Shown: positions 1 to 64,000 of the stretch, one piece after another
Numbering within the stretch: position 1 is the first letter of the stretch
How the letters are laid out: every line of letters starts with the position of its first letter
NCBI RefSeq assembly: GCF_002849655.1
Contig: NZ_PDNW01000002.1
Span: 310,001-374,000, forward strand
From: Pollutimonas subterranea
Lineage (GTDB): Bacteria; Pseudomonadota; Gammaproteobacteria; Burkholderiales; Burkholderiaceae_B
Length of the DNA stretch: 64,000 nucleotides
Direction: 5' to 3'
Notes under the pieces: generated by a model
The model's database searches: none
The model's input: the letters and a program-made list of their open reading frames with translations, nothing else
Told to the model about the DNA's origin: nothing
Made by a program: the position numbers and the translations under genes

Positions 1-56
1 TAGCTTTTTATCGCGACCGACTCCATCCTGATCCATTCCCAAATTCAACTCCGGGT

Positions 57-2033
57 GTGGAGAGGCCAGAACGCGTTGCAATGGCGGGTTTAAAGGTGTG
101 GGTTCATCGGCTGACCCTCGCCGTCCATTTATTGTTATTCCTATGTGTCGGTCCAGCGGCCATAGCCCAAAGTCAACTCGGAAAGGACATACCATTTCGG
201 TGGTACGAAGACACATCCGCCGGCCTCGATATTCATGATTTCATGGCTTTGCCGGCCGACGCTCTTACGGAACAGCGCAATGTACTGTCGATAGGGTATA
301 CGCAGTCGCCGGTATGGTTGAGATTCTCCTTGCCTGCCGATTTATTCAATGGACAAGATCGCTGGTTGCAACTTGGTCCCAATTTTCTTGATCACATTAC
401 GCTTTACTATCGTCCCTCTGCGAGTAGCGGGGATTGGTCGATTCATCGCGCAGGTGACATGTGGCCTCGTGCTCCTGGCGATATGGATTACCGGTTTCCT
501 GTATTCGCACTCGCTGCGCCGTTAGGCACGCCGGGATACGATGTCGTGATCCAGATACAGAGCTCCAGCTCCATACTCTTGGATGGAACGCTCTGGGTTC
601 CGGAAGCTTTCTTGAGCGAGGCAGCTCGCGACACTGCATTTTGGAGCTTCTATTTCGGTCTGGCGGCGCTTTCAACCGCCCTTGCCGTATTTGTCGCGTT
701 TCTTTTTCGTCGCCCTCTTGCATGGGCACTTTGCGCGTTTTCTCTTACGTATTGGCTTGTTGCCTGCATTCAGGGCTATATCGATTGGTTCTTCGACAGC
801 CCGTTTCATTGGCAGCACTACCTCACCAGCATACTGACGCTGCTGGGGTACACGAGCCTGCTTTGGGTAACAACAGAGGCACTCAATTTGCGCGAGCGCC
901 GCCCGGGCCTGCATCGCTTGATAATGATTGCGATAGGCTTAAGCCTGTTGCTACCGCTTAGCATTCCCTTTGATTTCTATGGACAGGCTATCAAGATTCA
1001 AGGCGTGCTGTGCATTTCTACTGCCTTGATACTTGCTGCGGGTGCGTGGATAGTTTGGCGAGATGAGGACCGCGACGCCATGACCTTGGTGTTGGGCCTT
1101 ATGCCGGCACTGTACGTGGCCGCGGGTATTGTTGCGTTGATGTCGCTCATTGGCTTGATTCCCTACAACAAACACATCTATGGTCTGTGGCAGTATGTGA
1201 TCATGGTCAACATGCTGACAATACTGGGGTGGGTCGCCTATCGCATCCAACAAGAGGCACGGGAAACTCAGGAAAAGCGGCAACTGGCGCACGAGTTAAA
1301 ACTGGAGCGGGAAGCCAGTTTCCATCAACGCCAATTCATCGGCATGGTGTCGCACGAGTTTCGCAACCCGTTAGCCGTCATTACCAGCGCCCTGGAGAAT
1401 CTTCAACTGCTTTCAGTCTCGGACAAGCAGCAAAGAAGGCGCTATCAAAGCATTCGACGTGCTACTCATCGTCTTGTGCAACTGACCGACAATTGCCTGG
1501 CGGACTCGCGTCTTTATGCCGACGGTTTGCAGTTGCATATGGAGCTGATCAATCTGCTTGACGTGGTCCGCTCTGCTGCCGAAATCGTTGATGGCTCACA
1601 GGATCATCAGTGGCGGCTGACAGTGCAAGGGCAAAGCGTCGACAAGCTTACCCGGCAAGAGATACTGGTCCAGGCCGACGGCGCGATGCTGCGTATTGCC
1701 GTATCAAACGTTCTGGACAACGCAATCAAGTACAGCGACAAAGGCCGCGTCGATGTAGACCTGACCTTTAGAAATGAACGCATTGTGGTCAGCATTTTGG
1801 ATCGCGGCCCCGGAATTCCGATCGAAGACGCCACTTTAATTTTTGAACGCCATCGTCGGCGGCAACTATCGTCAATGGCGGGGCATGATCCAGGCGGCTC
1901 CGGCCTTGGCCTTTATGTTGCGAGGCAAATCGCTCATGCGCATGGCGGCGAGCTGGAACTCGCTCGGAGCGGGCCCGAAGGTAGCTGTTTTGAGTTGTCT
2001 ATTTACATATCCGCCACGGGCGCATCATCATGA
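57..2033 (+). CDS. Sensor histidine kinase with 7TMR-DISM sensor region
   Basis: This is a membrane sensor kinase that should autophosphorylate on His and pass phosphate to the regulator encoded directly downstream. After an N-terminal hydrophobic signal (about residues 15-38) comes an extracytoplasmic region resembling the 7TMR-DISMED2 carbohydrate-binding-like domain (40-190), then about seven membrane helices (200-400). The HisKA motif SHEFRNP has its His at residue 433 counted from the GTG. The HATPase N box is NVLDNAIKY and the G boxes are DRGPGIP and GSGLGL. The GTG at 57 is the longest start; an ATG at 81 is also possible. The stop overlaps the regulator start by 4 nt. The ligand is unknown. 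Confidence 0.9.
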   Translation: MERPERVAMAGLKVWVHRLTLAVHLLLFLCVGPAAIAQSQLGKDIPFRWYEDTSAGLDIHDFMALPADALTEQRNVLSIGYTQSPVWLRFSLPADLFNGQDRWLQLGPNFLDHITLYYRPSASSGDWSIHRAGDMWPRAPGDMDYRFPVFALAAPLGTPGYDVVIQIQSSSSILLDGTLWVPEAFLSEAARDTAFWSFYFGLAALSTALAVFVAFLFRRPLAWALCAFSLTYWLVACIQGYIDWFFDSPFHWQHYLTSILTLLGYTSLLWVTTEALNLRERRPGLHRLIMIAIGLSLLLPLSIPFDFYGQAIKIQGVLCISTALILAAGAWIVWRDEDRDAMTLVLGLMPALYVAAGIVALMSLIGLIPYNKHIYGLWQYVIMVNMLTILGWVAYRIQQEARETQEKRQLAHELKLEREASFHQRQFIGMVSHEFRNPLAVITSALENLQLLSVSDKQQRRRYQSIRRATHRLVQLTDNCLADSRLYADGLQLHMELINLLDVVRSAAEIVDGSQDHQWRLTVQGQSVDKLTRQEILVQADGAMLRIAVSNVLDNAIKYSDKGRVDVDLTFRNERIVVSILDRGPGIPIEDATLIFERHRRRQLSSMAGHDPGGSGLGLYVARQIAHAHGGELELARSGPEGSCFELSIYISATGASS

Positions 2034-2734
2034 TACGAAAGAGCGAAATACGAATTGCCATTCTTGAGGATAACCTGGACCTTCAAGAGGAGTTGCGATT
2101 CTTTCTGGAGGCAAAGGGTTATAGCGCTTGGGGCCAGCGTAGTGCCGAAGCTTTCTGGAGACACCTACATGCAAACCCCGTGGATGTCGTGCTGATTGAC
2201 ATCGGCTTGCCAGGAGAGAATGGATTCAGCGTGCTGGAGTATCTTCGCGAGCTAGGCTCATACGGATTGATAGTAATGAGCGCAAGGGGAAGCCAACAAG
2301 ACAGACTCCGCGGAATGGAACTAGGCGCGGATGCTTACCTGGTAAAACCGGTGAATTTCTCGGATCTGGTTCTTACTATCAATCAGTTATGGCAAAGATT
2401 GCAGTCACAGTCATCGGACTCCAAGCCGTCTAAACCGGTAGCACCGGCAAGGTGGGTGCTTCAGGATAAGTGCCTGTCCGGGCCCGACGGCCACGAAATG
2501 CTTTTGACCAGTCAGGAAGCTCGACTGATCAGCGTCTTAATGCGGTACCCAAGCGAAGTGTGCAACAAGGAGGTCCTCCATGAACACCTGTTTGGGTTTC
2601 ACGACGAGCGCGACACACATCGTGTCGACGTGGTGCTGAGTCGCCTACGTAATAAAGCCCAAAAACAACGTATGCCCTTGCCCATTCGGGTGGTGTTCGG
2701 CAAAGGGGTCGTTTTTTTGGCAGACATTCCTTAA
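2030..2734 (+). CDS. OmpR-family response regulator
   Basis: This is a DNA-binding response regulator, presumed partner of the upstream kinase because its ATG overlaps that gene's stop (ATGA). The receiver domain (residues 5-120) has the acidic pair in LEDN, the phospho-acceptor Asp in LIDIGLP and the conserved Lys in LVKPVN. A winged-helix output domain (about 135-234) contains LLTSQEARLISVLM and a recognition-helix region RVDVVLSRLRNK. The length of 234 residues is normal for the family. Targets are not shown by the sequence; the autotransporter cluster that follows is an obvious candidate. No strong terminator follows, only a weak AT-rich hairpin at 2730-2747. Confidence 0.9.
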   Translation: MIRKSEIRIAILEDNLDLQEELRFFLEAKGYSAWGQRSAEAFWRHLHANPVDVVLIDIGLPGENGFSVLEYLRELGSYGLIVMSARGSQQDRLRGMELGADAYLVKPVNFSDLVLTINQLWQRLQSQSSDSKPSKPVAPARWVLQDKCLSGPDGHEMLLTSQEARLISVLMRYPSEVCNKEVLHEHLFGFHDERDTHRVDVVLSRLRNKAQKQRMPLPIRVVFGKGVVFLADIP

Positions 2735-3026
2735 TGAGAGAATTAAGATAGTTGAGACTGACAAACACCTGCATGTTTGTGGCACATTCGCACAGTTGAC
2801 GGCTGATCGCACCCCGACGTTTCTGGTTTACTTATCAGACGACCAAGCCGACACCCAAGACAGCCATCATCGTCTTATTCATGGTGTCGCTACCAAGCAA
2901 TTGCTACCCAACACGGCGTCCGAGGGTAAGGCTTAAGCCTCAACCTGGACCGGCGTTGGGTTCAGCTTCCGCGCCGTCAGTGCACGCAATGTACCAACTC
3001 TTATATCAAACTCCCGGGAGATTCCG

Positions 3027-4940
3027 ATGAAACTAACCACCGCGGTTCGATTAGCCGCTTTATTTGGAAGCGTGCTGCTTGCGCAGTCTGCTTCAGGGGC
3101 CGAAATGGCCGAGCAAATCTGGTCTGGTGGCCCCATCCTGACGATCGACCAGAGTCGGCCGCGCGTTGAAGCGGTAGCAGTCAAGGACGGCAGGATTCTG
3201 GCTGTGGGTTCCAGTAGCGAAATAGAGCGTTATCGCGGCAAGCAGACCGTTATGCACGATCTGGGAGGACGGACATTGCTACCGGGCTTTGTCGATGCGC
3301 ATGGCCATGCCTTCATGATCGGCTTGCAGGCGGTCTCAGCCAATTTGTTATCGCCGCCCGATGGCAAGGTGAAAGACATTAAAGGTTTGCAAAGTACGTT
3401 AACGCAATGGGCGAGCGAGCATGCCTCCACCGAGAAAAGTATCGGCATGATTCTAGGTTTCGGCTATGACGACGCACAACTGGCTGAACAACGGCATCCG
3501 ACCCGTGACGATCTTGATCTAGTGTCCAAGGACATACCGGTCATGATTATTCATCAATCAGGTCATATCGGGGGGATGAACAGCAAAGCGTTGGAGCTTG
3601 CCGGGATCACTGCGGCAACGGCCGATCCTCAAGGAGGTGTTATCCGTCGCGACAAGGAGGCTTCACGGCCCAATGGTGTGTTGGAGGAAGCAGCGTTCTT
3701 CAATGCGCTGGCCAAGCAGTTCAATGGGATGAGCGCAGCGCAAGCGCAAGCGCTGTTTGTGGCTGGCACAGAGTTACTGAGCAAGTACGGCTACACCACG
3801 GGCCAGGAGGGACGCGCCACGTCGACCATCGTGCCCTTTATGCAGCAGTCGGCAGCGGCAGGAAAAATACCCATCGACGTTGTGACCTATGTGGACGTTC
3901 TGCAAGACAGGGACTTTATCGCCAAGCATGCCAGCAAAACGTATATCAATGGCTTTCGGGTCGGCGGCGCCAAGTTGACTATTGACGGTTCGCCACAGGG
4001 CTTCACCGCCTATCGCGACCGCCCTTACTACAACCCGCCCGAGGGCTACCGGGCGGACTATCGCGGCTACTCGGCGGCAACCCCTGAACAAGTGTTCGAT
4101 TCCATCGACTGGGCATTCCAGAACGATATCCAAATCCTTACCCATTCCAATGGCGAAGCGGCTTCCGATATATTGTTGGCTGCAATAAAAACAGCCAGAG
4201 AAAAGCACGGCATCAAAGATCGCCGGGCCGTATTGATTCATGGCCAGTTCCTGCGCAAGGATCAAGTCGCCACCATGGACAAACTTGATGTTTTTCCTTC
4301 CTTGTTTCCCATGCACACGTTCTACTGGGGCGACTGGCACCGCGATCGCACGGTTGGTCCTATCAACGCCGACAATATTTCACCAACCGGCTGGGTACGC
4401 GAGCGTGGCATGATGTTTTCTTCGCATCACGATGCACCGGTCGCTTTTCCCGATTCGATGCGCGTGCTATCAGCCACGGTCACACGCCGTTCGCGTTCGG
4501 GCGACATCCTGGGGCCGCAACAGCGCGTCGACGTGATGACCGCACTGAAGGCCATGACGATCTGGCCGGCCTACCAGCACTTCGAAGAAAGCGACAAGGG
4601 ATCGATCAAACCCGGCAAGTTGGCTGACTTTGTTGTGCTGTCTGATGACCCTACAGCGATCGATCCTGAAAAATTGAGCGGTTTGAAGGTAGAGCAAACC
4701 ATCAAGAAAGGCAAGATCATCTATCAGGGTCAAGACAGTAACGCCCAGACCCACACAAACAGAGCGGCTGTCGGCGACGTCATTTCGCGCCTGCTGCATG
4801 AATGGCAGCACCATGATGAAGAATCAGGCCGGGGCGGCCACAGCCACGGACCTGAACTTCTGATGGGCGCAGTGGCTCAAGGGCTTGCTCAACGCAAGTC
4901 TCCTGAAGGTCCGGGCACCACTTCAGAACCGATACGTTAA
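3027..4940 (+). CDS. Exported amidohydrolase, YtcJ-like (amidohydrolase 3 family)
   Basis: The gene encodes a predicted periplasmic metal-dependent hydrolase of 637 residues. A signal peptide ends near ASGA (residue 25). The N-terminal beta-sandwich strand is followed by the metal ligand motif DAHGHAF near residue 92, later His-bearing motifs THSNGEA and LIHGQF, and an Asp-bearing segment SSHHDAP near the end of the barrel. These match the YtcJ/AepA group, whose substrates are mostly unknown N-acyl or amide compounds. The C-terminal tail is His-rich (HEWQHHDEE, HSHG), which is unusual and could bind metal. A GGGAG ribosome site lies at 3016-3020. The 3' end overlaps the convergent autotransporter gene by 18 bp. 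Confidence 0.85.
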   Translation: MKLTTAVRLAALFGSVLLAQSASGAEMAEQIWSGGPILTIDQSRPRVEAVAVKDGRILAVGSSSEIERYRGKQTVMHDLGGRTLLPGFVDAHGHAFMIGLQAVSANLLSPPDGKVKDIKGLQSTLTQWASEHASTEKSIGMILGFGYDDAQLAEQRHPTRDDLDLVSKDIPVMIIHQSGHIGGMNSKALELAGITAATADPQGGVIRRDKEASRPNGVLEEAAFFNALAKQFNGMSAAQAQALFVAGTELLSKYGYTTGQEGRATSTIVPFMQQSAAAGKIPIDVVTYVDVLQDRDFIAKHASKTYINGFRVGGAKLTIDGSPQGFTAYRDRPYYNPPEGYRADYRGYSAATPEQVFDSIDWAFQNDIQILTHSNGEAASDILLAAIKTAREKHGIKDRRAVLIHGQFLRKDQVATMDKLDVFPSLFPMHTFYWGDWHRDRTVGPINADNISPTGWVRERGMMFSSHHDAPVAFPDSMRVLSATVTRRSRSGDILGPQQRVDVMTALKAMTIWPAYQHFEESDKGSIKPGKLADFVVLSDDPTAIDPEKLSGLKVEQTIKKGKIIYQGQDSNAQTHTNRAAVGDVISRLLHEWQHHDEESGRGGHSHGPELLMGAVAQGLAQRKSPEGPGTTSEPIR

Positions 4941-7900
4941 ACGGGCGCTTATGTTCTGCGAGCGGTAGCTGCTGCCGGCTTGCAGACCATATTCCGCGTT
5001 CAGATCCAGCCCGTCCTTGTTAAACATATGCACGCCCAGGTTTAAGCGACCGACGATTGACGGTGCTTCGGTGGTGACATTGAACGTGCCGGTAGAATTG
5101 ATTGCCCCAATAAAGCTGTTCTGGCTGGTACGTCGGTTGTTCGGTAGAAAACTGACGCCTGTACTGGCATAGACGCGCAAGGATGTGTTCCCGCTCGGGT
5201 CATAGCGTGTGCCGAGTTCCATCATCGGCGTGATCGCCACGTTGGTATTGCTCACGGAACTCATATTCAAACCCAGCGGGCCGGCACCTGATTCGCTGAA
5301 CGCTGGGCTGCGGTTGTGCATCACATCCAAGTCAAGGTAGGGACGAAGGTAGCTATCCTCGAGATTGATGTCGTAGGCCGTGCGCACGCGTGCGCCTACC
5401 ATCGTCATTTTTGATTGGCTGGAATAAGTGGTATTCAGCCCCAGCGCATCGCCCACTCCACCCAGTTGGGGCCGACGGTCATTGCGAAAGGTTCCGTGAG
5501 CGGCTGCCAATGCGCCCGTGATCGACCAATTGCCAATCTGGCGCTTGAGTGACACTGAGGCATCAAAGACTTCACCCTTGCTGGTAAAGCCGTCCGAACT
5601 CAGGCGATTCAGGTTTGCCCCGAATGTGGCTCCAAACGTCCATTGATTATCCAGCTGGCGCTGTACACCCAGCCGCAACCCACCTCCCTCGGACTCATAG
5701 CCCAGGTTGTGGCCGTTGGCGGACTGGTCAGTGAGATTGCCGCTAGCCCGCGCCCACACACACCCGGTTCCATTCACGCGTACCGCAGGAGTGTGGAACA
5801 TTGGGCAGCTCATGCCGTCGCTGAAACTGTTGTAGGCGCTGGCCAGCATTTGTTGCGGTTGCGCGTGCAAATGTTGACCGCCCAATTGGTCCAGTGTGTA
5901 TTGATAATGGCCGCTGCCATTGACGTGGTTCAGGTAACCGAACAAACGGGCCTTGCCGCGGTCGGCACGGTTCCAGCCACGTTCGAGGTACGACACCAGA
6001 CTGTCGGCCGTCTCACTGAGCCCTAGTCCGGCAGGGCGAAAGTTGGCAATGGGAGTGATGGACAAGCGGTTACCGTCCAACTGGTGCTTCCAGCTGAACA
6101 GCAGCGACTGTTTGATTGCGCCGGTGAAGTTCAGTGCGGATGCCTCGATAATGGCATGGTCAGTTGGCAGCAAGGAAATTGCGTGCGCCTCGACGATGCC
6201 ACCTAAGTTGGCAACGCCCTTGATTGCCAGCGCGTCGTGCGTCGCACCCACATTGGCAGCGTCCACGGTTATGACCGTGCGCCCGCTGTCGTACTGGTTG
6301 AGCCGTCCGTCTATCGTGGTCGTGCCCACCGTGTCAATCAAGCCTACGTTGAGGACACCGTAGTTATCCAGACTGCTGCCGTCGATCCGGTAGCTCGCTC
6401 CGGCGTTCAGAATACCGGTTGCTTTGTTGGTGACATTACCCGGTGTCGACCCTAGATCAATGCTGCCGGTGATGGCGCCGCTGTTATCGACATTCGTGAC
6501 CCCGTAATCGGCCTGGATGGCATACCCGCTACCGGCACCTCCGTGTGTCGTGATCGAGCCAGCCTTAGTTACGGTAATTGTGTTTTCGAAGCCCGACTTT
6601 TCGACGCCACCGCCCGATACCATCACACCGACGCCATTCACTTTCCGATTCGTGCGCGGATTGGTGGCGGTACGGCCACCAATGACTTCCCCTTCAATGG
6701 AAATGTCTATACCGTTCTTGTCATGGTTGGCATATGAGCCGCCACTCTGAGCGAGGATCGCCACGCCACCGATCGCCCGCGTCTCCACAATAGTGTTGGG
6801 CGAGGTGGCAATCGATATGCCACCACCATAACCGTCGATCATATTCGACGCTTCGAAGCGCAATGCCCGGTCGGTCATCGTTTCGTTGGCGAACTCCTGG
6901 GCCGCCACGATGCCGCCCGAAGAGCCAAGGCTTTGGGCGACGATGGCATGGGCGTTGACAATATCTTCACCTTCCTTGCCCTGACCCACGATAATCGACG
7001 AACCCGAAGTGACCGAGACCGAGATATCGCCGCCATGCGTGCCGCTTTTGCGGGAAGAGGCGACATTCACGTCAGGTACGTACAGCAGATCGGCTGACAG
7101 ATCACCAACGACGCCGCCACCAGAGCCGATGGATTGGGCCAGTATGCCCCAGGAGCCATGTCCGGCGGCGGTGATGTCCATCCCCGACACACCAATGTTT
7201 ATGTCGCCTCCACTGCCTCCGGGCTTAGCGCTACCCGCGATAGTCGCGTACGCAAGATTGGCCATGTCGGCGGTCATATAGCCGCCTCCGCTGCCAATGG
7301 ACTGAGCCAGGATGACGGGGCTGCGATCGCCTGTCGTCGCATAGGTTCCCGCGCCGGGGTCCAGCGTTATGGCCCCGCCGTTCCCCTTGCCGTCACCCGC
7401 GAGCTCAAGGTGGAAGAGCTGCTGGCCGTTCAGGAATTTTGATGGGATATGCTCGCCAGGCGGTGTGTCACTGTCGGCTGTACCCGCATTGGTGTGGCAA
7501 GCGCTTGCCCCCAGGGAGCCGGAAGCGCGACCGCTGTTCGTGCAACCTACACTGGCCACGCCACCGCCGCCGCCGATCGACTGCGCGAATATGGCCGCTG
7601 CGTCATCGCCCGCTGTTTGAACTTGGCTTACCGTTGACACCGAAAAATTCGTAGTACCGAAATAGATGCTTCCACCATCGCCCGACGACGCCTTGGACGC
7701 ATCGATGCTGCCCAGGGTCACGGCTGGAACGTCGGCCCCGGCCAGCTTGCCTCCCAGACCAAAAATGGAACCCTCGTGCGCAACACCGCCGCCCCCACCA
7801 ACAGACTGCATGAATACCGCATGAGAACCATAGCCCGAGGTTGCGATGAAGTTGTCCGATGCCGTCCCGCCGAAACTGCTCGTGTCGACGCGGACATTAC

Positions 7901-10900
7901 CGCCGTTCCCGGCTGTGCCGCCCTTGCCACCGACGTTTACCGCAAGATCAAAATCCGCGCCGGTCAATGGGCTGAGGTCGATGTCGGCATCCACCAGGGC
8001 ATCACCCGCGGCGCTGCCCGCCTCGCCGCCGCCACCGCCAACTGATTGGGCGAAGATCCCATAGGAACGATGGCCTTGCGTAAGAATAGTGGTGTTCTTG
8101 CCTATCGACACATCCACCTCGCCTCCGTTGCCGCCAGCGCCGCCGGTACCGCCCACGCCGACGCCCACGGACAAAGCCTTGGGAAACTCGTGTTCCTTTT
8201 TCTCCCAGTTCACGACGCGGCTTGCCAGCCACATGATTGTGCCCTTGGCATCCATGAGCTTGTTCGCGTCATCAATGATGATTTCAGCGAGGTCCGGCAG
8301 CAGCGCCTTCGAAGGGTCAGCGTTGCCCGCCTTGCCACCACCGCCGCCGATCGATTGCGCCACGATGCCATGCGAACCGCCACCCACCGCGATCGGTGTC
8401 GTCAAGGATGTACCGCCCGACGTATTCTCGTACTGAACCTGATAGCGGCCACCCGTACTGATCTGCCCGGAATAGTTCACGGTAACCTTGCCGCCATTGT
8501 TCCCAGAGCCTCCATCGCCTCCCGCAGCAATCTGCGTCTTCAGCTTGCCACCCACGCCCTGCGTTCCGGCGTCGCCGGCGATACCACCACCGCCCCCGAT
8601 GCTTTGCGCTGTGATGCCACTCGCCCCGGAGCCCAATGTGCGGATGACAGAGGCTGAGCGCGAAGCGACCGTCACATCGCCACCGCCGGCTCCCTTTCCG
8701 CCCTCGCCGCCCACGCCTAAAGCGACACTGTAGTTGGCTTCTTCAAGGGGGACCGCAACCACGGTGGCCGCGTTGCCTACTCCGCCCATACCGCCGCCGC
8801 CGCCAATCGATTGCACCAGAACGGCATTGGCATTGTGGCCGCGGGTCGTCTGCGTGCCCGACAAGCCCAGACGAACCTTGCCACCCTTGCCGCCAGCACC
8901 GCCGGTGCCACCCACGGCCACTGCTGTGTTGAGGGCAAATTCGGAGTTCGCCAGGAAGGAGCCGCTGCCCGCTGTAGCGTCCCCACCGATGCCTCCGCCG
9001 CCGCCGATAGACTGCATGACAAAGCCAGTCGAAGACGCACCTTGCGTTTGCATATCATTGACCAGGTCGAAATCGATGTTGCCGCCATCGCCGCCTATGC
9101 CTCCGGAACCGCCAAGACTCATGCTGATGGTCACGTTTGGCATTTCCGGTATGGAGAGCGCCGAGAACGCTGCAGCGGTGGAAGCGCCACCCATGCCGCC
9201 TCCGCCTCCGATGCTCTGCAGCGCCATGCCGAAAGCATCGTGACCAGTGGTCACGACATCGCCGATCGACGAGCCGCTCGCTGCGCCACCAGCGCCTCGG
9301 ATGTCGCCGCCATTGGCGCCTTTGCCGCCGCTGCCGCCCACCGCCAGCGACACGGTAATTCCGGTACCGGCATCATAACTGTGCGCCGCGCCGCCTTTTC
9401 CCCCGCCCGAACCCATCGTCTGGACCACGATGCCATGTGCGTGCTGGCCCGAGGTAGTAATTGTTCCTGTCTGATCTGTGCCGGCATCGTTCAGGCCGCC
9501 CAAGAACACGTCCCCACCCGTGCCCCCGGGACCTCCTGAACCGCCCACAGTACCTGTTACCACCGTGCCCAGGGAGAACGCCTTGGCGTACCCGCCGTTG
9601 CCCCCGCCACCGCCAATGGACTGCATCAACACTCCCTGCGCGTAGTCCCCGGTAGTGATGATGGTGCCGCCGTTCTTTTGGGAAAGGCTAAGTGTGCCCG
9701 CCGTGCCGCCTGCACCGCCCTTGCCACCAACCGCAACAAAGAGTCCGGCCGCGTTGCCCCCGTTGCCGCCGCCACCCGCGATTGACTGCATGTGCAGCCC
9801 GATAGCGCCGTCTCCTGTGGCCGTAATCTTGCCGCCGTCGCCCACGTAGGAAATGTTGCCGGCCGTGCCGCCGACGTTGCCGGAACCACCGACGAAAGGA
9901 AATATGCCACCGCTGATACTGGCGCCGTCGCCAGCGATCGATTGGGCCAGGATGCCGATGGCTTGACTACCCGAAGCAGTAACCGTGCCTTGGTTGGTCA
10001 CCGTGATGTTGCCGGCCTTGCCCGGGCTGGTCTGCGTGCCGGGCGTGGTGCCGCCGAAAGGGTGCTGGTTCCAGGCGACCGAGCTGTTCGCCAGGATACC
10101 GATCGTGGTGTCCGTGGCGGTGGCCTTGTCGGTGATGTTGCCCACCGTGATGCGACTGTTGGCGTCAAGCGATACTGACACGTCGCGGTAGCTGTTCGGG
10201 TCGCCATGGATAACCGGCTTGCTATCGCCCTTGCCAAGTGGATTATCCGCCGTACTCGTGGCGACCAAGCCGATCACATTGGTGCTGGCAAGATCAATGG
10301 TGCCGGCCTGAAGTTGGACATCGACATTGCTGCCGCCACCGGATACGCCCAGCCATTTCTGCGTATTGCTGGGGTCTTCGGAAGCTGCCCCGACGCTCGC
10401 CGCAACAATCCCCATGGTGTACGGCGCGTTTCCAGTCAGCGCTCCGTTGAAACTCAGATCCACCTCGCCGCCTTTGCCGTTGTCAGCCATGTGCCCGTCA
10501 CCATGCCCACCCATGCCTCCCTGAGATAAGGCAAGAACGCCAACCACGGGAGAATCAGCCCTGGTCGTCAAGGGATCGCTTTCGGACCCCAGTTGTAGCG
10601 TGGCCCCCTTGCCCACGGTAACCTTGACGTTGCCGCCGAAGGCCCCAGCTCCCGACAGGTCGACCCTCTGGCCCATGGAATCCGTAGTCTGGCTGGTGTA
10701 GCCATCGCCTCCTTTGGAAACGGCGTTAAGGAGTGCTGCGCCGGCGCGCCACGGAAGACTGCTGCTGCCCTTGGCCAGCCCGCCAGACGCGATCAGGCCG
10801 GTCCCGCTCGCCGTCTGGAGATTGACAACGAGGGCCGATCCGTTGGCCGCTTGCCGCAAGTGGTCGCCCTCTGTCCAGCCGTCGGCTCCTCCGGAACGGA

Positions 10901-11408
10901 ACTGATAAGCACTGGTAGGCCCCTGCAGCCGGCCCGCGAAAGTTACTTGGTCGAATTGCACCTTCAAGGGCGCCGAAACAGTGACGTCGAGCTTGGGGCC
11001 GACCGCGCCGGAATCGTGCTTCTTGTCTTGAGCGCCCTTACCGAAGATATATACAAGGTTGCGCCCTGGCGGTAGCGCGAGGCCATTTTGGAATGCCGCG
11101 ATCCCGGCCGATGATGTTTTGACATTGGCCGTAATGGTGGCCGTTTTATCGTCTGACTTATGACTGAAGATCAAGCCATAGTGATTGACGCTGGACTTGG
11201 CATCAAGCAACAAGGAAGCATCGAATTCGGCCGTGACGTCAATCTCGGTATTCGCTTTGACTGACTTCCCGTCGATCTGCCATTGGTGGTTCGTGTCAGC
11301 CTCTGACGTTTCAAGCGTCACTGTTCCGGCCTGCACATTCAGCGACACACCCGAAATCAATAAAAAATATGACAGCAAGCGCGGAGGAAGGTTATTGATT
11401 CTTTTCAT
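4923..11408 (-). CDS. Giant autotransporter (type Va) with Gly-rich repeat passenger
   Basis: This is a 2161-residue surface protein. An N-terminal signal peptide ends near VQAG (about residue 28). The passenger (about 30-1860) carries about 16 copies of a motif of the form A-Q-S-I-G-G-G-G-G-x-G-G, each preceded by a short beta-strand segment, which is typical of right-handed beta-helix adhesin-like passengers. The last 295 residues form an autotransporter beta-barrel ending in the terminal Phe of LTYRF, the usual BAM signal. Two Cys pairs are visible, one just before the barrel (SCPMF, GCVWARAS). I chose the ATG at 11408 over the TTG at 11414. Adhesion or biofilm roles are family inference; no protease triad was recognised. 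Confidence 0.92.
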   Translation of the reverse strand: MKRINNLPPRLLSYFLLISGVSLNVQAGTVTLETSEADTNHQWQIDGKSVKANTEIDVTAEFDASLLLDAKSSVNHYGLIFSHKSDDKTATITANVKTSSAGIAAFQNGLALPPGRNLVYIFGKGAQDKKHDSGAVGPKLDVTVSAPLKVQFDQVTFAGRLQGPTSAYQFRSGGADGWTEGDHLRQAANGSALVVNLQTASGTGLIASGGLAKGSSSLPWRAGAALLNAVSKGGDGYTSQTTDSMGQRVDLSGAGAFGGNVKVTVGKGATLQLGSESDPLTTRADSPVVGVLALSQGGMGGHGDGHMADNGKGGEVDLSFNGALTGNAPYTMGIVAASVGAASEDPSNTQKWLGVSGGGSNVDVQLQAGTIDLASTNVIGLVATSTADNPLGKGDSKPVIHGDPNSYRDVSVSLDANSRITVGNITDKATATDTTIGILANSSVAWNQHPFGGTTPGTQTSPGKAGNITVTNQGTVTASGSQAIGILAQSIAGDGASISGGIFPFVGGSGNVGGTAGNISYVGDGGKITATGDGAIGLHMQSIAGGGGNGGNAAGLFVAVGGKGGAGGTAGTLSLSQKNGGTIITTGDYAQGVLMQSIGGGGGNGGYAKAFSLGTVVTGTVGGSGGPGGTGGDVFLGGLNDAGTDQTGTITTSGQHAHGIVVQTMGSGGGKGGAAHSYDAGTGITVSLAVGGSGGKGANGGDIRGAGGAASGSSIGDVVTTGHDAFGMALQSIGGGGGMGGASTAAAFSALSIPEMPNVTISMSLGGSGGIGGDGGNIDFDLVNDMQTQGASSTGFVMQSIGGGGGIGGDATAGSGSFLANSEFALNTAVAVGGTGGAGGKGGKVRLGLSGTQTTRGHNANAVLVQSIGGGGGMGGVGNAATVVAVPLEEANYSVALGVGGEGGKGAGGGDVTVASRSASVIRTLGSGASGITAQSIGGGGGIAGDAGTQGVGGKLKTQIAAGGDGGSGNNGGKVTVNYSGQISTGGRYQVQYENTSGGTSLTTPIAVGGGSHGIVAQSIGGGGGKAGNADPSKALLPDLAEIIIDDANKLMDAKGTIMWLASRVVNWEKKEHEFPKALSVGVGVGGTGGAGGNGGEVDVSIGKNTTILTQGHRSYGIFAQSVGGGGGEAGSAAGDALVDADIDLSPLTGADFDLAVNVGGKGGTAGNGGNVRVDTSSFGGTASDNFIATSGYGSHAVFMQSVGGGGGVAHEGSIFGLGGKLAGADVPAVTLGSIDASKASSGDGGSIYFGTTNFSVSTVSQVQTAGDDAAAIFAQSIGGGGGVASVGCTNSGRASGSLGASACHTNAGTADSDTPPGEHIPSKFLNGQQLFHLELAGDGKGNGGAITLDPGAGTYATTGDRSPVILAQSIGSGGGYMTADMANLAYATIAGSAKPGGSGGDINIGVSGMDITAAGHGSWGILAQSIGSGGGVVGDLSADLLYVPDVNVASSRKSGTHGGDISVSVTSGSSIIVGQGKEGEDIVNAHAIVAQSLGSSGGIVAAQEFANETMTDRALRFEASNMIDGYGGGISIATSPNTIVETRAIGGVAILAQSGGSYANHDKNGIDISIEGEVIGGRTATNPRTNRKVNGVGVMVSGGGVEKSGFENTITVTKAGSITTHGGAGSGYAIQADYGVTNVDNSGAITGSIDLGSTPGNVTNKATGILNAGASYRIDGSSLDNYGVLNVGLIDTVGTTTIDGRLNQYDSGRTVITVDAANVGATHDALAIKGVANLGGIVEAHAISLLPTDHAIIEASALNFTGAIKQSLLFSWKHQLDGNRLSITPIANFRPAGLGLSETADSLVSYLERGWNRADRGKARLFGYLNHVNGSGHYQYTLDQLGGQHLHAQPQQMLASAYNSFSDGMSCPMFHTPAVRVNGTGCVWARASGNLTDQSANGHNLGYESEGGGLRLGVQRQLDNQWTFGATFGANLNRLSSDGFTSKGEVFDASVSLKRQIGNWSITGALAAAHGTFRNDRRPQLGGVGDALGLNTTYSSQSKMTMVGARVRTAYDINLEDSYLRPYLDLDVMHNRSPAFSESGAGPLGLNMSSVSNTNVAITPMMELGTRYDPSGNTSLRVYASTGVSFLPNNRRTSQNSFIGAINSTGTFNVTTEAPSIVGRLNLGVHMFNKDGLDLNAEYGLQAGSSYRSQNISARLTYRF
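6720..9965 (-). repeat. Glycine-rich repeat array inside the autotransporter passenger
   Basis: About 16 degenerate repeats of roughly 60-100 codons share a core reading AQSIGGGGGxGG on the minus strand, seen on the plus strand as runs such as ccgccgccgccgat. Units toward the C-terminal end of the passenger decay to QSIGSGGG, QSLGSSGG and finally QSGGSYAN. This gives local high GC and a strong strand bias. It is protein-level repetition, not a CRISPR or satellite. Confidence 0.85.
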
Positions 11409-11715
11409 CGACAATTCCGGAGGTGATGACGGAATCGCGGAGCTATTTCACAATTGACGCGTCAACAAGATCGCCGGAGTTTTTCATGAAGCGTCGATTC
11501 TGGTCAGTCTCAAATTTCTCAATCGTCTCATTGAGAGCTTCGCGGAGCGCTGCCGAGCTCGATGAAATTGCCGTACTCTCGTCTCAGAAACCGATTAAAA
11601 GAAAGTCAACATCGGTGCTCTATGGCTTCCAATCTTTCCTCGCGCCGGATATAGTGAACGTTGCCGGTCTCCGCAGGAGTCCACTGCGGATTGCCAAAAA
11701 TCGTCAACGATATCC
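11409..11715. promoter_or_regulatory. Divergent intergenic region with two palindromes
   Basis: This 307-bp gap separates the start of the autotransporter (leftward) from the start of the hydrolase (rightward). It holds a perfect 12-bp palindrome TTGACGCGTCAA at 11454-11465, and an inverted repeat TCTCAAT-N6-ATTGAGA at 11517-11536. Both are the right size for dimeric regulator operators. I see no gene, RNA or convincing sigma70 pair in the rest of the gap. Confidence 0.4.
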
Positions 11716-12735
11716 ATGGTGGCCACTATGAAAATTCCCGTCACATCAGGGGCATCGTCATCGGCGCGGCGCACGCTGTCTATCATTGTCCTCGCTACGT
11801 CGGCTGCTTTATTGCCTGCCGCCAGCTTTGCCGAAGTTCCCGGCAAGTCAGTGAAACAGGTTCCTGGCTACTACCACATGTCGCTGGGCGACTTTCAGGT
11901 GACGGCGCTGTATGACGGCGCCATTTCGCTCACAACATCGCTTCTGAAGGGCATCAGCGACAGCGAAACCCAGGCCATGTTGGCGGACATGTTCGTTCCA
12001 GTGACGAAAGATGGCGTGCAAACTGCAGTCAATGGCTACCTGGTCAATACGGGCAAAGACCTGATTCTCGTGGATGCGGGTGCAGCAACGTGTTTTGGAC
12101 CGACACTGGGTGGGCTTGGCAATCACCTGAAGTCCGCAGGATATGAAACGACGCAAGTCAGCAAGGTGTTCCTGACTCATCTGCATGGTGACCATTCTTG
12201 CGGGATCACTGCCGATGGCAAGATGGTTTTCCCGAACGCAACGGTGTATGTAACCAAGGGCGAAGCCGATTATTGGCTGAACAAGGAAACGGCCGCACAA
12301 GCGCCAAAAGAAGCACAGCCTTTTTTCCAGGCAGCCCAAGAGGCCGTGGCACCCTATGAGACTGCCGGGAAGCTGAAGCAATTTGTGGCAGGCGACGCTT
12401 TGGCCGACGGCGTGACATCGGTTCCATTGGCAGGCCATACACCCGGCCATGAAGGGTATATGTTTTCGTCCAAGGGACAGCAATTGCTGGTATGGGGCGA
12501 CATCGTCCATAGCCATGCAGTGCAGTTTGCAAATCCTGCCGTGTCTCTCGATTTCGATACCGATAAAAAACAGGCCGTTGCCACACGCGAGAAAGTTTTT
12601 GCCCGTGCCGCGAAAGAGAAATTCTGGATCGGGGGTGCGCATCTGCCTTTCCCCGGCATCGGGCATGTCAAGGAGCAAGAATCCGGCTATCGGTGGATTG
12701 CGGTTGAATACTCGCCGTTGCCCGCAGGAAATTAA
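11716..12735 (+). CDS. Exported metallo-beta-lactamase-fold hydrolase
   Basis: This is a 339-residue MBL-fold enzyme with an N-terminal signal peptide (cleavage near SFAEV, about residue 42), so it is likely periplasmic. The zinc motif THLHGDHSCG is clear, with later ligand segments PLAGHTPGH and WGDIVHSHAVQF. The overall pattern resembles the lactonase or methyl-parathion-hydrolase-like branch of the superfamily more than beta-lactamases. The substrate cannot be told from sequence. An internal ATG at 11728 is an equally good start. It is divergent from the giant autotransporter and 4 bp from the HigA remnant. Confidence 0.85.
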   Translation: MVATMKIPVTSGASSSARRTLSIIVLATSAALLPAASFAEVPGKSVKQVPGYYHMSLGDFQVTALYDGAISLTTSLLKGISDSETQAMLADMFVPVTKDGVQTAVNGYLVNTGKDLILVDAGAATCFGPTLGGLGNHLKSAGYETTQVSKVFLTHLHGDHSCGITADGKMVFPNATVYVTKGEADYWLNKETAAQAPKEAQPFFQAAQEAVAPYETAGKLKQFVAGDALADGVTSVPLAGHTPGHEGYMFSSKGQQLLVWGDIVHSHAVQFANPAVSLDFDTDKKQAVATREKVFARAAKEKFWIGGAHLPFPGIGHVKEQESGYRWIAVEYSPLPAGN

Positions 12736-12739
12736 GGGC

Positions 12740-12934
12740 ATGCGTCCGATCCATCCGGGCGAAATTCTGCGTGAAGAATATCTCGCGCCGCTGGGGATGA
12801 GTGTCAACACTCTATCCATTATGCTCCACGTTCCCGCCACCCGCATGAACGAGATAGTTCGTGGACGCCGCAGCATCACCCCTGATACCGCATTGCGGCT
12901 GGCCGAAGAGATTCGACCGCTGCAACGCGCGTAA
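12740..12934 (+). pseudogene. HigA-family antitoxin remnant (XRE HTH), internally shortened
   Basis: The 64-residue reading frame starts with the HigA signature RPIHPGEILREE and an XRE-type HTH ending in EIVRGRRSIT. Family members are usually about 95-100 residues. Here the segment after LRLA, which normally continues into the FWLNLQ region, is missing and the frame passes straight to EEIRPLQRA, which resembles the normal C-terminus. This suggests an in-frame internal deletion. No higB toxin gene is next to it. It starts 4 bp after the hydrolase stop and ends 24 bp from the tRNA-Arg 3' end. It may still be translated. Confidence 0.7.
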
Positions 12935-12958
12935 TCTGCGTCTATCCAGATAAACACT

Positions 12959-13035
12959 TGGCGCGGCAGGAGGGGCTCGAACCCCCGACCCCGGGCTTAG
13001 AAGGCCCGTGCTCTATCCAGCTGAGCTACTGCCGC
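12959..13035 (-). tRNA. tRNA-Arg (anticodon UCU)
   Basis: The minus strand folds as a 77-nt cloverleaf with acceptor GCGGCAG/CTGCCGC, D-arm GCTCAGCTGGATAGAGC, a seven-base anticodon loop CTTCTAA giving anticodon TCT, T-arm GGGGGTTCGAGCCCC, and an encoded CCA at 12959-12961. Its 3' end faces the accessory region to the left, an orientation often used by integrating elements. Confidence 0.96.
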
Positions 13036-13238
13036 ATTATCCAACTTGGAGCGCGCATTTTAGCGCGTCGAGCGGGAAAGAAGAAAAACGTCATATATCT
13101 GGCACTTACGCGAACGAAATGCCGATATCAATCGCACCCAAGTACCCATTTCGCCACATACTTACAATAGGTAGCGTAAAGAACGAGCCTCAATGCTACA
13201 GTTTCCGGCGTATCAATAAGAATCCAAATGAAGCATTT

Positions 13239-14546
13239 ATGACGTATACCTGCACACCACTGAAACACTGCGTTCAAGTCATGGCCCTAGTCAGCAGCGC
13301 ACTCCTCGCCTCGCCGGCCAGCGCCGGTATCAGCTACAAGCTGGACCGCCCCCAAGCCCTCCCCGGTGAAACCGTAACTATCAGCGGCCTGCTGTTCAAT
13401 GATACCGCCAGCGCCATTACGTGGAACGCCCCCAAGCAACTGGTCATTCAATGGCGCGATCAGGAAGGCAAGGCGATACGCAGCCTGGCATATCTTGCCC
13501 AAGGCAGCGAACAAGCCAATATACCGGTCAATAATTTTGTAAAGTTCAGTTGGCGCGCCGTGGTGCCTACGGGCGTGCGCGGCCTGCAGGCGGTCAACAT
13601 CGAAGGCGAGCCCACGCTGCTTGCGTTGGACACCAGTCCGCTCAAGAACAGCACCATTTCAGGCACCCCAGCAACCGGACCGGTGGTTGACGCCGGCGCG
13701 GCAACGGGGCTACAGCAAAACGACCCTGCACTGCCCGAGAACGTGGTGGCCGCCACGGGCGCGCCCATCTCCCAGGGGCCGGCCGTTACGTCAACGCAGC
13801 AACTGACCACGCCGCCTTCGGGCTTCGCGCGATTCAGCAGCGCCATTTCCGCCTACGAGCCCATTTATTTTGACGTGGGCAATAAAGGCGGGCGAAATGC
13901 GCGTTACCAAGTTAGTTTCAAGTATCGTCTTTTCACGCCCAACGATCCCAATAATCCCAAGTTCGAAGATCATTTCTATCTTGGCTACACGCAAACAGCG
14001 CTGTGGGATCTGCATTCCGACTCGAATCCGTTTGTCGACACATCGTTCAAGCCCAGCCTTTTCTGGCAGAAAGATGCCTTGTGGCAGTCGCCCAGTAAAG
14101 ATATCTACCTGGGGCTGGCCAGCGGCGTCCAGCACGAGTCGAACGGCAAAAGCGAGGACGATTCGCGTTCATTGAACTTCGCCTACATCCAGCCCGAGTT
14201 CAGCTACCGTTTCGACGGCGGCAGCACGCTTACTTTCGCACCACGCGTCAAAACCTACTTCGCCGTCGGAGACAAAAATTCCGACTACAGTGATTATGCT
14301 GGCCACGTCGACTGGAAGTTGCGCTGGGCACAGGACAATGGCCTGGTATTGTCGGGCCTGTACCGTCAGGGGCACGAAGGCCGCAGCACGAGCCAGATCG
14401 AGGCAGCATGGCCTTTGAAGCGTACGTTCCTGAACATGAACGGCTACCTGCATGTGCAGTATTTCAAAGGCTACGGGGAAACGTTATTGGGCTATAACCA
14501 TAAAAGCGAGCCGCAGGTCCGCGTCGGAATTTCGCTGGTTCCATGA
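13239..14546 (+). CDS. pldA: Outer-membrane phospholipase A (PldA)
   Basis: The protein is an outer-membrane beta-barrel phospholipase A1/A2, Ca-dependent and active as a dimer in the known family. With the ATG at 13239 it has 435 residues, including a signal peptide ending near SAGIS (about 30) and an N-terminal extension of about 160 residues before the barrel. The catalytic motif VQHESNGK gives His299 and Ser301, and Asn313 in SRSLNFAY keeps the same 14-residue spacing as E. coli His142 to Asn156. The extended upstream frame runs across the tRNA gene and is not plausible as coding. No clear Shine-Dalgarno is seen. Confidence 0.92.
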   Translation: MTYTCTPLKHCVQVMALVSSALLASPASAGISYKLDRPQALPGETVTISGLLFNDTASAITWNAPKQLVIQWRDQEGKAIRSLAYLAQGSEQANIPVNNFVKFSWRAVVPTGVRGLQAVNIEGEPTLLALDTSPLKNSTISGTPATGPVVDAGAATGLQQNDPALPENVVAATGAPISQGPAVTSTQQLTTPPSGFARFSSAISAYEPIYFDVGNKGGRNARYQVSFKYRLFTPNDPNNPKFEDHFYLGYTQTALWDLHSDSNPFVDTSFKPSLFWQKDALWQSPSKDIYLGLASGVQHESNGKSEDDSRSLNFAYIQPEFSYRFDGGSTLTFAPRVKTYFAVGDKNSDYSDYAGHVDWKLRWAQDNGLVLSGLYRQGHEGRSTSQIEAAWPLKRTFLNMNGYLHVQYFKGYGETLLGYNHKSEPQVRVGISLVP

Positions 14547-14552
14547 CGAACG

Positions 14553-14574
14553 GGCGCGCCGATACCGGTGCGCC
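14553..14574. terminator. Hairpin between convergent pldA and LysR gene
   Basis: GGCGCGCC and GGTGCGCC form an 8-bp stem with one G-U pair around a 6-nt loop, right after the pldA stop. No U-tract follows on either strand, so intrinsic termination is doubtful; it may mark a 3' end or act with Rho. Confidence 0.35.
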
Positions 14575-14577
14575 AGC

Positions 14578-15537
14578 TCAACGGCTCCGCAGCGCAGCCC
14601 TTTGAGTCGAGCCCGCTGCGGATATTCCGTTGTCACTGTCGCACGCGTGAATCAGGAATTGCCTGAACACGTCAACAAGACCGGCAGGCTGTCGCGTACT
14701 GGGCCACAGCAGCCCGACGTCCATGGGCGCAAGCGGATCGCTGATGGGGATGGCCATGATTTTCTTTCCCTCCAGCGACCATGGCCTATACACCAGGTCG
14801 GACAATATCGAGACGCCAAAGCCATAGGCGACGAGGCCGCGCAAGGCTTCCAGCGAACTGGTACGCATCGCTACGTTGAGCGCCGGGCTTGCGGCACCCC
14901 AATGCCGCATAGCCGCGGCTTCGGCATCGTCGACAGTCAGCAATATATAAGGACAACGTTCAATATCGGCCAGGCTGACGACGGCTTGCTTGGCAAGGGG
15001 ATGGCTGGCTGCCATCCATACGCGGCGGCGCGAACGAACCAGAAGATGATGCCCATAGCGCTGTGGGACGTCGATGTTCGACAACAGGCCAACGCCAAGG
15101 TCTATGGTTTCGTCGGCCAGCGCTTGTTCCAGCGTAGGCCTGTCCATATCGACCAGGTCAATCTCGACTTGCGGGTAGCTGCGCTTGAAACGGCTGAGCA
15201 AGTCCGGCAGGAAGTAGCCTAGAACAGTGTAGGTGGCTGCCAGGCGTATGGTTCCAGTCGCCGTCTGGGGAAGCAGGCTGGCATGGCGCATGGCGTCGTT
15301 GACCGAGTCCATGACATGTCGCGCGTGGTGGAAAAACACTTGCCCTTCGGCGGTCAATACCACACCATGGGGTAGTCGATCGAACAGACGCACCTTCAGT
15401 TGTTGTTCAAGGCTTTGTACGGCGCTGGTAATGGCGGACTGCGACACATGCTCGGAAACCGCAGCGGCGGAAAACTGCCCCGACGTGGCGGCGGCAATAA
15501 AGTAGCGGAACTGCCGTAGCGTGACCTCGTCCTTCAT
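14578..15537 (-). CDS. LysR-family transcriptional regulator
   Basis: This 319-residue regulator has an N-terminal winged HTH (LRQFRYFIAAATSGQFSAAA, residues 6-60) and a periplasmic-binding-like effector domain (about 95-295). The start at the ATG at 15537 is preferred over an upstream in-frame TTG at 15549. It is transcribed away from the indolepyruvate oxidoreductase gene across a 98-bp gap, the usual layout for a LysR protein controlling its neighbour. An aromatic keto acid or related compound would be a reasonable effector, but that is inference. Confidence 0.92.
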   Translation of the reverse strand: MKDEVTLRQFRYFIAAATSGQFSAAAVSEHVSQSAITSAVQSLEQQLKVRLFDRLPHGVVLTAEGQVFFHHARHVMDSVNDAMRHASLLPQTATGTIRLAATYTVLGYFLPDLLSRFKRSYPQVEIDLVDMDRPTLEQALADETIDLGVGLLSNIDVPQRYGHHLLVRSRRRVWMAASHPLAKQAVVSLADIERCPYILLTVDDAEAAAMRHWGAASPALNVAMRTSSLEALRGLVAYGFGVSILSDLVYRPWSLEGKKIMAIPISDPLAPMDVGLLWPSTRQPAGLVDVFRQFLIHACDSDNGISAAGSTQRAALRSR

Positions 15538-15635
15538 CTGTTTTTCCAATACCTGTTAGCTGAAAAATTGATTTTACGATAGCACGATAAGTCCATACAC
15601 TGGGAATACAGAAAATTCCTACAGGAGACAGCCCG
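15538..15635. promoter_or_regulatory. LysR/oxidoreductase divergent promoter region
   Basis: The gap contains AAAAT-TG-ATTTT at 15564-15575, a direct repeat ACGATA at 15576 and 15584, and GGAAT-N7-ATTCC at 15603-15619. Any of these could be the LysR operator. An AGGAG ribosome site at about 15622 serves the oxidoreductase ATG at 15636. Confidence 0.35.
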
Positions 15636-18600
15636 ATGAACGCTCCCCTTGATCCGGCGGTGCTATCGGCACTGGCCGCGGTATCCCTAGACGACAAGTA
15701 CACGCTGGAACATGGCCGCGCCTACATGAGCGGTACGCAGGCCCTGGTACGCCTGCCCATGCTGCAAAAGGCGCGCGACCGGCTTGCCGGCCTGAACACG
15801 GCGGGCTTCATCTCGGGCTATCGGGGGTCTCCGCTGGGCGCGCTGGATCAGGCCTTATGGAAAGCAAAGACACACCTGGCCGACAACGATGTCGTCTTCC
15901 AGCCAGGGCTGAATGAAGACCTGGCCGCCACCTCGGTATGGGGAAGCCAGCAGGTCACCCTTTATCCCGATGCCACGCGCGACGGCATATTTGGCATGTG
16001 GTACGGCAAGGGCCCGGGCGTGGATCGCTCCATGGACGTCTTCAAGCACGCGAACTCGGCGGGCACCGCGCGCCATGGCGGGGTCCTGGTTCTGGCGGGC
16101 GATGACCATGGCGCCAAATCGTCCACCGTCGCACATCAATCGGAACACGCCTTCCAGGCCGCAGGCATACCCGTCCTGTATCCCTCCAATGTCCAGGAAT
16201 ACCTGGATTACGGTTTGCACGGTTGGGCCATGAGCCGCTACTCCGGCCTTTGGGTGGCCATGAAGTGCGTCACCGAGGTCGTCGAATCAACAGCATCGGT
16301 CGACATTGACCCTGACCGCGCGCGCATTATCATCCCCGACGATTTCTTGCTGCCGCCGGACGGCCTGAGCATACGGTGGCCCGACCCGCCATTGGTTCAG
16401 GAAGCACGGCTGATCGACTACAAGTGGTATGCAGCCATCGCCTACACGCGCGCCAACAAGCTGAATCGTATCGTTATCGATTCGCCTCGCGCACGCTTTG
16501 GGATCATGACGGCCGGCAAGGCGTACCTGGATACGCGCCAGGCGCTGGCCGATCTCGGACTGGACGAATCAACCTGTGCCCGCATCGGCATTCGACTAAT
16601 GAAAGTCGGCTGCGTCTGGCCGCTGAACGCCCAGGATGCGCGTGAATTCGCAACGGGACTGGAAGAAATACTGGTCGTTGAAGAAAAGCGCCAGATACTC
16701 GAATACGCGCTGAAAGAAGAACTCTATAACTGGCGCGACGATGTCCGGCCAAGGGTTTTCGGCAAGTTCGATGAAAAAGACAATGCAGGCGGAGAATGGT
16801 CGGTTCCACGCGGCCACTGGCTATTGCCGGCCGCCGCCGAGCTGTCTCCCGCCCTGATCGCAAGGGCCATTGCCCGCCGACTCGAGAAAGCCGACCTCCC
16901 CGCCGAGGTGCAAAGCCGGATCGCCGCCCGCATTGCCATCATCGATGCCAAGGATCGCGAGCTGCGCAAACCCGTCATCACGACCGAACGCAAGCCGTGG
17001 TTCTGTTCGGGCTGTCCGCATAATACGTCGACCAACGTGCCCGACGGTTCGCGGGCGCTCGCCGGCATAGGCTGTCATTACATGTCCATCTGGATGGACC
17101 GCAAAACCGAGACCTTCAGCCACATGGGCGGTGAAGGCGTGGCGTGGATAGGCCAGAGATCGTTCACCAAGGAAAAGCATGTATTTGCCAACCTTGGCGA
17201 TGGCACCTACTTCCATTCCGGCGTGCTTGCGATTCGCGCTTCGATCGCAGCAAACTCCAATATCACCTACAAGATCTTGTACAACGATGCGGTAGCCATG
17301 ACGGGCGGCCAGCCGGTCGACGGCATCCTGAAGGTCACTGACGTCATCGCGCAGGTTCACGCCGAAGGCGCAAAGAAAGTGGTGGTGGTCACCGACGAGC
17401 CCGAAAAGTATAAAGGCGTATCGCTGACCGGCAATCCGCCTGTTTATCATCGCGACGAACTCGACCGCGTACAGCGCGAATTGCGTGAAATTGAAGGCAC
17501 CACCGTACTGGTCTATGACCAAACCTGTGCCACCGAGAAAAGACGTCGCCGCAAACGCGGCGCTTATCCCGACCCCGCGCGCCGCGTGTTCATCAATGAT
17601 GCAGTCTGCGAAGGCTGCGGCGACTGCTCGGTGAAATCCAATTGCCTGTCGGTCGAGCCGCTGAACACGCCGGTGGGCGTGAAGCGCAAGATCAACCAGT
17701 CGTCCTGCAATAAAGACTACTCCTGCGTAAACGGTTTCTGCCCCAGCTTTATCACTGCCGAAGGCGCTCAGGTCAAAAAGCCGGCGCCGCAACAGGCATC
17801 ATCCGGCGCGCAGGCCGCACTTGTTACGGGTCTACCCTTGCCCGTGCTGCCCGCCATTCAAAACAGCTACGGCATACTCGTTACCGGCATAGGCGGGACG
17901 GGCGTAGTTACCATAGGCGGCCTGCTGGGCATGGCGGCACACCTGGAAAAAAAGGGCGTCACCGTACTCGACATGGCGGGACTTGCGCAGAAAGGCGGCG
18001 CTGTATTGAGCCATGTTCAAATTGCCGCGCAACCCGCCGACCTGCATGCCACGCGCATTGCCACCGGCGAGGCCCAGCTGATCATTGGCTGCGATGCCAT
18101 CGTGACAACCTCGGCGGATGTATTGTCCAGGGCCCAGAAAGATGTGACGCATGCCGCGGTGAACAGCGCTCCCATCCCAACCGCGGACATTATCCACAAC
18201 GCAAAGTGGCAATACCCCGACGTGGCGGCCACCAACGACCTCACCGAAGCGATCGGCAAGGATTGCGAGTTCCTCGACGCCAACGCCCTGGCCATCAAGC
18301 TGCTGGGCGACGCGATCTATGCGAATCCGCTGCTGCTGGGCTATGCATGGCAGAAAGGCTGGATACCGTTGTCGTATGAAAGCCTGTTGGGCGCCATCAA
18401 CCTCAACGGCGTAATGGTGGAAAAGAACCTGGCGGCCTTCGAGTGGGGTCGCGCCGCTGCCCATCATGGTGCCCAGGCCATTGCGCCTGAACTGGCCGAC
18501 AAGAAAGTGGCGGCCACCGTCATCGCCATGCCGGAAACGCTGGACAGCATCCTGCAACGCAACACGCAGTGGCTCACGCAGTATCAGAATGCCGCCTACG

Positions 18601-19205
18601 CGGCTCGCTATGTCGATGCCGTCAACCGGATACGAATGAAAGAAGCCTCGCTGTCTTCAGCCAAAAGCGTGCGCCTGACGTCCGCAGTCGCCACCAACCT
18701 GGCCAAGCTCATGGCGTACAAGGATGAGTACGAAGTTGCCCGGCTCTATGTGGATCCGGCCTTCACGGATAAGCTGCGCAAACAGTTCGAAGGCGAGCCC
18801 GGGCGCGACTACCAACTGCATTTCCATTTGGCGCCGCCACTGTTTTCCAGACGCAATGACAAGGGCGAACTGGTCAAGAAAAAATTTGGGCCCTGGGTAA
18901 TGTCGGTCTTCAAGGTGCTTGCAAGGCTTAAAGGCCTGCGCGGCACGGCTTTCGACGTATTCGGCAAGACGGCTGAACGTCGGCAGGAACGCCAGTTGGT
19001 GCGTGAATACCTGGAACTGGTGAATGAACTATCGGAAAGCCTGACCGAACAGAACCTGGCCGTGGCGATCGAACTTGCCCGCCTTCCCGATGACATTCGC
19101 GGGTTCGGGCACGTAAAGGAAAAGAACCTGCTGGGCGCCCAGGCCCGGCGCACTGAGCTGGTGAACAGTTATCGCACGGCGGTTCCTCTGGGGCGCGTAG
19201 CCTGA
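15636..19205 (+). CDS. Fused indolepyruvate:ferredoxin oxidoreductase
   Basis: This 1189-residue enzyme oxidatively decarboxylates aryl-2-oxoacids such as indolepyruvate and phenylpyruvate to the acyl-CoA, using thiamine diphosphate and ferredoxin-type electron transfer. Domains in order are a TPP pyrimidine-type domain (about 30-260), a TPP-binding domain with CSGCPHN near 453 and GDGTYFHSG near 521, two 4Fe-4S-type Cys clusters (CEGCGDC near 655 and later Cys to about 705), a gamma subunit domain beginning GILVTGIGGTGVV near 747, and a C-terminal domain of the DUF6537 type. IorA and IorB are thus fused, as is usual in proteobacteria. It lies divergent from a LysR gene and convergent with an amino-acid ABC transporter. 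Confidence 0.93.
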   Translation: MNAPLDPAVLSALAAVSLDDKYTLEHGRAYMSGTQALVRLPMLQKARDRLAGLNTAGFISGYRGSPLGALDQALWKAKTHLADNDVVFQPGLNEDLAATSVWGSQQVTLYPDATRDGIFGMWYGKGPGVDRSMDVFKHANSAGTARHGGVLVLAGDDHGAKSSTVAHQSEHAFQAAGIPVLYPSNVQEYLDYGLHGWAMSRYSGLWVAMKCVTEVVESTASVDIDPDRARIIIPDDFLLPPDGLSIRWPDPPLVQEARLIDYKWYAAIAYTRANKLNRIVIDSPRARFGIMTAGKAYLDTRQALADLGLDESTCARIGIRLMKVGCVWPLNAQDAREFATGLEEILVVEEKRQILEYALKEELYNWRDDVRPRVFGKFDEKDNAGGEWSVPRGHWLLPAAAELSPALIARAIARRLEKADLPAEVQSRIAARIAIIDAKDRELRKPVITTERKPWFCSGCPHNTSTNVPDGSRALAGIGCHYMSIWMDRKTETFSHMGGEGVAWIGQRSFTKEKHVFANLGDGTYFHSGVLAIRASIAANSNITYKILYNDAVAMTGGQPVDGILKVTDVIAQVHAEGAKKVVVVTDEPEKYKGVSLTGNPPVYHRDELDRVQRELREIEGTTVLVYDQTCATEKRRRRKRGAYPDPARRVFINDAVCEGCGDCSVKSNCLSVEPLNTPVGVKRKINQSSCNKDYSCVNGFCPSFITAEGAQVKKPAPQQASSGAQAALVTGLPLPVLPAIQNSYGILVTGIGGTGVVTIGGLLGMAAHLEKKGVTVLDMAGLAQKGGAVLSHVQIAAQPADLHATRIATGEAQLIIGCDAIVTTSADVLSRAQKDVTHAAVNSAPIPTADIIHNAKWQYPDVAATNDLTEAIGKDCEFLDANALAIKLLGDAIYANPLLLGYAWQKGWIPLSYESLLGAINLNGVMVEKNLAAFEWGRAAAHHGAQAIAPELADKKVAATVIAMPETLDSILQRNTQWLTQYQNAAYAARYVDAVNRIRMKEASLSSAKSVRLTSAVATNLAKLMAYKDEYEVARLYVDPAFTDKLRKQFEGEPGRDYQLHFHLAPPLFSRRNDKGELVKKKFGPWVMSVFKVLARLKGLRGTAFDVFGKTAERRQERQLVREYLELVNELSESLTEQNLAVAIELARLPDDIRGFGHVKEKNLLGAQARRTELVNSYRTAVPLGRVA

Positions 19206-19213
19206 AACAGGAC

Positions 19214-19248
19214 GTCGCTGTAACGCTATCGACAAGCGTTACAGCGAC
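19214..19248. terminator. 14-bp perfect inverted repeat between convergent genes
   Basis: GTCGCTGTAACGCT (19214-19227) is perfectly complementary to 19235-19248 across a 7-nt loop. It begins 8 bp after the oxidoreductase stop and its right arm includes the last codons and stop of livF. The stem should form in both transcripts and is a likely bidirectional terminator or 3'-end stabiliser, although no long U-tract follows. Confidence 0.6.
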
Positions 19249-19991
19249 AGATAAGATCGTCGGACCTGCTCGTTTTCGGCCAGGTCCGACATCGATCCGC
19301 TGTACCGGATAGCGCCTTTTTCCAGCACATAGGCGCGGTCGGCCACAAGGCGGGCGAAGTGGATGTTCTGTTCCGACAATAAAACGCTGGCACCGCGGGC
19401 TTTCAGCGCCAGAATCATACTGACCATCTGTTCAATGATGACCGGCGCCACTCCCTCGGAAGGTTCGTCCAGAAGCAGCATGTAAGGATTGCCCATCAAC
19501 GTGCGGGCCACTGTCAGCATTTGCTGCTCGCCCCCGCTGATGGCACCTGCCGGACGATCTTTCATGCCGGCCAGATTTGGAAACAGCTCATCGATTGCCT
19601 GGACCGTCCAGTTCAGGCCCGGCCGGCCGTCGGGCCAGGTCCGCTCGGCCTGGCGGCCGGTCATCAGGTTTTCCTTGATGGTCAGCTCGGTGAAAATGCG
19701 GCGATCTTCCGGCACATAGCCCAAACCCAGTCGTGCCACCTCGTAGGGCTGGCGCTTTTCAAGCGCGTGACCCATGAAGCGTATCTGTCCGTCGCGCTTG
19801 GGTCCCAGGCCCATGATGGCCTTGAGTGTCGTCGACTTGCCCGCGCCGTTGCGTCCCATCAGTGCCACCACTTCGCCCTGGCCGACATCCAGCGCGATAT
19901 CGTGCAGGATGTGGGCGGCACCGTACCAGGCGTTCACCCCGGCCAAGGTCAACAAGGGCGCCGTCGCTGCGCTATTGCGTGCTTGACTCAT
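19239..19991 (-). CDS. livF: Branched-chain amino acid type ABC ATPase, LivF
   Basis: This is one of two cytoplasmic ATPases of a LIV/HAAT-family importer (250 residues). Walker A is GRNGAGKST, the Q-loop region follows, the signature is ISGGEQQML and Walker B is LLLDEPSEG, a LivF-type sequence. Its start overlaps the livG stop by 4 nt, so the two are translationally coupled. It is the last gene of the leftward livJ-livHM-livG-livF operon. Substrate choice belongs to the binding protein. Confidence 0.93.
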   Translation of the reverse strand: MSQARNSAATAPLLTLAGVNAWYGAAHILHDIALDVGQGEVVALMGRNGAGKSTTLKAIMGLGPKRDGQIRFMGHALEKRQPYEVARLGLGYVPEDRRIFTELTIKENLMTGRQAERTWPDGRPGLNWTVQAIDELFPNLAGMKDRPAGAISGGEQQMLTVARTLMGNPYMLLLDEPSEGVAPVIIEQMVSMILALKARGASVLLSEQNIHFARLVADRAYVLEKGAIRYSGSMSDLAENEQVRRSYLSL

Positions 19992-20767
19992 GGGCGGCTG
20001 CCTTCAGATATCGCGGCCTCGAACGTCTTGCCGGTTCCAAAATAGACCGCCTGTACTTGGGGATGCGCGCGCACCTCTTCGGCGCTGCCCTGGGCAATCA
20101 AGCGGCCGCGCGCCAATACGATAATGCGGTCGGCGTAGGCAAAGACCACATCCATACTATGCTCGGTAAACAGCACCGCCATGTTTTTTTGGATGACCAG
20201 GTCTTTGACCAGCGCCACCAGGCCATTACGCTCGGCCGGGGCCATGCCGGCCGTGGGCTCATCCATCAACAGCAATCGTGGCCGGCCAGCCAGGCTCATG
20301 GCCAGTTCCACCCGCTTGACGTCGCCATACGCCAACTCGCTGCAGGGACGTGAAGCCTGGTCCTGCATGTTCACCTGCCGCAGCAGATCAAGCGCCTCAT
20401 CGCGAAAACGATGAGCGGCCGCGCGCCAGAACGAAAAGATTTTTCGGTGATGTGACAGCAATGCCATCTGGACGTTCTCGAGCACCGTCAGCGATGCAAA
20501 CGTCGCCGCAATCTGGAACGTGCGCCCTACGCCCATATGGGCAATCCTGTGTGACGGTACGCCCAGCAATTCGCGCCCGTCGAACAGGATGGAGCCGGCG
20601 CTGGCCGGCAACTGGCCCCCGACCATATTGAAGGTCGTGGACTTTCCGGCGCCGTTGGGGCCGATCAGTGCCAGCAGTTCGCCGGCCTTCAGGTCGAAGC
20701 TGATGTCATCGACGGCGGCGTTGCCGCCAAAGCGCTTGCTGAGGTTGCGAACGTTCAACAGGCTCAT
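19988..20767 (-). CDS. livG: Branched-chain amino acid type ABC ATPase, LivG
   Basis: This is the second ATPase of the importer, 259 residues from the ATG at 20767; a longer frame upstream would overlap the permease gene and is rejected. Walker A is GPNGAGKST, the signature region is ELAYGDVKRVELA and Walker B is LLLMDEPTAG. The extended C-terminal segment (VRAHPQVQAVYFG) is characteristic of LivG. Start and stop overlap the neighbouring livHM and livF genes by 4 nt each, which indicates tight coupling. Confidence 0.93.
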   Translation of the reverse strand: MSLLNVRNLSKRFGGNAAVDDISFDLKAGELLALIGPNGAGKSTTFNMVGGQLPASAGSILFDGRELLGVPSHRIAHMGVGRTFQIAATFASLTVLENVQMALLSHHRKIFSFWRAAAHRFRDEALDLLRQVNMQDQASRPCSELAYGDVKRVELAMSLAGRPRLLLMDEPTAGMAPAERNGLVALVKDLVIQKNMAVLFTEHSMDVVFAYADRIIVLARGRLIAQGSAEEVRAHPQVQAVYFGTGKTFEAAISEGSRP

Positions 20768-22650
20768 GCCGGTTTTTCCTTGCCTTGTATCAGTAGCGCG
20801 AAATGTCCGGCAATGCCTCGCGGAAAAGCCAGGACGATCAGGAGTATGACTGCGCCGAACAGGGCTCGCCAATATTCGGTGATGCCGATGAAGTAATCCT
20901 GCAATATCGTGAAACTGGCTGCCCCGACTACCGGGCCGAACAAGGTTTGTATGCCGCCGAGCATCACCATGACCAGTGCATCGACGGACTTGCCCACGGT
21001 GATGACTTCAGGGGACGTGCTTCCTTTGGAAAATACATACAGCCCCCCCGCCAGGCCGGCCAGCAGGCCTGCAATGATAAAGGCGGTCCATTGCACACGC
21101 TTTACATTGATGCCTGTCGCATCCGCACGCAGTGCTGAATCGCGGGATGCGCGCAAGGCATAGCCGAATGGCGCAAACGCCATGCGCCGCACGGCAACAA
21201 TCGCCAGAATCACGACAGCCAGCGTAAAGTAATAGTAAGTATCGCCCGATAGCCACTCCTCGGGCCAGATACCGATAATACCGTTGGACCCGCCGGTGAC
21301 CGCATCCCACTGATACACGATAGACCAGATAATTTGCGCGAATGCCAGCGTCAGCATGGCCAGGTACACGCCGGAAAGCCGGATGCAGAACCAGCCGAAT
21401 ACGGTTGCCGCCAAGGCCGCCGCCAGCGGCGCAAGCAGCAAGGCGCCGCCCATGCCGGCCCACTGCGACTGAAACAGCAAGGCGGTTGCATAGGCGCCAA
21501 TCCCGAAATACGCGGCATGGCCGAACGATGCCATACCCCCCAGGCCCATCATGAAATGAAGACTGACGGCAAACAGGACGGCGACCAGGATGTCCTGAGC
21601 CAAAACGGTGGCATACGGCAAGGTGCCGGACAACAGCGGCAGCATGGCAAACAATGCAATAAGCGCCATCGCCAACCATTTGAACGCGGTGCCCGCGGTA
21701 CGCAAGGGCGCATCGGGAATCCCCAGATGGCGCATGGTTGCCAGCGGCTTGCCGCGCAAGCCCCACGGGCGGAACACCAGCACGAAAGCCATGAAAATGA
21801 ACTCGACGACCAGCGTCAGCTTGGGAAAGGCGATGCTGACGCCGCCGATTTCCATGACGCCCAAGGCGATGCATAAAGCCTTGAGCTGGGCAATGATCAA
21901 GGCGGCCAGATAAGCGCCGGGAATAGATCCCATGCCGCCCACGACCACCACGACGAAGGCATCGCCAATGACGCTCAGGTCCAGCATAAGGCTGGCGGGC
22001 TGGCGCGGAATTTGGATTGCCCCGCCCAGTCCGGCAAGAAAAGCACCCAGGGCAAATACGCCGGTAAAGAGCCATCCCTGGTTCACGCCCAGTGCCCCGA
22101 GCATTTCACGATCCTGAGTTGCGGCGCGGACCAAGGTCCCCCAGCGGGTGCGCGTCAGTAGCAGCCATAACGCCAGCAGCACCGCGGGTCCGATCACCAT
22201 GAGCGCCAGGTCGTAAACCGGCATGTAGCGGCCCAGGATCGATACCGAACCGTTCAGGCCGGGAGCCAGGGGACCCAGCAAATCGTCCGGCCCCCAGATC
22301 CACAGGGCGGCATCATTGAATACCAGCACCAGCGCGAACGTGGCGAGCAGCTGGTACATTTCCGGCGCCTTGTAGATGCGCCGCAGCAATATCATTTCCA
22401 CCAGTGCCCCGAGGGCGGCCACCACAAGCGCGGCGGCGATCAGGCTGGCCCAGAAGCCAAAAGGAGTTTGCCCCCACTGTTGCACGATGGAATAGGCAAC
22501 GTAGATGCCCAGCATGTAGAACGAGCCATGCGCAAAGTTAACGATCCGGCTGACACCAAATATCAGTGAAAGACCAGCGGCCACCAGGAACAAGGAAGAC
22601 GCCTCGGCCAGGCCGTTCAGGAACTGAACGATAAAACCAGTAAGCTGCAT
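20764..22650 (-). CDS. Fused LivH-LivM ABC permease
   Basis: A single 628-residue polypeptide carries both membrane subunits of the LIV-type importer. Residues 1-300 are LivH-like (LIFGVSRIVNFAHGSFYMLG, VVVVGGMGSIPGA), and after a linker at about 300-325 residues 330-620 are LivM-like (GLGGMASFGHAAYFGIGAYA, and the EAA-like region GGIQTLFGPVVGA). Most relatives encode these as two proteins. The stop overlaps the livG ATG, and the gene follows the binding-protein gene by 41 bp. Fusion of this type is known in some Burkholderiales. Confidence 0.92.
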   Translation of the reverse strand: MQLTGFIVQFLNGLAEASSLFLVAAGLSLIFGVSRIVNFAHGSFYMLGIYVAYSIVQQWGQTPFGFWASLIAAALVVAALGALVEMILLRRIYKAPEMYQLLATFALVLVFNDAALWIWGPDDLLGPLAPGLNGSVSILGRYMPVYDLALMVIGPAVLLALWLLLTRTRWGTLVRAATQDREMLGALGVNQGWLFTGVFALGAFLAGLGGAIQIPRQPASLMLDLSVIGDAFVVVVVGGMGSIPGAYLAALIIAQLKALCIALGVMEIGGVSIAFPKLTLVVEFIFMAFVLVFRPWGLRGKPLATMRHLGIPDAPLRTAGTAFKWLAMALIALFAMLPLLSGTLPYATVLAQDILVAVLFAVSLHFMMGLGGMASFGHAAYFGIGAYATALLFQSQWAGMGGALLLAPLAAALAATVFGWFCIRLSGVYLAMLTLAFAQIIWSIVYQWDAVTGGSNGIIGIWPEEWLSGDTYYYFTLAVVILAIVAVRRMAFAPFGYALRASRDSALRADATGINVKRVQWTAFIIAGLLAGLAGGLYVFSKGSTSPEVITVGKSVDALVMVMLGGIQTLFGPVVGAASFTILQDYFIGITEYWRALFGAVILLIVLAFPRGIAGHFALLIQGKEKPA

Positions 22651-22691
22651 TGCGGATTACGGCGCCCGATGGCGCAGCGCCCTATGACAAG

Positions 22692-23903
22692 TTAATCGGC
22701 CGAGGCGGGCCGCCATTGCCTGACCTGTTCGTCGGTAGGTTGTACGCTCGCGCCGTCTACGTAAGTGAAGTCTGTCATGATGCCCTTGCCGTCCTTGACG
22801 GCCAGCTTGCCCACATAAGCGCCCATCGTGGACTGATGGTCGTTGGCACGGTACGTGATCTTCCCGAAGGGAGTACCGACTTCAAGACCCTTGAATGCCT
22901 GCACCAGGGCTTCGGTGTCGGTCGTGCCGGCTTTCTTGATGCCCGCTGCCAGGGAAAGAATGGCGTTGTAGCCGACCACGCTGCCCAGCCGGGGATAGTC
23001 GTTATGGCGCTTTTGATAGGCTTGCAGGAATGCATCGTGCTCGGGGGTATCAATGGCGTACCAAGGGTAGCCGGTCACCACCCAACCCACGGGCGTTTCA
23101 TTGCCCAGCGCATCGAGGTATTCAGGTTCTCCGGTCAGCATGCTGACTACGGGCAAGCCCTCGAAGAAATTGCGCTGCGTTCCCGCGCGCACGAATTTCG
23201 ACAGGTCTGTGGCGAACAATACGTTGAACATGGCTTCCGGCTTGGCGTCGGCCAGGGCCTGGACGACGCTGCCTGCGTCAATTTTTCCCAATGGCGCCGC
23301 TTGCTCTGCCACGAATTCGACGTCGGGCTGTGCCTGCTTGAGCAAGGTCTTGAACGTAGCGACTGCCGACTGCCCGTATTCATAATTGGGATAAACGATG
23401 GCCCACCGCTTCTTGTTCATTTTTACCGCCGCGGGAATCAGCATGGCCACCTGCATATAGGTGGAGTTGCGCAAGCGGTAGGTGTAGTGGTTTCCGTCAG
23501 CCCAGACTATCTTGTCGGTCAGCGGCTCGCTGGCAAGGAAGAATACCTTCTTGTGCTTGGCGAAATCGGTAACGGCCAGCCCGATATGCGACAGGAACGT
23601 GCCGGTCAGTACATCAACCTTGTCGCGTGCGAGCAGCTCTTGGGCCGCGCGGACCGCGTCACCCGGGTTGGAATTGTCGTCGCGTATGACCAGTTCAAGT
23701 GTTTTGCCATTCACGCCCCCTGCTGCATTGATTTGCTCAAGGGCAAGCTCCATGCCTTTCTTGTAAGGTCCCAGGAACGCGGGTTGGGTCTTGTAGCTAT
23801 TGAGCTCGCCAATCTTGATGACGTCTTGTGCCCACGACAACGGGACCGCCAGGGCCAGGGCGGCGGCGCCAAACAATTTTGCATAAGGGCGGGGGAAGTG
23901 CAT
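22692..23903 (-). CDS. LIV-type ABC transporter substrate-binding protein
   Basis: The 403-residue periplasmic binding protein starts at the ATG at 23903; an upstream frame to 23978 lacks support. The signal peptide ends at about LSWAQD (25). The mature protein has the type I binding fold of the LivJ/UrtA/amide-binding group, with motifs DVIKIGELNSYKTQP, VDVLTGTFLSHIGLAV and YTYRLRNSTYMQVAML. It opens the operon with the fused permease and two ATPases. The ligand may be an amino acid, amide or aromatic acid; the indolepyruvate oxidoreductase nearby makes an aromatic compound attractive but this is inference. Confidence 0.9.
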   Translation of the reverse strand: MHFPRPYAKLFGAAALALAVPLSWAQDVIKIGELNSYKTQPAFLGPYKKGMELALEQINAAGGVNGKTLELVIRDDNSNPGDAVRAAQELLARDKVDVLTGTFLSHIGLAVTDFAKHKKVFFLASEPLTDKIVWADGNHYTYRLRNSTYMQVAMLIPAAVKMNKKRWAIVYPNYEYGQSAVATFKTLLKQAQPDVEFVAEQAAPLGKIDAGSVVQALADAKPEAMFNVLFATDLSKFVRAGTQRNFFEGLPVVSMLTGEPEYLDALGNETPVGWVVTGYPWYAIDTPEHDAFLQAYQKRHNDYPRLGSVVGYNAILSLAAGIKKAGTTDTEALVQAFKGLEVGTPFGKITYRANDHQSTMGAYVGKLAVKDGKGIMTDFTYVDGASVQPTDEQVRQWRPASAD

Positions 23904-24019
23904 GTCAGGTTCCTGTGCTGGACGGGTCAGGGAGTAATCGCAATAAATTGTACGCAATATGCAGGTACGGGGTCGCACCCATTACACTACGCCCGTTAAC
24001 TGATCTTTAAATATCACCG

Positions 24020-25909
24020 ATGCGCGATTTGACCCTGACTTTTATCATATCCAGCCTATGCCTGCTGATGTTAAGCCGCGGCATGCTGGCAGCATGGCAA
24101 TGGAAGCGGGTAAAACAGGCGGGCGGCATCCTGCCTATTCTGATCGGCGGCTTGCGTATTGATGCGAACCAGATAGCCATTATTGCGGGGATTCCCGCTG
24201 TACTGTCGCCCTGGATCGGGCATATTCCGCTGGCTGTCGCCATTACTGGATGGTGGTTCGTGTTTGCATGGCTGCTGCTGGTATTGCTGGAGGTCTCCAC
24301 GCCGCAATTCATCCATGAATACGATACCCGTCCGAATCGCCTCTATGTGGAATACCTGAAGCATCCAAATGAAGTTTTTGGCATGCTCTGGAAAGGCTAC
24401 AAAGCCGTCATATTCGGTGGCATAGCCGTGCTCGCGCTGGCGGCGTGGTTGGCCTATGTCTTATTCATCGGCGTTGCGGCCGATACGGAAATGGTGTGGT
24501 GGGCCCGTCCCCTGGTGTCGCTCGCGGCCGCCATCATAACGTTCCTGGCCATACGAGGCACCCTGGGCCATCGCCCCATCAATCCGTCGACGGTTGCCTA
24601 CTGTGGCGACAGCATGCTCAATGCCCTGCCGCTCAATTCGCTGTATTCGGTCAGCTACGCCTTGTACAGCATGAAGAATGAGCGTTCGGCCGAAGACGTC
24701 TATGGCAAGATAGACGCCGACGAAATGAACGACATCGTCAGGCAGGCAGCCGGCATTGCACAGGGCAGCACCGGTATTCCGACCCTTCACGCCCAAAATC
24801 CCAGCTCCAAACGCTCGCGCCCGCTCAACGTCGTCATGATTGTCCAGGAAAGCCTGGGCGCTCAATACGTGGGCAACCTGGGCGGTGCCAAGCTCACGCC
24901 CTGCCTGGACGAACTGGCCCGCAGCGGCTGGAACTTTACGCGCGCCTATGCCACCGGTACCCGCTCAGTGCGCGGGCTTGAAGCCGTGGTGGCCAGCTTT
25001 CCTCCCACCATTTCGGACGCAATCCTGCGTCTTTCCGGCGCGCAAAGCCATTTCTTCACCTTGGCGCAAGCGCTCAAGCAGCAAGGCTATCGGTCCAGCT
25101 TCATCTATGGTGGAGAAGCCCACTTCGACAATATGAAGAGCTTCTTCCTGGGTAACGGCTTCGACGACCTTCATGACCTGCCGACGTTCAAGGATCCCGC
25201 GTTCGTCGGCACATGGGGCGCGAGCGATGAGGATATGTTCACCAAGCTGCACCACATCCTGCAGGCCACGCCAGAGCAACCGACTTTCACGCTGGCATTT
25301 TCAGTCAGCAACCATTCGCCCTGGGAATATCCCAGCGGCCGGATAGACCCGGACGGCAACCCTGCCACTGTCGAGAACACGGTACGCTATGCGGACTGGG
25401 CCATTGGCCAGTTCTTTGACCGGGCGCGAGAATCGGACTATTGGGACAATACGGTATTCCTGATCGTTGCCGACCATGATTCGCGCGTCGGCGGCGCCAA
25501 CCTGGTGCCCTTGCGTCATTTTCATATTCCCGCCCTGATAGTGGGCGCCGACGTTGCGCCGCGCAGCGACGACAGGCTGATCAGCCAGATAGACCTGCCG
25601 ACCACATTACTGTCCATCATGGGAGTAGAGTGCGACCATCCCATGATAGGACACGACCTGACAAAGGAAGGTGGCGGACGCGCCATGATGCAGTACGGAG
25701 AGAATTACGGCTATCTGAAAGGCGACACGCTGATGGTCCTGGAGCCCCATCGCGATCCCAGCCAGTACACCTACCAGGCGCCCGCAAGCTACATTCCTGT
25801 GGCTACCAACGCCAGCCTTGCGCGCGAAGCGCTGGCGCATGCCGTATGGCCCAGCTGGGTATACCAGAACCAGGCCTACACGCTTCCACATCTGCAGATA
25901 AAAAGATAA
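24020..25909 (+). CDS. LTA-synthase-family membrane sulfatase-fold transferase
   Basis: The 629-residue protein has about five membrane helices in the first 190 residues and an extracytoplasmic alkaline-phosphatase/sulfatase-fold domain (about 270-580). The metal-site segment VQESLGAQ, the probable nucleophile Thr in ATGTRSVRGLE, and VSNHSPWEYP plus VADHDSR match the LtaS/OpgB/YejM-like group. Gram-negative members transfer phosphoglycerol or phosphoethanolamine, or act in envelope homeostasis. The exact substrate is unknown. It is divergent from the transporter operon across 116 bp and convergent with the DJ-1 gene. Confidence 0.88.
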   Translation: MRDLTLTFIISSLCLLMLSRGMLAAWQWKRVKQAGGILPILIGGLRIDANQIAIIAGIPAVLSPWIGHIPLAVAITGWWFVFAWLLLVLLEVSTPQFIHEYDTRPNRLYVEYLKHPNEVFGMLWKGYKAVIFGGIAVLALAAWLAYVLFIGVAADTEMVWWARPLVSLAAAIITFLAIRGTLGHRPINPSTVAYCGDSMLNALPLNSLYSVSYALYSMKNERSAEDVYGKIDADEMNDIVRQAAGIAQGSTGIPTLHAQNPSSKRSRPLNVVMIVQESLGAQYVGNLGGAKLTPCLDELARSGWNFTRAYATGTRSVRGLEAVVASFPPTISDAILRLSGAQSHFFTLAQALKQQGYRSSFIYGGEAHFDNMKSFFLGNGFDDLHDLPTFKDPAFVGTWGASDEDMFTKLHHILQATPEQPTFTLAFSVSNHSPWEYPSGRIDPDGNPATVENTVRYADWAIGQFFDRARESDYWDNTVFLIVADHDSRVGGANLVPLRHFHIPALIVGADVAPRSDDRLISQIDLPTTLLSIMGVECDHPMIGHDLTKEGGGRAMMQYGENYGYLKGDTLMVLEPHRDPSQYTYQAPASYIPVATNASLAREALAHAVWPSWVYQNQAYTLPHLQIKR

Positions 25910-25916
25910 AGCCGGC

Positions 25917-26513
25917 CTATTCGTGTGTAATACGCGTACCAAGTACCGCCAGGAATTGTGCCATCCATGCGGGATGTGCAGGCCACGCGGGGGCGGTAAC
26001 CAGATGGCCATCGGTATGCGCCTGGTCTATGCCTATTTCTGCGTAAGTGCCACCGGCCAGACGGACTTCGGCGGCACAAGCCGGGTAAGCCGAACAAGTA
26101 CGGCCCTTCAGTATGCCCGCCGCCGCCAATATTTGTGCTCCGTGGCACACCGCGGCTATCGGCTTATGGGCTGAATCAAACTGCCGGACTATTTCCAGCA
26201 CTCTGTCATTCATGCGCAGATATTCGGGAGCGCGGCCGCCCGGAATAACCAGGCCGTCGTAATCGCTGACGTCAACCTTGTCGAAATCGTAGTTCAGCGC
26301 AAAGCGGTGGCCCGGCTTCTCGCTATAGGTTTGCGCACCTTCGAAATCGTGAATGGCGGTAGCCACCGTATCGCCCGCCTTTTTGTCCGGGCAGACCGCA
26401 TGCACCGTGTGACCCACGGTAAGCAGTGTCTGGAACGGCACCATTGTTTCGTAGTCTTCGGCGTAATCGCCGACCAGCATCAACAGTTTTTTGCTCATGA
26501 TTTGTTTCGCCAT
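25917..26513 (-). CDS. DJ-1/PfpI family protein
   Basis: This is a 198-residue cytoplasmic protein of the DJ-1/PfpI superfamily. The nucleophile elbow Cys lies in AVCHGAQIL, preceded by the conserved glycine turn [10 protein letters not shown], and an acidic residue in GDYAEDYE may complete the site. Relatives act as glyoxalases or deglycases, chaperones or proteases; the sequence alone does not choose. An alternative ATG at 26498 would remove five residues. It is divergent from the TerC gene across about 210 bp. Confidence 0.88.
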
Positions 26514-26692
26514 GGTTTTACTTGGTTAATGACACGCCGCCGGGAAACCGGTACAAAGCGCCTCGCCAGCCAAAGGCCGGCGTTTCATCTTCGATCGAAA
26601 CACATAAAATAACAAGCTCAATCAATGACTGACAGACAGCCGAATTCCTTTCAGCTTCTGGCAATTTCAGCCAAGCATACACAATTGCCCCC

Positions 26693-26698
26693 TATAAT
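26693..26698 (+). promoter_or_regulatory. Candidate -10 element for the TerC gene
   Basis: A consensus TATAAT lies 26 bp before the ATG at 26725. No convincing -35 hexamer is found at 16-18 bp spacing, so this is only a possible promoter. Confidence 0.3.
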
Positions 26699-26724
26699 TG
26701 GTGTTTTCTATCGGAAGCCTACTA

Positions 26725-28311
26725 ATGGAGCTGTTGCTTGACCCCGCCGCGTGGGTCGGCCTTTTAACACTTGTCGTCCTGGAAGTCGTACTGGGCATCG
26801 ACAACCTGATTTTCATTGCCATACTGGCGGACAAGCTTCCGCCGGAACAGCGCGACCGCGCACGAATCATCGGCTTGTCGCTCGCCCTTGTCATGCGCCT
26901 GGCCCTGCTGGCTGGCATCTCGTGGTTATTCAAGCTTACCGAACCGCTATTCTCCGTCGGTTCTTTCGCATTCTCGGGGCGTGATCTCATTCTCATTGTG
27001 GGAGGCTTCTTCCTGGTATTCAAAGGCACCACGGAAATGCACGAAAGGGTGGAAGGCAAGGTAGCCAGTATGTCCGGCTCGCGCATGTACGCGGGTTTCT
27101 GGGTCATCGTGACGCAAATCGTGGTGCTGGACGCCGTCTTTTCCCTGGATGCGGTCATCACCGCCGTGGGCATGGTGGACAGGCTGGAAGTCATGATGGC
27201 CGCCGTGATCATTGCGATCGGTATCATGTTGATCGCCTCCAAGCCATTGACGCGTTTCGTCAATGCCCACCCCACCGTGGTCATCCTGTGCCTCGGATTC
27301 CTGCTGATGATAGGTTTCGCGCTGGTGGCCGAAGGCTTCGGTTTCAAAGTACCCAAGGGCTATCTCTATGCCGCCATTGGCTTTTCGGTGGCTATCGAAA
27401 CGCTTAACCAGATTGCACGGCGCAATCTGATCAACATGGACTCCCCTCGTCCCATGCGCGAACGCACCGCCGAGGGCATCTTGCGCATGCTGGGCAAGCG
27501 TCCTGTATCGTCCGACGAAACAAGTAATCGCCCGCCTTCCGATCCCTCCAGCGCACCGTTTGCCGTCGAAGAACGCAATATGGTCAGCGGCGTGCTCAGG
27601 CTGGCCGATCGCAATGTGCACTCCATCATGACGCCCCGCACGGACATTACATGGATCGACCTCAACGATGATCCTGAGGCCATACGGGACGAAATCAATA
27701 GTACGCCGCACGGATTTTTCCCTGTATGCCGAGGATCGCTCGATGAAATCGTAGGCATAGGCCGTGCAAAAGACATGATCGCCGACTTGATCACGCGCGG
27801 CACGCTTAGCGAGAAAGGCTTCCGCCCCGCGATCATCGTTCATGAAACCGTCCGCATACTGGACCTGATCGATACGTTGAAGGCAGCGCGCGGGCAACTG
27901 GTGATCGTCATCAATGAATTCGGCACCGTCGAAGGCTTGGTCACACCCATCGATGTCTTCGAGGCCATAGCGGGTGACTTTCCCGATGAGGACGAAACGC
28001 CCGACATCATTGCCGACGGCGAGAACCGGTGGATCATTGATGGCGCGACCGACATGCATCATTTCCAGCAAACGCTCGACCTGGAAGGCCTGATCGAAGA
28101 GTCCGACGAATACAGCACCGTCGCCGGTTACCTGCTGCGCCAGTTCGAACGGCTTCCAGAGGTGGGCGAGGAGCTTACGCTGAAGCATCACAATGACGCC
28201 TTTGTCTTCCGCGTACTGGAACTGGAAGGCCGCCGTATTGCCAAGCTAAGCGTAGAAAAACGCAGCCACATCGACGAAAACGATAATATCGCGCCGACCA
28301 GCGCAACATGA
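26725..28311 (+). CDS. TerC-family membrane protein with CBS and CorC domains
   Basis: This 528-residue protein joins a TerC integral membrane domain (about seven helices, residues 1-235) carrying acidic intramembrane motifs [10 protein letters not shown] and [10 protein letters not shown], a pair of CBS domains (about 290-415) and a CorC/HlyC-type C-terminal domain (about 430-520). Related proteins (YoaE/YegH type) are linked to metal ion export or metal loading of exported enzymes. I chose the ATG at 26725, which has GGAAG a few bases upstream, over the TTG at 26698. tRNA-Pro follows on the same strand 49 bp downstream. Confidence 0.92.
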
Positions 28312-28360
28312 TTCAATTTTTATGTTATAGTAGTTGGCTGTTGTAAGCAGTGAACAAAGT

Positions 28361-28437
<77 letters not shown>

Positions 28438-28455
28438 CTCGAACAACAGTGAATT

Positions 28456-28489
28456 AAGGGTTTATGCATTTTTCGCATAAGCCCTTTTT
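28456..28489 (+). terminator. Rho-independent terminator after tRNA-Pro
   Basis: A 12-bp stem (AAGGGTTTATGC with GCATAAGCCCTT, one G-U pair) and a 7-nt loop are followed by TTTTTC. It starts 19 bp after the tRNA. Confidence 0.85.
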
Positions 28490-28603
28490 CTTTACTTGGC
28501 ATATTCTTGGCGGTTCGTTGCATTTGGATGAGACAAGCCGTCTGTGCATCGGACGCATCAGTGAACTTTCGGAAGCGTCCGCTTGGGCGCGTTTAACGCC
28601 GGA

Positions 28604-29995
28604 TCACGCTGACGGCAAGAGCAGCACCACGCGCAAACCGCCTGCCGGTGAGCTTTCGGCATGAACGTCGCCGCCGTACAGCAGAGCCAGGTCGCGCACT
28701 ATCGCCAGGCCCAACCCAGAACCCGCCGCTTGCTCATCCACACGTACCCCGCGCCTGAATACGTCTTCGCGCTTGGAAACAGACAAACCCTTGCCGTCGT
28801 CATCAACGATGAACACTAAATTCGCCCCTTCTGACGCAACATTCACTTCTACCCGGCTGGCTGCCCACTTGCAGGCATTGTCCAGCAAGTTACCCAGCAT
28901 TTCCTGAAGATCCTGCTCTTCGCCACGAAAAGCCAGATCGTTGCTGATGCCACCCAATTCCACAGCCAGGCCGCGCCCGGCATATAGCCGGCTCATGACG
29001 CGCACCAAGGCTTCAAGCGGCGGGCGCACCGGAGTGCGCAAGCCCGATGCCTGCACCGCCGCAGCGGCCCGGGCACGGGCCAAATGATAGTCAACCTGGC
29101 GCTGCGCCGTGATGACCTGTTCGGTAATCAAACGCGCCAACGGCGTGTCTTCGCGTTCAGCGGCATTCGCCAATATGGCAAGCGGCGTCTTGACGGAGTG
29201 CGCCAAATTTCCGGCCTGGACACGAGCCCGATTAACAATTTCAGCATTAATCGACAGTACCCCATTGAAGTCATCCACCAATGGCTGGACCTCAGTAGGA
29301 AAATGCCCCTCTATACGCCGCGCGCTGCCATCGCGCACGGCGCCCAGTTGGTGGCGCAACTGCCCCAGGGGCCGTAGCCCTATCAGCACCTGGACAATCG
29401 CCGCCAGCATAAGACCAGCTCCAAGCACGCCCAGAGCCAGCACCAGCATGCGGGTAAAGCGCTCTATCGGCTCGGCCATTAGGCGTTGGTCAGCCGCGAT
29501 CATTAATCGTAAGACGGGCGCCGACTCTTCGGCGGGATGCACTATGCGTTCAAGCACCGACAAGGGGTGCCCATCAGGCCCGTTTATGATGAAAACATGC
29601 TTGCCTTCTTCGGCCAAAACAGGCGCGGGCGCCTTGAGTACTACATCCCACAACGATCGTGACCGCAGCAAGCCGGCAATCGCGACACCGCCCCCATCGA
29701 CGATCTGATCTATCTGCCAATATAAGCGGGAATAGGGCTTATCAAAACGCGGGTCGCTCAGCGGCGAAGGCACCGACGGCTTTCCAGCCGCATCAATCGT
29801 CAGCGCGGCAGTCAGTTGGTCCAGCTGGATTTTGAGCTCCCCCTGGAACTGCGTAGTGATATGGCGCTGGAACAAGCTGCCAAGGCCCCAGCCAGCAGCA
29901 ATAATCGATACCATTATCCAAACCAGCGTACCGGCAAGCAAGCGTAGGCGCAACGAGTCCAGTGACGCAAAAGACGACATATGCCGTTTTTTCAT
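28604..29995 (-). CDS. Sensor histidine kinase, PhoQ/QseC-like
   Basis: The protein (463 residues from the ATG at 29995; a GTG at 29998 is also possible) is an inner-membrane kinase with two membrane helices (about 15-35 and 180-205) bracketing a periplasmic domain of about 145 residues. A HAMP-like segment precedes the phospho-acceptor His in LAHSVKTPLAIL. The ATPase domain shows the N box NLLDNACKW and G boxes DDDGKGL and GSGLGLAI. It is the last gene of the operon PepSY-regulator-kinase, with its ATG overlapping the regulator stop (TGATG). The HisKA sequence is of the type found in PhoQ-like kinases. Confidence 0.9.
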   Translation of the reverse strand: MKKRHMSSFASLDSLRLRLLAGTLVWIMVSIIAAGWGLGSLFQRHITTQFQGELKIQLDQLTAALTIDAAGKPSVPSPLSDPRFDKPYSRLYWQIDQIVDGGGVAIAGLLRSRSLWDVVLKAPAPVLAEEGKHVFIINGPDGHPLSVLERIVHPAEESAPVLRLMIAADQRLMAEPIERFTRMLVLALGVLGAGLMLAAIVQVLIGLRPLGQLRHQLGAVRDGSARRIEGHFPTEVQPLVDDFNGVLSINAEIVNRARVQAGNLAHSVKTPLAILANAAEREDTPLARLITEQVITAQRQVDYHLARARAAAAVQASGLRTPVRPPLEALVRVMSRLYAGRGLAVELGGISNDLAFRGEEQDLQEMLGNLLDNACKWAASRVEVNVASEGANLVFIVDDDGKGLSVSKREDVFRRGVRVDEQAAGSGLGLAIVRDLALLYGGDVHAESSPAGGLRVVLLLPSA

Positions 29996-30654
29996 CACGG
30001 GCTGACTAACCGGTATCCCAGGCCGCGCACCGTTACGATAAGTCCTTCAGGCAGTTTTTTTCGCAAACGGGCAATGAACACTTCGATGGTATTGGAATCG
30101 CGGTCGAAATCCTGGGCGTAAATATGTTCAGTAAGCGTGGCCCGGGAAATAACACTGTTTTGATGGTGCATCAGGTAAGCAAGCACCCGGAATTCGTGGC
30201 TGGTTAGGGCCAGTGCCCGCCCATTGACTGTAACCCGCGCATTCCGCGTGTCCAGCACAACACTGCCGCAACGCAGGTCAGGGCTGGCATGCCCCGCCGC
30301 CCTGCGCAACAAAGCCCGCAAGCGGGCCAACAATTCTTCCATATGAAAAGGCTTGGTCAGATAGTCGTCAGCACCGGCGTCGATGCCGGCAACCTTTTCA
30401 TGCCAGTTATCCCGTGCCGTAAGAATCAGCACCGGCATCGAACGCCCCGCATTACGCCATTTCCGCAAAACAGTAATGCCGTCCATCAATGGCAAACCCA
30501 AGTCCAGCACTACGGCATCGAAGGATTCGGCCTCGCCCAGGTAATGACCGTCCTGGCCGTTAGCCGCGATATCGACCGCGTAGCCGGAGCCTGTTAGCGC
30601 CTCGGCCACTTGCTGGGCTAGCGTCGGCTCATCTTCCACAACCAGAATATGCAT
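29995..30654 (-). CDS. OmpR-family response regulator, QseB/PmrA-like
   Basis: This is a 219-residue regulator with a receiver domain (VVEDEP acidic pair, phospho-acceptor Asp in VLDLGLP, Lys in LTKPFH) and a C-terminal winged helix (ALTSHEFRVLAYLM, IEVFIARLRKKL). It is the partner of the downstream kinase by overlap and is preceded by a PepSY gene whose stop overlaps its start by 1 nt. Paired 11-bp-spaced repeats upstream of the PepSY gene are a plausible binding site for this protein (31096-31139). Confidence 0.92.
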   Translation of the reverse strand: MHILVVEDEPTLAQQVAEALTGSGYAVDIAANGQDGHYLGEAESFDAVVLDLGLPLMDGITVLRKWRNAGRSMPVLILTARDNWHEKVAGIDAGADDYLTKPFHMEELLARLRALLRRAAGHASPDLRCGSVVLDTRNARVTVNGRALALTSHEFRVLAYLMHHQNSVISRATLTEHIYAQDFDRDSNTIEVFIARLRKKLPEGLIVTVRGLGYRLVSP

Positions 30655-30995
30655 CAGTCCCTGCCTTTATGCTTGGAATCAGGCTCTTTGATTTTGAGTA
30701 CGATCCCGTCGCGGGCGTCGATTTCTATCTTGATCAGTTTGCCGCCGCTTTGCAGCACCTTGATTTCATATATCCAGATTCCATCATCTCGCTCGAACTC
30801 GATCTTGACGATCTGGCCGGGGTAATCGCGTTCGACCAGGTCCATGACGGTACGCAAGGAAAGAATTTCCCCTGCCTCAAGTGCGCGCCTGGCCTGTTCG
30901 TGATCGCTTTCACCGCCAAAACTGGTACCAACCGGCAACAAACTTGCGCCGAGCGCTCCCGTAAACAAGACTGCCGCCAAAAGCTTATTCAACAT
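30654..30995 (-). CDS. PepSY-domain periplasmic protein
   Basis: This small exported protein of 113 residues has a signal peptide ending about residue 27 and a single PepSY domain (about 40-105), with motifs LERDYPGQIVKIEFERDDG-type and KIEIDARDGIVLKI. PepSY proteins often sit with two-component systems and may modulate the sensor or a protease. It is the first gene of the operon, overlapping the regulator start by 1 nt, and faces a second PepSY gene across a 210-bp divergent region. Confidence 0.85.
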   Translation of the reverse strand: MLNKLLAAVLFTGALGASLLPVGTSFGGESDHEQARRALEAGEILSLRTVMDLVERDYPGQIVKIEFERDDGIWIYEIKVLQSGGKLIKIEIDARDGIVLKIKEPDSKHKGRD

Positions 30996-31095
30996 GTGCT
31001 GCTCCAGTGTACCGGCCTTTCAAACCAGAATAGTTGGACATCTGCCGCGCCTGAAAAGCAAATAACACGCGCGCGACGCAACGTTTATAGCTTAA

Positions 31096-31139
31096 TGAAG
31101 ATGAACCGCAGATGAACAAACTCTTCAGATAAGGTTCAT
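31096..31139. promoter_or_regulatory. Facing 11-bp-spaced direct repeats (candidate regulator box)
   Basis: Between the two PepSY genes, TGAAC occurs at 31102 and 31113, one helical turn apart, and TTCA occurs at 31124 and 31135, again 11 bp apart but in the opposite orientation. Direct half-sites at 11-bp spacing are the usual target of OmpR-family dimers, so the regulator at 29995-30654 could control both genes from here. Confidence 0.45.
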
Positions 31140-31205
31140 GGGGCAAAGCACACAATGGCAGCACGGTCGACAACACGGCCGCCTTTCTACCTAACGGAGA
31201 TCACC

Positions 31206-31526
31206 ATGTTTGCAACAAAATCTTTATCCACCCTTGCCATTTGCACCGGAATGCTGGTCACCGGCGCCAGCCTTTCCCCCGCCTTTGCTCAAACCGCCAA
31301 CATTGCGGCCGTGGCACAAACCGCCTCTGCCGCCCCCGCGCTGAACATCAAGCAGGTCTACGACAAGCTGGAAGCCGCAGGCTACACCGACATCACCGAA
31401 ATCGAACGCGACCGCGATGTCTATGAAGCCAAAGCGCGCAACAAAGAGGGCCAGCGAACCAAGATAGACATGCATCCGGTCACCGGCGACATCGTCAAAA
31501 CCGAACTCAAAAGCAAGGACCGTTAA
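31206..31526 (+). CDS. PepSY-domain exported protein
   Basis: This 106-residue protein begins at an ATG preceded by the ribosome site ACGGAGATCACC. A signal peptide (about 1-26, ending PAFAQ) leads to a PepSY-like domain (about 45-105) with YDKLEAAGYTDITEIERDRD and DMHPVTGDIVKTEL. It is 57 bp upstream of a ferric-reductase-like gene on the same strand and divergent from the other PepSY gene, so all may share regulation. Confidence 0.82.
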   Translation: MFATKSLSTLAICTGMLVTGASLSPAFAQTANIAAVAQTASAAPALNIKQVYDKLEAAGYTDITEIERDRDVYEAKARNKEGQRTKIDMHPVTGDIVKTELKSKDR

Positions 31527-31583
31527 TTCAAATAAACCGGCCAGCACTTAGCTCCTGTTTTCAACCTTTAGAACAACCGACTC

Positions 31584-32906
31584 ATGAAAACATTAATTGC
31601 CAGTTTTCTTACCGCTATCGCCCTGACCTGGGGTTGGGACACGTATTATGTCAACGCCCCACTACAGGGAGAGTGGTTATGGCTGGCGCGCCAGCAAGGA
31701 CTATTTTTGAGTGGGCTCTGGTCTATCGCCTTGATGTCAGTGGTGATGGTGCTTGCCGTGCGCCCAGCCTGGCTGGAAAAGCCGCTGGGCGGCATGGATC
31801 GCATGTATCGGCTGCACAAATGGGCCGGCATCCTGGCCATCAGCTTTGCCGCCACGCATTGGCTGCTGGATATGTCCAGCGACCTGCTCAAATCCTGGAT
31901 AGGCAAAGCGGGACGTCCCCCAAAATTTGATCTTGGAGCCCTGGCCGAGGCTACCCGCCCGCTCGCCAAGGACTTGGGTGAATGGATCATTTACGCGCTG
32001 ATAGCCATGCTGATCATTACGCTGTGGAAGCGGTTTCCATACAAATTCTGGCGCTACGTGCATCGCGTCATGCCGGTTGCCTACCTGGGCCTGGTCTTTC
32101 ATACGGCGGTTCTGGCTCCACCCTGGTACTGGACCCAGCCTATAGGCATGCTGCTGGCAATATGCCTGGCTGCCGGCACGGTTGCCAGCGTAATGACCTT
32201 GACAGGCCATATCGGTAAAAGCCGGAAGACCCATGGCAGTGTCGTGTCGGTTGCCACGCCATCTGACACAGTTACCGAAGTCAACTGCAATCTGGGCTCG
32301 AAATGGCCGGGACATCGGGCCGGGCAATTTGCCTTTGTTACCTTCAACCGAGCAGAAGGTGCCCATCCCTATACCATAGCCAGCGCGGACCGCCACGATG
32401 GCACAGTAGCCTTTCAGATCAAGGCGCTGGGCGATCACACCTCAGGGCTGGCCGAGACGCTTACAGTGGGTCAGGCGGTTACGGTGGAAGGACCGTATGG
32501 ATGTTTTGACTTCACACGCAGCGACCCGGGAGCCAGGCAGATCTGGATTGCCGGGGGCATAGGCATTACTCCGTTTCTATCATGGTTGGAATCACTGCAA
32601 GATAATGCTGCACAACAAACCAGCGCTGACTTGCACTATTTTGTGAGCGATGCGGGCGTGGACCCCTTCATTAAACGCCTGGAGTTCTTGTGCGCAAACC
32701 TATCCGGCGTAAGGCTGTACATCCATAGCACTGGCCGCAGCAGCGTCGTCGCGAACGATAGATTGTTTAACGAAATAGTACCCGGGGCCCGTTCGGAAGT
32801 ATGGTTTTGTGGGCCAAACGGATTGGCCAACAAGCTGCAGAAACGTTTTAAAAGCGAATGGCAAGGAAGGTATACCTTCCACCAGGAAGCCTTTGAAATG
32901 CGATGA
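31584..32906 (+). CDS. Ferric-reductase-like flavocytochrome
   Basis: The 440-residue membrane oxidoreductase has six or so helices (about 5-215) of the ferric reductase transmembrane type with likely haem ligands such as the His in RLHKWAG and ATHWLLD and later HRVMP and VFHTAV. A FAD-binding segment (HPYTIAS, about residue 255-260) and an NAD(P)-binding part (WIAGGIGITPFLSW, then VWFCGPNGLA) follow. It should pass electrons from NAD(P)H through FAD to a membrane haem and an outer acceptor such as Fe(III). Linkage to PepSY genes and a two-component system suggests envelope redox or iron control. Confidence 0.88.
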   Translation: MKTLIASFLTAIALTWGWDTYYVNAPLQGEWLWLARQQGLFLSGLWSIALMSVVMVLAVRPAWLEKPLGGMDRMYRLHKWAGILAISFAATHWLLDMSSDLLKSWIGKAGRPPKFDLGALAEATRPLAKDLGEWIIYALIAMLIITLWKRFPYKFWRYVHRVMPVAYLGLVFHTAVLAPPWYWTQPIGMLLAICLAAGTVASVMTLTGHIGKSRKTHGSVVSVATPSDTVTEVNCNLGSKWPGHRAGQFAFVTFNRAEGAHPYTIASADRHDGTVAFQIKALGDHTSGLAETLTVGQAVTVEGPYGCFDFTRSDPGARQIWIAGGIGITPFLSWLESLQDNAAQQTSADLHYFVSDAGVDPFIKRLEFLCANLSGVRLYIHSTGRSSVVANDRLFNEIVPGARSEVWFCGPNGLANKLQKRFKSEWQGRYTFHQEAFEMR

Positions 32907-32937
32907 GGGCGCGCGCAGACCCTTTTTGTCCGGCGGA

Positions 32938-34587
32938 CTACGTCTTGTCCTGCGACGCTCGCCACTGCGCCACGGTATCGCGCAATTCGCGCCTGATCAC
33001 CTTGCCCGTCGTCGTCATGGGCAATTCATCGACGAAAAAAATCTCGCGTGGATACTCATGCGCGGCCAGCCGAACTTTCACGTGTTCCTGGATTTCCCGC
33101 TTTAGGGCTTCGCCAGGCTGATGGGTTTCATGCAGCACCACCACGGCGACGACAATCTCGGTTCGCTGAGCGTCCGGTGCACCGACGACAGCCGCCATCT
33201 TGACGGCGGGGTGCTGAAGAATACTGTCTTCGATCTCGCCCGGCCCGATACGGTATCCCGCCGAAGTGATGACGTCATCGTTGCGACCCACGAAAGATAT
33301 ATAGCCGTCGTCATCCATCGTTCCCACATCGCCGGTAAGCAGCCAGTCGCCGATGAACTTTTCGCCAGTCGCCCGGAGATTGTTCCAGTACTGGAGAAAC
33401 ATGACCGGATCCGGCCGCAAAACCGCTATATTGCCGCTCATTCCCGGCTGGACCACGGCGCCTTGTTCGTCAACGATGGCAACACGATGCCCGGGCACCG
33501 GACGCCCTATCGCGCCCGCACGGGTGGGCATGAGATCGGCACATGACGAAACCGTCATATTGCATTCCGTCTGGCCGTAGAACTCGTTGATGGTCAGCCC
33601 AAAGGTACGCCGCCCCCAATCCAGCAATTCGGAGCCCAGCGTTTCGCCGCCGCTTGCCACTGACCTTACCCGGTAGTTCCAGCGTTGCTCGGGGCTGGCA
33701 ACGGCGCGCATCATCTTCAGCGCCGTGGGTGGCAAGAAGGTATTGCGTATTTCGAAATCCTGCAGCAGCTGGAAAGCAGCTTCCGGAGTGAATTTCTGAA
33801 AGCGGTGTGCAACCACCGTGATACCGTGGTGCCACGCGGGAAGCAGCACATCGAACAGGCCGCCTATCCATGCCCAATCAGCCGGCGTCCACATCCGGTC
33901 CCCTTCCTGGGGAAACAGGTTATGGGACATCTCCACGCCGGGCAGATGCCCCAGCAGCACGCGATGGGCATGCAGCGCGCCCTTCGGCTGGCCGGTGGTT
34001 CCCGATGTATAGATGATGACGGCGGGGTCGTCCGCAGCCGTATCCACCGCGGTGAAGTCATTGCTTTGCTGCGCCATCTCGCGATGCAGGTCCCGTGCAC
34101 CGGGCAATTCGCCATCGATGCTGTACACGGCTTGCAAGTCCGGCAGGCGCTCGCGAATGTCCGCCAACTTTGCCGCACCGTCGCGATTCGTAATGATCAC
34201 CTTCGCTCCACTATCGGCAAGCCGATATTGCAGGGCTTCGGCACCAAACAGCGAAAACAGGGGAATTGCAATGCACCCCGACTTATAAATGGCAATGTGC
34301 GCCATGGCGGTTTCGGGCGCCTGAGGCAACAAGACCGCCACCCGGTCACCAGGCGCCACGCCCACGCTGCGCAGCAGATTGGCGAAGCGATTCGAGGCTT
34401 CGTGCAACTGGCCAAAGGTATGGTTGATGGCTTTCCCATCCGGCCCCACATAGATCAAGGCCAGCCTTCCAGGATCCTGCTCGGCCCACTTGGTGCACGC
34501 GTCTGCACCGATGTTATAGCGCGGCGGTATCGACCAATTGAACTGCTCGCATATATCATCGTAGTTTGCTGGTGCTGTTGGCAACAT
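32938..34587 (-). CDS. Acyl-CoA synthetase (AMP-binding, medium-chain type)
   Basis: This ANL-superfamily ligase has 549 residues and activates a carboxylic acid with ATP then forms the CoA thioester. Visible core motifs are the P-loop IIYTSGTTGQPKG, the A5 motif NEFYGQTE, the A7/A8 hinge region LLTGDVGTMDDDGY and GRNDDVITSAGYRIG, and the catalytic Lys in TTTGKVIRREL. The sequence style is that of medium-chain or acetyl/propionyl-like MACS enzymes. It ends the leftward run nucleosidase, Lon-domain, hydratase, GST, ligase; the gap to GST is 54 bp. Confidence 0.9.
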   Translation of the reverse strand: MLPTAPANYDDICEQFNWSIPPRYNIGADACTKWAEQDPGRLALIYVGPDGKAINHTFGQLHEASNRFANLLRSVGVAPGDRVAVLLPQAPETAMAHIAIYKSGCIAIPLFSLFGAEALQYRLADSGAKVIITNRDGAAKLADIRERLPDLQAVYSIDGELPGARDLHREMAQQSNDFTAVDTAADDPAVIIYTSGTTGQPKGALHAHRVLLGHLPGVEMSHNLFPQEGDRMWTPADWAWIGGLFDVLLPAWHHGITVVAHRFQKFTPEAAFQLLQDFEIRNTFLPPTALKMMRAVASPEQRWNYRVRSVASGGETLGSELLDWGRRTFGLTINEFYGQTECNMTVSSCADLMPTRAGAIGRPVPGHRVAIVDEQGAVVQPGMSGNIAVLRPDPVMFLQYWNNLRATGEKFIGDWLLTGDVGTMDDDGYISFVGRNDDVITSAGYRIGPGEIEDSILQHPAVKMAAVVGAPDAQRTEIVVAVVVLHETHQPGEALKREIQEHVKVRLAAHEYPREIFFVDELPMTTTGKVIRRELRDTVAQWRASQDKT

Positions 34588-34641
34588 GGCCCTTCTCCGC
34601 GCTGAACTGATAGTGTGGTTGAATGAAATGCGGTCTTCCGC

Positions 34642-35310
34642 TTATGGGGTTGTCAACGGTGCATGCACCACGGACACCTTCTGGCCGATAGCCGCCTGAT
34701 GTTGGGCTTCCAACGCTTTCCGATATCCATCGCGATTTTTCAGCCTTTGCCAGTATTCGCGAACTGCCGCCGGGAATTTCGATTCCATATCAAGGAATTC
34801 GGCAAGCATCAGGGCATAGCCTACCGAGATATCGGCAGCGGTAAACCGGCTGGCGCACAGGTAGTCTTGTCCGGACAGTACGGCATCAATGGCCCGCAGG
34901 CGCGCCAGGAACCAGCGCCGATAGTCCTCTTCCACCTGAGGATTACGGCGTTCCGGCGTCTCGAAACGTCCGTATCGAAGCACTATGGTCTGTGGAAAGG
35001 TAAGTGTCGCCTCGCCGAAATGCACCCAGTTCAGGTAGGCGCCGAAGCTGGCTTCGTCGGGCTTCACATCCATGGCAGCCGGCCCGTATCTGGCAGCGAT
35101 ATATTGGCACATCGCCGCCGATTCCGTCATGCGAACCTCGCCATCAAAGAGCGCGGGAACCGTGCCCAGGGGATTGACCTGCAGATACTCGCGGGCCGCA
35201 TACCGGGGCGGGAAGGGAAGCATTTTCAGTTCATAGGGAATGCCGCATTCCTCCAGCATCCACAAGGGGCGGAACGACCTGGCGCTTACGCAGTGATACA
35301 AGAGAATCAT
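34642..35310 (-). CDS. Glutathione S-transferase family protein
   Basis: This cytoplasmic GST has 222 residues from the ATG at 35310, which overlaps the hydratase stop by 4 nt. The thioredoxin-fold N-terminal domain has YHCVSARSF, a cis-Pro region GTVPALFDGEVRMTESAAM, and an all-helical C-terminal domain begins about residue 90 (FTAADISVGYALM gives the helix-6 N-cap). The likely catalytic Ser or Cys is in CVSARS. Its link with acyl-CoA genes may reflect detoxification of an intermediate, which is inference. Confidence 0.88.
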   Translation of the reverse strand: MILLYHCVSARSFRPLWMLEECGIPYELKMLPFPPRYAAREYLQVNPLGTVPALFDGEVRMTESAAMCQYIAARYGPAAMDVKPDEASFGAYLNWVHFGEATLTFPQTIVLRYGRFETPERRNPQVEEDYRRWFLARLRAIDAVLSGQDYLCASRFTAADISVGYALMLAEFLDMESKFPAAVREYWQRLKNRDGYRKALEAQHQAAIGQKVSVVHAPLTTP

Positions 35311-36110
35311 GAGTCCGCCTTGGCGTTCAAGGCGACCCACTCGGGATCGCGCCTGTCCAGGAACGCGGACATCCCTTCTTTTGCTTCAGGCTGCGAACGC
35401 AGCGTCGCAATACGTTGCGCGGTGTCTTCCAGCACGGCATCGTCAACGCCTCGCTCGGCGACACCGCGAATCAGGTCTTTTGCTGCGCTTTGTGCCATGG
35501 GTCCGCCCAGCAGCAAGGCGACCACGATCTCTTGCACCTTGGTATCGAGATGCTCTGGTGCCACGACTTCATGCACCAGTCCCAACTGGACAGCCCGTTC
35601 GGCGGATATGCGCTCTGCCGTCTGGAAATAACGGTAGGCCTGGCGCTGTCCGATCGCGCGTATGACGTATGGACTAATCGCGGCAGGGATAAGACCGAGG
35701 CGAACCTCAGATGTTGCAAAACTGGCCGCCGTCGATGCAATGCCGATATCGCATGCCGAAACCAGGCCCATGCCTCCCCCCAACGCCGCACCGTGCACCC
35801 GCGCAATGGTCGGCTTGGAGACCTCCGAAAGCGTACGCAACATGGCCGCCAGCCTGCGCGCATCGTCCTGGTTGGTCGCCGCATCCGCTACGGCAGTTTC
35901 CCGCATCCAGTTCAGGTCGCCCCCCGCGGAAAAACTTTTGCCCCGGCCGGCCAGCACAATGACCCGCACGGAAGCATCGGCATCCAGCGCCTTGCAGGCG
36001 GCGGTGAGTTCCCTAATAAAGTCAGCATTGAACGCATTATGCACGGCTGGACGATTCATCCAGACCGTTGCGACCGCAGCGTTGATTTCAATATCCAGGG
36101 TTTCGTACAT
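35307..36110 (-). CDS. Enoyl-CoA hydratase/isomerase family protein
   Basis: The 267-residue crotonase-fold enzyme shows the oxyanion-hole segments FSAGGDLNWM and HGAALGGGMGLVSACD and the acidic region FATSEVRLGLIP. The DLNWM stretch resembles methylglutaconyl-CoA hydratases of leucine degradation (LiuC type), but general enoyl-CoA hydratase activity cannot be excluded. It is coupled to the GST gene by a 4-nt overlap. Confidence 0.87.
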   Translation of the reverse strand: MYETLDIEINAAVATVWMNRPAVHNAFNADFIRELTAACKALDADASVRVIVLAGRGKSFSAGGDLNWMRETAVADAATNQDDARRLAAMLRTLSEVSKPTIARVHGAALGGGMGLVSACDIGIASTAASFATSEVRLGLIPAAISPYVIRAIGQRQAYRYFQTAERISAERAVQLGLVHEVVAPEHLDTKVQEIVVALLLGGPMAQSAAKDLIRGVAERGVDDAVLEDTAQRIATLRSQPEAKEGMSAFLDRRDPEWVALNAKADS

Positions 36111-36123
36111 ACGCTCCTCTTCA

Positions 36124-36738
36124 TCAAGACATCAGGCCGCGGTCCATCATGAATTTGTGAACACATTCCAGCCGCCATACGGGATCCTGCAAGGCAAGCA
36201 ATCGTAGCTTCTCTTCGGTCCCCAGTGGTAATAATTCGCACCATCGATCCGCGACCCAGGCACTTTCATCGAGGCGGAACGGTGGCGCAAACGGCATTTC
36301 AGCGACGGGCACCCTATCCTTTTGAAGCTGCGCAATGAGTTTGCCCAAGGCGTCGGCGCTGCGCTGGAGTGACGCGGGGACGGGCACCAGCGGGTCATCA
36401 GCCAGCGGCAGGGTGTTTCCCATCCATAAGCCGTACTTCGCTTTTGCACTGGACAGCAGATGAAAACGCGAAGTTCCTACACATCGCAAGTGCAATAAGG
36501 CCGGCATGGGTGAACTCCATTCCTCGATGCGTGCCATGGTCCCGACCGTTGCCAATTCCTCACCGCCTTCGGGCCTGCGGACTTCACTGCCACTGATCAA
36601 GGTGACGACGCCGAATTCCGTGCCGTCGGCGATGCATTTCTTGATCATGTCCAGGTAACGCACTTCGAAGATACGTAGTGTCAAGGCTCCCGCCGGGAAC
36701 AGTGTGGTGCTTAGGGGGAACAAGGGTATAGCGTTCAT
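36124..36738 (-). CDS. Lon-protease substrate-binding-domain protein
   Basis: The protein is a stand-alone Lon N-terminal (LON/PUA-like) domain of 204 residues without the AAA or protease parts. It begins IPLFPLSTTLFPAGALTLRIFEVRYLDM in style, the hallmark of this family, followed by FGVVTLISGSEV and a helical C-terminal half. Its function is not established; relatives are widespread in betaproteobacteria. It lies 7 bp downstream of the nucleosidase gene and 13 bp upstream of the hydratase start. Confidence 0.85.
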   Translation of the reverse strand: MNAIPLFPLSTTLFPAGALTLRIFEVRYLDMIKKCIADGTEFGVVTLISGSEVRRPEGGEELATVGTMARIEEWSSPMPALLHLRCVGTSRFHLLSSAKAKYGLWMGNTLPLADDPLVPVPASLQRSADALGKLIAQLQKDRVPVAEMPFAPPFRLDESAWVADRWCELLPLGTEEKLRLLALQDPVWRLECVHKFMMDRGLMS

Positions 36739-36745
36739 GGATGAC

Positions 36746-37519
36746 TTATCGACCTTGACTGGAGTAATTCATGAGAAAACGCCTCAGGATCCCCGCCGAA
36801 TAAAAACGGGCCACCTGGGCCAGGAAGGTATTGAAATCGATGTCGGCCGTGCTGTCGGCCCGGTCGGATATCGTCCTTAATACGCCGCAGGGCACGCCAT
36901 ATTCGTAGCATATCTGGGCGACTGCGGCGCCCTCCATTTCCACGCAGAGGGCATCCGGCAAGGCGCTGCGCAACAATCCGACCGCGGAAGTATCGCAGAC
37001 GAAGCAATCGCCGCTGATGATGGTGCCGCTATGCACTTTCGGATCCGCGACGCCAAACGCGTCACGCGTCGCCGACACTATTTCTTCTGCATAGTCGGAA
37101 CCAAGGTAGTCGTTTGCACACTGGGCCAGCAAGGTAGCCAATTGCGCATCGGCATCAAAATAGCTTCGGCCCAGCAAAGGCACCTCGTAGCGGGGAAACA
37201 AAGGCCTGGCATCGAGGTCGTGCTGCAGCAGCGTCTGCGCCACCACAACATCACCGACCCTGACATGGTCCGCAACCGCGCCCGCCAGGCCCGTAAAGAC
37301 GACAACGGTGACGCCGAATTCGCGTATCAGCGTCACGGCGGTTGCCGCGGCGGCGACCTTGCCAATACGAGCCAGGACAAGTACGCAACGGCGCCCCGAC
37401 AGCTGCCCTTCGTGATAAACGCGCTGGCCGATACGGCGCGTGACGACATCAGGTCCCATTGCCGTCAGCAATGTGGCGATTTCTTCCTGCAACGCCGCAA
37501 GGATTCCAATGGTGCTCAT
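36746..37519 (-). CDS. mtnN: 5'-methylthioadenosine/S-adenosylhomocysteine nucleosidase
   Basis: This is a cytoplasmic purine nucleoside hydrolase of 257 residues that cleaves MTA and SAH to adenine plus the thioribose. The PNP/UDP family motifs are IGILAALQEE, VVFTGLAGAV, GTIISGDCFV, the ribose-binding VEMEGAAVAQ and the catalytic Asp in RTISDRAD. It is the first gene of a leftward cluster and divergent from creA across 97 bp. The C-terminal end is slightly longer than the E. coli enzyme (about 232 residues). Confidence 0.9.
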   Translation of the reverse strand: MSTIGILAALQEEIATLLTAMGPDVVTRRIGQRVYHEGQLSGRRCVLVLARIGKVAAAATAVTLIREFGVTVVVFTGLAGAVADHVRVGDVVVAQTLLQHDLDARPLFPRYEVPLLGRSYFDADAQLATLLAQCANDYLGSDYAEEIVSATRDAFGVADPKVHSGTIISGDCFVCDTSAVGLLRSALPDALCVEMEGAAVAQICYEYGVPCGVLRTISDRADSTADIDFNTFLAQVARFYSAGILRRFLMNYSSQGR

Positions 37520-37616
37520 TTACCGTATTCCCGGGTCAACTCATGCATGATGTATTTAACCACGGCGGATATGGCGGCTCTCAGGCTAAAATTCGTTCTT
37601 TGCCCTGGGTGCCGCC

Positions 37617-38108
37617 ATGAAACATCTTTTTGCCTTCATCGTCCTGGCCGCCGCCAGCATCCTGGGCAACACGGCTCACGCCGCGGAAGTCGGCTGCGTC
37701 AGCACCACCTGGCGCGTGCTGAACAACGACAAGGTCTGCATACAGTCATTCAAGGATCCCGATGTCGACGGCGTGGTCTGCCATGTTTCCTACGCGCAAA
37801 CCGGCGGCATATCCGGTGCCCTGGGCTTTGCGGAAGACCCGTCCCGCTTTTCCATCGCGTGTCGCCAAGTAGGTCCCATCGTGGGAAAGAAGATCGTGCT
37901 TCAGAAGGAAGAAAATGTCTTCACCCAACGCATGAGCTTCCTGTTCAAAGGCTTGAATGTATCGCGGCTGATAGACCAGGAAAACAACTCCCTGGTTTAC
38001 CTGGTCGTCAGCGAAAAGGTGATCGACGGATCCCCGTTCAACAGCATTTCGTCAGTCCCGCTCATGCCCTGGAACGACCAGGCACCCAAGCTCGACGTGA
38101 AACAGTGA
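37617..38108 (+). CDS. creA: CreA family periplasmic protein
   Basis: This exported protein of 163 residues has a signal peptide ending about residue 23 (AHAAE). CreA family features are VGCVSTTWRVLNNDK, the fixed Cys positions including VVCHVSYAQTGG and IACRQVGPI, and the order of hydrophobic strands in the C-terminal half. The function is unknown. It is convergent with the methyltransferase-like gene, with 9 bp between stops. Confidence 0.92.
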   Translation: MKHLFAFIVLAAASILGNTAHAAEVGCVSTTWRVLNNDKVCIQSFKDPDVDGVVCHVSYAQTGGISGALGFAEDPSRFSIACRQVGPIVGKKIVLQKEENVFTQRMSFLFKGLNVSRLIDQENNSLVYLVVSEKVIDGSPFNSISSVPLMPWNDQAPKLDVKQ

Positions 38109-38117
38109 CCACGTTTG

Positions 38118-38843
38118 TCAAGCGTCCTGCATCCAGCTTTGCAGGCCGTCTACCCACGTTTCGGCCGACAAGCCCAGCGCGGTGTGAATCGAACGTGCCT
38201 GCTTGTACAGATCGCTGAAGTCGATGGACGGTGCTGTCTTGAAGCCGATGGCAACGACATTGCCGTCGTGCACTTCGGGCAGCCAGGCGACAGCGCCGAA
38301 ACCGGCGTCAATGGCCTGCAGATTCTTGCCATGATCGGGCGCGTCGCAAAACAGGTTCACCGTCATGATGCCATGGGGCGCAAGACAGTCGGCACATGCC
38401 TGGTAAAAGTCCTGCGACTCGTACACCGGGCCGTGCGCCTGGGCGTCATACAAATCCACTTGCAACACATCCACCGTTCCATGATTTCGAACATCCTGGA
38501 CAAACGCCATGGCGTCCATCTCGAGCACACTCAGCCGACTATCGTTGGACGGTAAACAAAAGCTTGAACGACAGGCCGCGATGACTGCGCCGTCGAGCTC
38601 GACGGCCGTCACTTTCGTCCCGGCGAAATGGCGGTGGCAGAATTTAGTCAGAGCGGCCGCGCCCAGGCCCAACTGAACGATGTGACGCGGTGCCGGATTG
38701 AACAGCGTCCACATCATCATCTGCTGCACATACTCAAGGTCAATGGCATAGGGATCTGCGACTTTCATCGAACCCTGCACCCACTGGGTGCCGAACCGGA
38801 GAAACCTTACGCCGTCTTCTTCTGTAATTGTTATGCTGTTCAT
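38118..38843 (-). CDS. Spermidine-synthase-like SAM-fold protein
   Basis: A 241-residue Rossmann-fold protein resembles spermidine synthases, with the glycine-rich VQLGLGAAALTKF, acidic TAVELDGAVI, and VLQVDLYDAQA. The short N-terminal domain and the variant of the catalytic DxxD region suggest it is not a true SpeE. No speD or other polyamine gene is next to it. It is divergent from an alpha/beta hydrolase across about 138 bp. Confidence 0.8.
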   Translation of the reverse strand: MNSITITEEDGVRFLRFGTQWVQGSMKVADPYAIDLEYVQQMMMWTLFNPAPRHIVQLGLGAAALTKFCHRHFAGTKVTAVELDGAVIAACRSSFCLPSNDSRLSVLEMDAMAFVQDVRNHGTVDVLQVDLYDAQAHGPVYESQDFYQACADCLAPHGIMTVNLFCDAPDHGKNLQAIDAGFGAVAWLPEVHDGNVVAIGFKTAPSIDFSDLYKQARSIHTALGLSAETWVDGLQSWMQDA

Positions 38844-38981
38844 GCCTGGTCACGGCCATTGCTGAATACTCCGATTGCCATCTTCCGATCCTGTTTAAAA
38901 AAATCCCCTGCGCCGCGCGTACGGAACTTAACGCCGGCCTTGCGTATCCTATTATCTCGTACCTTCTTCTTGCCCGAGACC

Positions 38982-39875
38982 ATGTCCACCCGATTGCGCC
39001 CCCTTCTGATTGTCATCATCTGTGCCCTGATCGCCGGGGCCAGTGGCTATGTGGCGCTCGACCGATGGCAACGCGCAACCATATTTTCAGTAGAGCTCGG
39101 CGAAAGCCGTTGGTGGCGCGAACCTGCGCCCGGGACAGAAATCTTTGACATCAAACTGGCCGGCAACGGTACGGTCCGCGCCTGGTACCTCGCGCATACC
39201 GATCCCAAGGCACCCACCGTGCTTTACCTTCATGGCTCCCGCTGGAATCTCAACGGCAGTGTGTTTCGTATCGAGCGCTGGCGGGAAATGGGGTTCTCGG
39301 TGCTTGCCATCGACTACCGCGGATTCGGCGACTCCAGTCCCCTGCTGCCCTCGCAGGCCAGCGCTACGGAAGATGCCGTTGCCGCACTGCAAGAGCTGGA
39401 ACGTCGCCAGCCGCATCCATCGCGCCGGTACGTCTACGGGCATAGCCTTGGCGGTGCGATCGCCGTCGCGGTAGCAGCCCGCACGGCGCAGCCCGAATTC
39501 GCGGGACTCATCCTGGAATCCACCTTCACCAACATCCAGGACATGATTCCCACCACCGGCTATTCGGCCATACCCGGCCTGAACCTGCTGATAACGCAGC
39601 CGTTCGATTCCGTCGCGTCGATAAAACAGGTGCGCAGCCCCATCCTGTTCCTGCACGGCACGAACGACCGGATCGTGCCCCACACCATGAGCGACCTTTT
39701 GTTTACCGCGGCCCAGGGCCGTAGCAATACCGTGCAACAACTGGTCAAGATAGAAGGCGCCTCGCACTCGGGTGCGAGCCGCAGTGGCTTGGCCTACGAA
39801 GAAGCCATAAAGGACTTCGTCGGCCTGACTTCTTCGCCATCACATCCTGCGGCGATATACCAAGCCCGCCACTGA
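38982..39875 (+). CDS. Membrane-anchored alpha/beta hydrolase
   Basis: The 297-residue serine hydrolase has one N-terminal membrane helix (about 7-27) and a periplasmic or membrane-facing alpha/beta fold. The nucleophile elbow is GHSLGGAIA, the oxyanion segment LYLHGSRWN, the acid is in LHGTNDRIVP and the His in EGASHSGA. This matches the BEM46/ABHD13-like group. I chose the ATG at 38982; the longer upstream frame covers the divergent promoter region. Confidence 0.88.
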   Translation: MSTRLRPLLIVIICALIAGASGYVALDRWQRATIFSVELGESRWWREPAPGTEIFDIKLAGNGTVRAWYLAHTDPKAPTVLYLHGSRWNLNGSVFRIERWREMGFSVLAIDYRGFGDSSPLLPSQASATEDAVAALQELERRQPHPSRRYVYGHSLGGAIAVAVAARTAQPEFAGLILESTFTNIQDMIPTTGYSAIPGLNLLITQPFDSVASIKQVRSPILFLHGTNDRIVPHTMSDLLFTAAQGRSNTVQQLVKIEGASHSGASRSGLAYEEAIKDFVGLTSSPSHPAAIYQARH

Positions 39876-39972
39876 GGCAGCGCGCCCGCCAGGCCACCGC
39901 TGTATTGAGACCACCCGAAACAGTTACCAAAAGCTATACTCGACGCATATTATCTTTTCAAAGGCCGTCGGC

Positions 39973-40398
39973 ATGCAGCTTACAATGGATTTTCTGGAAA
40001 ACATGGCACTACAACATGGCGACGACGTTGCCATCGCAGATGCAAGCACTCAGGTCAGCTATTCAGAACTCGTCACCGCCGTCAACGCACTGGCGGTTGC
40101 ACTGCAGTCCAAAGACCCTGTACCCGGGTCACGCGTGGGGCTATGCGCGGCCAACTCGATGGAATATATCGTAAGCATGCTGGCGATACTGGCGGCGGGA
40201 AAGATTCTGGTACCCATGAACTGCCAAGGCACATCCGAACAGATGCTGCAGATCCTCATGGATACACACCCCAGCACCGTGCTGGTCGACGACATCGGCG
40301 ATGCCCTCGTCAAAAGCGACGATGACCTGAAGATTCCGTTCTCGCAGTTTCCCGGCCTGGTCCTGACCTATCGCGACCAGAAGCCGGCGACTACATAG
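39973..40398 (+). CDS. Short AMP-binding-domain protein (N-terminal fragment)
   Basis: The 141-residue product matches only the N-terminal subdomain of ANL adenylating enzymes (LENMALQHGDDVAIAD, SRVGLCAANSMEYIVSMLAIL, GKILVPMNCQGT) and stops before the ATP-binding P-loop. Full members have over 500 residues. In another frame just after the stop the sequence reads DYIVVPGSPTATAFIVTTT, which resembles continuation of the domain, so a frameshift or truncation is likely. It could also be a maintained small protein. DoxX follows 57 bp downstream. Confidence 0.6.
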   Translation: MQLTMDFLENMALQHGDDVAIADASTQVSYSELVTAVNALAVALQSKDPVPGSRVGLCAANSMEYIVSMLAILAAGKILVPMNCQGTSEQMLQILMDTHPSTVLVDDIGDALVKSDDDLKIPFSQFPGLVLTYRDQKPATT

Positions 40399-40455
40399 TA
40401 GTACCGGGATCCCCCACCGCTACCGCGTTCATCGTCACCACCACGGAATCCGAAC

Positions 40456-40866
40456 ATGTCCACTGCCTCTCAGGAAGACCTCGCCAAACTCATACTGCGA
40501 CTCACCATCGGCATACTCATACTGCTGCATGGCATTGCCAAAATGATCAACGGCGTAGGCCCCATCGAAGGCATGATGGTCGCGCGCGGCCTGCCCGCCT
40601 TTTTTGCATGGGCCGCCTATATTGGCGAGGTCATTGCCCCGCTGCTATTGATATTCGGCCTGTATACGCGCCTAGGCGCCTTATTGATTGCGGTAAACAT
40701 GGTCGTAGCGATTGCACTGGCGCATAGCGGCCAACTCATGCAGCTGGGTGGCAACGGCGGCTGGCGGCTCGAGCTCCAGGGCCTTTTCCTGTTCGGCAGC
40801 ATCGCCGTTGCCCTGCTAGGCGCCGGACGTTTCAGCATTGGCGGCCGCGGTGGAAGCTGGAACTAG
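40456..40866 (+). CDS. DoxX family membrane protein
   Basis: The 136-residue inner-membrane protein has four predicted helices and the DoxX-like motifs ILILLHGIAKM, AYIGEVIAPLLLIFGLYTR and AHSGQLMQLGGNGGW. DoxX relatives take part in redox or thiol homeostasis or have no known role. It is 36 bp upstream of the patatin gene. Confidence 0.85.
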   Translation: MSTASQEDLAKLILRLTIGILILLHGIAKMINGVGPIEGMMVARGLPAFFAWAAYIGEVIAPLLLIFGLYTRLGALLIAVNMVVAIALAHSGQLMQLGGNGGWRLELQGLFLFGSIAVALLGAGRFSIGGRGGSWN

Positions 40867-40902
40867 CTCTCTTTCTTACTGGGCGGCCTACCGGGAACGA
40901 CC

Positions 40903-41817
40903 ATGCATGAGCCCTTGCGCAAGCCCCGCATAGGTTTGGCCCTGGGCAGCGGCTCGGCCCGTGGCTGGGCCCATATCGGGGTCATTCATGCACTGGCCAG
41001 GGTCGGCATTCGCCCCGATATCGTTTGCGGCACGTCGATTGGAGCCTTGGTGGGCGCCGCCTACGCCGTCGGAGAACTCGATCGGTTCGAACAATGGGTG
41101 ATAGGCCTGGGCATCAAGGACGTCGTCGCCTTCATGGATTTTCGCCTGAACGGCGGCATGCTGAAAGGCGAGCGCCTGATGGACTTCTTCCGCCGCAACT
41201 TCATTGACTATCCCATTGAAGACTTGAACCTGCCGTTTGGCGCTGTCGCAACAGCGCTGCATACCGGCAACGAGGTCTGGCTGCGCAACGGCTCCTCCAT
41301 TGACGCCGTCCGCGCTTCACTGGCCTTGCCGGGCTTGTTCTCGCCGGTGTGGCACGATGGGCAACTGCTCGTCGACGGGGGGCTGGTCAACCCGGTTCCA
41401 GTGTCGCTGGCCCGCGCCATGGGGGCCGAAATCGTTATTGCCGTCGATCTGAATTCCGATATCCTGGGCCGCCATACGAACCGGACTACGGCGCCTGTAC
41501 CGGCGACCACAGGCACCGTTGGCTCCGAATGGATGCGCAAGCTACAGATGAATCTGAGCTCCTTCCTGCCGGAATCCGTTCCGCCCGAGCAGCGTCTTCC
41601 GTCCATGCTGGACGTCGTGGCCGCCAGCCTCAATATCATGCAGGTACGCATCACACGCAGCCGCATGGCCGGCGAGCCGGCAGACATCGTCATTTCACCC
41701 CGACTGGCGCACCTGGGATTGCTCGACTTTCACCGGGCGAAAGTGGCGATCGACGAAGGCCGCCGGGCCGCCGAAGCCGGTATCCCGGGCCTTGAGGAGC
41801 TGGGATTGATAGCGTGA
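40903..41817 (+). CDS. Patatin-like phospholipase, RssA-type
   Basis: This 304-residue cytoplasmic serine lipase-like protein has the glycine-rich oxyanion loop GSGSARGWAHIG, the nucleophile motif GTSIG (Ser about residue 46) and the catalytic Asp in VDGGLVNPVP. The Ser-Asp dyad arrangement and size match the RssA/patatin group of proteobacteria. It closes a rightward run with the hydrolase, AMP-binding fragment and DoxX, and is convergent with the small subtilisin partner. Confidence 0.9.
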   Translation: MHEPLRKPRIGLALGSGSARGWAHIGVIHALARVGIRPDIVCGTSIGALVGAAYAVGELDRFEQWVIGLGIKDVVAFMDFRLNGGMLKGERLMDFFRRNFIDYPIEDLNLPFGAVATALHTGNEVWLRNGSSIDAVRASLALPGLFSPVWHDGQLLVDGGLVNPVPVSLARAMGAEIVIAVDLNSDILGRHTNRTTAPVPATTGTVGSEWMRKLQMNLSSFLPESVPPEQRLPSMLDVVAASLNIMQVRITRSRMAGEPADIVISPRLAHLGLLDFHRAKVAIDEGRRAAEAGIPGLEELGLIA

Positions 41818-41872
41818 AAAAATCACGCGCGAGGTGCGCTGAACGAGACTTGAATCCAGCATTTCGGCCTGG

Positions 41873-42109
41873 TCAATCCTCGGAGGTGTCACCCAACAAG
41901 CCGACGTCGCGCGATGCCTCGACGTGGCGCACGCCCTGGATATGGCCCAGTGTATCTATTCGCGTAGCGTCCACCGTGCCGTAGATGACGCCTATCGATG
42001 TCATTTGACGCTGCACAGCCATGCCGACGTCTGCGCAGCGGTCGACGACTTCCGCGAATTGTCCTAGAAAAGCGTCGTCCACCAGGACGGTTACCAGGAT
42101 TCGGGTCAC
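41873..42109 (-). CDS. Small propeptide/inhibitor I9-like partner of the subtilisin
   Basis: This 78-residue protein starts with GTG, overlapping the subtilisin stop in a GTGA arrangement, so it is translationally coupled to it. The order of segments (strand ILVTVLV, helix FAEVVDRCADVG, strands MTSIGVIYGTV, helix DTLGHIQGV, strand VRHVEASRDV) matches the beta-alpha-beta-beta-alpha-beta layout of inhibitor I9/subtilisin propeptides. No signal peptide is present. I infer a trans-acting folding helper or inhibitor of the upstream protease. I cannot name a described family. Confidence 0.7.
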   Translation of the reverse strand: MTRILVTVLVDDAFLGQFAEVVDRCADVGMAVQRQMTSIGVIYGTVDATRIDTLGHIQGVRHVEASRDVGLLGDTSED

Positions 42110-43437
42110 GGTATACGCTCCTTCATGCCAGGTGCCTGGACCAGGCCTGCCCCGACATCGCGGGATGGCTGCGTCAGGCGCCTTGCTGTCTGAACCAGGA
42201 TATTGAGCAGCGCGCGGCTGCGTAAGCCGGGATCGGCCTGGGCGTGCAGGGCCGCAATCCCGGCAACGAAAGGGGTCGCCATGCTGGTGCCGCTTATGGT
42301 GTTATGCAGTTGTGGTGCAGGCCATGACGATAAAACACCAACCCCTGGGGCCGCGATGTCGACCTGTCCACCGTCCGGCACCAGTCCTCCGCATGAGAAC
42401 GGAGCGATCTGCAACACCTGGTCAATGGCGCCCACCGCGAAAATCGATGGGCAATTTGCCGGATGAGACACCGGCGCGATCAGCTCCGGGCGCCGACTGT
42501 CGTTGCCGGCGGCCGCAATAATGACGGTCCCCGCGGCCAATGCGCGTCGAGCCACCTCTTCGAATACTTTGGAATAACTCTCCTCCTGCTCGAGCGAGCT
42601 GCCCAGCGACATGGATATGATCTGGCATCCCTGCTCGATGGCCCAGTTGATTCCCTCGAGCACACCGCCGTCTGCACCGCCGCCCTGGTCGCCAAGAACC
42701 TTCCCGATATATAGTTCCACATTGCCCGCCACACCGTAACGTGGCCCGCTGGCGGGCTGTGATGGTCCGGCGGCAATGCCCGCGCAGTGCGTACCGTGTC
42801 CGTTACCATCCTGAACCGGCTCGCCATCCACGAAGGAACGCGACACAATCTGACGACCTGCGAAATCAGGATGAGACAGGTCCAGCCCGGTATCCAGGAC
42901 GGCCAGCTTTACGCCCTCTCCCGTATAGACAGAGGTGGCGGCGCGTGTCGCGTCCACGCCCCAGGAATAAGATGTTTCGTCCGGCGGCACGGAAGGCTCG
43001 CGAGTGATGGCCGGCTGTCCCTGGCGAGCCAGCGTGCGGTCCACGAGCTCATTCACCGCGTCGCGATATCCATTCAGGTAACTGGTCAGCGAATCCGAGT
43101 CGTTCGAAGAGAAAGCCGGAATACCAATATCCCTGGGCCCGGCAATAGCCCTGACCTGCCTTTCGGGCTCTATGGCAAGAATTGCCGGATTATGTTCCTG
43201 TGCCGCCATGTTCAGCAAGCGGCGCTTGCCGTCGCTGCAACGGAGCAGCGCCACGCCAATTCGATCGAACACAATGGCGCACTGGTCGGCCAGTTGGGTA
43301 CGAGACAGCTCGTCGGCCGTTGCGGCGGCAGTACTGGCCACCTCGCCGCCCGTCAGTGCTTTCAGGGCGTTGACGGCATCCAGCTTCCGATCCTGGCACA
43401 ACAAGACCAGGTAGCGGTTGGTCGGGGTCGGGTCCAT
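42106..43437 (-). CDS. Subtilisin-like serine protease (S8), probably cytoplasmic
   Basis: The 443-residue S8 peptidase keeps the triad Asp182 (AVLDTGLD), His214 (DGNGHGTHCAG) and Ser385 (SGTSMATP), with the oxyanion Asn in AAAGNDS. An N-terminal region of about 100 residues (YLVLLCQDRKL, GVALLRCSDG, AILAIEPERQV) looks like a built-in propeptide. No signal peptide or membrane anchor is seen. The ATG at 43437 has AGGAG 8 nt upstream, favoured over the frame to 43464. It starts 46 bp after pstB with no obvious terminator between, and its stop overlaps the small partner gene. Confidence 0.9.
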   Translation of the reverse strand: MDPTPTNRYLVLLCQDRKLDAVNALKALTGGEVASTAAATADELSRTQLADQCAIVFDRIGVALLRCSDGKRRLLNMAAQEHNPAILAIEPERQVRAIAGPRDIGIPAFSSNDSDSLTSYLNGYRDAVNELVDRTLARQGQPAITREPSVPPDETSYSWGVDATRAATSVYTGEGVKLAVLDTGLDLSHPDFAGRQIVSRSFVDGEPVQDGNGHGTHCAGIAAGPSQPASGPRYGVAGNVELYIGKVLGDQGGGADGGVLEGINWAIEQGCQIISMSLGSSLEQEESYSKVFEEVARRALAAGTVIIAAAGNDSRRPELIAPVSHPANCPSIFAVGAIDQVLQIAPFSCGGLVPDGGQVDIAAPGVGVLSSWPAPQLHNTISGTSMATPFVAGIAALHAQADPGLRSRALLNILVQTARRLTQPSRDVGAGLVQAPGMKERIP

Positions 43438-43483
43438 AGTGAAACTCCTGGATAGACCAGCCAAGAGTACTACATTTGCTGCC

Positions 43484-44263
43484 CTAGCCGAATCGGCCGG
43501 TTATGTAGTCTTCGGTTTCCTTGCGGCCCGGCTTGACGAAAATCTGGTCGGTCTCGCCAAACTCCATCAGTTCACCCAGGTACATATAGGCCGTGTAGTC
43601 CGAGCAACGGGCGGCCTGCTGCATATTATGGGTCACGATGACGACGGTGTAATCGGACTTGAGTTCGGCGATGAGCTCTTCGATCTTGGCCGTGGAGATC
43701 GGATCAAGCGCCGAGCATGGCTCGTCTAGCAGAAGAATTTCTGGCTTGATGGCCACGCCGCGGGCAATGCACAAACGCTGCTGCTGTCCGCCCGACAGGC
43801 TGTTGCCACTTTGGTTCAGCTTGTCTTTGACCTCGGTCCACAAAGCCGCCTTGGACAACGCCCATTCCACGCGCTCGTCCATTTCACCCTTGCTGAGCCG
43901 CTCGAACAAACGCACGCCGAACGCAATATTGTCGTAAATGCTCATGGGGAACGGCGTGGGCTTCTGGAAGACCATGCCAATCTTGGCGCGAAGCAAGGAA
44001 ATATCGGTCTTGGACGACAACAGGTTTTCGCCATCAAGGTTGATCTCACCCTCGGCGCGCTGGCCCGGATAGAGTTCGAACATGCGGTTGAAGGTGCGCA
44101 ATAGCGTGGACTTGCCGCAACCCGAAGGGCCAATAAAAGCCGTGACCTTGTTTTCTTTGATGGACAGGTTCACATCTTTGATCGCCTGGTATTTTCCGTA
44201 ATAGAAGTTCAAGTTTTTGACTTCCAGCTTCGTGCGTTCAGGTGTCTGTATAGAGTGTGGCAT
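43484..44263 (-). CDS. pstB: Phosphate ABC transporter ATPase PstB
   Basis: The 259-residue ATPase powers high-affinity phosphate uptake with PstA and PstC. Walker A is [12 protein letters not shown], the signature is [13 protein letters not shown], Walker B is [12 protein letters not shown] and the family-specific segment [12 protein letters not shown] lies at the N-terminus. It is 39 bp downstream of pstA. In many relatives phoU comes next; here a subtilisin gene does. Confidence 0.97.
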
Positions 44264-44302
44264 AAGGATTTCCCGGTGGAAGCAAGGCTCCCAGCCATTT
44301 TG

Positions 44303-45163
44303 TCATTTACGGAAAAGGCTGCGCGCGGCAATATTGATGCCCAACACCAGCAAAGTGATCAGGACGGCACCCGCCCACGCCAGGCGATTCCAGTCCTCGA
44401 ACGGACTGGCGGCATACTGGAAGATGACGACAGGAAGGTTGGCGATGGGCGCACTCATGTTCATGGACATGAACTGGTTGTTCAGCGCGGTAAACAGCAA
44501 AGGCGCGGTTTCGCCGGAGATACGGGCAATGGCAAGCAGGATACCTGTGATGATGCCCGAGCGCGCAGCCCGATAACAGATATTCATTATGATGCGCCAC
44601 TGTGGGCACCCCAGTGCCGCGGCGGCCTCGCGCAGGCTGTTGGGAACCAGCAGCAACATATTGTCGGTGGCTCGCACGACAACCGGAATCACCAGTATGG
44701 AAAGGGCCAACGCACCTGCCCACCCTGAATAATGCCCTACCTGGGCCACATAGGTTGCGTAGATGAACAGGCCGATAACGATGGACGGCGCCGACAACAA
44801 CACATCGTTAAGAAAGCGGGTAGCCGGAGCCAGCCAACCCCGCTGGCCATACTCGGCCAGATAGGTTCCGGCCAGTACGCCGATAGGCGTGCCGATAAGC
44901 GTGCCTACCGCTGCCATCATGACGCTGCCCAAAATAGCGTTGAGCAGACCGCCGTCTGCGCCTGGAGGCGGTGTCGCTTCAGTGAATAGCGTCAACGACA
45001 GCGCCGATCCGCCTTTGACGAACAAGGTAAGGATGATCCAGCAGAGCCAAAACAAGCCGAATATGACGGTAGCGGAAGACAAGCCCAGCATTATTCGATT
45101 GAAACGCTGTCGCTTCTTGTAGACCGGGTTGGACAGGGTGACGACGGAATCAGAAGTAAACAT
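44303..45163 (-). CDS. pstA: Phosphate ABC transporter permease PstA
   Basis: The 286-residue inner-membrane subunit has about six helices and the PstA-type EAA loop region [18 protein letters not shown]. Other typical segments are [18 protein letters not shown] and [16 protein letters not shown]. It is 14 bp downstream of pstC and pairs with it to form the phosphate channel. Confidence 0.96.
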
Positions 45164-45177
45164 GGCTTATGGCTCGG

Positions 45178-46116
45178 TTAGTGCGAGGTCCCTTCGCCCT
45201 TGGAGAGGCGAAGAAGCAGGAGTTTCGAGAAAGCCAGCACGACGGTGGTGATCAGGAACAGGATCAGGCCGAGCTCCAGGAGCGCAGCCTTCTGCATACC
45301 GCCTGCCTCGTTGAATTCATTGGCCAGCGCCGATGCAATGGAATTCGATGGAGCAAATATGGATGAAGGCAGGTTGAAGGCATTGCCGATCACGAACGTG
45401 ACAGCCATGGTTTCGCCCAAAGCGCGCCCCAGCCCCAGCATGATGCCGCCGATTACGCCGCTTTTGGTATACGGCAGGACGACTTTCCAGACCACTTCCC
45501 ATGTCGTGCTGCCCAGGCCGTATGCCGACTCCTTGAGCAGCGGGGGAACGAGTTCGAACACGTCGCGCATGACCGCCGTAATGAACGGAATCACCATGAT
45601 GGACAGGATGAGCCCCGCCGTGAACACGCCTATGCCGAAAGGCGGACCGGCGAATATGTCGCCCAACACCGGAACGCCTGCGAAGAAATCAATGACATGC
45701 GGCTGAATATACTGCTGGAATATGGGCACAAACACGAACAGTCCCCACATTCCGTAAATAATGGATGGAATGGCGGCGAGCATTTCAATGGCAGTGCCCA
45801 AAGGCCGGCGCAGCCAGACCGGAGAAAGTTCGGTCAGGAACATGGCAATGCCGAACGACACAGGCACTGCAATCACCAACGCAATCAGCGACGTAAGCAG
45901 CGTTCCCACAATGGGTACCATTGCACCATATACGTTTTGTACGGGATCCCAGTTATTGGTCCATAAAAAGGCTATACCGTGGGCTGCGATGGACTCCCGA
46001 CTTCCATAGAGCAGCGACGCCATGATGGCAGCGAGCAATATGAACACCAGAAACGCAAAAGTGCGCGTCAGGTTCTTGAACAGAGCGTCCATGAGCGCGC
46101 TTCGATTATTTTTCAT
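45178..46116 (-). CDS. pstC: Phosphate ABC transporter permease PstC
   Basis: The 312-residue inner-membrane subunit has six helices. The EAA loop [20 protein letters not shown] in outline and [15 protein letters not shown] with [16 protein letters not shown] are PstC hallmarks. It is 171 bp downstream of pstS, with a strong stem-loop in that gap, and followed directly by pstA. Confidence 0.96.
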
Positions 46117-46215
46117 GTCGGCTTTTTAGCGTTTCGTGGAAAGACCATGAGTATAAAAACACACGAGCACCAGGGTAAAAGGAATGCAAGAAGAGTTACC
46201 GCCATTTTTGCACAA

Positions 46216-46249
46216 CAAGGACGGCGCCATCTGCACAGCACCGTCCTTG
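46216..46249 (-). other. Stem-loop in the pstS-pstC spacer
   Basis: CAAGGACGGCGC (46216-46227) pairs with GCACCGTCCTTG (46238-46249) over 12 positions with one mismatch and a 10-nt loop. No U-tract follows in the direction of transcription, so it is more likely to stabilise the abundant pstS message or dampen downstream expression than to be a full terminator. Confidence 0.55.
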
Positions 46250-46287
46250 CATGACTTGCGGGAAGACCGGAGATCCGATTTTACCCG

Positions 46288-47331
46288 TTACTTCCAGATA
46301 GCACTGCCATCAGCGGCCTTGATCTCGGTTTTCCACGCTTCGGCGATCTGGTCGGTGACGCTGGCAGGCATGGGAACATAGTCGAGTTCTTCGGCCATCT
46401 TGCCGCCCTTCTTGAACGCCCAGTCAAAGAAAGCAAGCGTTTCCTTGCCGTTTTCAGGCTTGTCCTGCTTCTTGTGGACCAAGATGAAGCTGGCCGACGT
46501 TACAGGCCAGGATTCGGCACCGGGCTCTTCGGTCAGCACTACGCCCATTCCGGGTGCGCTTTTCCAATCGGCATTGGCGGCCGCGGCGGCAAATGCGGCT
46601 TGCGTAGGCTGGACAAATTGACCGTCTTTGTTCTTGAGCTGGGTCCAGGACAGATTGTTCTGCTTGGCATAGGCATACTCGACGTAGCCGATCGAGTTCT
46701 TGAGCTGGCGAACGTAGGCGGCGACGCCTTCGTTACCCTTGCCGCCCTGGCCGGTGGGCCACTTTACTGCCTTGCCTTCGCCGACCTGTTCTTTCCAGGC
46801 GGGAGATACCTTGGACAGATAATTGGTCCAGCCGAACGTTGTGCCCGATCCGTCTGAGCGATGAACAACAATAATGGAGGCGCTGGGCAGCTTGAAATCG
46901 GGGTTCATGGCCTTGATTGCCGCGTCATCCCATTTGGTGATCTTACCCAGGAAGATATCGGCAAGCACAGGGCCCGTGAGCTTGAGCTCGCCGGGCTTGA
47001 TACCGGCGACGTTGATGACAGGAACCGTTCCACCGACAATGGCGGGAAACTGGAACAAGTTGTCCTTTTCAAGGGCATCGGCCTTCATTGGATCATCGGA
47101 CGCGCCGAAATCGACTGTCTTGGCAATGATCTGTTGTTGCCCACCACCCGAACCGATGGACTGATAGTTGATCCGATTACCGGTTTCTTTATGGTATTGG
47201 GCAGCCCATTTTGCATAGATAGGATACGGAAACGAAGCGCCTGCACCGGTAATGTCGGCAGCATGGGCCGTCAGAGAAGCCGCAGCAAAAGCGACGCCGA
47301 CCGAAACCTGTAATAAAACGCGTTTGAACAT
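46288..47331 (-). CDS. pstS: Phosphate-binding protein PstS
   Basis: The 347-residue periplasmic receptor has a signal peptide ending AHAAD (about 25) and phosphate-site motifs GAGASFPYPIYAKW, SIGSGGGQQQ, DFGASDDPM and RSDGSGTTFGW. An AGAGGA ribosome site lies 8 nt before the ATG. It is the first gene of pstSCAB and sits behind a Pho box. Confidence 0.97.
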   Translation of the reverse strand: MFKRVLLQVSVGVAFAAASLTAHAADITGAGASFPYPIYAKWAAQYHKETGNRINYQSIGSGGGQQQIIAKTVDFGASDDPMKADALEKDNLFQFPAIVGGTVPVINVAGIKPGELKLTGPVLADIFLGKITKWDDAAIKAMNPDFKLPSASIIVVHRSDGSGTTFGWTNYLSKVSPAWKEQVGEGKAVKWPTGQGGKGNEGVAAYVRQLKNSIGYVEYAYAKQNNLSWTQLKNKDGQFVQPTQAAFAAAAANADWKSAPGMGVVLTEEPGAESWPVTSASFILVHKKQDKPENGKETLAFFDWAFKKGGKMAEELDYVPMPASVTDQIAEAWKTEIKAADGSAIWK

Positions 47332-47386
47332 AGAGAAATCCTCTTGACCTGTACTTGTTAAGGCAGGCTAACCCTGCACAGACGCT

Positions 47387-47420
47387 ATATTAAGTACACA
47401 ATATGACATGTTCGTGACAG
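47387..47420 (-). promoter_or_regulatory. Pho box and -10 element of the pst operon
   Basis: Read on the minus strand, CTGTCAC-GAAC-ATGTCAT (47420 to 47403) matches the PhoB box of two 7-bp half-sites at 11-bp spacing, each 6 of 7 to CTGTCAT. A -10 TAATAT (47392-47387) follows after 10 bp, the spacing at which the Pho box replaces the -35. Predicted start of transcription is near 47380. Confidence 0.85.
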
Positions 47421-47433
47421 TAACCAATGTTAT

Positions 47434-49506
47434 TCACGAACCAAGCTGTGTCATAAGGTGATGATGCAGGTTGAACGGCTTGCCGCGACCTTTCACCTTC
47501 ACGTAGGAACCATTGGGCAAGGCGCGCCAGGCCAACTGGTTGTCGCGCAAGGCATACGTGAACGATTCGTTGATGACTCGCCGCTTCAGTACTTTGTCGA
47601 GCACCGGAAAGCTGACTTCGACACGCCGGAAAAAATTGCGGTCCATCCAGTCGGCGGACGATAGGTAAACGTTTTCGGCGCCGTCGTTGTAAAAGTAGAA
47701 CACACGCGAGTGCTCCAGGAATTGGCCGATAATGGAGCGCACCCGGATGTTTTCCGACAAGCCCGGTACCCCGGCCCGCAAGGCGCACGCGCCCCGCACG
47801 ATCAAATCGATTCTTACGCCCGCCTGGCTGGCCTTGTACAGGGCCTCGATGACTATCGGTTCCAGCAAGGAGTTCATCTTTGCCATGATGCGTGCCTTTT
47901 TGCCGGATTTGGCATTGACCGCTTCGCCCCGGATAAGCGCCACCATGGTCTCGTGCATGGTAAAGGGCGACTGAAGCAGCAGCTTCAAGGGACGTCTTGC
48001 GCCCAACCCAGTCAGCAGGGAAAACACTTTATCCATGTCTTCGCACAGCTTCTGGTCGGCGGTAAGCAGGCCGAAATCGGTGTACAGCCGTGCGGTACGC
48101 GGGTGGTAGTTGCCAGTACCCAAATGCCCGTAACGCCGAATGTGCCCGTTCTCGCGCCGCAGTACCAGCGACATCTTGGCATGAGTCTTGTGCCCGACCA
48201 CGCCGTAGCTGACGTGCGCCCCCACTTCCTCGAGTTTGGCCGCCCAGTTTATATTGGTCTGTTCATCAAAGCGCGCCATGAGTTCCACGACCACCGTCAC
48301 CTCTTTGCCCGCCTTGGCGGCTGCCACCAGCAAACGCATGAGTTCGGAGTCTTCGCCGGTGCGATAAATAGTTTGCTTGATGGCGACCACGGACGGGTCC
48401 AGCGCCGCGGCGGTCAGGAAGTTGAGTACCGGCTGAAATGCCTGGTACGGATGATGCAGCAAGTGGTCTTTTTCGGCAATGGCACCAAATAATTCGATGG
48501 GTTTGTCCGCCACCATGTCGAAAGGCGGCGGCATCTTGGGTCGATAGTCCGCAAACAGCAGCTCGGGACGATCGACCACATTGCATAGCTGCATCAGGCG
48601 CGACAGGTTTACCGGCCCGCTGACGCGATAGGTGTCCTGGGGCGACAACTGGAATTCTTTTTCAAGGAAGGTAGCCAGCGTCGGCGGCATGACATGATCG
48701 ATCTCCAGCCGTACCGCCGCCCCGAAATTGCGCTGTGAAAGCTCCCCCTGCAGGGCCAGTCGCAAATTGGTAATTTCTTCTTCGTCCACGAACAGGTCGC
48801 TGTTGCGGGTTACGCGCCACTGATAGCAGCCTTTTACATCAAGACCCGGAAACAGTTCGGCAACGAACGCGCTGATCAGCGCGGTCAGCAATATATAGCC
48901 ATGAGGTATGCCGCAAACCTCGGCAGGCACCTTGATGACCCGGGGCAGAGCCCGCGGCGCCTGGACAATGGCGATAGACGCACTGCGTCCAAAGGCATCC
49001 TGGCCGTGCAGGGAGACGATAAAGTTCAGGCTCTTGTTGTAGACCCGGGGAAACGGATGGGCTGGATCCAGACCGATGGGAGTAAGCATGGGCATGACTT
49101 CGCGATGGAAGCCCGCCTGTGCCCAAGCCAGCAGTTCTTCGCTCCAGTCACAGGGATCCAGTAGCGCAATGCCTTCCTTTCTGAGCTTGGGCAGTACGTC
49201 GTTGGTGAGCAGGCTGTTTTGCCGGTCGACCAGTTCGTGGGTCGCGACGTGTACGCGTTCGAAGGCTTCACCGGGCGTGTAGCCGTCGGCGCCGACCTGA
49301 CCCGGATTCTGGCGCTGTTGCTCTTTCAGGCTTGAAATCCGAATTTCAAAGAACTCGTCCAGGTTGGAACTCACAATGCAGAGATAGCGCAGTCGTTCAA
49401 GCAGCGGTGTAGCGGGATTCTCGGCCATGGCAAGAACCCGCTCGTTGAACTTAAGCAGGGACAGTTCCCGATTCAGCAATGTGGGATCAGACAACGAAGG
49501 AAGCAT
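47434..49506 (-). CDS. ppk: Polyphosphate kinase PPK1
   Basis: The 690-residue enzyme makes inorganic polyphosphate reversibly from ATP. It starts at the ATG at 49506 with the PPK1 N-terminal pattern LLNRELSLLKFNERVL. The phospho-acceptor His is His442 in THAKMSLVLRRENG, followed by YGHLGTGNYHPRTARLYTDFGL, and the second catalytic His lies in the C-terminal half after FLEHSRVFYFYNDG. It is upstream of pstS on the same strand and divergent from ppx. Confidence 0.96.
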   Translation of the reverse strand: MLPSLSDPTLLNRELSLLKFNERVLAMAENPATPLLERLRYLCIVSSNLDEFFEIRISSLKEQQRQNPGQVGADGYTPGEAFERVHVATHELVDRQNSLLTNDVLPKLRKEGIALLDPCDWSEELLAWAQAGFHREVMPMLTPIGLDPAHPFPRVYNKSLNFIVSLHGQDAFGRSASIAIVQAPRALPRVIKVPAEVCGIPHGYILLTALISAFVAELFPGLDVKGCYQWRVTRNSDLFVDEEEITNLRLALQGELSQRNFGAAVRLEIDHVMPPTLATFLEKEFQLSPQDTYRVSGPVNLSRLMQLCNVVDRPELLFADYRPKMPPPFDMVADKPIELFGAIAEKDHLLHHPYQAFQPVLNFLTAAALDPSVVAIKQTIYRTGEDSELMRLLVAAAKAGKEVTVVVELMARFDEQTNINWAAKLEEVGAHVSYGVVGHKTHAKMSLVLRRENGHIRRYGHLGTGNYHPRTARLYTDFGLLTADQKLCEDMDKVFSLLTGLGARRPLKLLLQSPFTMHETMVALIRGEAVNAKSGKKARIMAKMNSLLEPIVIEALYKASQAGVRIDLIVRGACALRAGVPGLSENIRVRSIIGQFLEHSRVFYFYNDGAENVYLSSADWMDRNFFRRVEVSFPVLDKVLKRRVINESFTYALRDNQLAWRALPNGSYVKVKGRGKPFNLHHHLMTQLGS

Positions 49507-49556
49507 ATAAAGGAAAGCCCGTGCGAAAAGTTGACCCAATCTTTTACTTCATTTTT

Positions 49557-49574
49557 CTTACCGTTATGTGACAG
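49557..49574 (-). promoter_or_regulatory. Weak Pho-box-like site upstream of ppk
   Basis: Minus-strand CTGTCAC-ATAA-CGGTAAG has one good half-site (6 of 7) and one poor (4 of 7) at the right 11-bp spacing, about 50 bp before the ppk start. It may be a low-affinity PhoB site or chance. Confidence 0.3.
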
Positions 49575-49705
49575 CCCCAAAGAAGTTCTCGTTTCTGCCC
49601 AGGAAAAGCAATTATCGCTGTTTTTTAACGAATTACGCCGCTTGCGGGCCGCAGTGCCCGGCGAGGTCCTTATAATCGCAAGGTACTCACCCAGAAACAG
49701 CCCTA

Positions 49706-51196
49706 ATGGACCACCTTCTTGCCGCCGTTGACCTCGGATCCAACAGTTTCCGCCTTTCAATCGGACGCGTCGTACAACAGGATGGCATCGCTCAGATCTA
49801 CGCCATCGACCGCCTCAAGGAGTCAGTCAGGCTGGCGGCTGGCCTCGATGATGACAACGTCATCAATGAAGAGGCCATCGAACGCGCCATCACCATACTG
49901 AAACGCTTCGGGGAACGCCTGGCCGGATTCCACCCGAACCGCGTGCGCGCCGTGGCGACGAATACCTTCCGCATCGCCCGCAACGTGGCCGAAATATTGC
50001 CGCGTGCCGAAGCGGCCCTGGGTTTTCCCATCGAAGTCATCGCGGGGCAGGAAGAAGCGCGGCTCATCTTCTCGGGCATCACCAGCGAGCTTCCGCCGTC
50101 CGCCAACCGGCGGCTCATGATAGACATCGGTGGAGGATCCACGGAGGTCATCATCGGCAAGGGCTTTCAGCCCCTGCATATGTCGTCCCTTTTCATGGGG
50201 TGTGTGAGCTATACGCGCCAGTTCTTCGTCGACGGGCGCATTACAGAATCCAGAATGCAACAGGCCCAGTTCGCCGCGCGGCGCGAATTCGAAACGATTT
50301 CGGGGCAATACCGCAGAACCGGGTGGCAAGAAGCTTATGGATCATCGGGCACCGCCAAAGGCTTGCTGGCGGTATTGATGGAAGGAGGCATGTCCAAGAA
50401 AGGCATTACCCTGGAAGGAATGGAGAAGCTGAAGGCCAAGCTCGTTAAAGACGGCAAGGTAATCATGAGCGAGCTGCCCGGCCTGAAACATGATCGTTCA
50501 CTCGTCCTGCCCGGCGGCCTTGCCATCATGATGGCGGCGTTCCACGAGCTCAAGATAAAATTGATGCTTCCCGGCGAAGGCGCCCTGCGCGTCGGCGTCC
50601 TGTACGATTTGCTGGGACGCGATTCGCAGCACGATAAGCGTGATGAAACCGTGCGCCAGTTCATGAAGCGCTACCATGTGGACCTCAAGCAATCCGCTCG
50701 CGTCAAGCGTGCCGCGCTGGGTTTCTTTTCACAGCTGGGACTGCCGGACGGGCCTGACAAACAAGAACTGGAGCGCACCTTGGGATGGGTTGCCGATCTG
50801 CACGAAATCGGAATCAGCATCGCCCATGACGATTATCACAAGCATGGCGCCTACATTCTTCAACATGCCGACATGCCGGGTTTTTCGAACGACGACCAGA
50901 TCATGCTGTCCTTGTTCGCGCTGGGCCATCAAGGCAAACTCGGCAAGCTTCAAGCACGCGATCCCTCCCGTGACAAATGGCTTACCTTATTCTGCCTGCG
51001 GCTGGCCGTGCTGTTGTCACGGCGGCGGGATGATCGGGAGCCCATGCCAATTTCGATACAAGCCAATGGCCACAGCATTCGTGTCAATGCCGACGAGTCA
51101 TGGCTGCAGAAGCACCCTCTTACCGAGTTCTCGCTACAGGCCGAAAAACGCGAATGGAACAAGGCCGGATTCGAGTTTGAACTGAATCCGACCTGA
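49706..51196 (+). CDS. ppx: Exopolyphosphatase
   Basis: This cytoplasmic Ppx/GppA phosphatase of 496 residues removes terminal phosphates from polyphosphate and may also hydrolyse pppGpp. ASKHA-fold motifs are AAVDLGSNSFRLSIG (phosphate 1), a catalytic Glu in AGQEEARLIFSG and MIDIGGGSTEVIIG (phosphate 2). A C-terminal HD-like domain (about 310-495) includes LHEIGISIAHDDYHKH. It is divergent from ppk across 199 bp. Confidence 0.95.
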   Translation: MDHLLAAVDLGSNSFRLSIGRVVQQDGIAQIYAIDRLKESVRLAAGLDDDNVINEEAIERAITILKRFGERLAGFHPNRVRAVATNTFRIARNVAEILPRAEAALGFPIEVIAGQEEARLIFSGITSELPPSANRRLMIDIGGGSTEVIIGKGFQPLHMSSLFMGCVSYTRQFFVDGRITESRMQQAQFAARREFETISGQYRRTGWQEAYGSSGTAKGLLAVLMEGGMSKKGITLEGMEKLKAKLVKDGKVIMSELPGLKHDRSLVLPGGLAIMMAAFHELKIKLMLPGEGALRVGVLYDLLGRDSQHDKRDETVRQFMKRYHVDLKQSARVKRAALGFFSQLGLPDGPDKQELERTLGWVADLHEIGISIAHDDYHKHGAYILQHADMPGFSNDDQIMLSLFALGHQGKLGKLQARDPSRDKWLTLFCLRLAVLLSRRRDDREPMPISIQANGHSIRVNADESWLQKHPLTEFSLQAEKREWNKAGFEFELNPT

Positions 51197-51208
51197 TAGC
51201 TCTCGAGC

Positions 51209-51991
51209 CTACCGCATGCCGAAATGCCGGCGGTAACGGGCATCCATGCGTTGCGCATCCAGCAATACAGGAAAATCCGCAGTATTGAAGTCAGGATCCC
51301 AGGCCGGTTCGCCACAAATTTTCGCGCCGGCCTTCAAATAACCCTTGATCAATGCGGGTACCCGGGCCGGCAGCACGTCATCAAGGCGTTCAACCGGATA
51401 ACGATGACGTGGAACAAGGCGGGGCAGATCGGGGTTGGCCGCCAGCGTGTCCCGCGCCCTGCGCCATACCTCGGCGGCAGCCGCGCCGTCGTCGCGCAGA
51501 CTGACACTGGCACAGCCCAGCACGTAGCGCAGGCCCAATTGCTGCACCACGCTGGCAATGCCGGACCAAAGAAGCATGATAACCGCGCCATTGCGATAAT
51601 CAGCATGCGTACACGAGCGTCCAATTTCAACAATTTCCTGCTCCAGGTCGCCCAGTCCGGCCAGGTAAAACTCGGACTCCGCATAATAGCCGCCTGCGTT
51701 CTTCGCATTGGCTGGCGTGAGCAGGCGATACGTTCCGACCACACGGCCCGTATCGGCTTCCCGGACCATGAGGTGTTCGCACCAGGTGTCGTAGTGGTCG
51801 ATGTCCAGGCCGTCGACGCTATCCGGAAACACCGCATTCATTTCCTCGGTGAACACTTGATAGCGCAGGCGCTGTATCGCCTCCAGCTCTTCATTACTGC
51901 GGGCCAGTCCCAGAACCAGGCCCCCGGCCGAAGGTGCCGGCCAAATGGCATTTCTGACTGCTTCCGGTTGGGTACGTGCAAGCTCGAACAT
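51209..51991 (-). CDS. OlsB-like GNAT acyltransferase (probable ornithine lipid synthesis)
   Basis: A 260-residue GNAT-fold protein resembles L-ornithine N-alpha-acyltransferase OlsB and related long-chain acyl-transferring GNATs: RLRYQVFTEEM near the N-terminus, EIGRSCTHADYRNG and YVLGCASVSL. OlsB makes lyso-ornithine lipid from acyl-ACP and ornithine, often when phosphate is scarce. No olsA is adjacent. Placement beside ppx, ppk and pst fits that role; other acyl acceptors remain possible. Confidence 0.68.
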   Translation of the reverse strand: MFELARTQPEAVRNAIWPAPSAGGLVLGLARSNEELEAIQRLRYQVFTEEMNAVFPDSVDGLDIDHYDTWCEHLMVREADTGRVVGTYRLLTPANAKNAGGYYAESEFYLAGLGDLEQEIVEIGRSCTHADYRNGAVIMLLWSGIASVVQQLGLRYVLGCASVSLRDDGAAAAEVWRRARDTLAANPDLPRLVPRHRYPVERLDDVLPARVPALIKGYLKAGAKICGEPAWDPDFNTADFPVLLDAQRMDARYRRHFGMR

Positions 51992-52056
51992 AGTGTGGCT
52001 CCTGTAAAGATGCCACGATTATGCGTGCCGAATATTTCAGGTTTTTGATGCCTGGC

Positions 52057-53403
52057 TTATTTACTGGACAAATCCACGTCAACCAGTTGCTGCACGCCGT
52101 CTTCGGCCAAGGACGTTTCCTCTGCTTCCACCATAAGACGCAGCTTGGGCTCGGTACCGGATGCCCTTATCAGCACACGGCCCCTGCCATTCAATTCGCG
52201 CTCGACCTTTTCCTTGGCAGCTTGCAAACCCGCATGGGTCTGCCATTGCACGTCCGGCGCCAGTGGCACATTGACCATTTTCTGCGGATACATTTTCAAA
52301 TCCGCGACAAGATCGGACAGGCTCTGGCCGCTGCGGCTCATGGCCGTAAGCACCTGCAAGGCAGCAATAATGCCATCGCCGGTAGTGTGGCAATCCAGAC
52401 ACAACAGGTGGCCTGAACTTTCGCCGCCGAAGAGCCAGCCACGTTTCTGCATGCTCTCGAGCACATAGCGATCACCAACCTTGGCGCGTTCAAACCCGAC
52501 ACCCAAGGCTTGCATTTGTTTCTCGAATCCAAAATTGGTCATGAGCGTACCCACGACGCCGTCGACCCGTCCCTGTGTCATACGATCTCGCACGATCGCG
52601 TAGAGCAGCTCGTCGCCGTTATAAATGCGACCCGAACCGTCGACCATTTGCAACCGGTCAGCATCCCCGTCGAGCGCTATTCCAAGATCCGCCCCCCGCG
52701 CCTGCACTTCCGCCGCCAGGTGTTCGGGGTGCATGGCGCCGACGCCTTCATTGATGTTGAAGCCGTCCGGCTGGCACCCGATGGCAAACACTTCGGCGCC
52801 CAATTCGCGGAATACATGCGGCGCAATGTTATAGGCGGCTCCGTGAGCGCCATCGACCACGATGGAGACCCCGGACAGGTCCAGCTCGTTGGGAAAGGTA
52901 CTTTTGCAGAATTCAATGTAACGCCCAGCGGCGTCGTCGATACGACGGGCCCGCCCCAGCGCTTCCGAACCGACACAACCCAGGGGCTCGTCGATGGCCG
53001 CTTCTATCTCGGCCTCGATGTCATCGTCCAGCTTCATGCCCTGCGCCGAGAAGAACTTGATACCGTTATCCTGGTAAGGATTGTGCGAGGCACTGATTAC
53101 TACACCCGCCACCAGCCGTAAGGCACGCGTCAGGTAAGCCACTGCCGGGGTCGGTATAGGGCCGGCAAGCAGCACATCGATACCCGCCGCTGACAAGCCG
53201 GCTTCAAGGGCGGACTCAAGCATATAGCCCGAAATCCGCGTGTCTTTGCCGATTACAACCGCTGGGCGTCCACGCCCCGGTTGCTGGCGGGCCAGCACGC
53301 GCCCCGCCGCGTAGCCCAGCCGCAGTGCAAACTCTGCGTTGATGGTGGGCCCGCCGACTTCGCCACGGACGCCGTCTGTACCAAAATACTTGCGATCTGT
53401 CAT
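52057..53403 (-). CDS. glmM: Phosphoglucosamine mutase
   Basis: The 448-residue enzyme converts glucosamine-6-phosphate to glucosamine-1-phosphate for UDP-GlcNAc synthesis. It starts at the ATG at 53403 ([14 protein letters not shown]), overlapping the folP stop by 4 nt. The phospho-Ser loop is [11 protein letters not shown] (Ser about 106), the Mg loop is DGDADR, and the sugar loop is GGESSGH. The order ftsH-folP-glmM is conserved in proteobacteria. Confidence 0.97.
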
Positions 53404-54239
53404 ATGAATTTCCCTGTTTCTATTGCTTGCCATACTTTTACCGCATCCACGGTCGCAGCGACATCGTGCACACGGATGATATGCGCGCCGCGCGCCACCG
53501 CGGCCAATGCGGCGGCGACGCTGCCGCCCAGGCGATCCGCCGGCAAACGGCCTGTGACGTGGCCGATCATGGACTTGCGCGACACGCCGATCAACCACGG
53601 GTAGCCCTTGCCGTCGATATCGCCCAGGCGCTGTAACATCAAATAGTTCTGCTGCGGCGTTTTCCCGAAGCCAAAGCCAGGATCAAGAATAATGCGGCCC
53701 CGGTCAATACCCGCATCGCGCATGACCTGGACACGCTCGTGCAGGAAATCGTGCACCTCGTGCAGGACGTCGTCATAGCGCGGCGCCCGTTGCATGGTGG
53801 TCGGCTCGCCCTGCATATGCATGACGCACAGGCCGCAGCGTGAATCCGACACCGCCTCGATCGCACCCTCGCGCCGAAACCCATAAATGTCGTTGATCAT
53901 GTCCACGCCGGCATCGAGCACGCGACGCATCACCTCGGGCTTGAAGGTGTCGACAGATAAAGGAACGCCCGCATCAAGCAACCCGTCGATAACCGGAAGG
54001 ATGCGTTGAAGTTCGTCGGCCGCGGACACCGGCTCGGCGCCGGGACGTGTGGACTCGCCGCCAATGTCCAGGATATCGGCGCCGTCGGCAATGAGTTGCC
54101 TTGCATGCGCAATGGCGAAATCCGGGGAATGATGCGTGGAGATGTTCGAAAAGGAGTCTGGGGTGACATTGACGATCCCCATAACCAAAGGGCGCTCGAG
54201 TGTCAGCTCGAAGCGCCCACAAACCAGGTTTGAGCTCAT
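53400..54239 (-). CDS. folP: Dihydropteroate synthase
   Basis: This 279-residue TIM-barrel enzyme joins p-aminobenzoate to dihydropterin diphosphate in folate synthesis. Loop 1 is [12 protein letters not shown], followed by [14 protein letters not shown], the [11 protein letters not shown] segment and the [12 protein letters not shown] loop. It is coupled to glmM by a 4-nt overlap and follows ftsH by 54 bp. Confidence 0.97.
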
Positions 54240-54293
54240 CGGTGTGATACCGGAACCTGCTTGCCTGGATGACCAGGCAGCAGGCGCCGAACC

Positions 54294-56192
54294 TTATACA
54301 GGCGTAGTGGCAGCGTTGCCCCCAGCCGACGTCAGGCCGGCGGCCGGCGGCGGGCTGTCGGGCGTGTCGTTTTGCGACGCTACGACCTGTGGTGCGCGCG
54401 GGGGACGCCCTTGCATGATGTCTTCGATCTGTTCCGCATCGATGGTTTCCCATTCGAGCAAGGCAGCCGTCATGGCTTCCATCTTCTCGCGGTTGTCTTC
54501 AATGATCTTGCGGGCCACCGTGTACTGCTGGTCTATGATGGCGCGAATTTCCTGATCGACTTTCTGCATGGTGGCTTCGGATACATGCGTCGTTTTGGTG
54601 ACGCTGCGGCCAAGGAAGACTTCGCCTTCGTTCTCGGCGTACACGACAGGCCCGAGTGAGTCGGTCATGCCGTAGCGCGTAACGATATCGCGAGCAATGG
54701 CGGTGGCGCGCTCGAAGTCGTTGGATGCGCCGGTGGTCATCTGGTTCATGAAGACTTCTTCAGCGATACGCCCCCCGAACAGCACGGCAATGGTGTTGAG
54801 CAGACGCTCTTTGTCCATGCTGTAGCGGTCGGTGTCGGGCAATTGCATCGTGACACCCAGTGCACGGCCGCGAGGAATGATGGTTACCTTGTGCACCGGA
54901 TCGGTCTTGGGCAGGCTGCGCGCAACCAGCGCGTGGCCGGACTCGTGGTAGGCCGTATTGCGGCGCTCTTCTTCGGGCATGATGAGCGAGCGGCGCTCGG
55001 CACCCATGATGATCTTGTCTTTCGCTTTTTCGAAGTCGTTCATTTCAACCGTGCGACCACTGCGTCGCGCGGCGAACAAGGCGGCTTCGTTGACCAGGTT
55101 GGCCAGGTCGGCGCCTGAAAAGCCCGGGGTACCGCGAGCCAGGATCATGGCATCGACATTGGTGGCCAAGGGCACTTTGCGCATGTGCACTTTCAGGATC
55201 TGCTCGCGGCCACGGATATCGGGCAGCGAGACCACGACCTGGCGATCGAAGCGCCCAGGACGCAGCAAGGCGGGATCGAGCACGTCGGGACGGTTGGTCG
55301 CTGCAATAACGAGTACGCCCTGGCCGGTTTCAAAACCATCCATTTCAACCAGCAACTGGTTCAGCGTTTGCTCGCGTTCGTCGTTGCCGCCGCCCAGGCC
55401 TGCGCCGCGTTGGCGTCCAACGGCGTCGATTTCATCGATAAAGATGATGCACGGTGCCTGCTTCTTGGCGTTCTCGAACATGTCGCGCACGCGGGCAGCG
55501 CCCACACCGACGAACATTTCGACGAAATCGGAACCCGAAATACTGAAGAAAGGAACCTTGGCTTCGCCGGCTATGGCCTTGGCCAACAGCGTTTTACCAG
55601 TACCCGGCGAACCAACCATAAGAACGCCGCGCGGGATACGGCCACCCAGGCGCTGGAATTTGGTGGGGTCACGCAGGAAGTCGACGAGCTCCTGGACATC
55701 TTCCTTGGCCTCGTCACACCCGGCCACATCGGCAAACGTGATGTGATTGGTGTTTTCGTCCATCATGCGTGCGCGTGACTTTCCGAAGCTGAAGGCCCCG
55801 CCCTTGCCGCCGCCCTGCATCTGGCGCATGAAGAATATCCACACCCCAATAAGCAACAGCATGGGGAACCAGGAAATGAACAGGCTGGCCAGGAATGAGG
55901 GTTCTTCGCGAGCCTTGCCGGAGACCTCTACCCCGGACTTGACCAGTTCAGGCACCATCCACAGGTCGCCGGGCGACGTAAGACTGTACGGGCGGCCGGC
56001 ATCGGGCGTTACATAAAGGGTGTCTCCCTGGATGTCGACCTTGTTGATGCGGCCCGCCTGGGCGTCGCTCATGAATTGAGTGTAAGTTACGCTCTCGGTG
56101 GTGGTTGCGCGGCCGTCAAACTGCTTGAAAACAGTAAACAGGACCAACGCGATCACCATCCAGATCGCAACCTTGGAAAACGAGTTGTTCAA
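54294..56192 (-). CDS. ftsH: ATP-dependent zinc metalloprotease FtsH
   Basis: The membrane-bound AAA protease (632 residues) degrades misfolded membrane proteins and regulators such as LpxC. Two helices (about 5-22 and 100-120) flank a periplasmic segment. Walker A GSPGTGKT is near residue 195, the pore motif [16 protein letters not shown] follows, then Walker B IIFIDEID and the zinc site HESGH near 415. The start is best placed at a TTG (56192) with GGAGG 6 nt upstream, giving the standard [11 protein letters not shown] beginning; no in-frame ATG fits the family. Confidence 0.96.
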
Positions 56193-56304
56193 AGCCAACC
56201 TCCACTTGTAACTACCACTTGCCGGACCCCCGCAACTGCGGCAGCAAAACAAGCATATCAATGACTCATTCTACTCGATAGAAAGAATCGTGTTTGTCAA
56301 ACCC

Positions 56305-56940
56305 CTACGACTTGAGACGCCGTCCGACCAGAAAGGTTTCCGAGGACCTGACGCGCGAAGCCTTGGGTTTACGCTCGACCACGCGATGAAAACGTTGTTT
56401 GAATGATTCCACGATTTGAGAGAATCCGCTGCCATGGAAAGCCTTGACGATAAGCGCGCCATTTGGCTGCAGATGGTGGCAGGAAAAATCGAGGGCCAAA
56501 TCGCATACATGCTGAATTCTAGCTGAATCGGCCGAACTCACGCCTGATAAGTTGGGGGCCATATCGGAAATCACAAGATCCACTTGCTGCCCATTGAGCA
56601 TATTTTTCAATTGATCTAGTATGGAGTCTTCACGAAAGTCGCCCAGAATGAACTCGACTCCGGCTATGGGTTCCATGGGCAGCATGTCCAGCGCAATGAT
56701 GCGGCCGTCTATGACACCGCCTGCGCCAACCATGCGTTCGCGCGCCACTTGCGACCAGCTTCCCGGCGCCGAGCCCAGGTCAACCACAATGTCGCCGTGC
56801 TGCATCAGCTTTTCAGTATCCAGGATTTCAGTCAGCTTGAATGCCGCCCTGGCGCGATACCCTTTCTGTTGCGCCATTTTGACGTAGGGATCATTTATAT
56901 GCTGCTGAACCCATTCTTTAGAGAATTTATTTTTGGCCAT
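56305..56940 (-). CDS. rlmE: 23S rRNA (uridine-2'-O)-methyltransferase RlmE
   Basis: The 211-residue FtsJ/RrmJ enzyme methylates U2552 in 23S rRNA. It shows [17 protein letters not shown], the SAM-binding [11 protein letters not shown], the catalytic Asp in [11 protein letters not shown] and Lys in LIVKAFHG. It precedes ftsH, as in E. coli. Only 17 bp separate its start from that of divergent yhbY. Confidence 0.96.
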
Positions 56941-56957
56941 TACCGTACAATCTCATT
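56941..56957. promoter_or_regulatory. 17-bp divergent spacer between rlmE and yhbY
   Basis: TACAAT at 56946-56951 is a candidate -10 for yhbY that would place transcription start at or next to its ATG (56958), and no Shine-Dalgarno precedes that ATG. On the other strand CATAAT (56960-56955) could serve rlmE. No good -35 is visible for either. Confidence 0.35.
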
Positions 56958-57527
56958 ATGCCAAAACTCGACATTACTTCCCAAGAGCGCAGCGCACTTC
57001 GCGCCGCAGCCCACCCTTTGCGTCCGGTCGTACTGATTGGAGACCGGGGTTTATCCGAATCGGTGCTTAAAGAAATCGATCTTAATCTGAATGCGCACCA
57101 GCTTATCAAGGTGCGCGTTTCAGGCGACGATCGAGACGCACGCGTTGCCATGCTCGACTCCATATGCGAGACCTTGTCGTGTGCGGTAGTTCATCATCTG
57201 GGTAAAACCCTGATCATCTATCGGCCTGACACGGCGGCAATACGCGCCAAGACCGAAGCCGAGAATGCGACCCGCGCCACACGCAAGCCTTCAGAGCCAC
57301 ATACCCCCAAGAAGCTGGCGGCCACCGGGGGGACCCGTACGCGGCGCACTGAAAAAGCACTGCGTAAGGCCCGCAAGGCCGAAAGACTTGAATCGGCACC
57401 GCCACGTGCGAAACGCGCCGGTGCAGCAGCGCCGGCTCGTCCGGCTCACGCAATACCCCGGCGAGCCGGCAGCGCAATGTCGCTACGCGCTGGCGCCCGG
57501 CGCTCGTTGGGCCCGGCTAAACGCTGA
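56958..57527 (+). CDS. yhbY: YhbY-family RNA-binding protein (CRM domain)
   Basis: The N-terminal 95 residues form the CRS1/YhbY domain, seen in PVVLIGDRGLSESV, the loop between strands and LIKVRVSGDDR; it binds pre-50S ribosomal RNA in related proteins. The remaining 95 residues are a Lys/Arg/Ala-rich low-complexity tail absent from the roughly 97-residue E. coli protein but familiar in Burkholderiales. It is divergent from rlmE, fitting a ribosome assembly unit. Confidence 0.93.
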   Translation: MPKLDITSQERSALRAAAHPLRPVVLIGDRGLSESVLKEIDLNLNAHQLIKVRVSGDDRDARVAMLDSICETLSCAVVHHLGKTLIIYRPDTAAIRAKTEAENATRATRKPSEPHTPKKLAATGGTRTRRTEKALRKARKAERLESAPPRAKRAGAAAPARPAHAIPRRAGSAMSLRAGARRSLGPAKR

Positions 57528-57546
57528 TTTGTGCGCGGACATTATA

Positions 57547-57585
57547 AAGCCCATCGCAAACACATGTTGCATGGGCTTTTCTTTT
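57547..57585 (+). terminator. Rho-independent terminator of yhbY
   Basis: AAGCCCATCGCAA (57547-57559) pairs with TTGCATGGGCTT (57567-57578) with a single bulged base, followed by a T-rich tail to 57585. Confidence 0.85.
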
Positions 57586-57602
57586 GCGTCGCATATTGTA
57601 CC

Positions 57603-57632
57603 TTCAGCAGGCGGAGACGCCCGCCTGTTGAA
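57603..57632 (-). terminator. Hairpin downstream of greA
   Basis: CAGGCGG (57608-57614) and CCGCCTG (57621-57627) form a 7-bp GC stem extended by TTCA/TGAA across one mismatch, 8 bp after the greA stop. No T-tract follows, so termination may also use the opposite side of the yhbY terminator. Confidence 0.5.
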
Positions 57633-57640
57633 TCACAACA

Positions 57641-58117
57641 TTACAAATAGCTGACGTTCAACACTTCGAATTCGCGGATTCCGGCAGGAGCCCTGACCGA
57701 AACGACATCACCCTCGCTTTTGCCGATCAGCGCACGCGCGACCGGGCTTGACACCGAAATGAGGTTGGCGCGGATATCGGCCTCGACATCGCCCACGATC
57801 TGATAGGTGACGCGCTCGCCCGATTCCAGATCTTCGATTTCCACCGTGGCGCCGAACACGGCTCTTCCTTCTACGTCGAGGGCTGCGGGGTCGATGATTT
57901 GCGCATTGGACAATGTGCCTTCGAGCTCCTTGATGCGTCCTTCCACGAAGGCCTGACGTTCGCGCGCAGCGTCGTACTCGGCGTTCTCGGAAAGGTCGCC
58001 CTGGGCCCGGGCCTCGGCAATGGCATTGATGACTTCAGGCCGTTCAATGGTTTTCAAACGATGTAGCTCGGCTTGCAAGCGCTCAGCGCCGCGTGCTGTC
58101 AACGGTATCGCAGACAT
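57641..58117 (-). CDS. greA: Transcription elongation factor GreA
   Basis: The 158-residue factor rescues backtracked RNA polymerase by stimulating transcript cleavage. The N-terminal coiled coil (about 1-75) contains the catalytic tip [13 protein letters not shown], and the C-terminal FKBP-like domain contains [18 protein letters not shown] in outline. Length is normal. A terminator-like hairpin sits in its leader (58131-58166). Confidence 0.97.
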
Positions 58118-58130
58118 AATGTTCCTGGAT

Positions 58131-58166
58131 AAAAAGTAAAAAGACGCTCCTCACAAGGAGCGCCTA
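58131..58166 (-). terminator. Leader terminator/attenuator upstream of greA
   Basis: On the minus strand GGCGCTCC-TTGTGA-GGAGCGTC forms an 8-bp stem with one G-U pair and is followed by TTTTTACTTTTT, then the AGGA ribosome site and the greA ATG at 58117. It would stop transcripts before greA or be bypassed, giving a short leader RNA. Confidence 0.7.
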
Positions 58167-58225
58167 GTATTGAATTGGTGAGACAGTTTGGACCGTCTTG
58201 TGCGAACTAAAGGAAGCGTTGGTTT

Positions 58226-58254
58226 GTTATAGCTGTAAACAACGCCTGGGTCTA
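58226..58254 (-). promoter_or_regulatory. Candidate greA promoter
   Basis: Minus-strand TAGACC (58254-58249), a 17-bp spacer, and TATAAC (58231-58226) form a possible sigma70 promoter lying between the uraA terminator and the leader hairpin. Predicted transcription start is near 58219, giving a leader of about 100 nt. Confidence 0.45.
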
Positions 58255-58256
58255 GC

Positions 58257-58291
58257 TCAAAAACAAACCCCGGCCTGTGCCCAAACCGGGG
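58257..58291 (-). terminator. Rho-independent terminator downstream of the nucleobase permease
   Basis: Minus-strand CCCCGG (58291-58286) pairs with CCGGGG (58273-58268) over a 12-nt loop and is followed by TTTGTTTTTG. It ends transcription from the uraA-like gene; a second C/G-rich hairpin overlaps that gene's stop at 58332-58352. Confidence 0.75.
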
Positions 58292-58344
58292 GTATAGGTG
58301 TATTGTCGGCAAACTGCGGAAAAATTGCAAGCCCCCCAGGAGCT

Positions 58345-59679
58345 CTAGGGGGTTGCCGCTGCCTTCGAGCCTGAGCCGATGCGAAGCAGCGCGTACAGGA
58401 TGATGGCGCCGAACGTGGCAGTTCCAATGCCGTCGAGCCTGAACGCGCCGAACTGCAAGGAAAAGTTTCCAGCTCCCAGTATCAGCGTAACCGCCGCGAC
58501 GATAAGATTGCGATTATCGGTGAAGTCGACCTGGTTGACGACCCATATACGCGCCCCGGCCACCGCGATCAAGCCAAATACGACCAGCGACATGCCGCCG
58601 AGCACCGGTCCGGGTATGGTCTGGATCAGGGCGCCGAACTTGGGCGAAAAGCCAAGCAATATGGCCATGAATGCAGCAAATACGAATACCAGGGTCGAAT
58701 AAATGCGCGTAACAGTCATGACGCCGATATTCTCGGCATAGGTAGTGACTCCGGTGCCGCCCACGGCTCCGGACAGCATAGTGGCCACGCCGTCGCCCAC
58801 GAAGGCGCGACCCAGATATACGTCAAGATTTTTCCCCGTCATGGCACTGACTGCTTTGATATGGCCCAGGTTCTCGGCCACCAGGATAATGGCGACCGGA
58901 ACAATCACGCTGATGGCGTGGGCTTCGAATACCGGTGCCGAAAAATTGGGCAGGCCGAGCCATGGGGCGCTCGATACCCCGCTGAAATCAATAGCAGGTC
59001 CCAGACCCAGCCCGTTGGCCAGAACAGCATAGATGACGCAGGCCAGGAGTAATCCAACCAAAATGAGCAAACGCTGCGTCGTGCCGCGGGTATAGACCGC
59101 AATGCCGCCCACGCAGAGCACAGTCATGAGTGCCATAAGCGCGTCGAACGTGGAACCGCCCATGGCGCCCTTGGCGGCGATGGGCGCCAGGTTCAAGCCT
59201 ATGACGGCAACGACGGCGCCGGTCACGACCGGAGGCATCCAGCGATTTATCCAGTTCGCAGCGCCTCCGGACCGGGCATTCATCCACCACACCAGCAAGC
59301 CAATAACGGTATAGGCCAGGCCGCAAATGATAATGGCGCCGAGCGCCACGCCTATATTGGCGTTCGGCCCTGAGCCCGCGTAGCCCGTTACCGCGATGAC
59401 ACCGCCGATGAAGGCAAAGCTGGAGCCGAGGTAACTTGGAACGCGTCCGCCGACAAAGAAGAAAAATATCAACGTACCAATGCCGGACATCAGGATGGCC
59501 ACATTGGCATCGAACCCCATCAACAAGGGTGCAAGTATGGTTGAGCCGAACATGGCCACCACATGCTGGGCCCCCATGGCGATATTCTGGGGCAAGGAAA
59601 GACACTCGTCCGGCTGCACGACAACGCCATGGGCACCACCCTGCACTTTGCGCCAGCGTGGAAAATAAGAGTTCGACAT
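58345..59679 (-). CDS. uraA: Nucleobase:cation symporter, UraA/NCS2 family
   Basis: The 444-residue inner-membrane transporter has about 14 helices and NCS2 motifs QHVVAMFGSTILAPLLMGFD, VVAVIGLNLAPIAAKG and the substrate helix LVAENLGHIKAVSAMTG. The gate-domain Glu (VAENLGH and GVTTYAENIGVM) is conserved. The pattern is that of uracil permeases; related xanthine specificity is less likely. It is divergent from an ABC transporter operon across 230 bp. Confidence 0.9.
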   Translation of the reverse strand: MSNSYFPRWRKVQGGAHGVVVQPDECLSLPQNIAMGAQHVVAMFGSTILAPLLMGFDANVAILMSGIGTLIFFFFVGGRVPSYLGSSFAFIGGVIAVTGYAGSGPNANIGVALGAIIICGLAYTVIGLLVWWMNARSGGAANWINRWMPPVVTGAVVAVIGLNLAPIAAKGAMGGSTFDALMALMTVLCVGGIAVYTRGTTQRLLILVGLLLACVIYAVLANGLGLGPAIDFSGVSSAPWLGLPNFSAPVFEAHAISVIVPVAIILVAENLGHIKAVSAMTGKNLDVYLGRAFVGDGVATMLSGAVGGTGVTTYAENIGVMTVTRIYSTLVFVFAAFMAILLGFSPKFGALIQTIPGPVLGGMSLVVFGLIAVAGARIWVVNQVDFTDNRNLIVAAVTLILGAGNFSLQFGAFRLDGIGTATFGAIILYALLRIGSGSKAAATP

Positions 59680-59909
59680 AAAAAAGGCCTTGTTCTAAGG
59701 TTGTGGGGCTGTCCCGTGACATGCCCGGCGGTTTTACCGTGGCGAGAGTGTACGGGCGCAGGCCGTCGAGCGGCAAGAAGTACTAACGTTTTCCCTCTGA
59801 AGTGATGCCGTCGCCTATGGCTTATCGCCCACATTAAAAAATGTGATTGGACGGAAATGGCCGCATTGCCTATGTTGCGATCATCCACAAACCTTATGGA
59901 GACAAAAAC

Positions 59910-61229
59910 ATGAAAAAGAAAATCAAGCCTTTGTTGACGGCCTTGCTGCTTCTGGCGGGAGCACCGGCAATGGCCGGAACGGTTACCGTCATCACTTCGT
60001 TTCCCAAGGAACTGACCCAAGCGTACAAGTCGGCCTTCGAGAAAGCCAACCCCGACATCAAGCTGGAAATACTCAACAAGAACACGGTCTCCGGCATCGC
60101 CTATGTACGCGAGACCGACGCCGGCAAGCGTCCCGAAGTCTTCTGGGCCAGCGCTCCCGACGCATTCGAAGTGCTTGCCCAGGCGAATCTGCTGGAAAAG
60201 GCCACCGACATTGCAAATCCGGACGTACCGGCCAAGATAGGCAGCTTTCCCATCAACGACCCTGGCGGTTTCTTCCTGGGCCAGGCGCTGGCAGGCTATG
60301 GCATTATGTACAACACCCGTCTCATCAAGGCCAAGAAGCTTGCCCCACCCGGCTCATGGGTCGATCTGCTTGAGCCGGCATGGTATGGCAACGTCGGCAT
60401 CACATCGCCGTCCAGGTCCGGCACCATGCACCTGACCGTCGAAACAATTCTGCAAGGCGAAGGATGGGACAAGGGATGGAACACCCTGATCCGCATGGCG
60501 GGGAACAGCGCCGCCATAACCGACCGCTCGTTCGGCGTACCCGACGGGGTCAATAACGGCCAATTCGGCGCAGGTCCGGTCATCGATTTCTTTGGACTGT
60601 CCAGCAAGTACTCCAAGTTTCCCGTCGAGTTCATCTACCCGGAAGAGACCGCAATCGTTCCGGCCAATATCGCACTGATTGCTGGCGCCCGGAATACGGC
60701 TGAAGGCAAGAAATTCATTGCATACACGCTGAGCAAGGAAGGCCAGGAGCTGCTGCTGAAGCCCGAGATATCCCGCCTGCCGGTCCTGCCCTACAGCAAA
60801 CTGGGCAACATTCCGGAAGGCTATCCCGACCCGGGCGAAATCGCCAAGCGCAGCAAGGTGCAGTTCGATGTGGATCTCTCCCAAAGCCGCTACTACATCG
60901 TGCAATCGTTGTTTGATCAAACCATCACGTTCCGGCACGCCGACCTGCAGCAGGCCAGCAAAGCCATCTATGACGCTGAAGCCAAGCTGGGCAATGCCCC
61001 CAGCGAAAAAGCAAAAGAAGCTCTCGCCCAGGCAAAGAAACTGGCATGGACGCCCCTGCTGGATTCGGAGCAAGTCAAATCTCCCGACCTCCTGGCGGTT
61101 TTCGCGGGCAACAAGAAAGACGCGGACATAAGCCAGAAGCTGTCAAAGATCCAGGGCGAATGGAATAGCCAAGCCAAGGCCAACTACGAGAAAGCCCGGG
61201 CTTTGGCACAAGAAGCCGCCAACCTGTAG
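59910..61229 (+). CDS. ABC transporter substrate-binding protein (Fe/phosphonate-type fold)
   Basis: The 439-residue binding protein starts at the ATG at 59910 with GGAG upstream. A signal peptide ends about residue 24 (AMAGT). The class II fold shows TVTVITSFPKELTQAYKSAF and FFLGQALAGYGIMYNTRL, as in the FbpA/PhnS-like group. It is about 100 residues longer than FbpA, with a Lys/Ala-rich helical C-terminus (from about 350). Tyrosine pairs for iron cannot be assigned confidently, so ferric, phosphonate or sugar-phosphate ligands remain open. It opens a three-gene operon. Confidence 0.85.
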   Translation: MKKKIKPLLTALLLLAGAPAMAGTVTVITSFPKELTQAYKSAFEKANPDIKLEILNKNTVSGIAYVRETDAGKRPEVFWASAPDAFEVLAQANLLEKATDIANPDVPAKIGSFPINDPGGFFLGQALAGYGIMYNTRLIKAKKLAPPGSWVDLLEPAWYGNVGITSPSRSGTMHLTVETILQGEGWDKGWNTLIRMAGNSAAITDRSFGVPDGVNNGQFGAGPVIDFFGLSSKYSKFPVEFIYPEETAIVPANIALIAGARNTAEGKKFIAYTLSKEGQELLLKPEISRLPVLPYSKLGNIPEGYPDPGEIAKRSKVQFDVDLSQSRYYIVQSLFDQTITFRHADLQQASKAIYDAEAKLGNAPSEKAKEALAQAKKLAWTPLLDSEQVKSPDLLAVFAGNKKDADISQKLSKIQGEWNSQAKANYEKARALAQEAANL

Positions 61230-61321
61230 TCAGCGCAGGCCCGGGGCCGTGCAACGCGCGCCCCGGGCCTTGTTTTGCCCGTCAGCACTGCATGGTGCAG
61301 CAGGCGCGTTCCGGGGCCTTC

Positions 61322-63034
61322 ATGACTCACTCCTTTACATCGCGATTCCCTTCGGGCCTCGTGCTTATCGCTATGCTCGTCCTGGCGTTTCTCGCCACCT
61401 TCCTGATCATCCCGGTCGGCAGCGTCTTCTATAGCGCTTTCGTCAATGCCGACGGCAGCTTCACGCTAGGCCACTTTGCCTCCTTCTTCCACCAGACACT
61501 ACTGAGGGAATCCTTTGTCAATAGCCTGTATGTAGCCTTGGCCGCCACTTTTTTCTCCTCGCTCATTGCGGTTCCGCTGGCCTACCTGACGATACGGTTT
61601 CGGTTCCGGGGTGCGCTGATCATCCAGACACTGGGCGTATTACCGCTGATCATGCCGCCGTTCGTGGGCGCAGTCGCCATGCAGCTGATTTTTGGCCGTG
61701 CGGGCTCCATGAACCTTCTGCTGGACGAATGGTTCGGCGTTACGCTGCCGTTGATGGACGGGCTGAACGGCATCATCTTCGTCGAGTCCCTGCACTATTT
61801 CCCCTTCATCCTGATGAATCTCACGGTGGCGCTGCGCAATATCGATGGAGCCATGGAGGAAGCGGCGGTCAATCTGGGCGCCAAGGGCTGGCGCCTGTTC
61901 AGGCGGGTCATTTTCCCTTTGGCCCTGCCGGGCTACGTGGCCGGCGCGTCGCTGGTCTTTGTCAAGGTGTTCGACGACCTGGGGACACCGCTGGTGCTGG
62001 GTGTGACCAATATGCTGGCGCCGCAAGCCTATCTGCGCATCACCCAGGTCGGCATCGACGATCCGCTGGGCTATGTGATCAGCGTCATCATGATCGGTTT
62101 TTCCATCCTGGCACTCTGGCTGTCGGCCCGCATGCTCAAGGGGAAAGACTATTCCACCTTGCAGAAGGGCGGCAACTCGCTGCAGCAACGTTCACTGAAC
62201 AAAGTCCAGACCGTGCTGGCCTATGGCTGGATCATCCTGGTTTTGTTGCTGGTGCTCTCCCCTCACCTCGGCGTCCTCATGCTGTCGCTGGCAACCGTGT
62301 GGAGCTACGCACCCTTGCCGGACGGCTATACCCTTGCGCATTACACGGCCGTATTCCAGGAATCGCCCGGCATGATAAGCAATACCCTGCTTTACTGCGG
62401 ACTGGCCGCCGGCATCGACGTCATCCTGGGGACCGCCATTGCCTACCTCATGCTGCGCAGCAAACTTCCCGGCCGGCAGTGGCTGGACTGGATATCCTCG
62501 GCCGCGCTGGCGGTACCCGGTATTGTCCTTGCCATCGGGTTCATGCGCACCTTCCGCAACGTCGACATTCCCGGCACGGATGTCGGGATAACGACCACCT
62601 GGGTGCTAATCATGATTGCCTATTCAGTGCGCCGCCTGCCCTACGCCTTGCGGTCCTGCGTGGCTGCCCTGCAGCAGATCAACCTGTCGCTTGAAGAAGC
62701 TGCGGCATCGGTCGGGGCCAATCGGTGGAACACCATACGGCGGGTGGTGATTCCCTTGATGGCCGGCGGCATGCTGGCCGGCTTCGTCACCAGTTTCATT
62801 ACCGCGGCAGTCGAACTCTCGGCTACCATCATGCTTGTCACACGCGACAGCGACGCGCCCATGAGCTACGGTATCTATCTTTACATGCAAAGCGCTTCCG
62901 GCCGCGGGCCGGGGGCCGCCCTCGGCGTCCTGGCCGTGGTAGCGGTCGCAGCAGGCACTTATGCATCCCACCTCATCGTTGAACGCGCATCGGCCCGTCA
63001 ACGCCCATCGCGCGCAAGCCAGGGAGCAGAATGA
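61322..63034 (+). CDS. ABC transporter permease, two-module FbpB type
   Basis: This 570-residue inner-membrane protein contains two fused binding-protein-dependent permease modules, each with about six helices and an EAA loop (MEEAAVNLGAKGWRLFRRV in the first, LEEAAASVGANRWNTIRRV in the second). This is the usual form for iron and some phosphonate importers. I chose the ATG at 61322 over that at 61292. The stop overlaps the ATPase start by 4 nt. Confidence 0.92.
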   Translation: MTHSFTSRFPSGLVLIAMLVLAFLATFLIIPVGSVFYSAFVNADGSFTLGHFASFFHQTLLRESFVNSLYVALAATFFSSLIAVPLAYLTIRFRFRGALIIQTLGVLPLIMPPFVGAVAMQLIFGRAGSMNLLLDEWFGVTLPLMDGLNGIIFVESLHYFPFILMNLTVALRNIDGAMEEAAVNLGAKGWRLFRRVIFPLALPGYVAGASLVFVKVFDDLGTPLVLGVTNMLAPQAYLRITQVGIDDPLGYVISVIMIGFSILALWLSARMLKGKDYSTLQKGGNSLQQRSLNKVQTVLAYGWIILVLLLVLSPHLGVLMLSLATVWSYAPLPDGYTLAHYTAVFQESPGMISNTLLYCGLAAGIDVILGTAIAYLMLRSKLPGRQWLDWISSAALAVPGIVLAIGFMRTFRNVDIPGTDVGITTTWVLIMIAYSVRRLPYALRSCVAALQQINLSLEEAAASVGANRWNTIRRVVIPLMAGGMLAGFVTSFITAAVELSATIMLVTRDSDAPMSYGIYLYMQSASGRGPGAALGVLAVVAVAAGTYASHLIVERASARQRPSRASQGAE

Positions 63035-64000
63035 AAAAAGTCAGCGTGGAGTGCCGGAATATCAGGCTGTCCTACGACAGGACCGAGGTTCTCAAGAACA
63101 TCAGCCTGACCGTGGAACCGGGAGAATTCTTTGCCTTGCTGGGGCCCTCGGGCTCGGGAAAGTCCACATTGCTTCGGCTGATCGCGGGATTCAACCAGCA
63201 GAATTCCGGCGAGCTGCTGGTGGACGGACAGAATATCGGATCAGTGCCGCCGCACAAGCGCAATATCGGAATGGTATTCCAAAGCTATGCCTTGTGGCCC
63301 CACATGACAGTCTGGGATAACGTTGCCTTCGGCCTTGTCGAGCGCAAGGTACGCGGCGCCGAGCTCAAGGCAAGAGTCGCCGGCGCTCTCGAACTGGTGG
63401 GCCTGTCGCAATATGCCAAGCGGTATCCCAACGAGCTATCCGGCGGGCAACAGCAACGGGTGGCCCTGGCGCGCACCATCGTCATTGAACCGCAGGTGCT
63501 GCTGCTCGATGAACCCCTGTCCAATCTGGATCGCAATCTCCGCGTGCAAATGCGCCAGGAACTGCTGTCACTGCAACGCCGGCTTGGCATCACCACGATT
63601 TTCGTGACGCATGACCAGGAAGAAGCCATGACGACGGCAGACCGCATGGCAGTCATGGACCAGGGCGTCGTACAGCAGGTTGGAAGCCCGTCGAATCTCT
63701 TTGACTTTCCGTGCAACCGCTTCGTTGCAAATTTCGTGGGCACCATGAACGTGCTGGAAGGCGAGGTCAAGGAACGCAGCAGCAACAACATCACCCTGAG
63801 CGTAGGCGGCGTTGGCGACCTGATGCTGCCCCTGCATTCCGAAGCACCGAACAGTCCACGGCTTGCCGCCAGCTTTCGTCCTCACACCGTCCAGATGGAA
63901 AACGCGGGAGGACGCGGCGACGCGCGATTCATCTGGCTGCCGGGCATTATCGAGCGAAGCGAATTTCTGGGCGAATTCACGCGGTATGAAGTAAGGGTGG
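63031..64000 (+). CDS. ABC transporter ATPase (partial, runs off window)
   Basis: The first 323 codons of an ATPase are present and remain open at the window edge. Walker A is GPSGSGKST, Q-loop MVFQSYALWPH, signature [13 protein letters not shown], Walker B LLLDEPLSNLD, and the switch His is in VTHDQEEAM. A C-terminal TOBE-type regulatory domain begins near residue 240 (FVANFVGTMNVLEGEV). It is coupled to the permease by an ATGA overlap and completes the importer. Confidence 0.93.
   Translation, partial: MKKVSVECRNIRLSYDRTEVLKNISLTVEPGEFFALLGPSGSGKSTLLRLIAGFNQQNSGELLVDGQNIGSVPPHKRNIGMVFQSYALWPHMTVWDNVAFGLVERKVRGAELKARVAGALELVGLSQYAKRYPNELSGGQQQRVALARTIVIEPQVLLLDEPLSNLDRNLRVQMRQELLSLQRRLGITTIFVTHDQEEAMTTADRMAVMDQGVVQQVGSPSNLFDFPCNRFVANFVGTMNVLEGEVKERSSNNITLSVGGVGDLMLPLHSEAPNSPRLAASFRPHTVQMENAGGRGDARFIWLPGIIERSEFLGEFTRYEVRV

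What the first reader, a model, noticed from the sequence alone, without database searches (positions are those of the whole stretch)
41873..43437. Cytoplasmic subtilisin coupled to a separate 78-residue propeptide-like protein
Seen: an S8 protease with intact triad and no signal peptide, whose stop overlaps a GTG start of a 78-residue protein. The small protein has the strand/helix order of I9 propeptides, and the protease also has its own N-terminal propeptide-like region. Known: I9 domains fold or inhibit subtilisins, usually in cis. Inferred: a two-gene protease plus trans inhibitor or chaperone, similar in logic to toxin-antitoxin pairs. I cannot recall a named system of this form in Burkholderiales.
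Basis: partly seen in the sequence, partly recalled or inferred. Interest (0 to 1): 0.72.

Follow-up and report, generated by a model that had tools for sequence, protein, structure and literature searches.

The report
Cytoplasmic subtilisin with separate propeptide-like partner
Bacteria from several distant groups carry a subtilisin-type protease without an export signal, followed by a gene for a small separate protein shaped like the inhibitory propeptide of subtilisins, which probably keeps the protease switched off inside the cell.

Summary
A 443-residue S8 protease (43437-42106, minus strand, intact triad, no signal peptide) ends in a GTGA overlap with a 78-residue ORF (42109-41873).

The ORF is a real gene: purifying selection, a Shine-Dalgarno site, and a strict tie to this S8 subfamily. 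It is absent downstream of 36 of 36 control subtilases. Four S8 orthologues lack it.

[quoted passage not shown] Its best PDB matches are subtilisin propeptides (Foldseek E 2.8e-3, VIA Z about 9), though other ferredoxin-like folds follow closely and Pfam I9 stays below cut-off. A single-chain model of a relative's catalytic domain, natural linker and partner gives pTM 0.88, as expected if docked; the site could not be seen. The protease's own N-terminal domain resembles the partner (moderate support).

Best reading: a trans-acting I9-like inhibitor, perhaps also folding helper, of a cytoplasmic subtilisin. Most relatives outside the window's family have a PP-containing C-terminal tail, often ending in Gln. 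Inhibition, trigger and role are inferred. New variant of a known kind.

The parts
42106..43437 (-). S8 (subtilisin-type) protease, 443 aa, no signal peptide, stop TGA at 42108-42106
   Evidence: PF00082 E 1.8e-52; triad and oxyanion Asn invariant in 63 of 63 rows
43126..43437 (-). N-terminal domain of the protease (residues 1-104), probably a cis propeptide-like domain
   Evidence: hhalign against the small-protein family: score 28.3, best of 200 column shuffles 15.8; weaker in a smaller sample; no PDB propeptide by sequence
42126..42966 (-). Catalytic domain with D182, H214, N312, S385 (residues about 158-437)
   Evidence: the corresponding domain of relative L108 matches subtilisins at VIA Z 40
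41873..42109 (-). 78-residue I9-like (subtilisin-propeptide-fold) partner protein, GTG start
   Evidence: AF2 fold; Foldseek and VIA; conservation; selection
42106..42109 (-). GTGA overlap of the protease stop and the partner's start (translational coupling, inferred)
42118..42123 (-). AAGGAG Shine-Dalgarno-like site, 8 nt before the GTG
   Evidence: sequence printed
41876..41902 (-). Low-confidence C-terminal tail of the partner (residues 70-78), without the PP...Q tail of distant relatives
   Evidence: pLDDT below 50 at residues 70-78; tails listed

Best explanation
The pair is an intracellular subtilisin and its dedicated, trans-acting I9-like propeptide protein. The protease carries its own N-terminal propeptide-like domain, which probably helps it fold and may be cut off. 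The second gene, translationally coupled in the window, supplies a separate protein with the propeptide fold. That protein binds the catalytic domain where cis propeptides bind, with its C-terminal tail towards the active site, and keeps the protease latent in the cytoplasm until an unknown signal removes it. Shown here: the genes, their overlap, conservation of the pair, the predicted fold, and a confident relative placement of the two domains in a model of a relative. Inferred: the binding site, inhibition, latency, release, and any folding help.
For: Propeptide fold: AF2 pLDDT 86.7; first six Foldseek rows are subtilisin propeptides or pro-subtilisins, best E 2.8e-3; VIA Z up to 9.2 to them. 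Small gene under purifying selection. Single-chain model of relative L108: pTM 0.88, partner 96-98 pLDDT, tail 86-90 with a short strand at 391-393; an unplaced partner would give about 0.70-0.74. Similarity of partner and cis N-terminal domain. Conserved PP...Q tail in many relatives, with a proline lock as precedent in intracellular subtilisins (PMC6220982, passages). Eukaryotic stand-alone I9 proteins are potent subtilase inhibitors (PMC6993865, passages).
Against: Sequence evidence for I9 is weak: PF05922 in 3 of 17 members (best E 0.046) and 5 of 28 (best 0.023), none at cut-off level, and other ferredoxin-like families match single members as well or better, such as PF18152 at 0.0006. 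No Foldseek match reaches 0.001; NapD ties at Z 9.2, although at rmsd 6.3. In a broader profile a designed repeat protein outranks the propeptides. Four S8 orthologues with intact triad have no partner in place and no convincing one in their genomes, so the partner is not always needed. The PP...Q tail is absent from the window's own partner. AlphaFold may place any propeptide-like domain on a subtilisin from memory of known complexes, and the construct was from a relative.
Confidence: 0.68

Rival explanations
1. The small protein is mainly a trans-acting folding helper (foldase) for the catalytic domain; inhibition is incidental and short-lived.
For: Subtilisin propeptides are both chaperones and inhibitors (PMC10580911 abstract in the listing and passages). 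Co-translation in the window by GTGA overlap suits a folding partner.
Against: The protease already has its own N-terminal, probably propeptide-like domain. Four orthologues with intact triad do without the partner. Many relatives have a conserved PP-containing tail, which looks like a stable rather than a cleavable end.
Confidence: 0.15
2. The pair is part of a conflict system: a toxic protease with an antidote, or an anti-phage protease kept silent by the small protein and released by infection.
For: Patchy distribution with phyla intermixed in the protease tree. Copies on seven plasmid records. Protease-inhibitor logic.
Against: No PADLOC model for the small protein; the protease matches only a generic subtilase model and weakly IetS. 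No match in 50,697 phage records. No conserved third gene found. In six genomes of the window's family the pair sits behind pstB.
Confidence: 0.08
3. The small protein is a ferredoxin-like protein of another kind (for example a chaperone like NapD or a ligand sensor) that binds the protease elsewhere or acts on something else.
For: The fold is common: NapD ties at VIA Z 9.2, and ACT and S6 domains score 7 or more. Weak sequence matches are spread over several ferredoxin-like families.
Against: Of 350,542 PDB chains the best-ranked are subtilisin propeptides, and the gene is tied to a subtilisin. The NapD match has rmsd 6.3 against 1.8-2.9 for most propeptides. pTM 0.88 fits a docked domain.
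Confidence: 0.07
4. The 78-residue ORF is not a functional gene.
For: Short, GTG start, no family model.
Confidence: 0.02

Closest known systems
Plasmodium SUB1 and SUB1-ProM (PMC6993865; passages read)
   Same: Stand-alone propeptide-like protein beside subtilase genes; inhibits a subtilase; same fold order.
   Different: Eukaryotic; probably in the parasitophorous vacuole, not a bacterial cytoplasm; gene lies by several subtilase genes, not a two-gene operon.
Eukaryotic stand-alone I9 inhibitors: POIA1, yeast proteinase B inhibitor, Arabidopsis SPI-1 (PMC6993865 passages)
   Same: Separate small proteins with the subtilisin-propeptide fold; POIA1 structure is among the VIA matches at Z 7.1.
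   Different: Not encoded next to their protease as a bacterial pair (recalled); no PP...Q tail known to me (recalled).
SpeB-Spi and staphopain-staphostatin (PMC2873492; passages read)
   Same: Bacterial protease gene next to, and co-transcribed with, a dedicated inhibitor; Spi is a propeptide analogue.
   Different: Cysteine proteases (C10, C47), exported; inhibitors of other folds.
Bacillus Isp1 and IPI/BsuPI (PMC3901451; passages read)
   Same: Intracellular subtilisin and a protein reported to inhibit it.
   Different: IPI has an Ig-like fold and is not encoded near a subtilisin gene in completed genomes; Isp1 has an 18-residue propeptide.
Protealysin and emfourin (PMC9505478; search listing only)
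   Same: Intracellular bacterial protease; emfourin as its small partner inhibitor (recalled).
   Different: M4-type metalloprotease; emfourin is not I9-like (recalled).

Membership tests
Peptidase family S8 | Subtilase domain with Asp-His-Ser triad and oxyanion Asn | tested here: met
   PF00082 E 1.8e-52, above cut-off; residues invariant in 63 of 63 rows
[quoted passage not shown]
   AF2 elements E3-10 H12-27 E31-36 E41-47 H48-54 E60-65; best PDB matches are subtilisin propeptides
Inhibitor family I9 (small protein) | Sequence match to PF05922 at the curated cut-off | tested here: not met
   No match for the window protein at E 10; 3 of 17 and 5 of 28 relatives match weakly, best E 0.046 and 0.023. 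I therefore call it I9-like, not a member of the Pfam family
Inhibitor family I9 (small protein) | C-terminal tail enters the active-site cleft | tested here: inconclusive
   Ordered tail with a short strand in the model of relative L108; no coordinates; the window's own tail is disordered when modelled alone
Inhibitor family I9 (small protein) | Inhibits a subtilase | not testable with these tools
   needs an enzyme assay
Intracellular subtilisins (ISP) | Short N-terminal propeptide with LIPY/F motif | tested here: not met
   No LIPY/F in the first 45 residues of 63 of 63 S8 rows; a domain of about 100 residues instead. Motif from PMC6220982 passages
Intracellular subtilisins (ISP) | No signal peptide | tested here: met
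   Hydrophobicity scan only
IetAS defence system | IetS-type protease at family level | tested here: not met
   IetS models match weakly, best E 2.1e-8 over part of the profile, and NCBIfam IetS scores 12.8 against a cut-off of 900
Toxin-antitoxin pair | One product harms the producing cell unless the other is present | not testable with these tools
   needs expression with and without the partner

The most novel reading that the evidence does not exclude
A so far unnamed class of two-gene intracellular protease switches, spread over at least seven bacterial phyla and partly plasmid-borne. A subtilisin with a cis propeptide-like domain is held by a second, separately made propeptide whose proline-rich C-terminus acts as an active-site lock that resists cleavage, so that loss of the partner releases a cytoplasmic protease, as in toxin-antitoxin logic.
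Probability: 0.33. Interest if true: 0.78.

Novelty: new variant of a known kind. Interest (0 to 1): 0.6.

Why it matters
How a cell keeps a general protease safe in its own cytoplasm is known for few bacterial cases. If the pair works as proposed, it is a widespread bacterial counterpart of the eukaryotic stand-alone I9 inhibitors and an S8 counterpart of the SpeB-Spi operon, with both a cis and a trans propeptide. It would give a testable function to an unannotated small gene found in several phyla, and the four S8 orthologues without it are natural comparisons.

Tried and rejected
Conserved third gene: all-against-all comparison of neighbouring ORFs gave mostly antisense or alternative frames of the protease gene itself; one cluster over 10 loci lies away from the pair and was not identified. 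Promoters and terminators: one sigma-70-like site where shuffles give 0.8, three terminator-like sites where shuffles give 1.4; not informative. Phage records: no match. N-terminal domain against PDB sequences: only a nitrile hydratase chain at E 0.52. Idea that the pair displaced phoU behind pstB: phoU lies elsewhere on the same contig, about 0.33 Mb away; nothing follows from this.

Rows set aside. Weak small-protein matches with no such S8 beside them were treated as chance: 13 of 30 genomes, 5 of 8, 3 of 7 (S8 looked for within the roughly 1.5 kb held on each side). Iterated-profile hits in control loci L066, L076, L143, L146, L147, L150 and L166 were left out of the small-protein alignment: those in L066, L146, L150 and L166 lie in the S8 ORF itself and may be its cis propeptide; L143 and L147 lie in an ORF just upstream of the S8; L076 is on the strand opposite to the S8. 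Five duplicate rows were dropped before the counts, leaving 60. L120 and L124 (Chryseobacterium) were first accepted by eye; they match the profile only because they had been put into it.

Full report
What is there. On the minus strand a 443-residue S8 protease (43437-42106) is followed by a 78-residue ORF (42109-41873) whose GTG start overlaps the protease stop. AAGGAG lies 8 nt before that GTG. The protease has PF00082, the triad and oxyanion residues in 63 of 63 aligned rows, and no hydrophobic N-terminus. Its closest solved relatives by sequence are ordinary subtilisins, Carlsberg first at E 1.2e-40. Pfam, NCBIfam and PADLOC have nothing for the small protein. On the same strand upstream are an ABC ATPase, two permeases and a binding protein that I read as pstB, pstA, pstC and pstS, then a polyphosphate kinase; a patatin-like gene converges from the other side (Pfam domains; pst names by order and recall).

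Is the small ORF tied to this protease? Of 151 genomes of the same family, 30 match the small protein at E 0.1 or better. Seventeen, the window's own included, do so at 1.2e-8 or better. All 17 lie directly after an S8 orthologue, at offsets of -4 to +54 bases; in one (L019) the S8 frame is broken. The other 13 genomes show no such S8 within the 1.5 kb held on each side. With the protease alignment, 26 of the same 151 genomes have an S8 at 1e-20 or better. Seventeen at 1.2e-79 or better are the same 17 genomes. The other nine, at 7.3e-38 or worse, have no small gene beside the S8.

Wider samples. Of 300 genomes of the order, 8 match the small family at 0.01, three with the S8 beside it; of 299 of the phylum, 7 match, four with the S8 beside it. 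The genomes not counted before (G358, G489, G590, G621) make 21 of 21. In G489 the S8 frame is broken near its start. The other S8 genes found there (164-216 bits) have no small gene, 0 of 9. The rarity is itself a result: outside the family the pair is in few of the sampled genomes.

Named organisms. A scan of genome contigs with the protease alignment returned a capped list of 80 loci. In 44 the S8 scores at least 353 bits, in 36 at most 233 bits, with nothing between. A profile of the small protein found a partner just downstream in 37 of the 44 at first pass (weakest E 3.4e-5) and one more after iteration; two Chryseobacterium loci have a diverged ORF of similar layout, accepted by eye. 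That makes 40 of 44, against 0 of 36 downstream in the controls. Three Saccharopolyspora loci and one alphaproteobacterial MAG lack it. Genome-wide, two of these four genomes give no match at 0.1 and two give unconvincing ones (0.019, 0.03), while three positive controls give their own locus at 6.8e-25 or better. Phyla, by record title: Pseudomonadota, Actinomycetota, Chloroflexota, Cyanobacteriota, Bacteroidota, Bacillota, Acidobacteriota. Seven of 72,556 plasmid records carry the protease. In the six with annotation a separate hypothetical protein follows, and the small profile matches it in all six.

Selection and inheritance. The small gene has dN 0.136 and dS 0.692 against the nearest relative, the protease 0.12 and 0.883; four other pairs of small genes also have dN below dS. 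Distances of small protein and catalytic domain correlate (r 0.77, 58 pairs, 0 of 1000 permutations as high). This is expected of any adjacent pair that travels together and shows no contact. Phyla are intermixed in the protease tree (12 label changes where 6 is the least), which fits transfer but does not prove it. Of 18 related regions fetched, five have pstB directly before the pair, as the window does; their pst proteins are 87-98% identical to the window's, while the pair diverges faster.

Fold of the small protein. The AF2 model from 17 sequences has pLDDT 86.7, with only residues 70-78 below 50. Against 350,542 PDB chains the first six Foldseek rows are subtilisin propeptides or pro-subtilisins. 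The best E is 2.8e-3 and none reaches 0.001; NapD is seventh, and ACT domains and others follow. VIA gives Z 8.2-9.2 to many propeptides; NapD ties at 9.2 but with rmsd 6.3; POIA1 is at 7.1. By sequence the family profile's best PDB hit is the subtilisin E propeptide at E 0.33. A broader profile puts a designed repeat protein first (0.011), then the Tk-subtilisin propeptide (0.044), with MinC at 0.046. Pfam I9 is the family that most members match, but weakly: 3 of 17 and 5 of 28, best 0.046 and 0.023. Single members match other families better, for example PF18152 at 0.0006. So the fold is well supported and membership of Pfam I9 is not established.

The protease's own N-terminal domain. Residues 1-104 align with the small family at hhalign score 28.3, against at most 15.8 in 200 column shuffles, 9.9 reversed, and at most 11.2 for S8 windows from column 135 on. 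A smaller sample gives P 0.0014 over 38 columns and probability 18%. PDB sequence search finds no propeptide, and Pfam I9 matches none of 19 full-length rows. I call it probably propeptide-like. Glu92 in its EPER-like end is Glu in 58 of 60 rows; the corresponding Glu64 of the small protein is Glu in 36 of 60.

Contact. Two chains could not be folded together. In relative L108 (Pseudonocardia) the small gene lies in frame 35 codons after the protease stop, so reading that stop as Trp gives one chain with a natural linker. The model has mean pLDDT 92.2 and pTM 0.88. The linker is disordered (298-319), the partner domain is at 96-98, and the last residues at 86-90 with a short strand at 391-393. 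I estimate pTM 0.70-0.74 if the partner were unplaced and 0.85-0.89 if placed within 3 Angstrom error. This supports a definite placement. It does not show where, it lacks the N-terminal domain that could compete for the site, and AlphaFold may repeat known subtilisin-propeptide complexes. The catalytic part matches subtilisins at Z 40.

Tail. Of 43 small proteins from outside the window's family, 31 have PP in the stretch after the last strand, 24 end in Gln and 29 in Gln or Trp (family split counted by me from the list; true C-termini of the 39 named ones rechecked, where PP is within the last 14 residues in 28, and L159 has it further in). A proline lock has a precedent: in intracellular subtilisins a proline of the LIPY/F motif moves the scissile bond out of reach (PMC6220982, passages). 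The window's own tail lacks the motif, so this idea may not hold in its family.

Known systems. The stand-alone I9 proteins named in the paper I read are eukaryotic (PMC6993865, passages). Bacterial protease-inhibitor gene pairs are known for cysteine proteases, and Spi is a propeptide analogue (PMC2873492, passages). The Bacillus Isp1 inhibitor IPI has another fold and is not encoded near a subtilisin (PMC3901451, passages). I found no paper on this S8 pair in eight answered searches of an open-access library; most subscription papers are not held, so this is no proof of absence.

Verdict. The pairing is strong, the I9-like fold well supported, the docking indirect, the inhibition inferred. 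I rate it a new variant of a known kind.

Noticed in passing
L019 (G062) and L043 (G489): The S8 gene has a broken reading frame while the small gene beside it is open: either decay, with the partner outlasting the protease, or sequencing error.
   Followed up: partly
L093, L105, L117 (Saccharopolyspora) and L128 (alphaproteobacterial MAG): S8 orthologues with intact triad but no partner downstream and no convincing one in the genome; natural comparisons for what the partner does.
   Followed up: partly
L143 around 2472-2663 and L147 around 2323-2517: In two control loci (Chloroflexi MAGs by title) the small-protein profile weakly matches an ORF just upstream of another subtilase: perhaps a separate propeptide gene in front of the protease, or a frameshifted cis propeptide.
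   Followed up: no
window 43484-47331 and L174-L178: The pair directly follows pstSCAB in the window and five relatives, while phoU lies about 0.33 Mb away on the same contig; a link to phosphate starvation is open.
   Followed up: partly
window 39973-40398: A 141-residue ORF holds only the first quarter of an AMP-binding enzyme domain (PF00501 positions 2-108 of 384): a gene remnant or a short stand-alone fragment.
   Followed up: no
window 4923-11414, minus strand: A 2163-residue ORF with many glycine-rich GGGG-type repeats and an outer-membrane-like C-terminus by eye, without a Pfam match at 1e-5; looks like an autotransporter.
   Followed up: no
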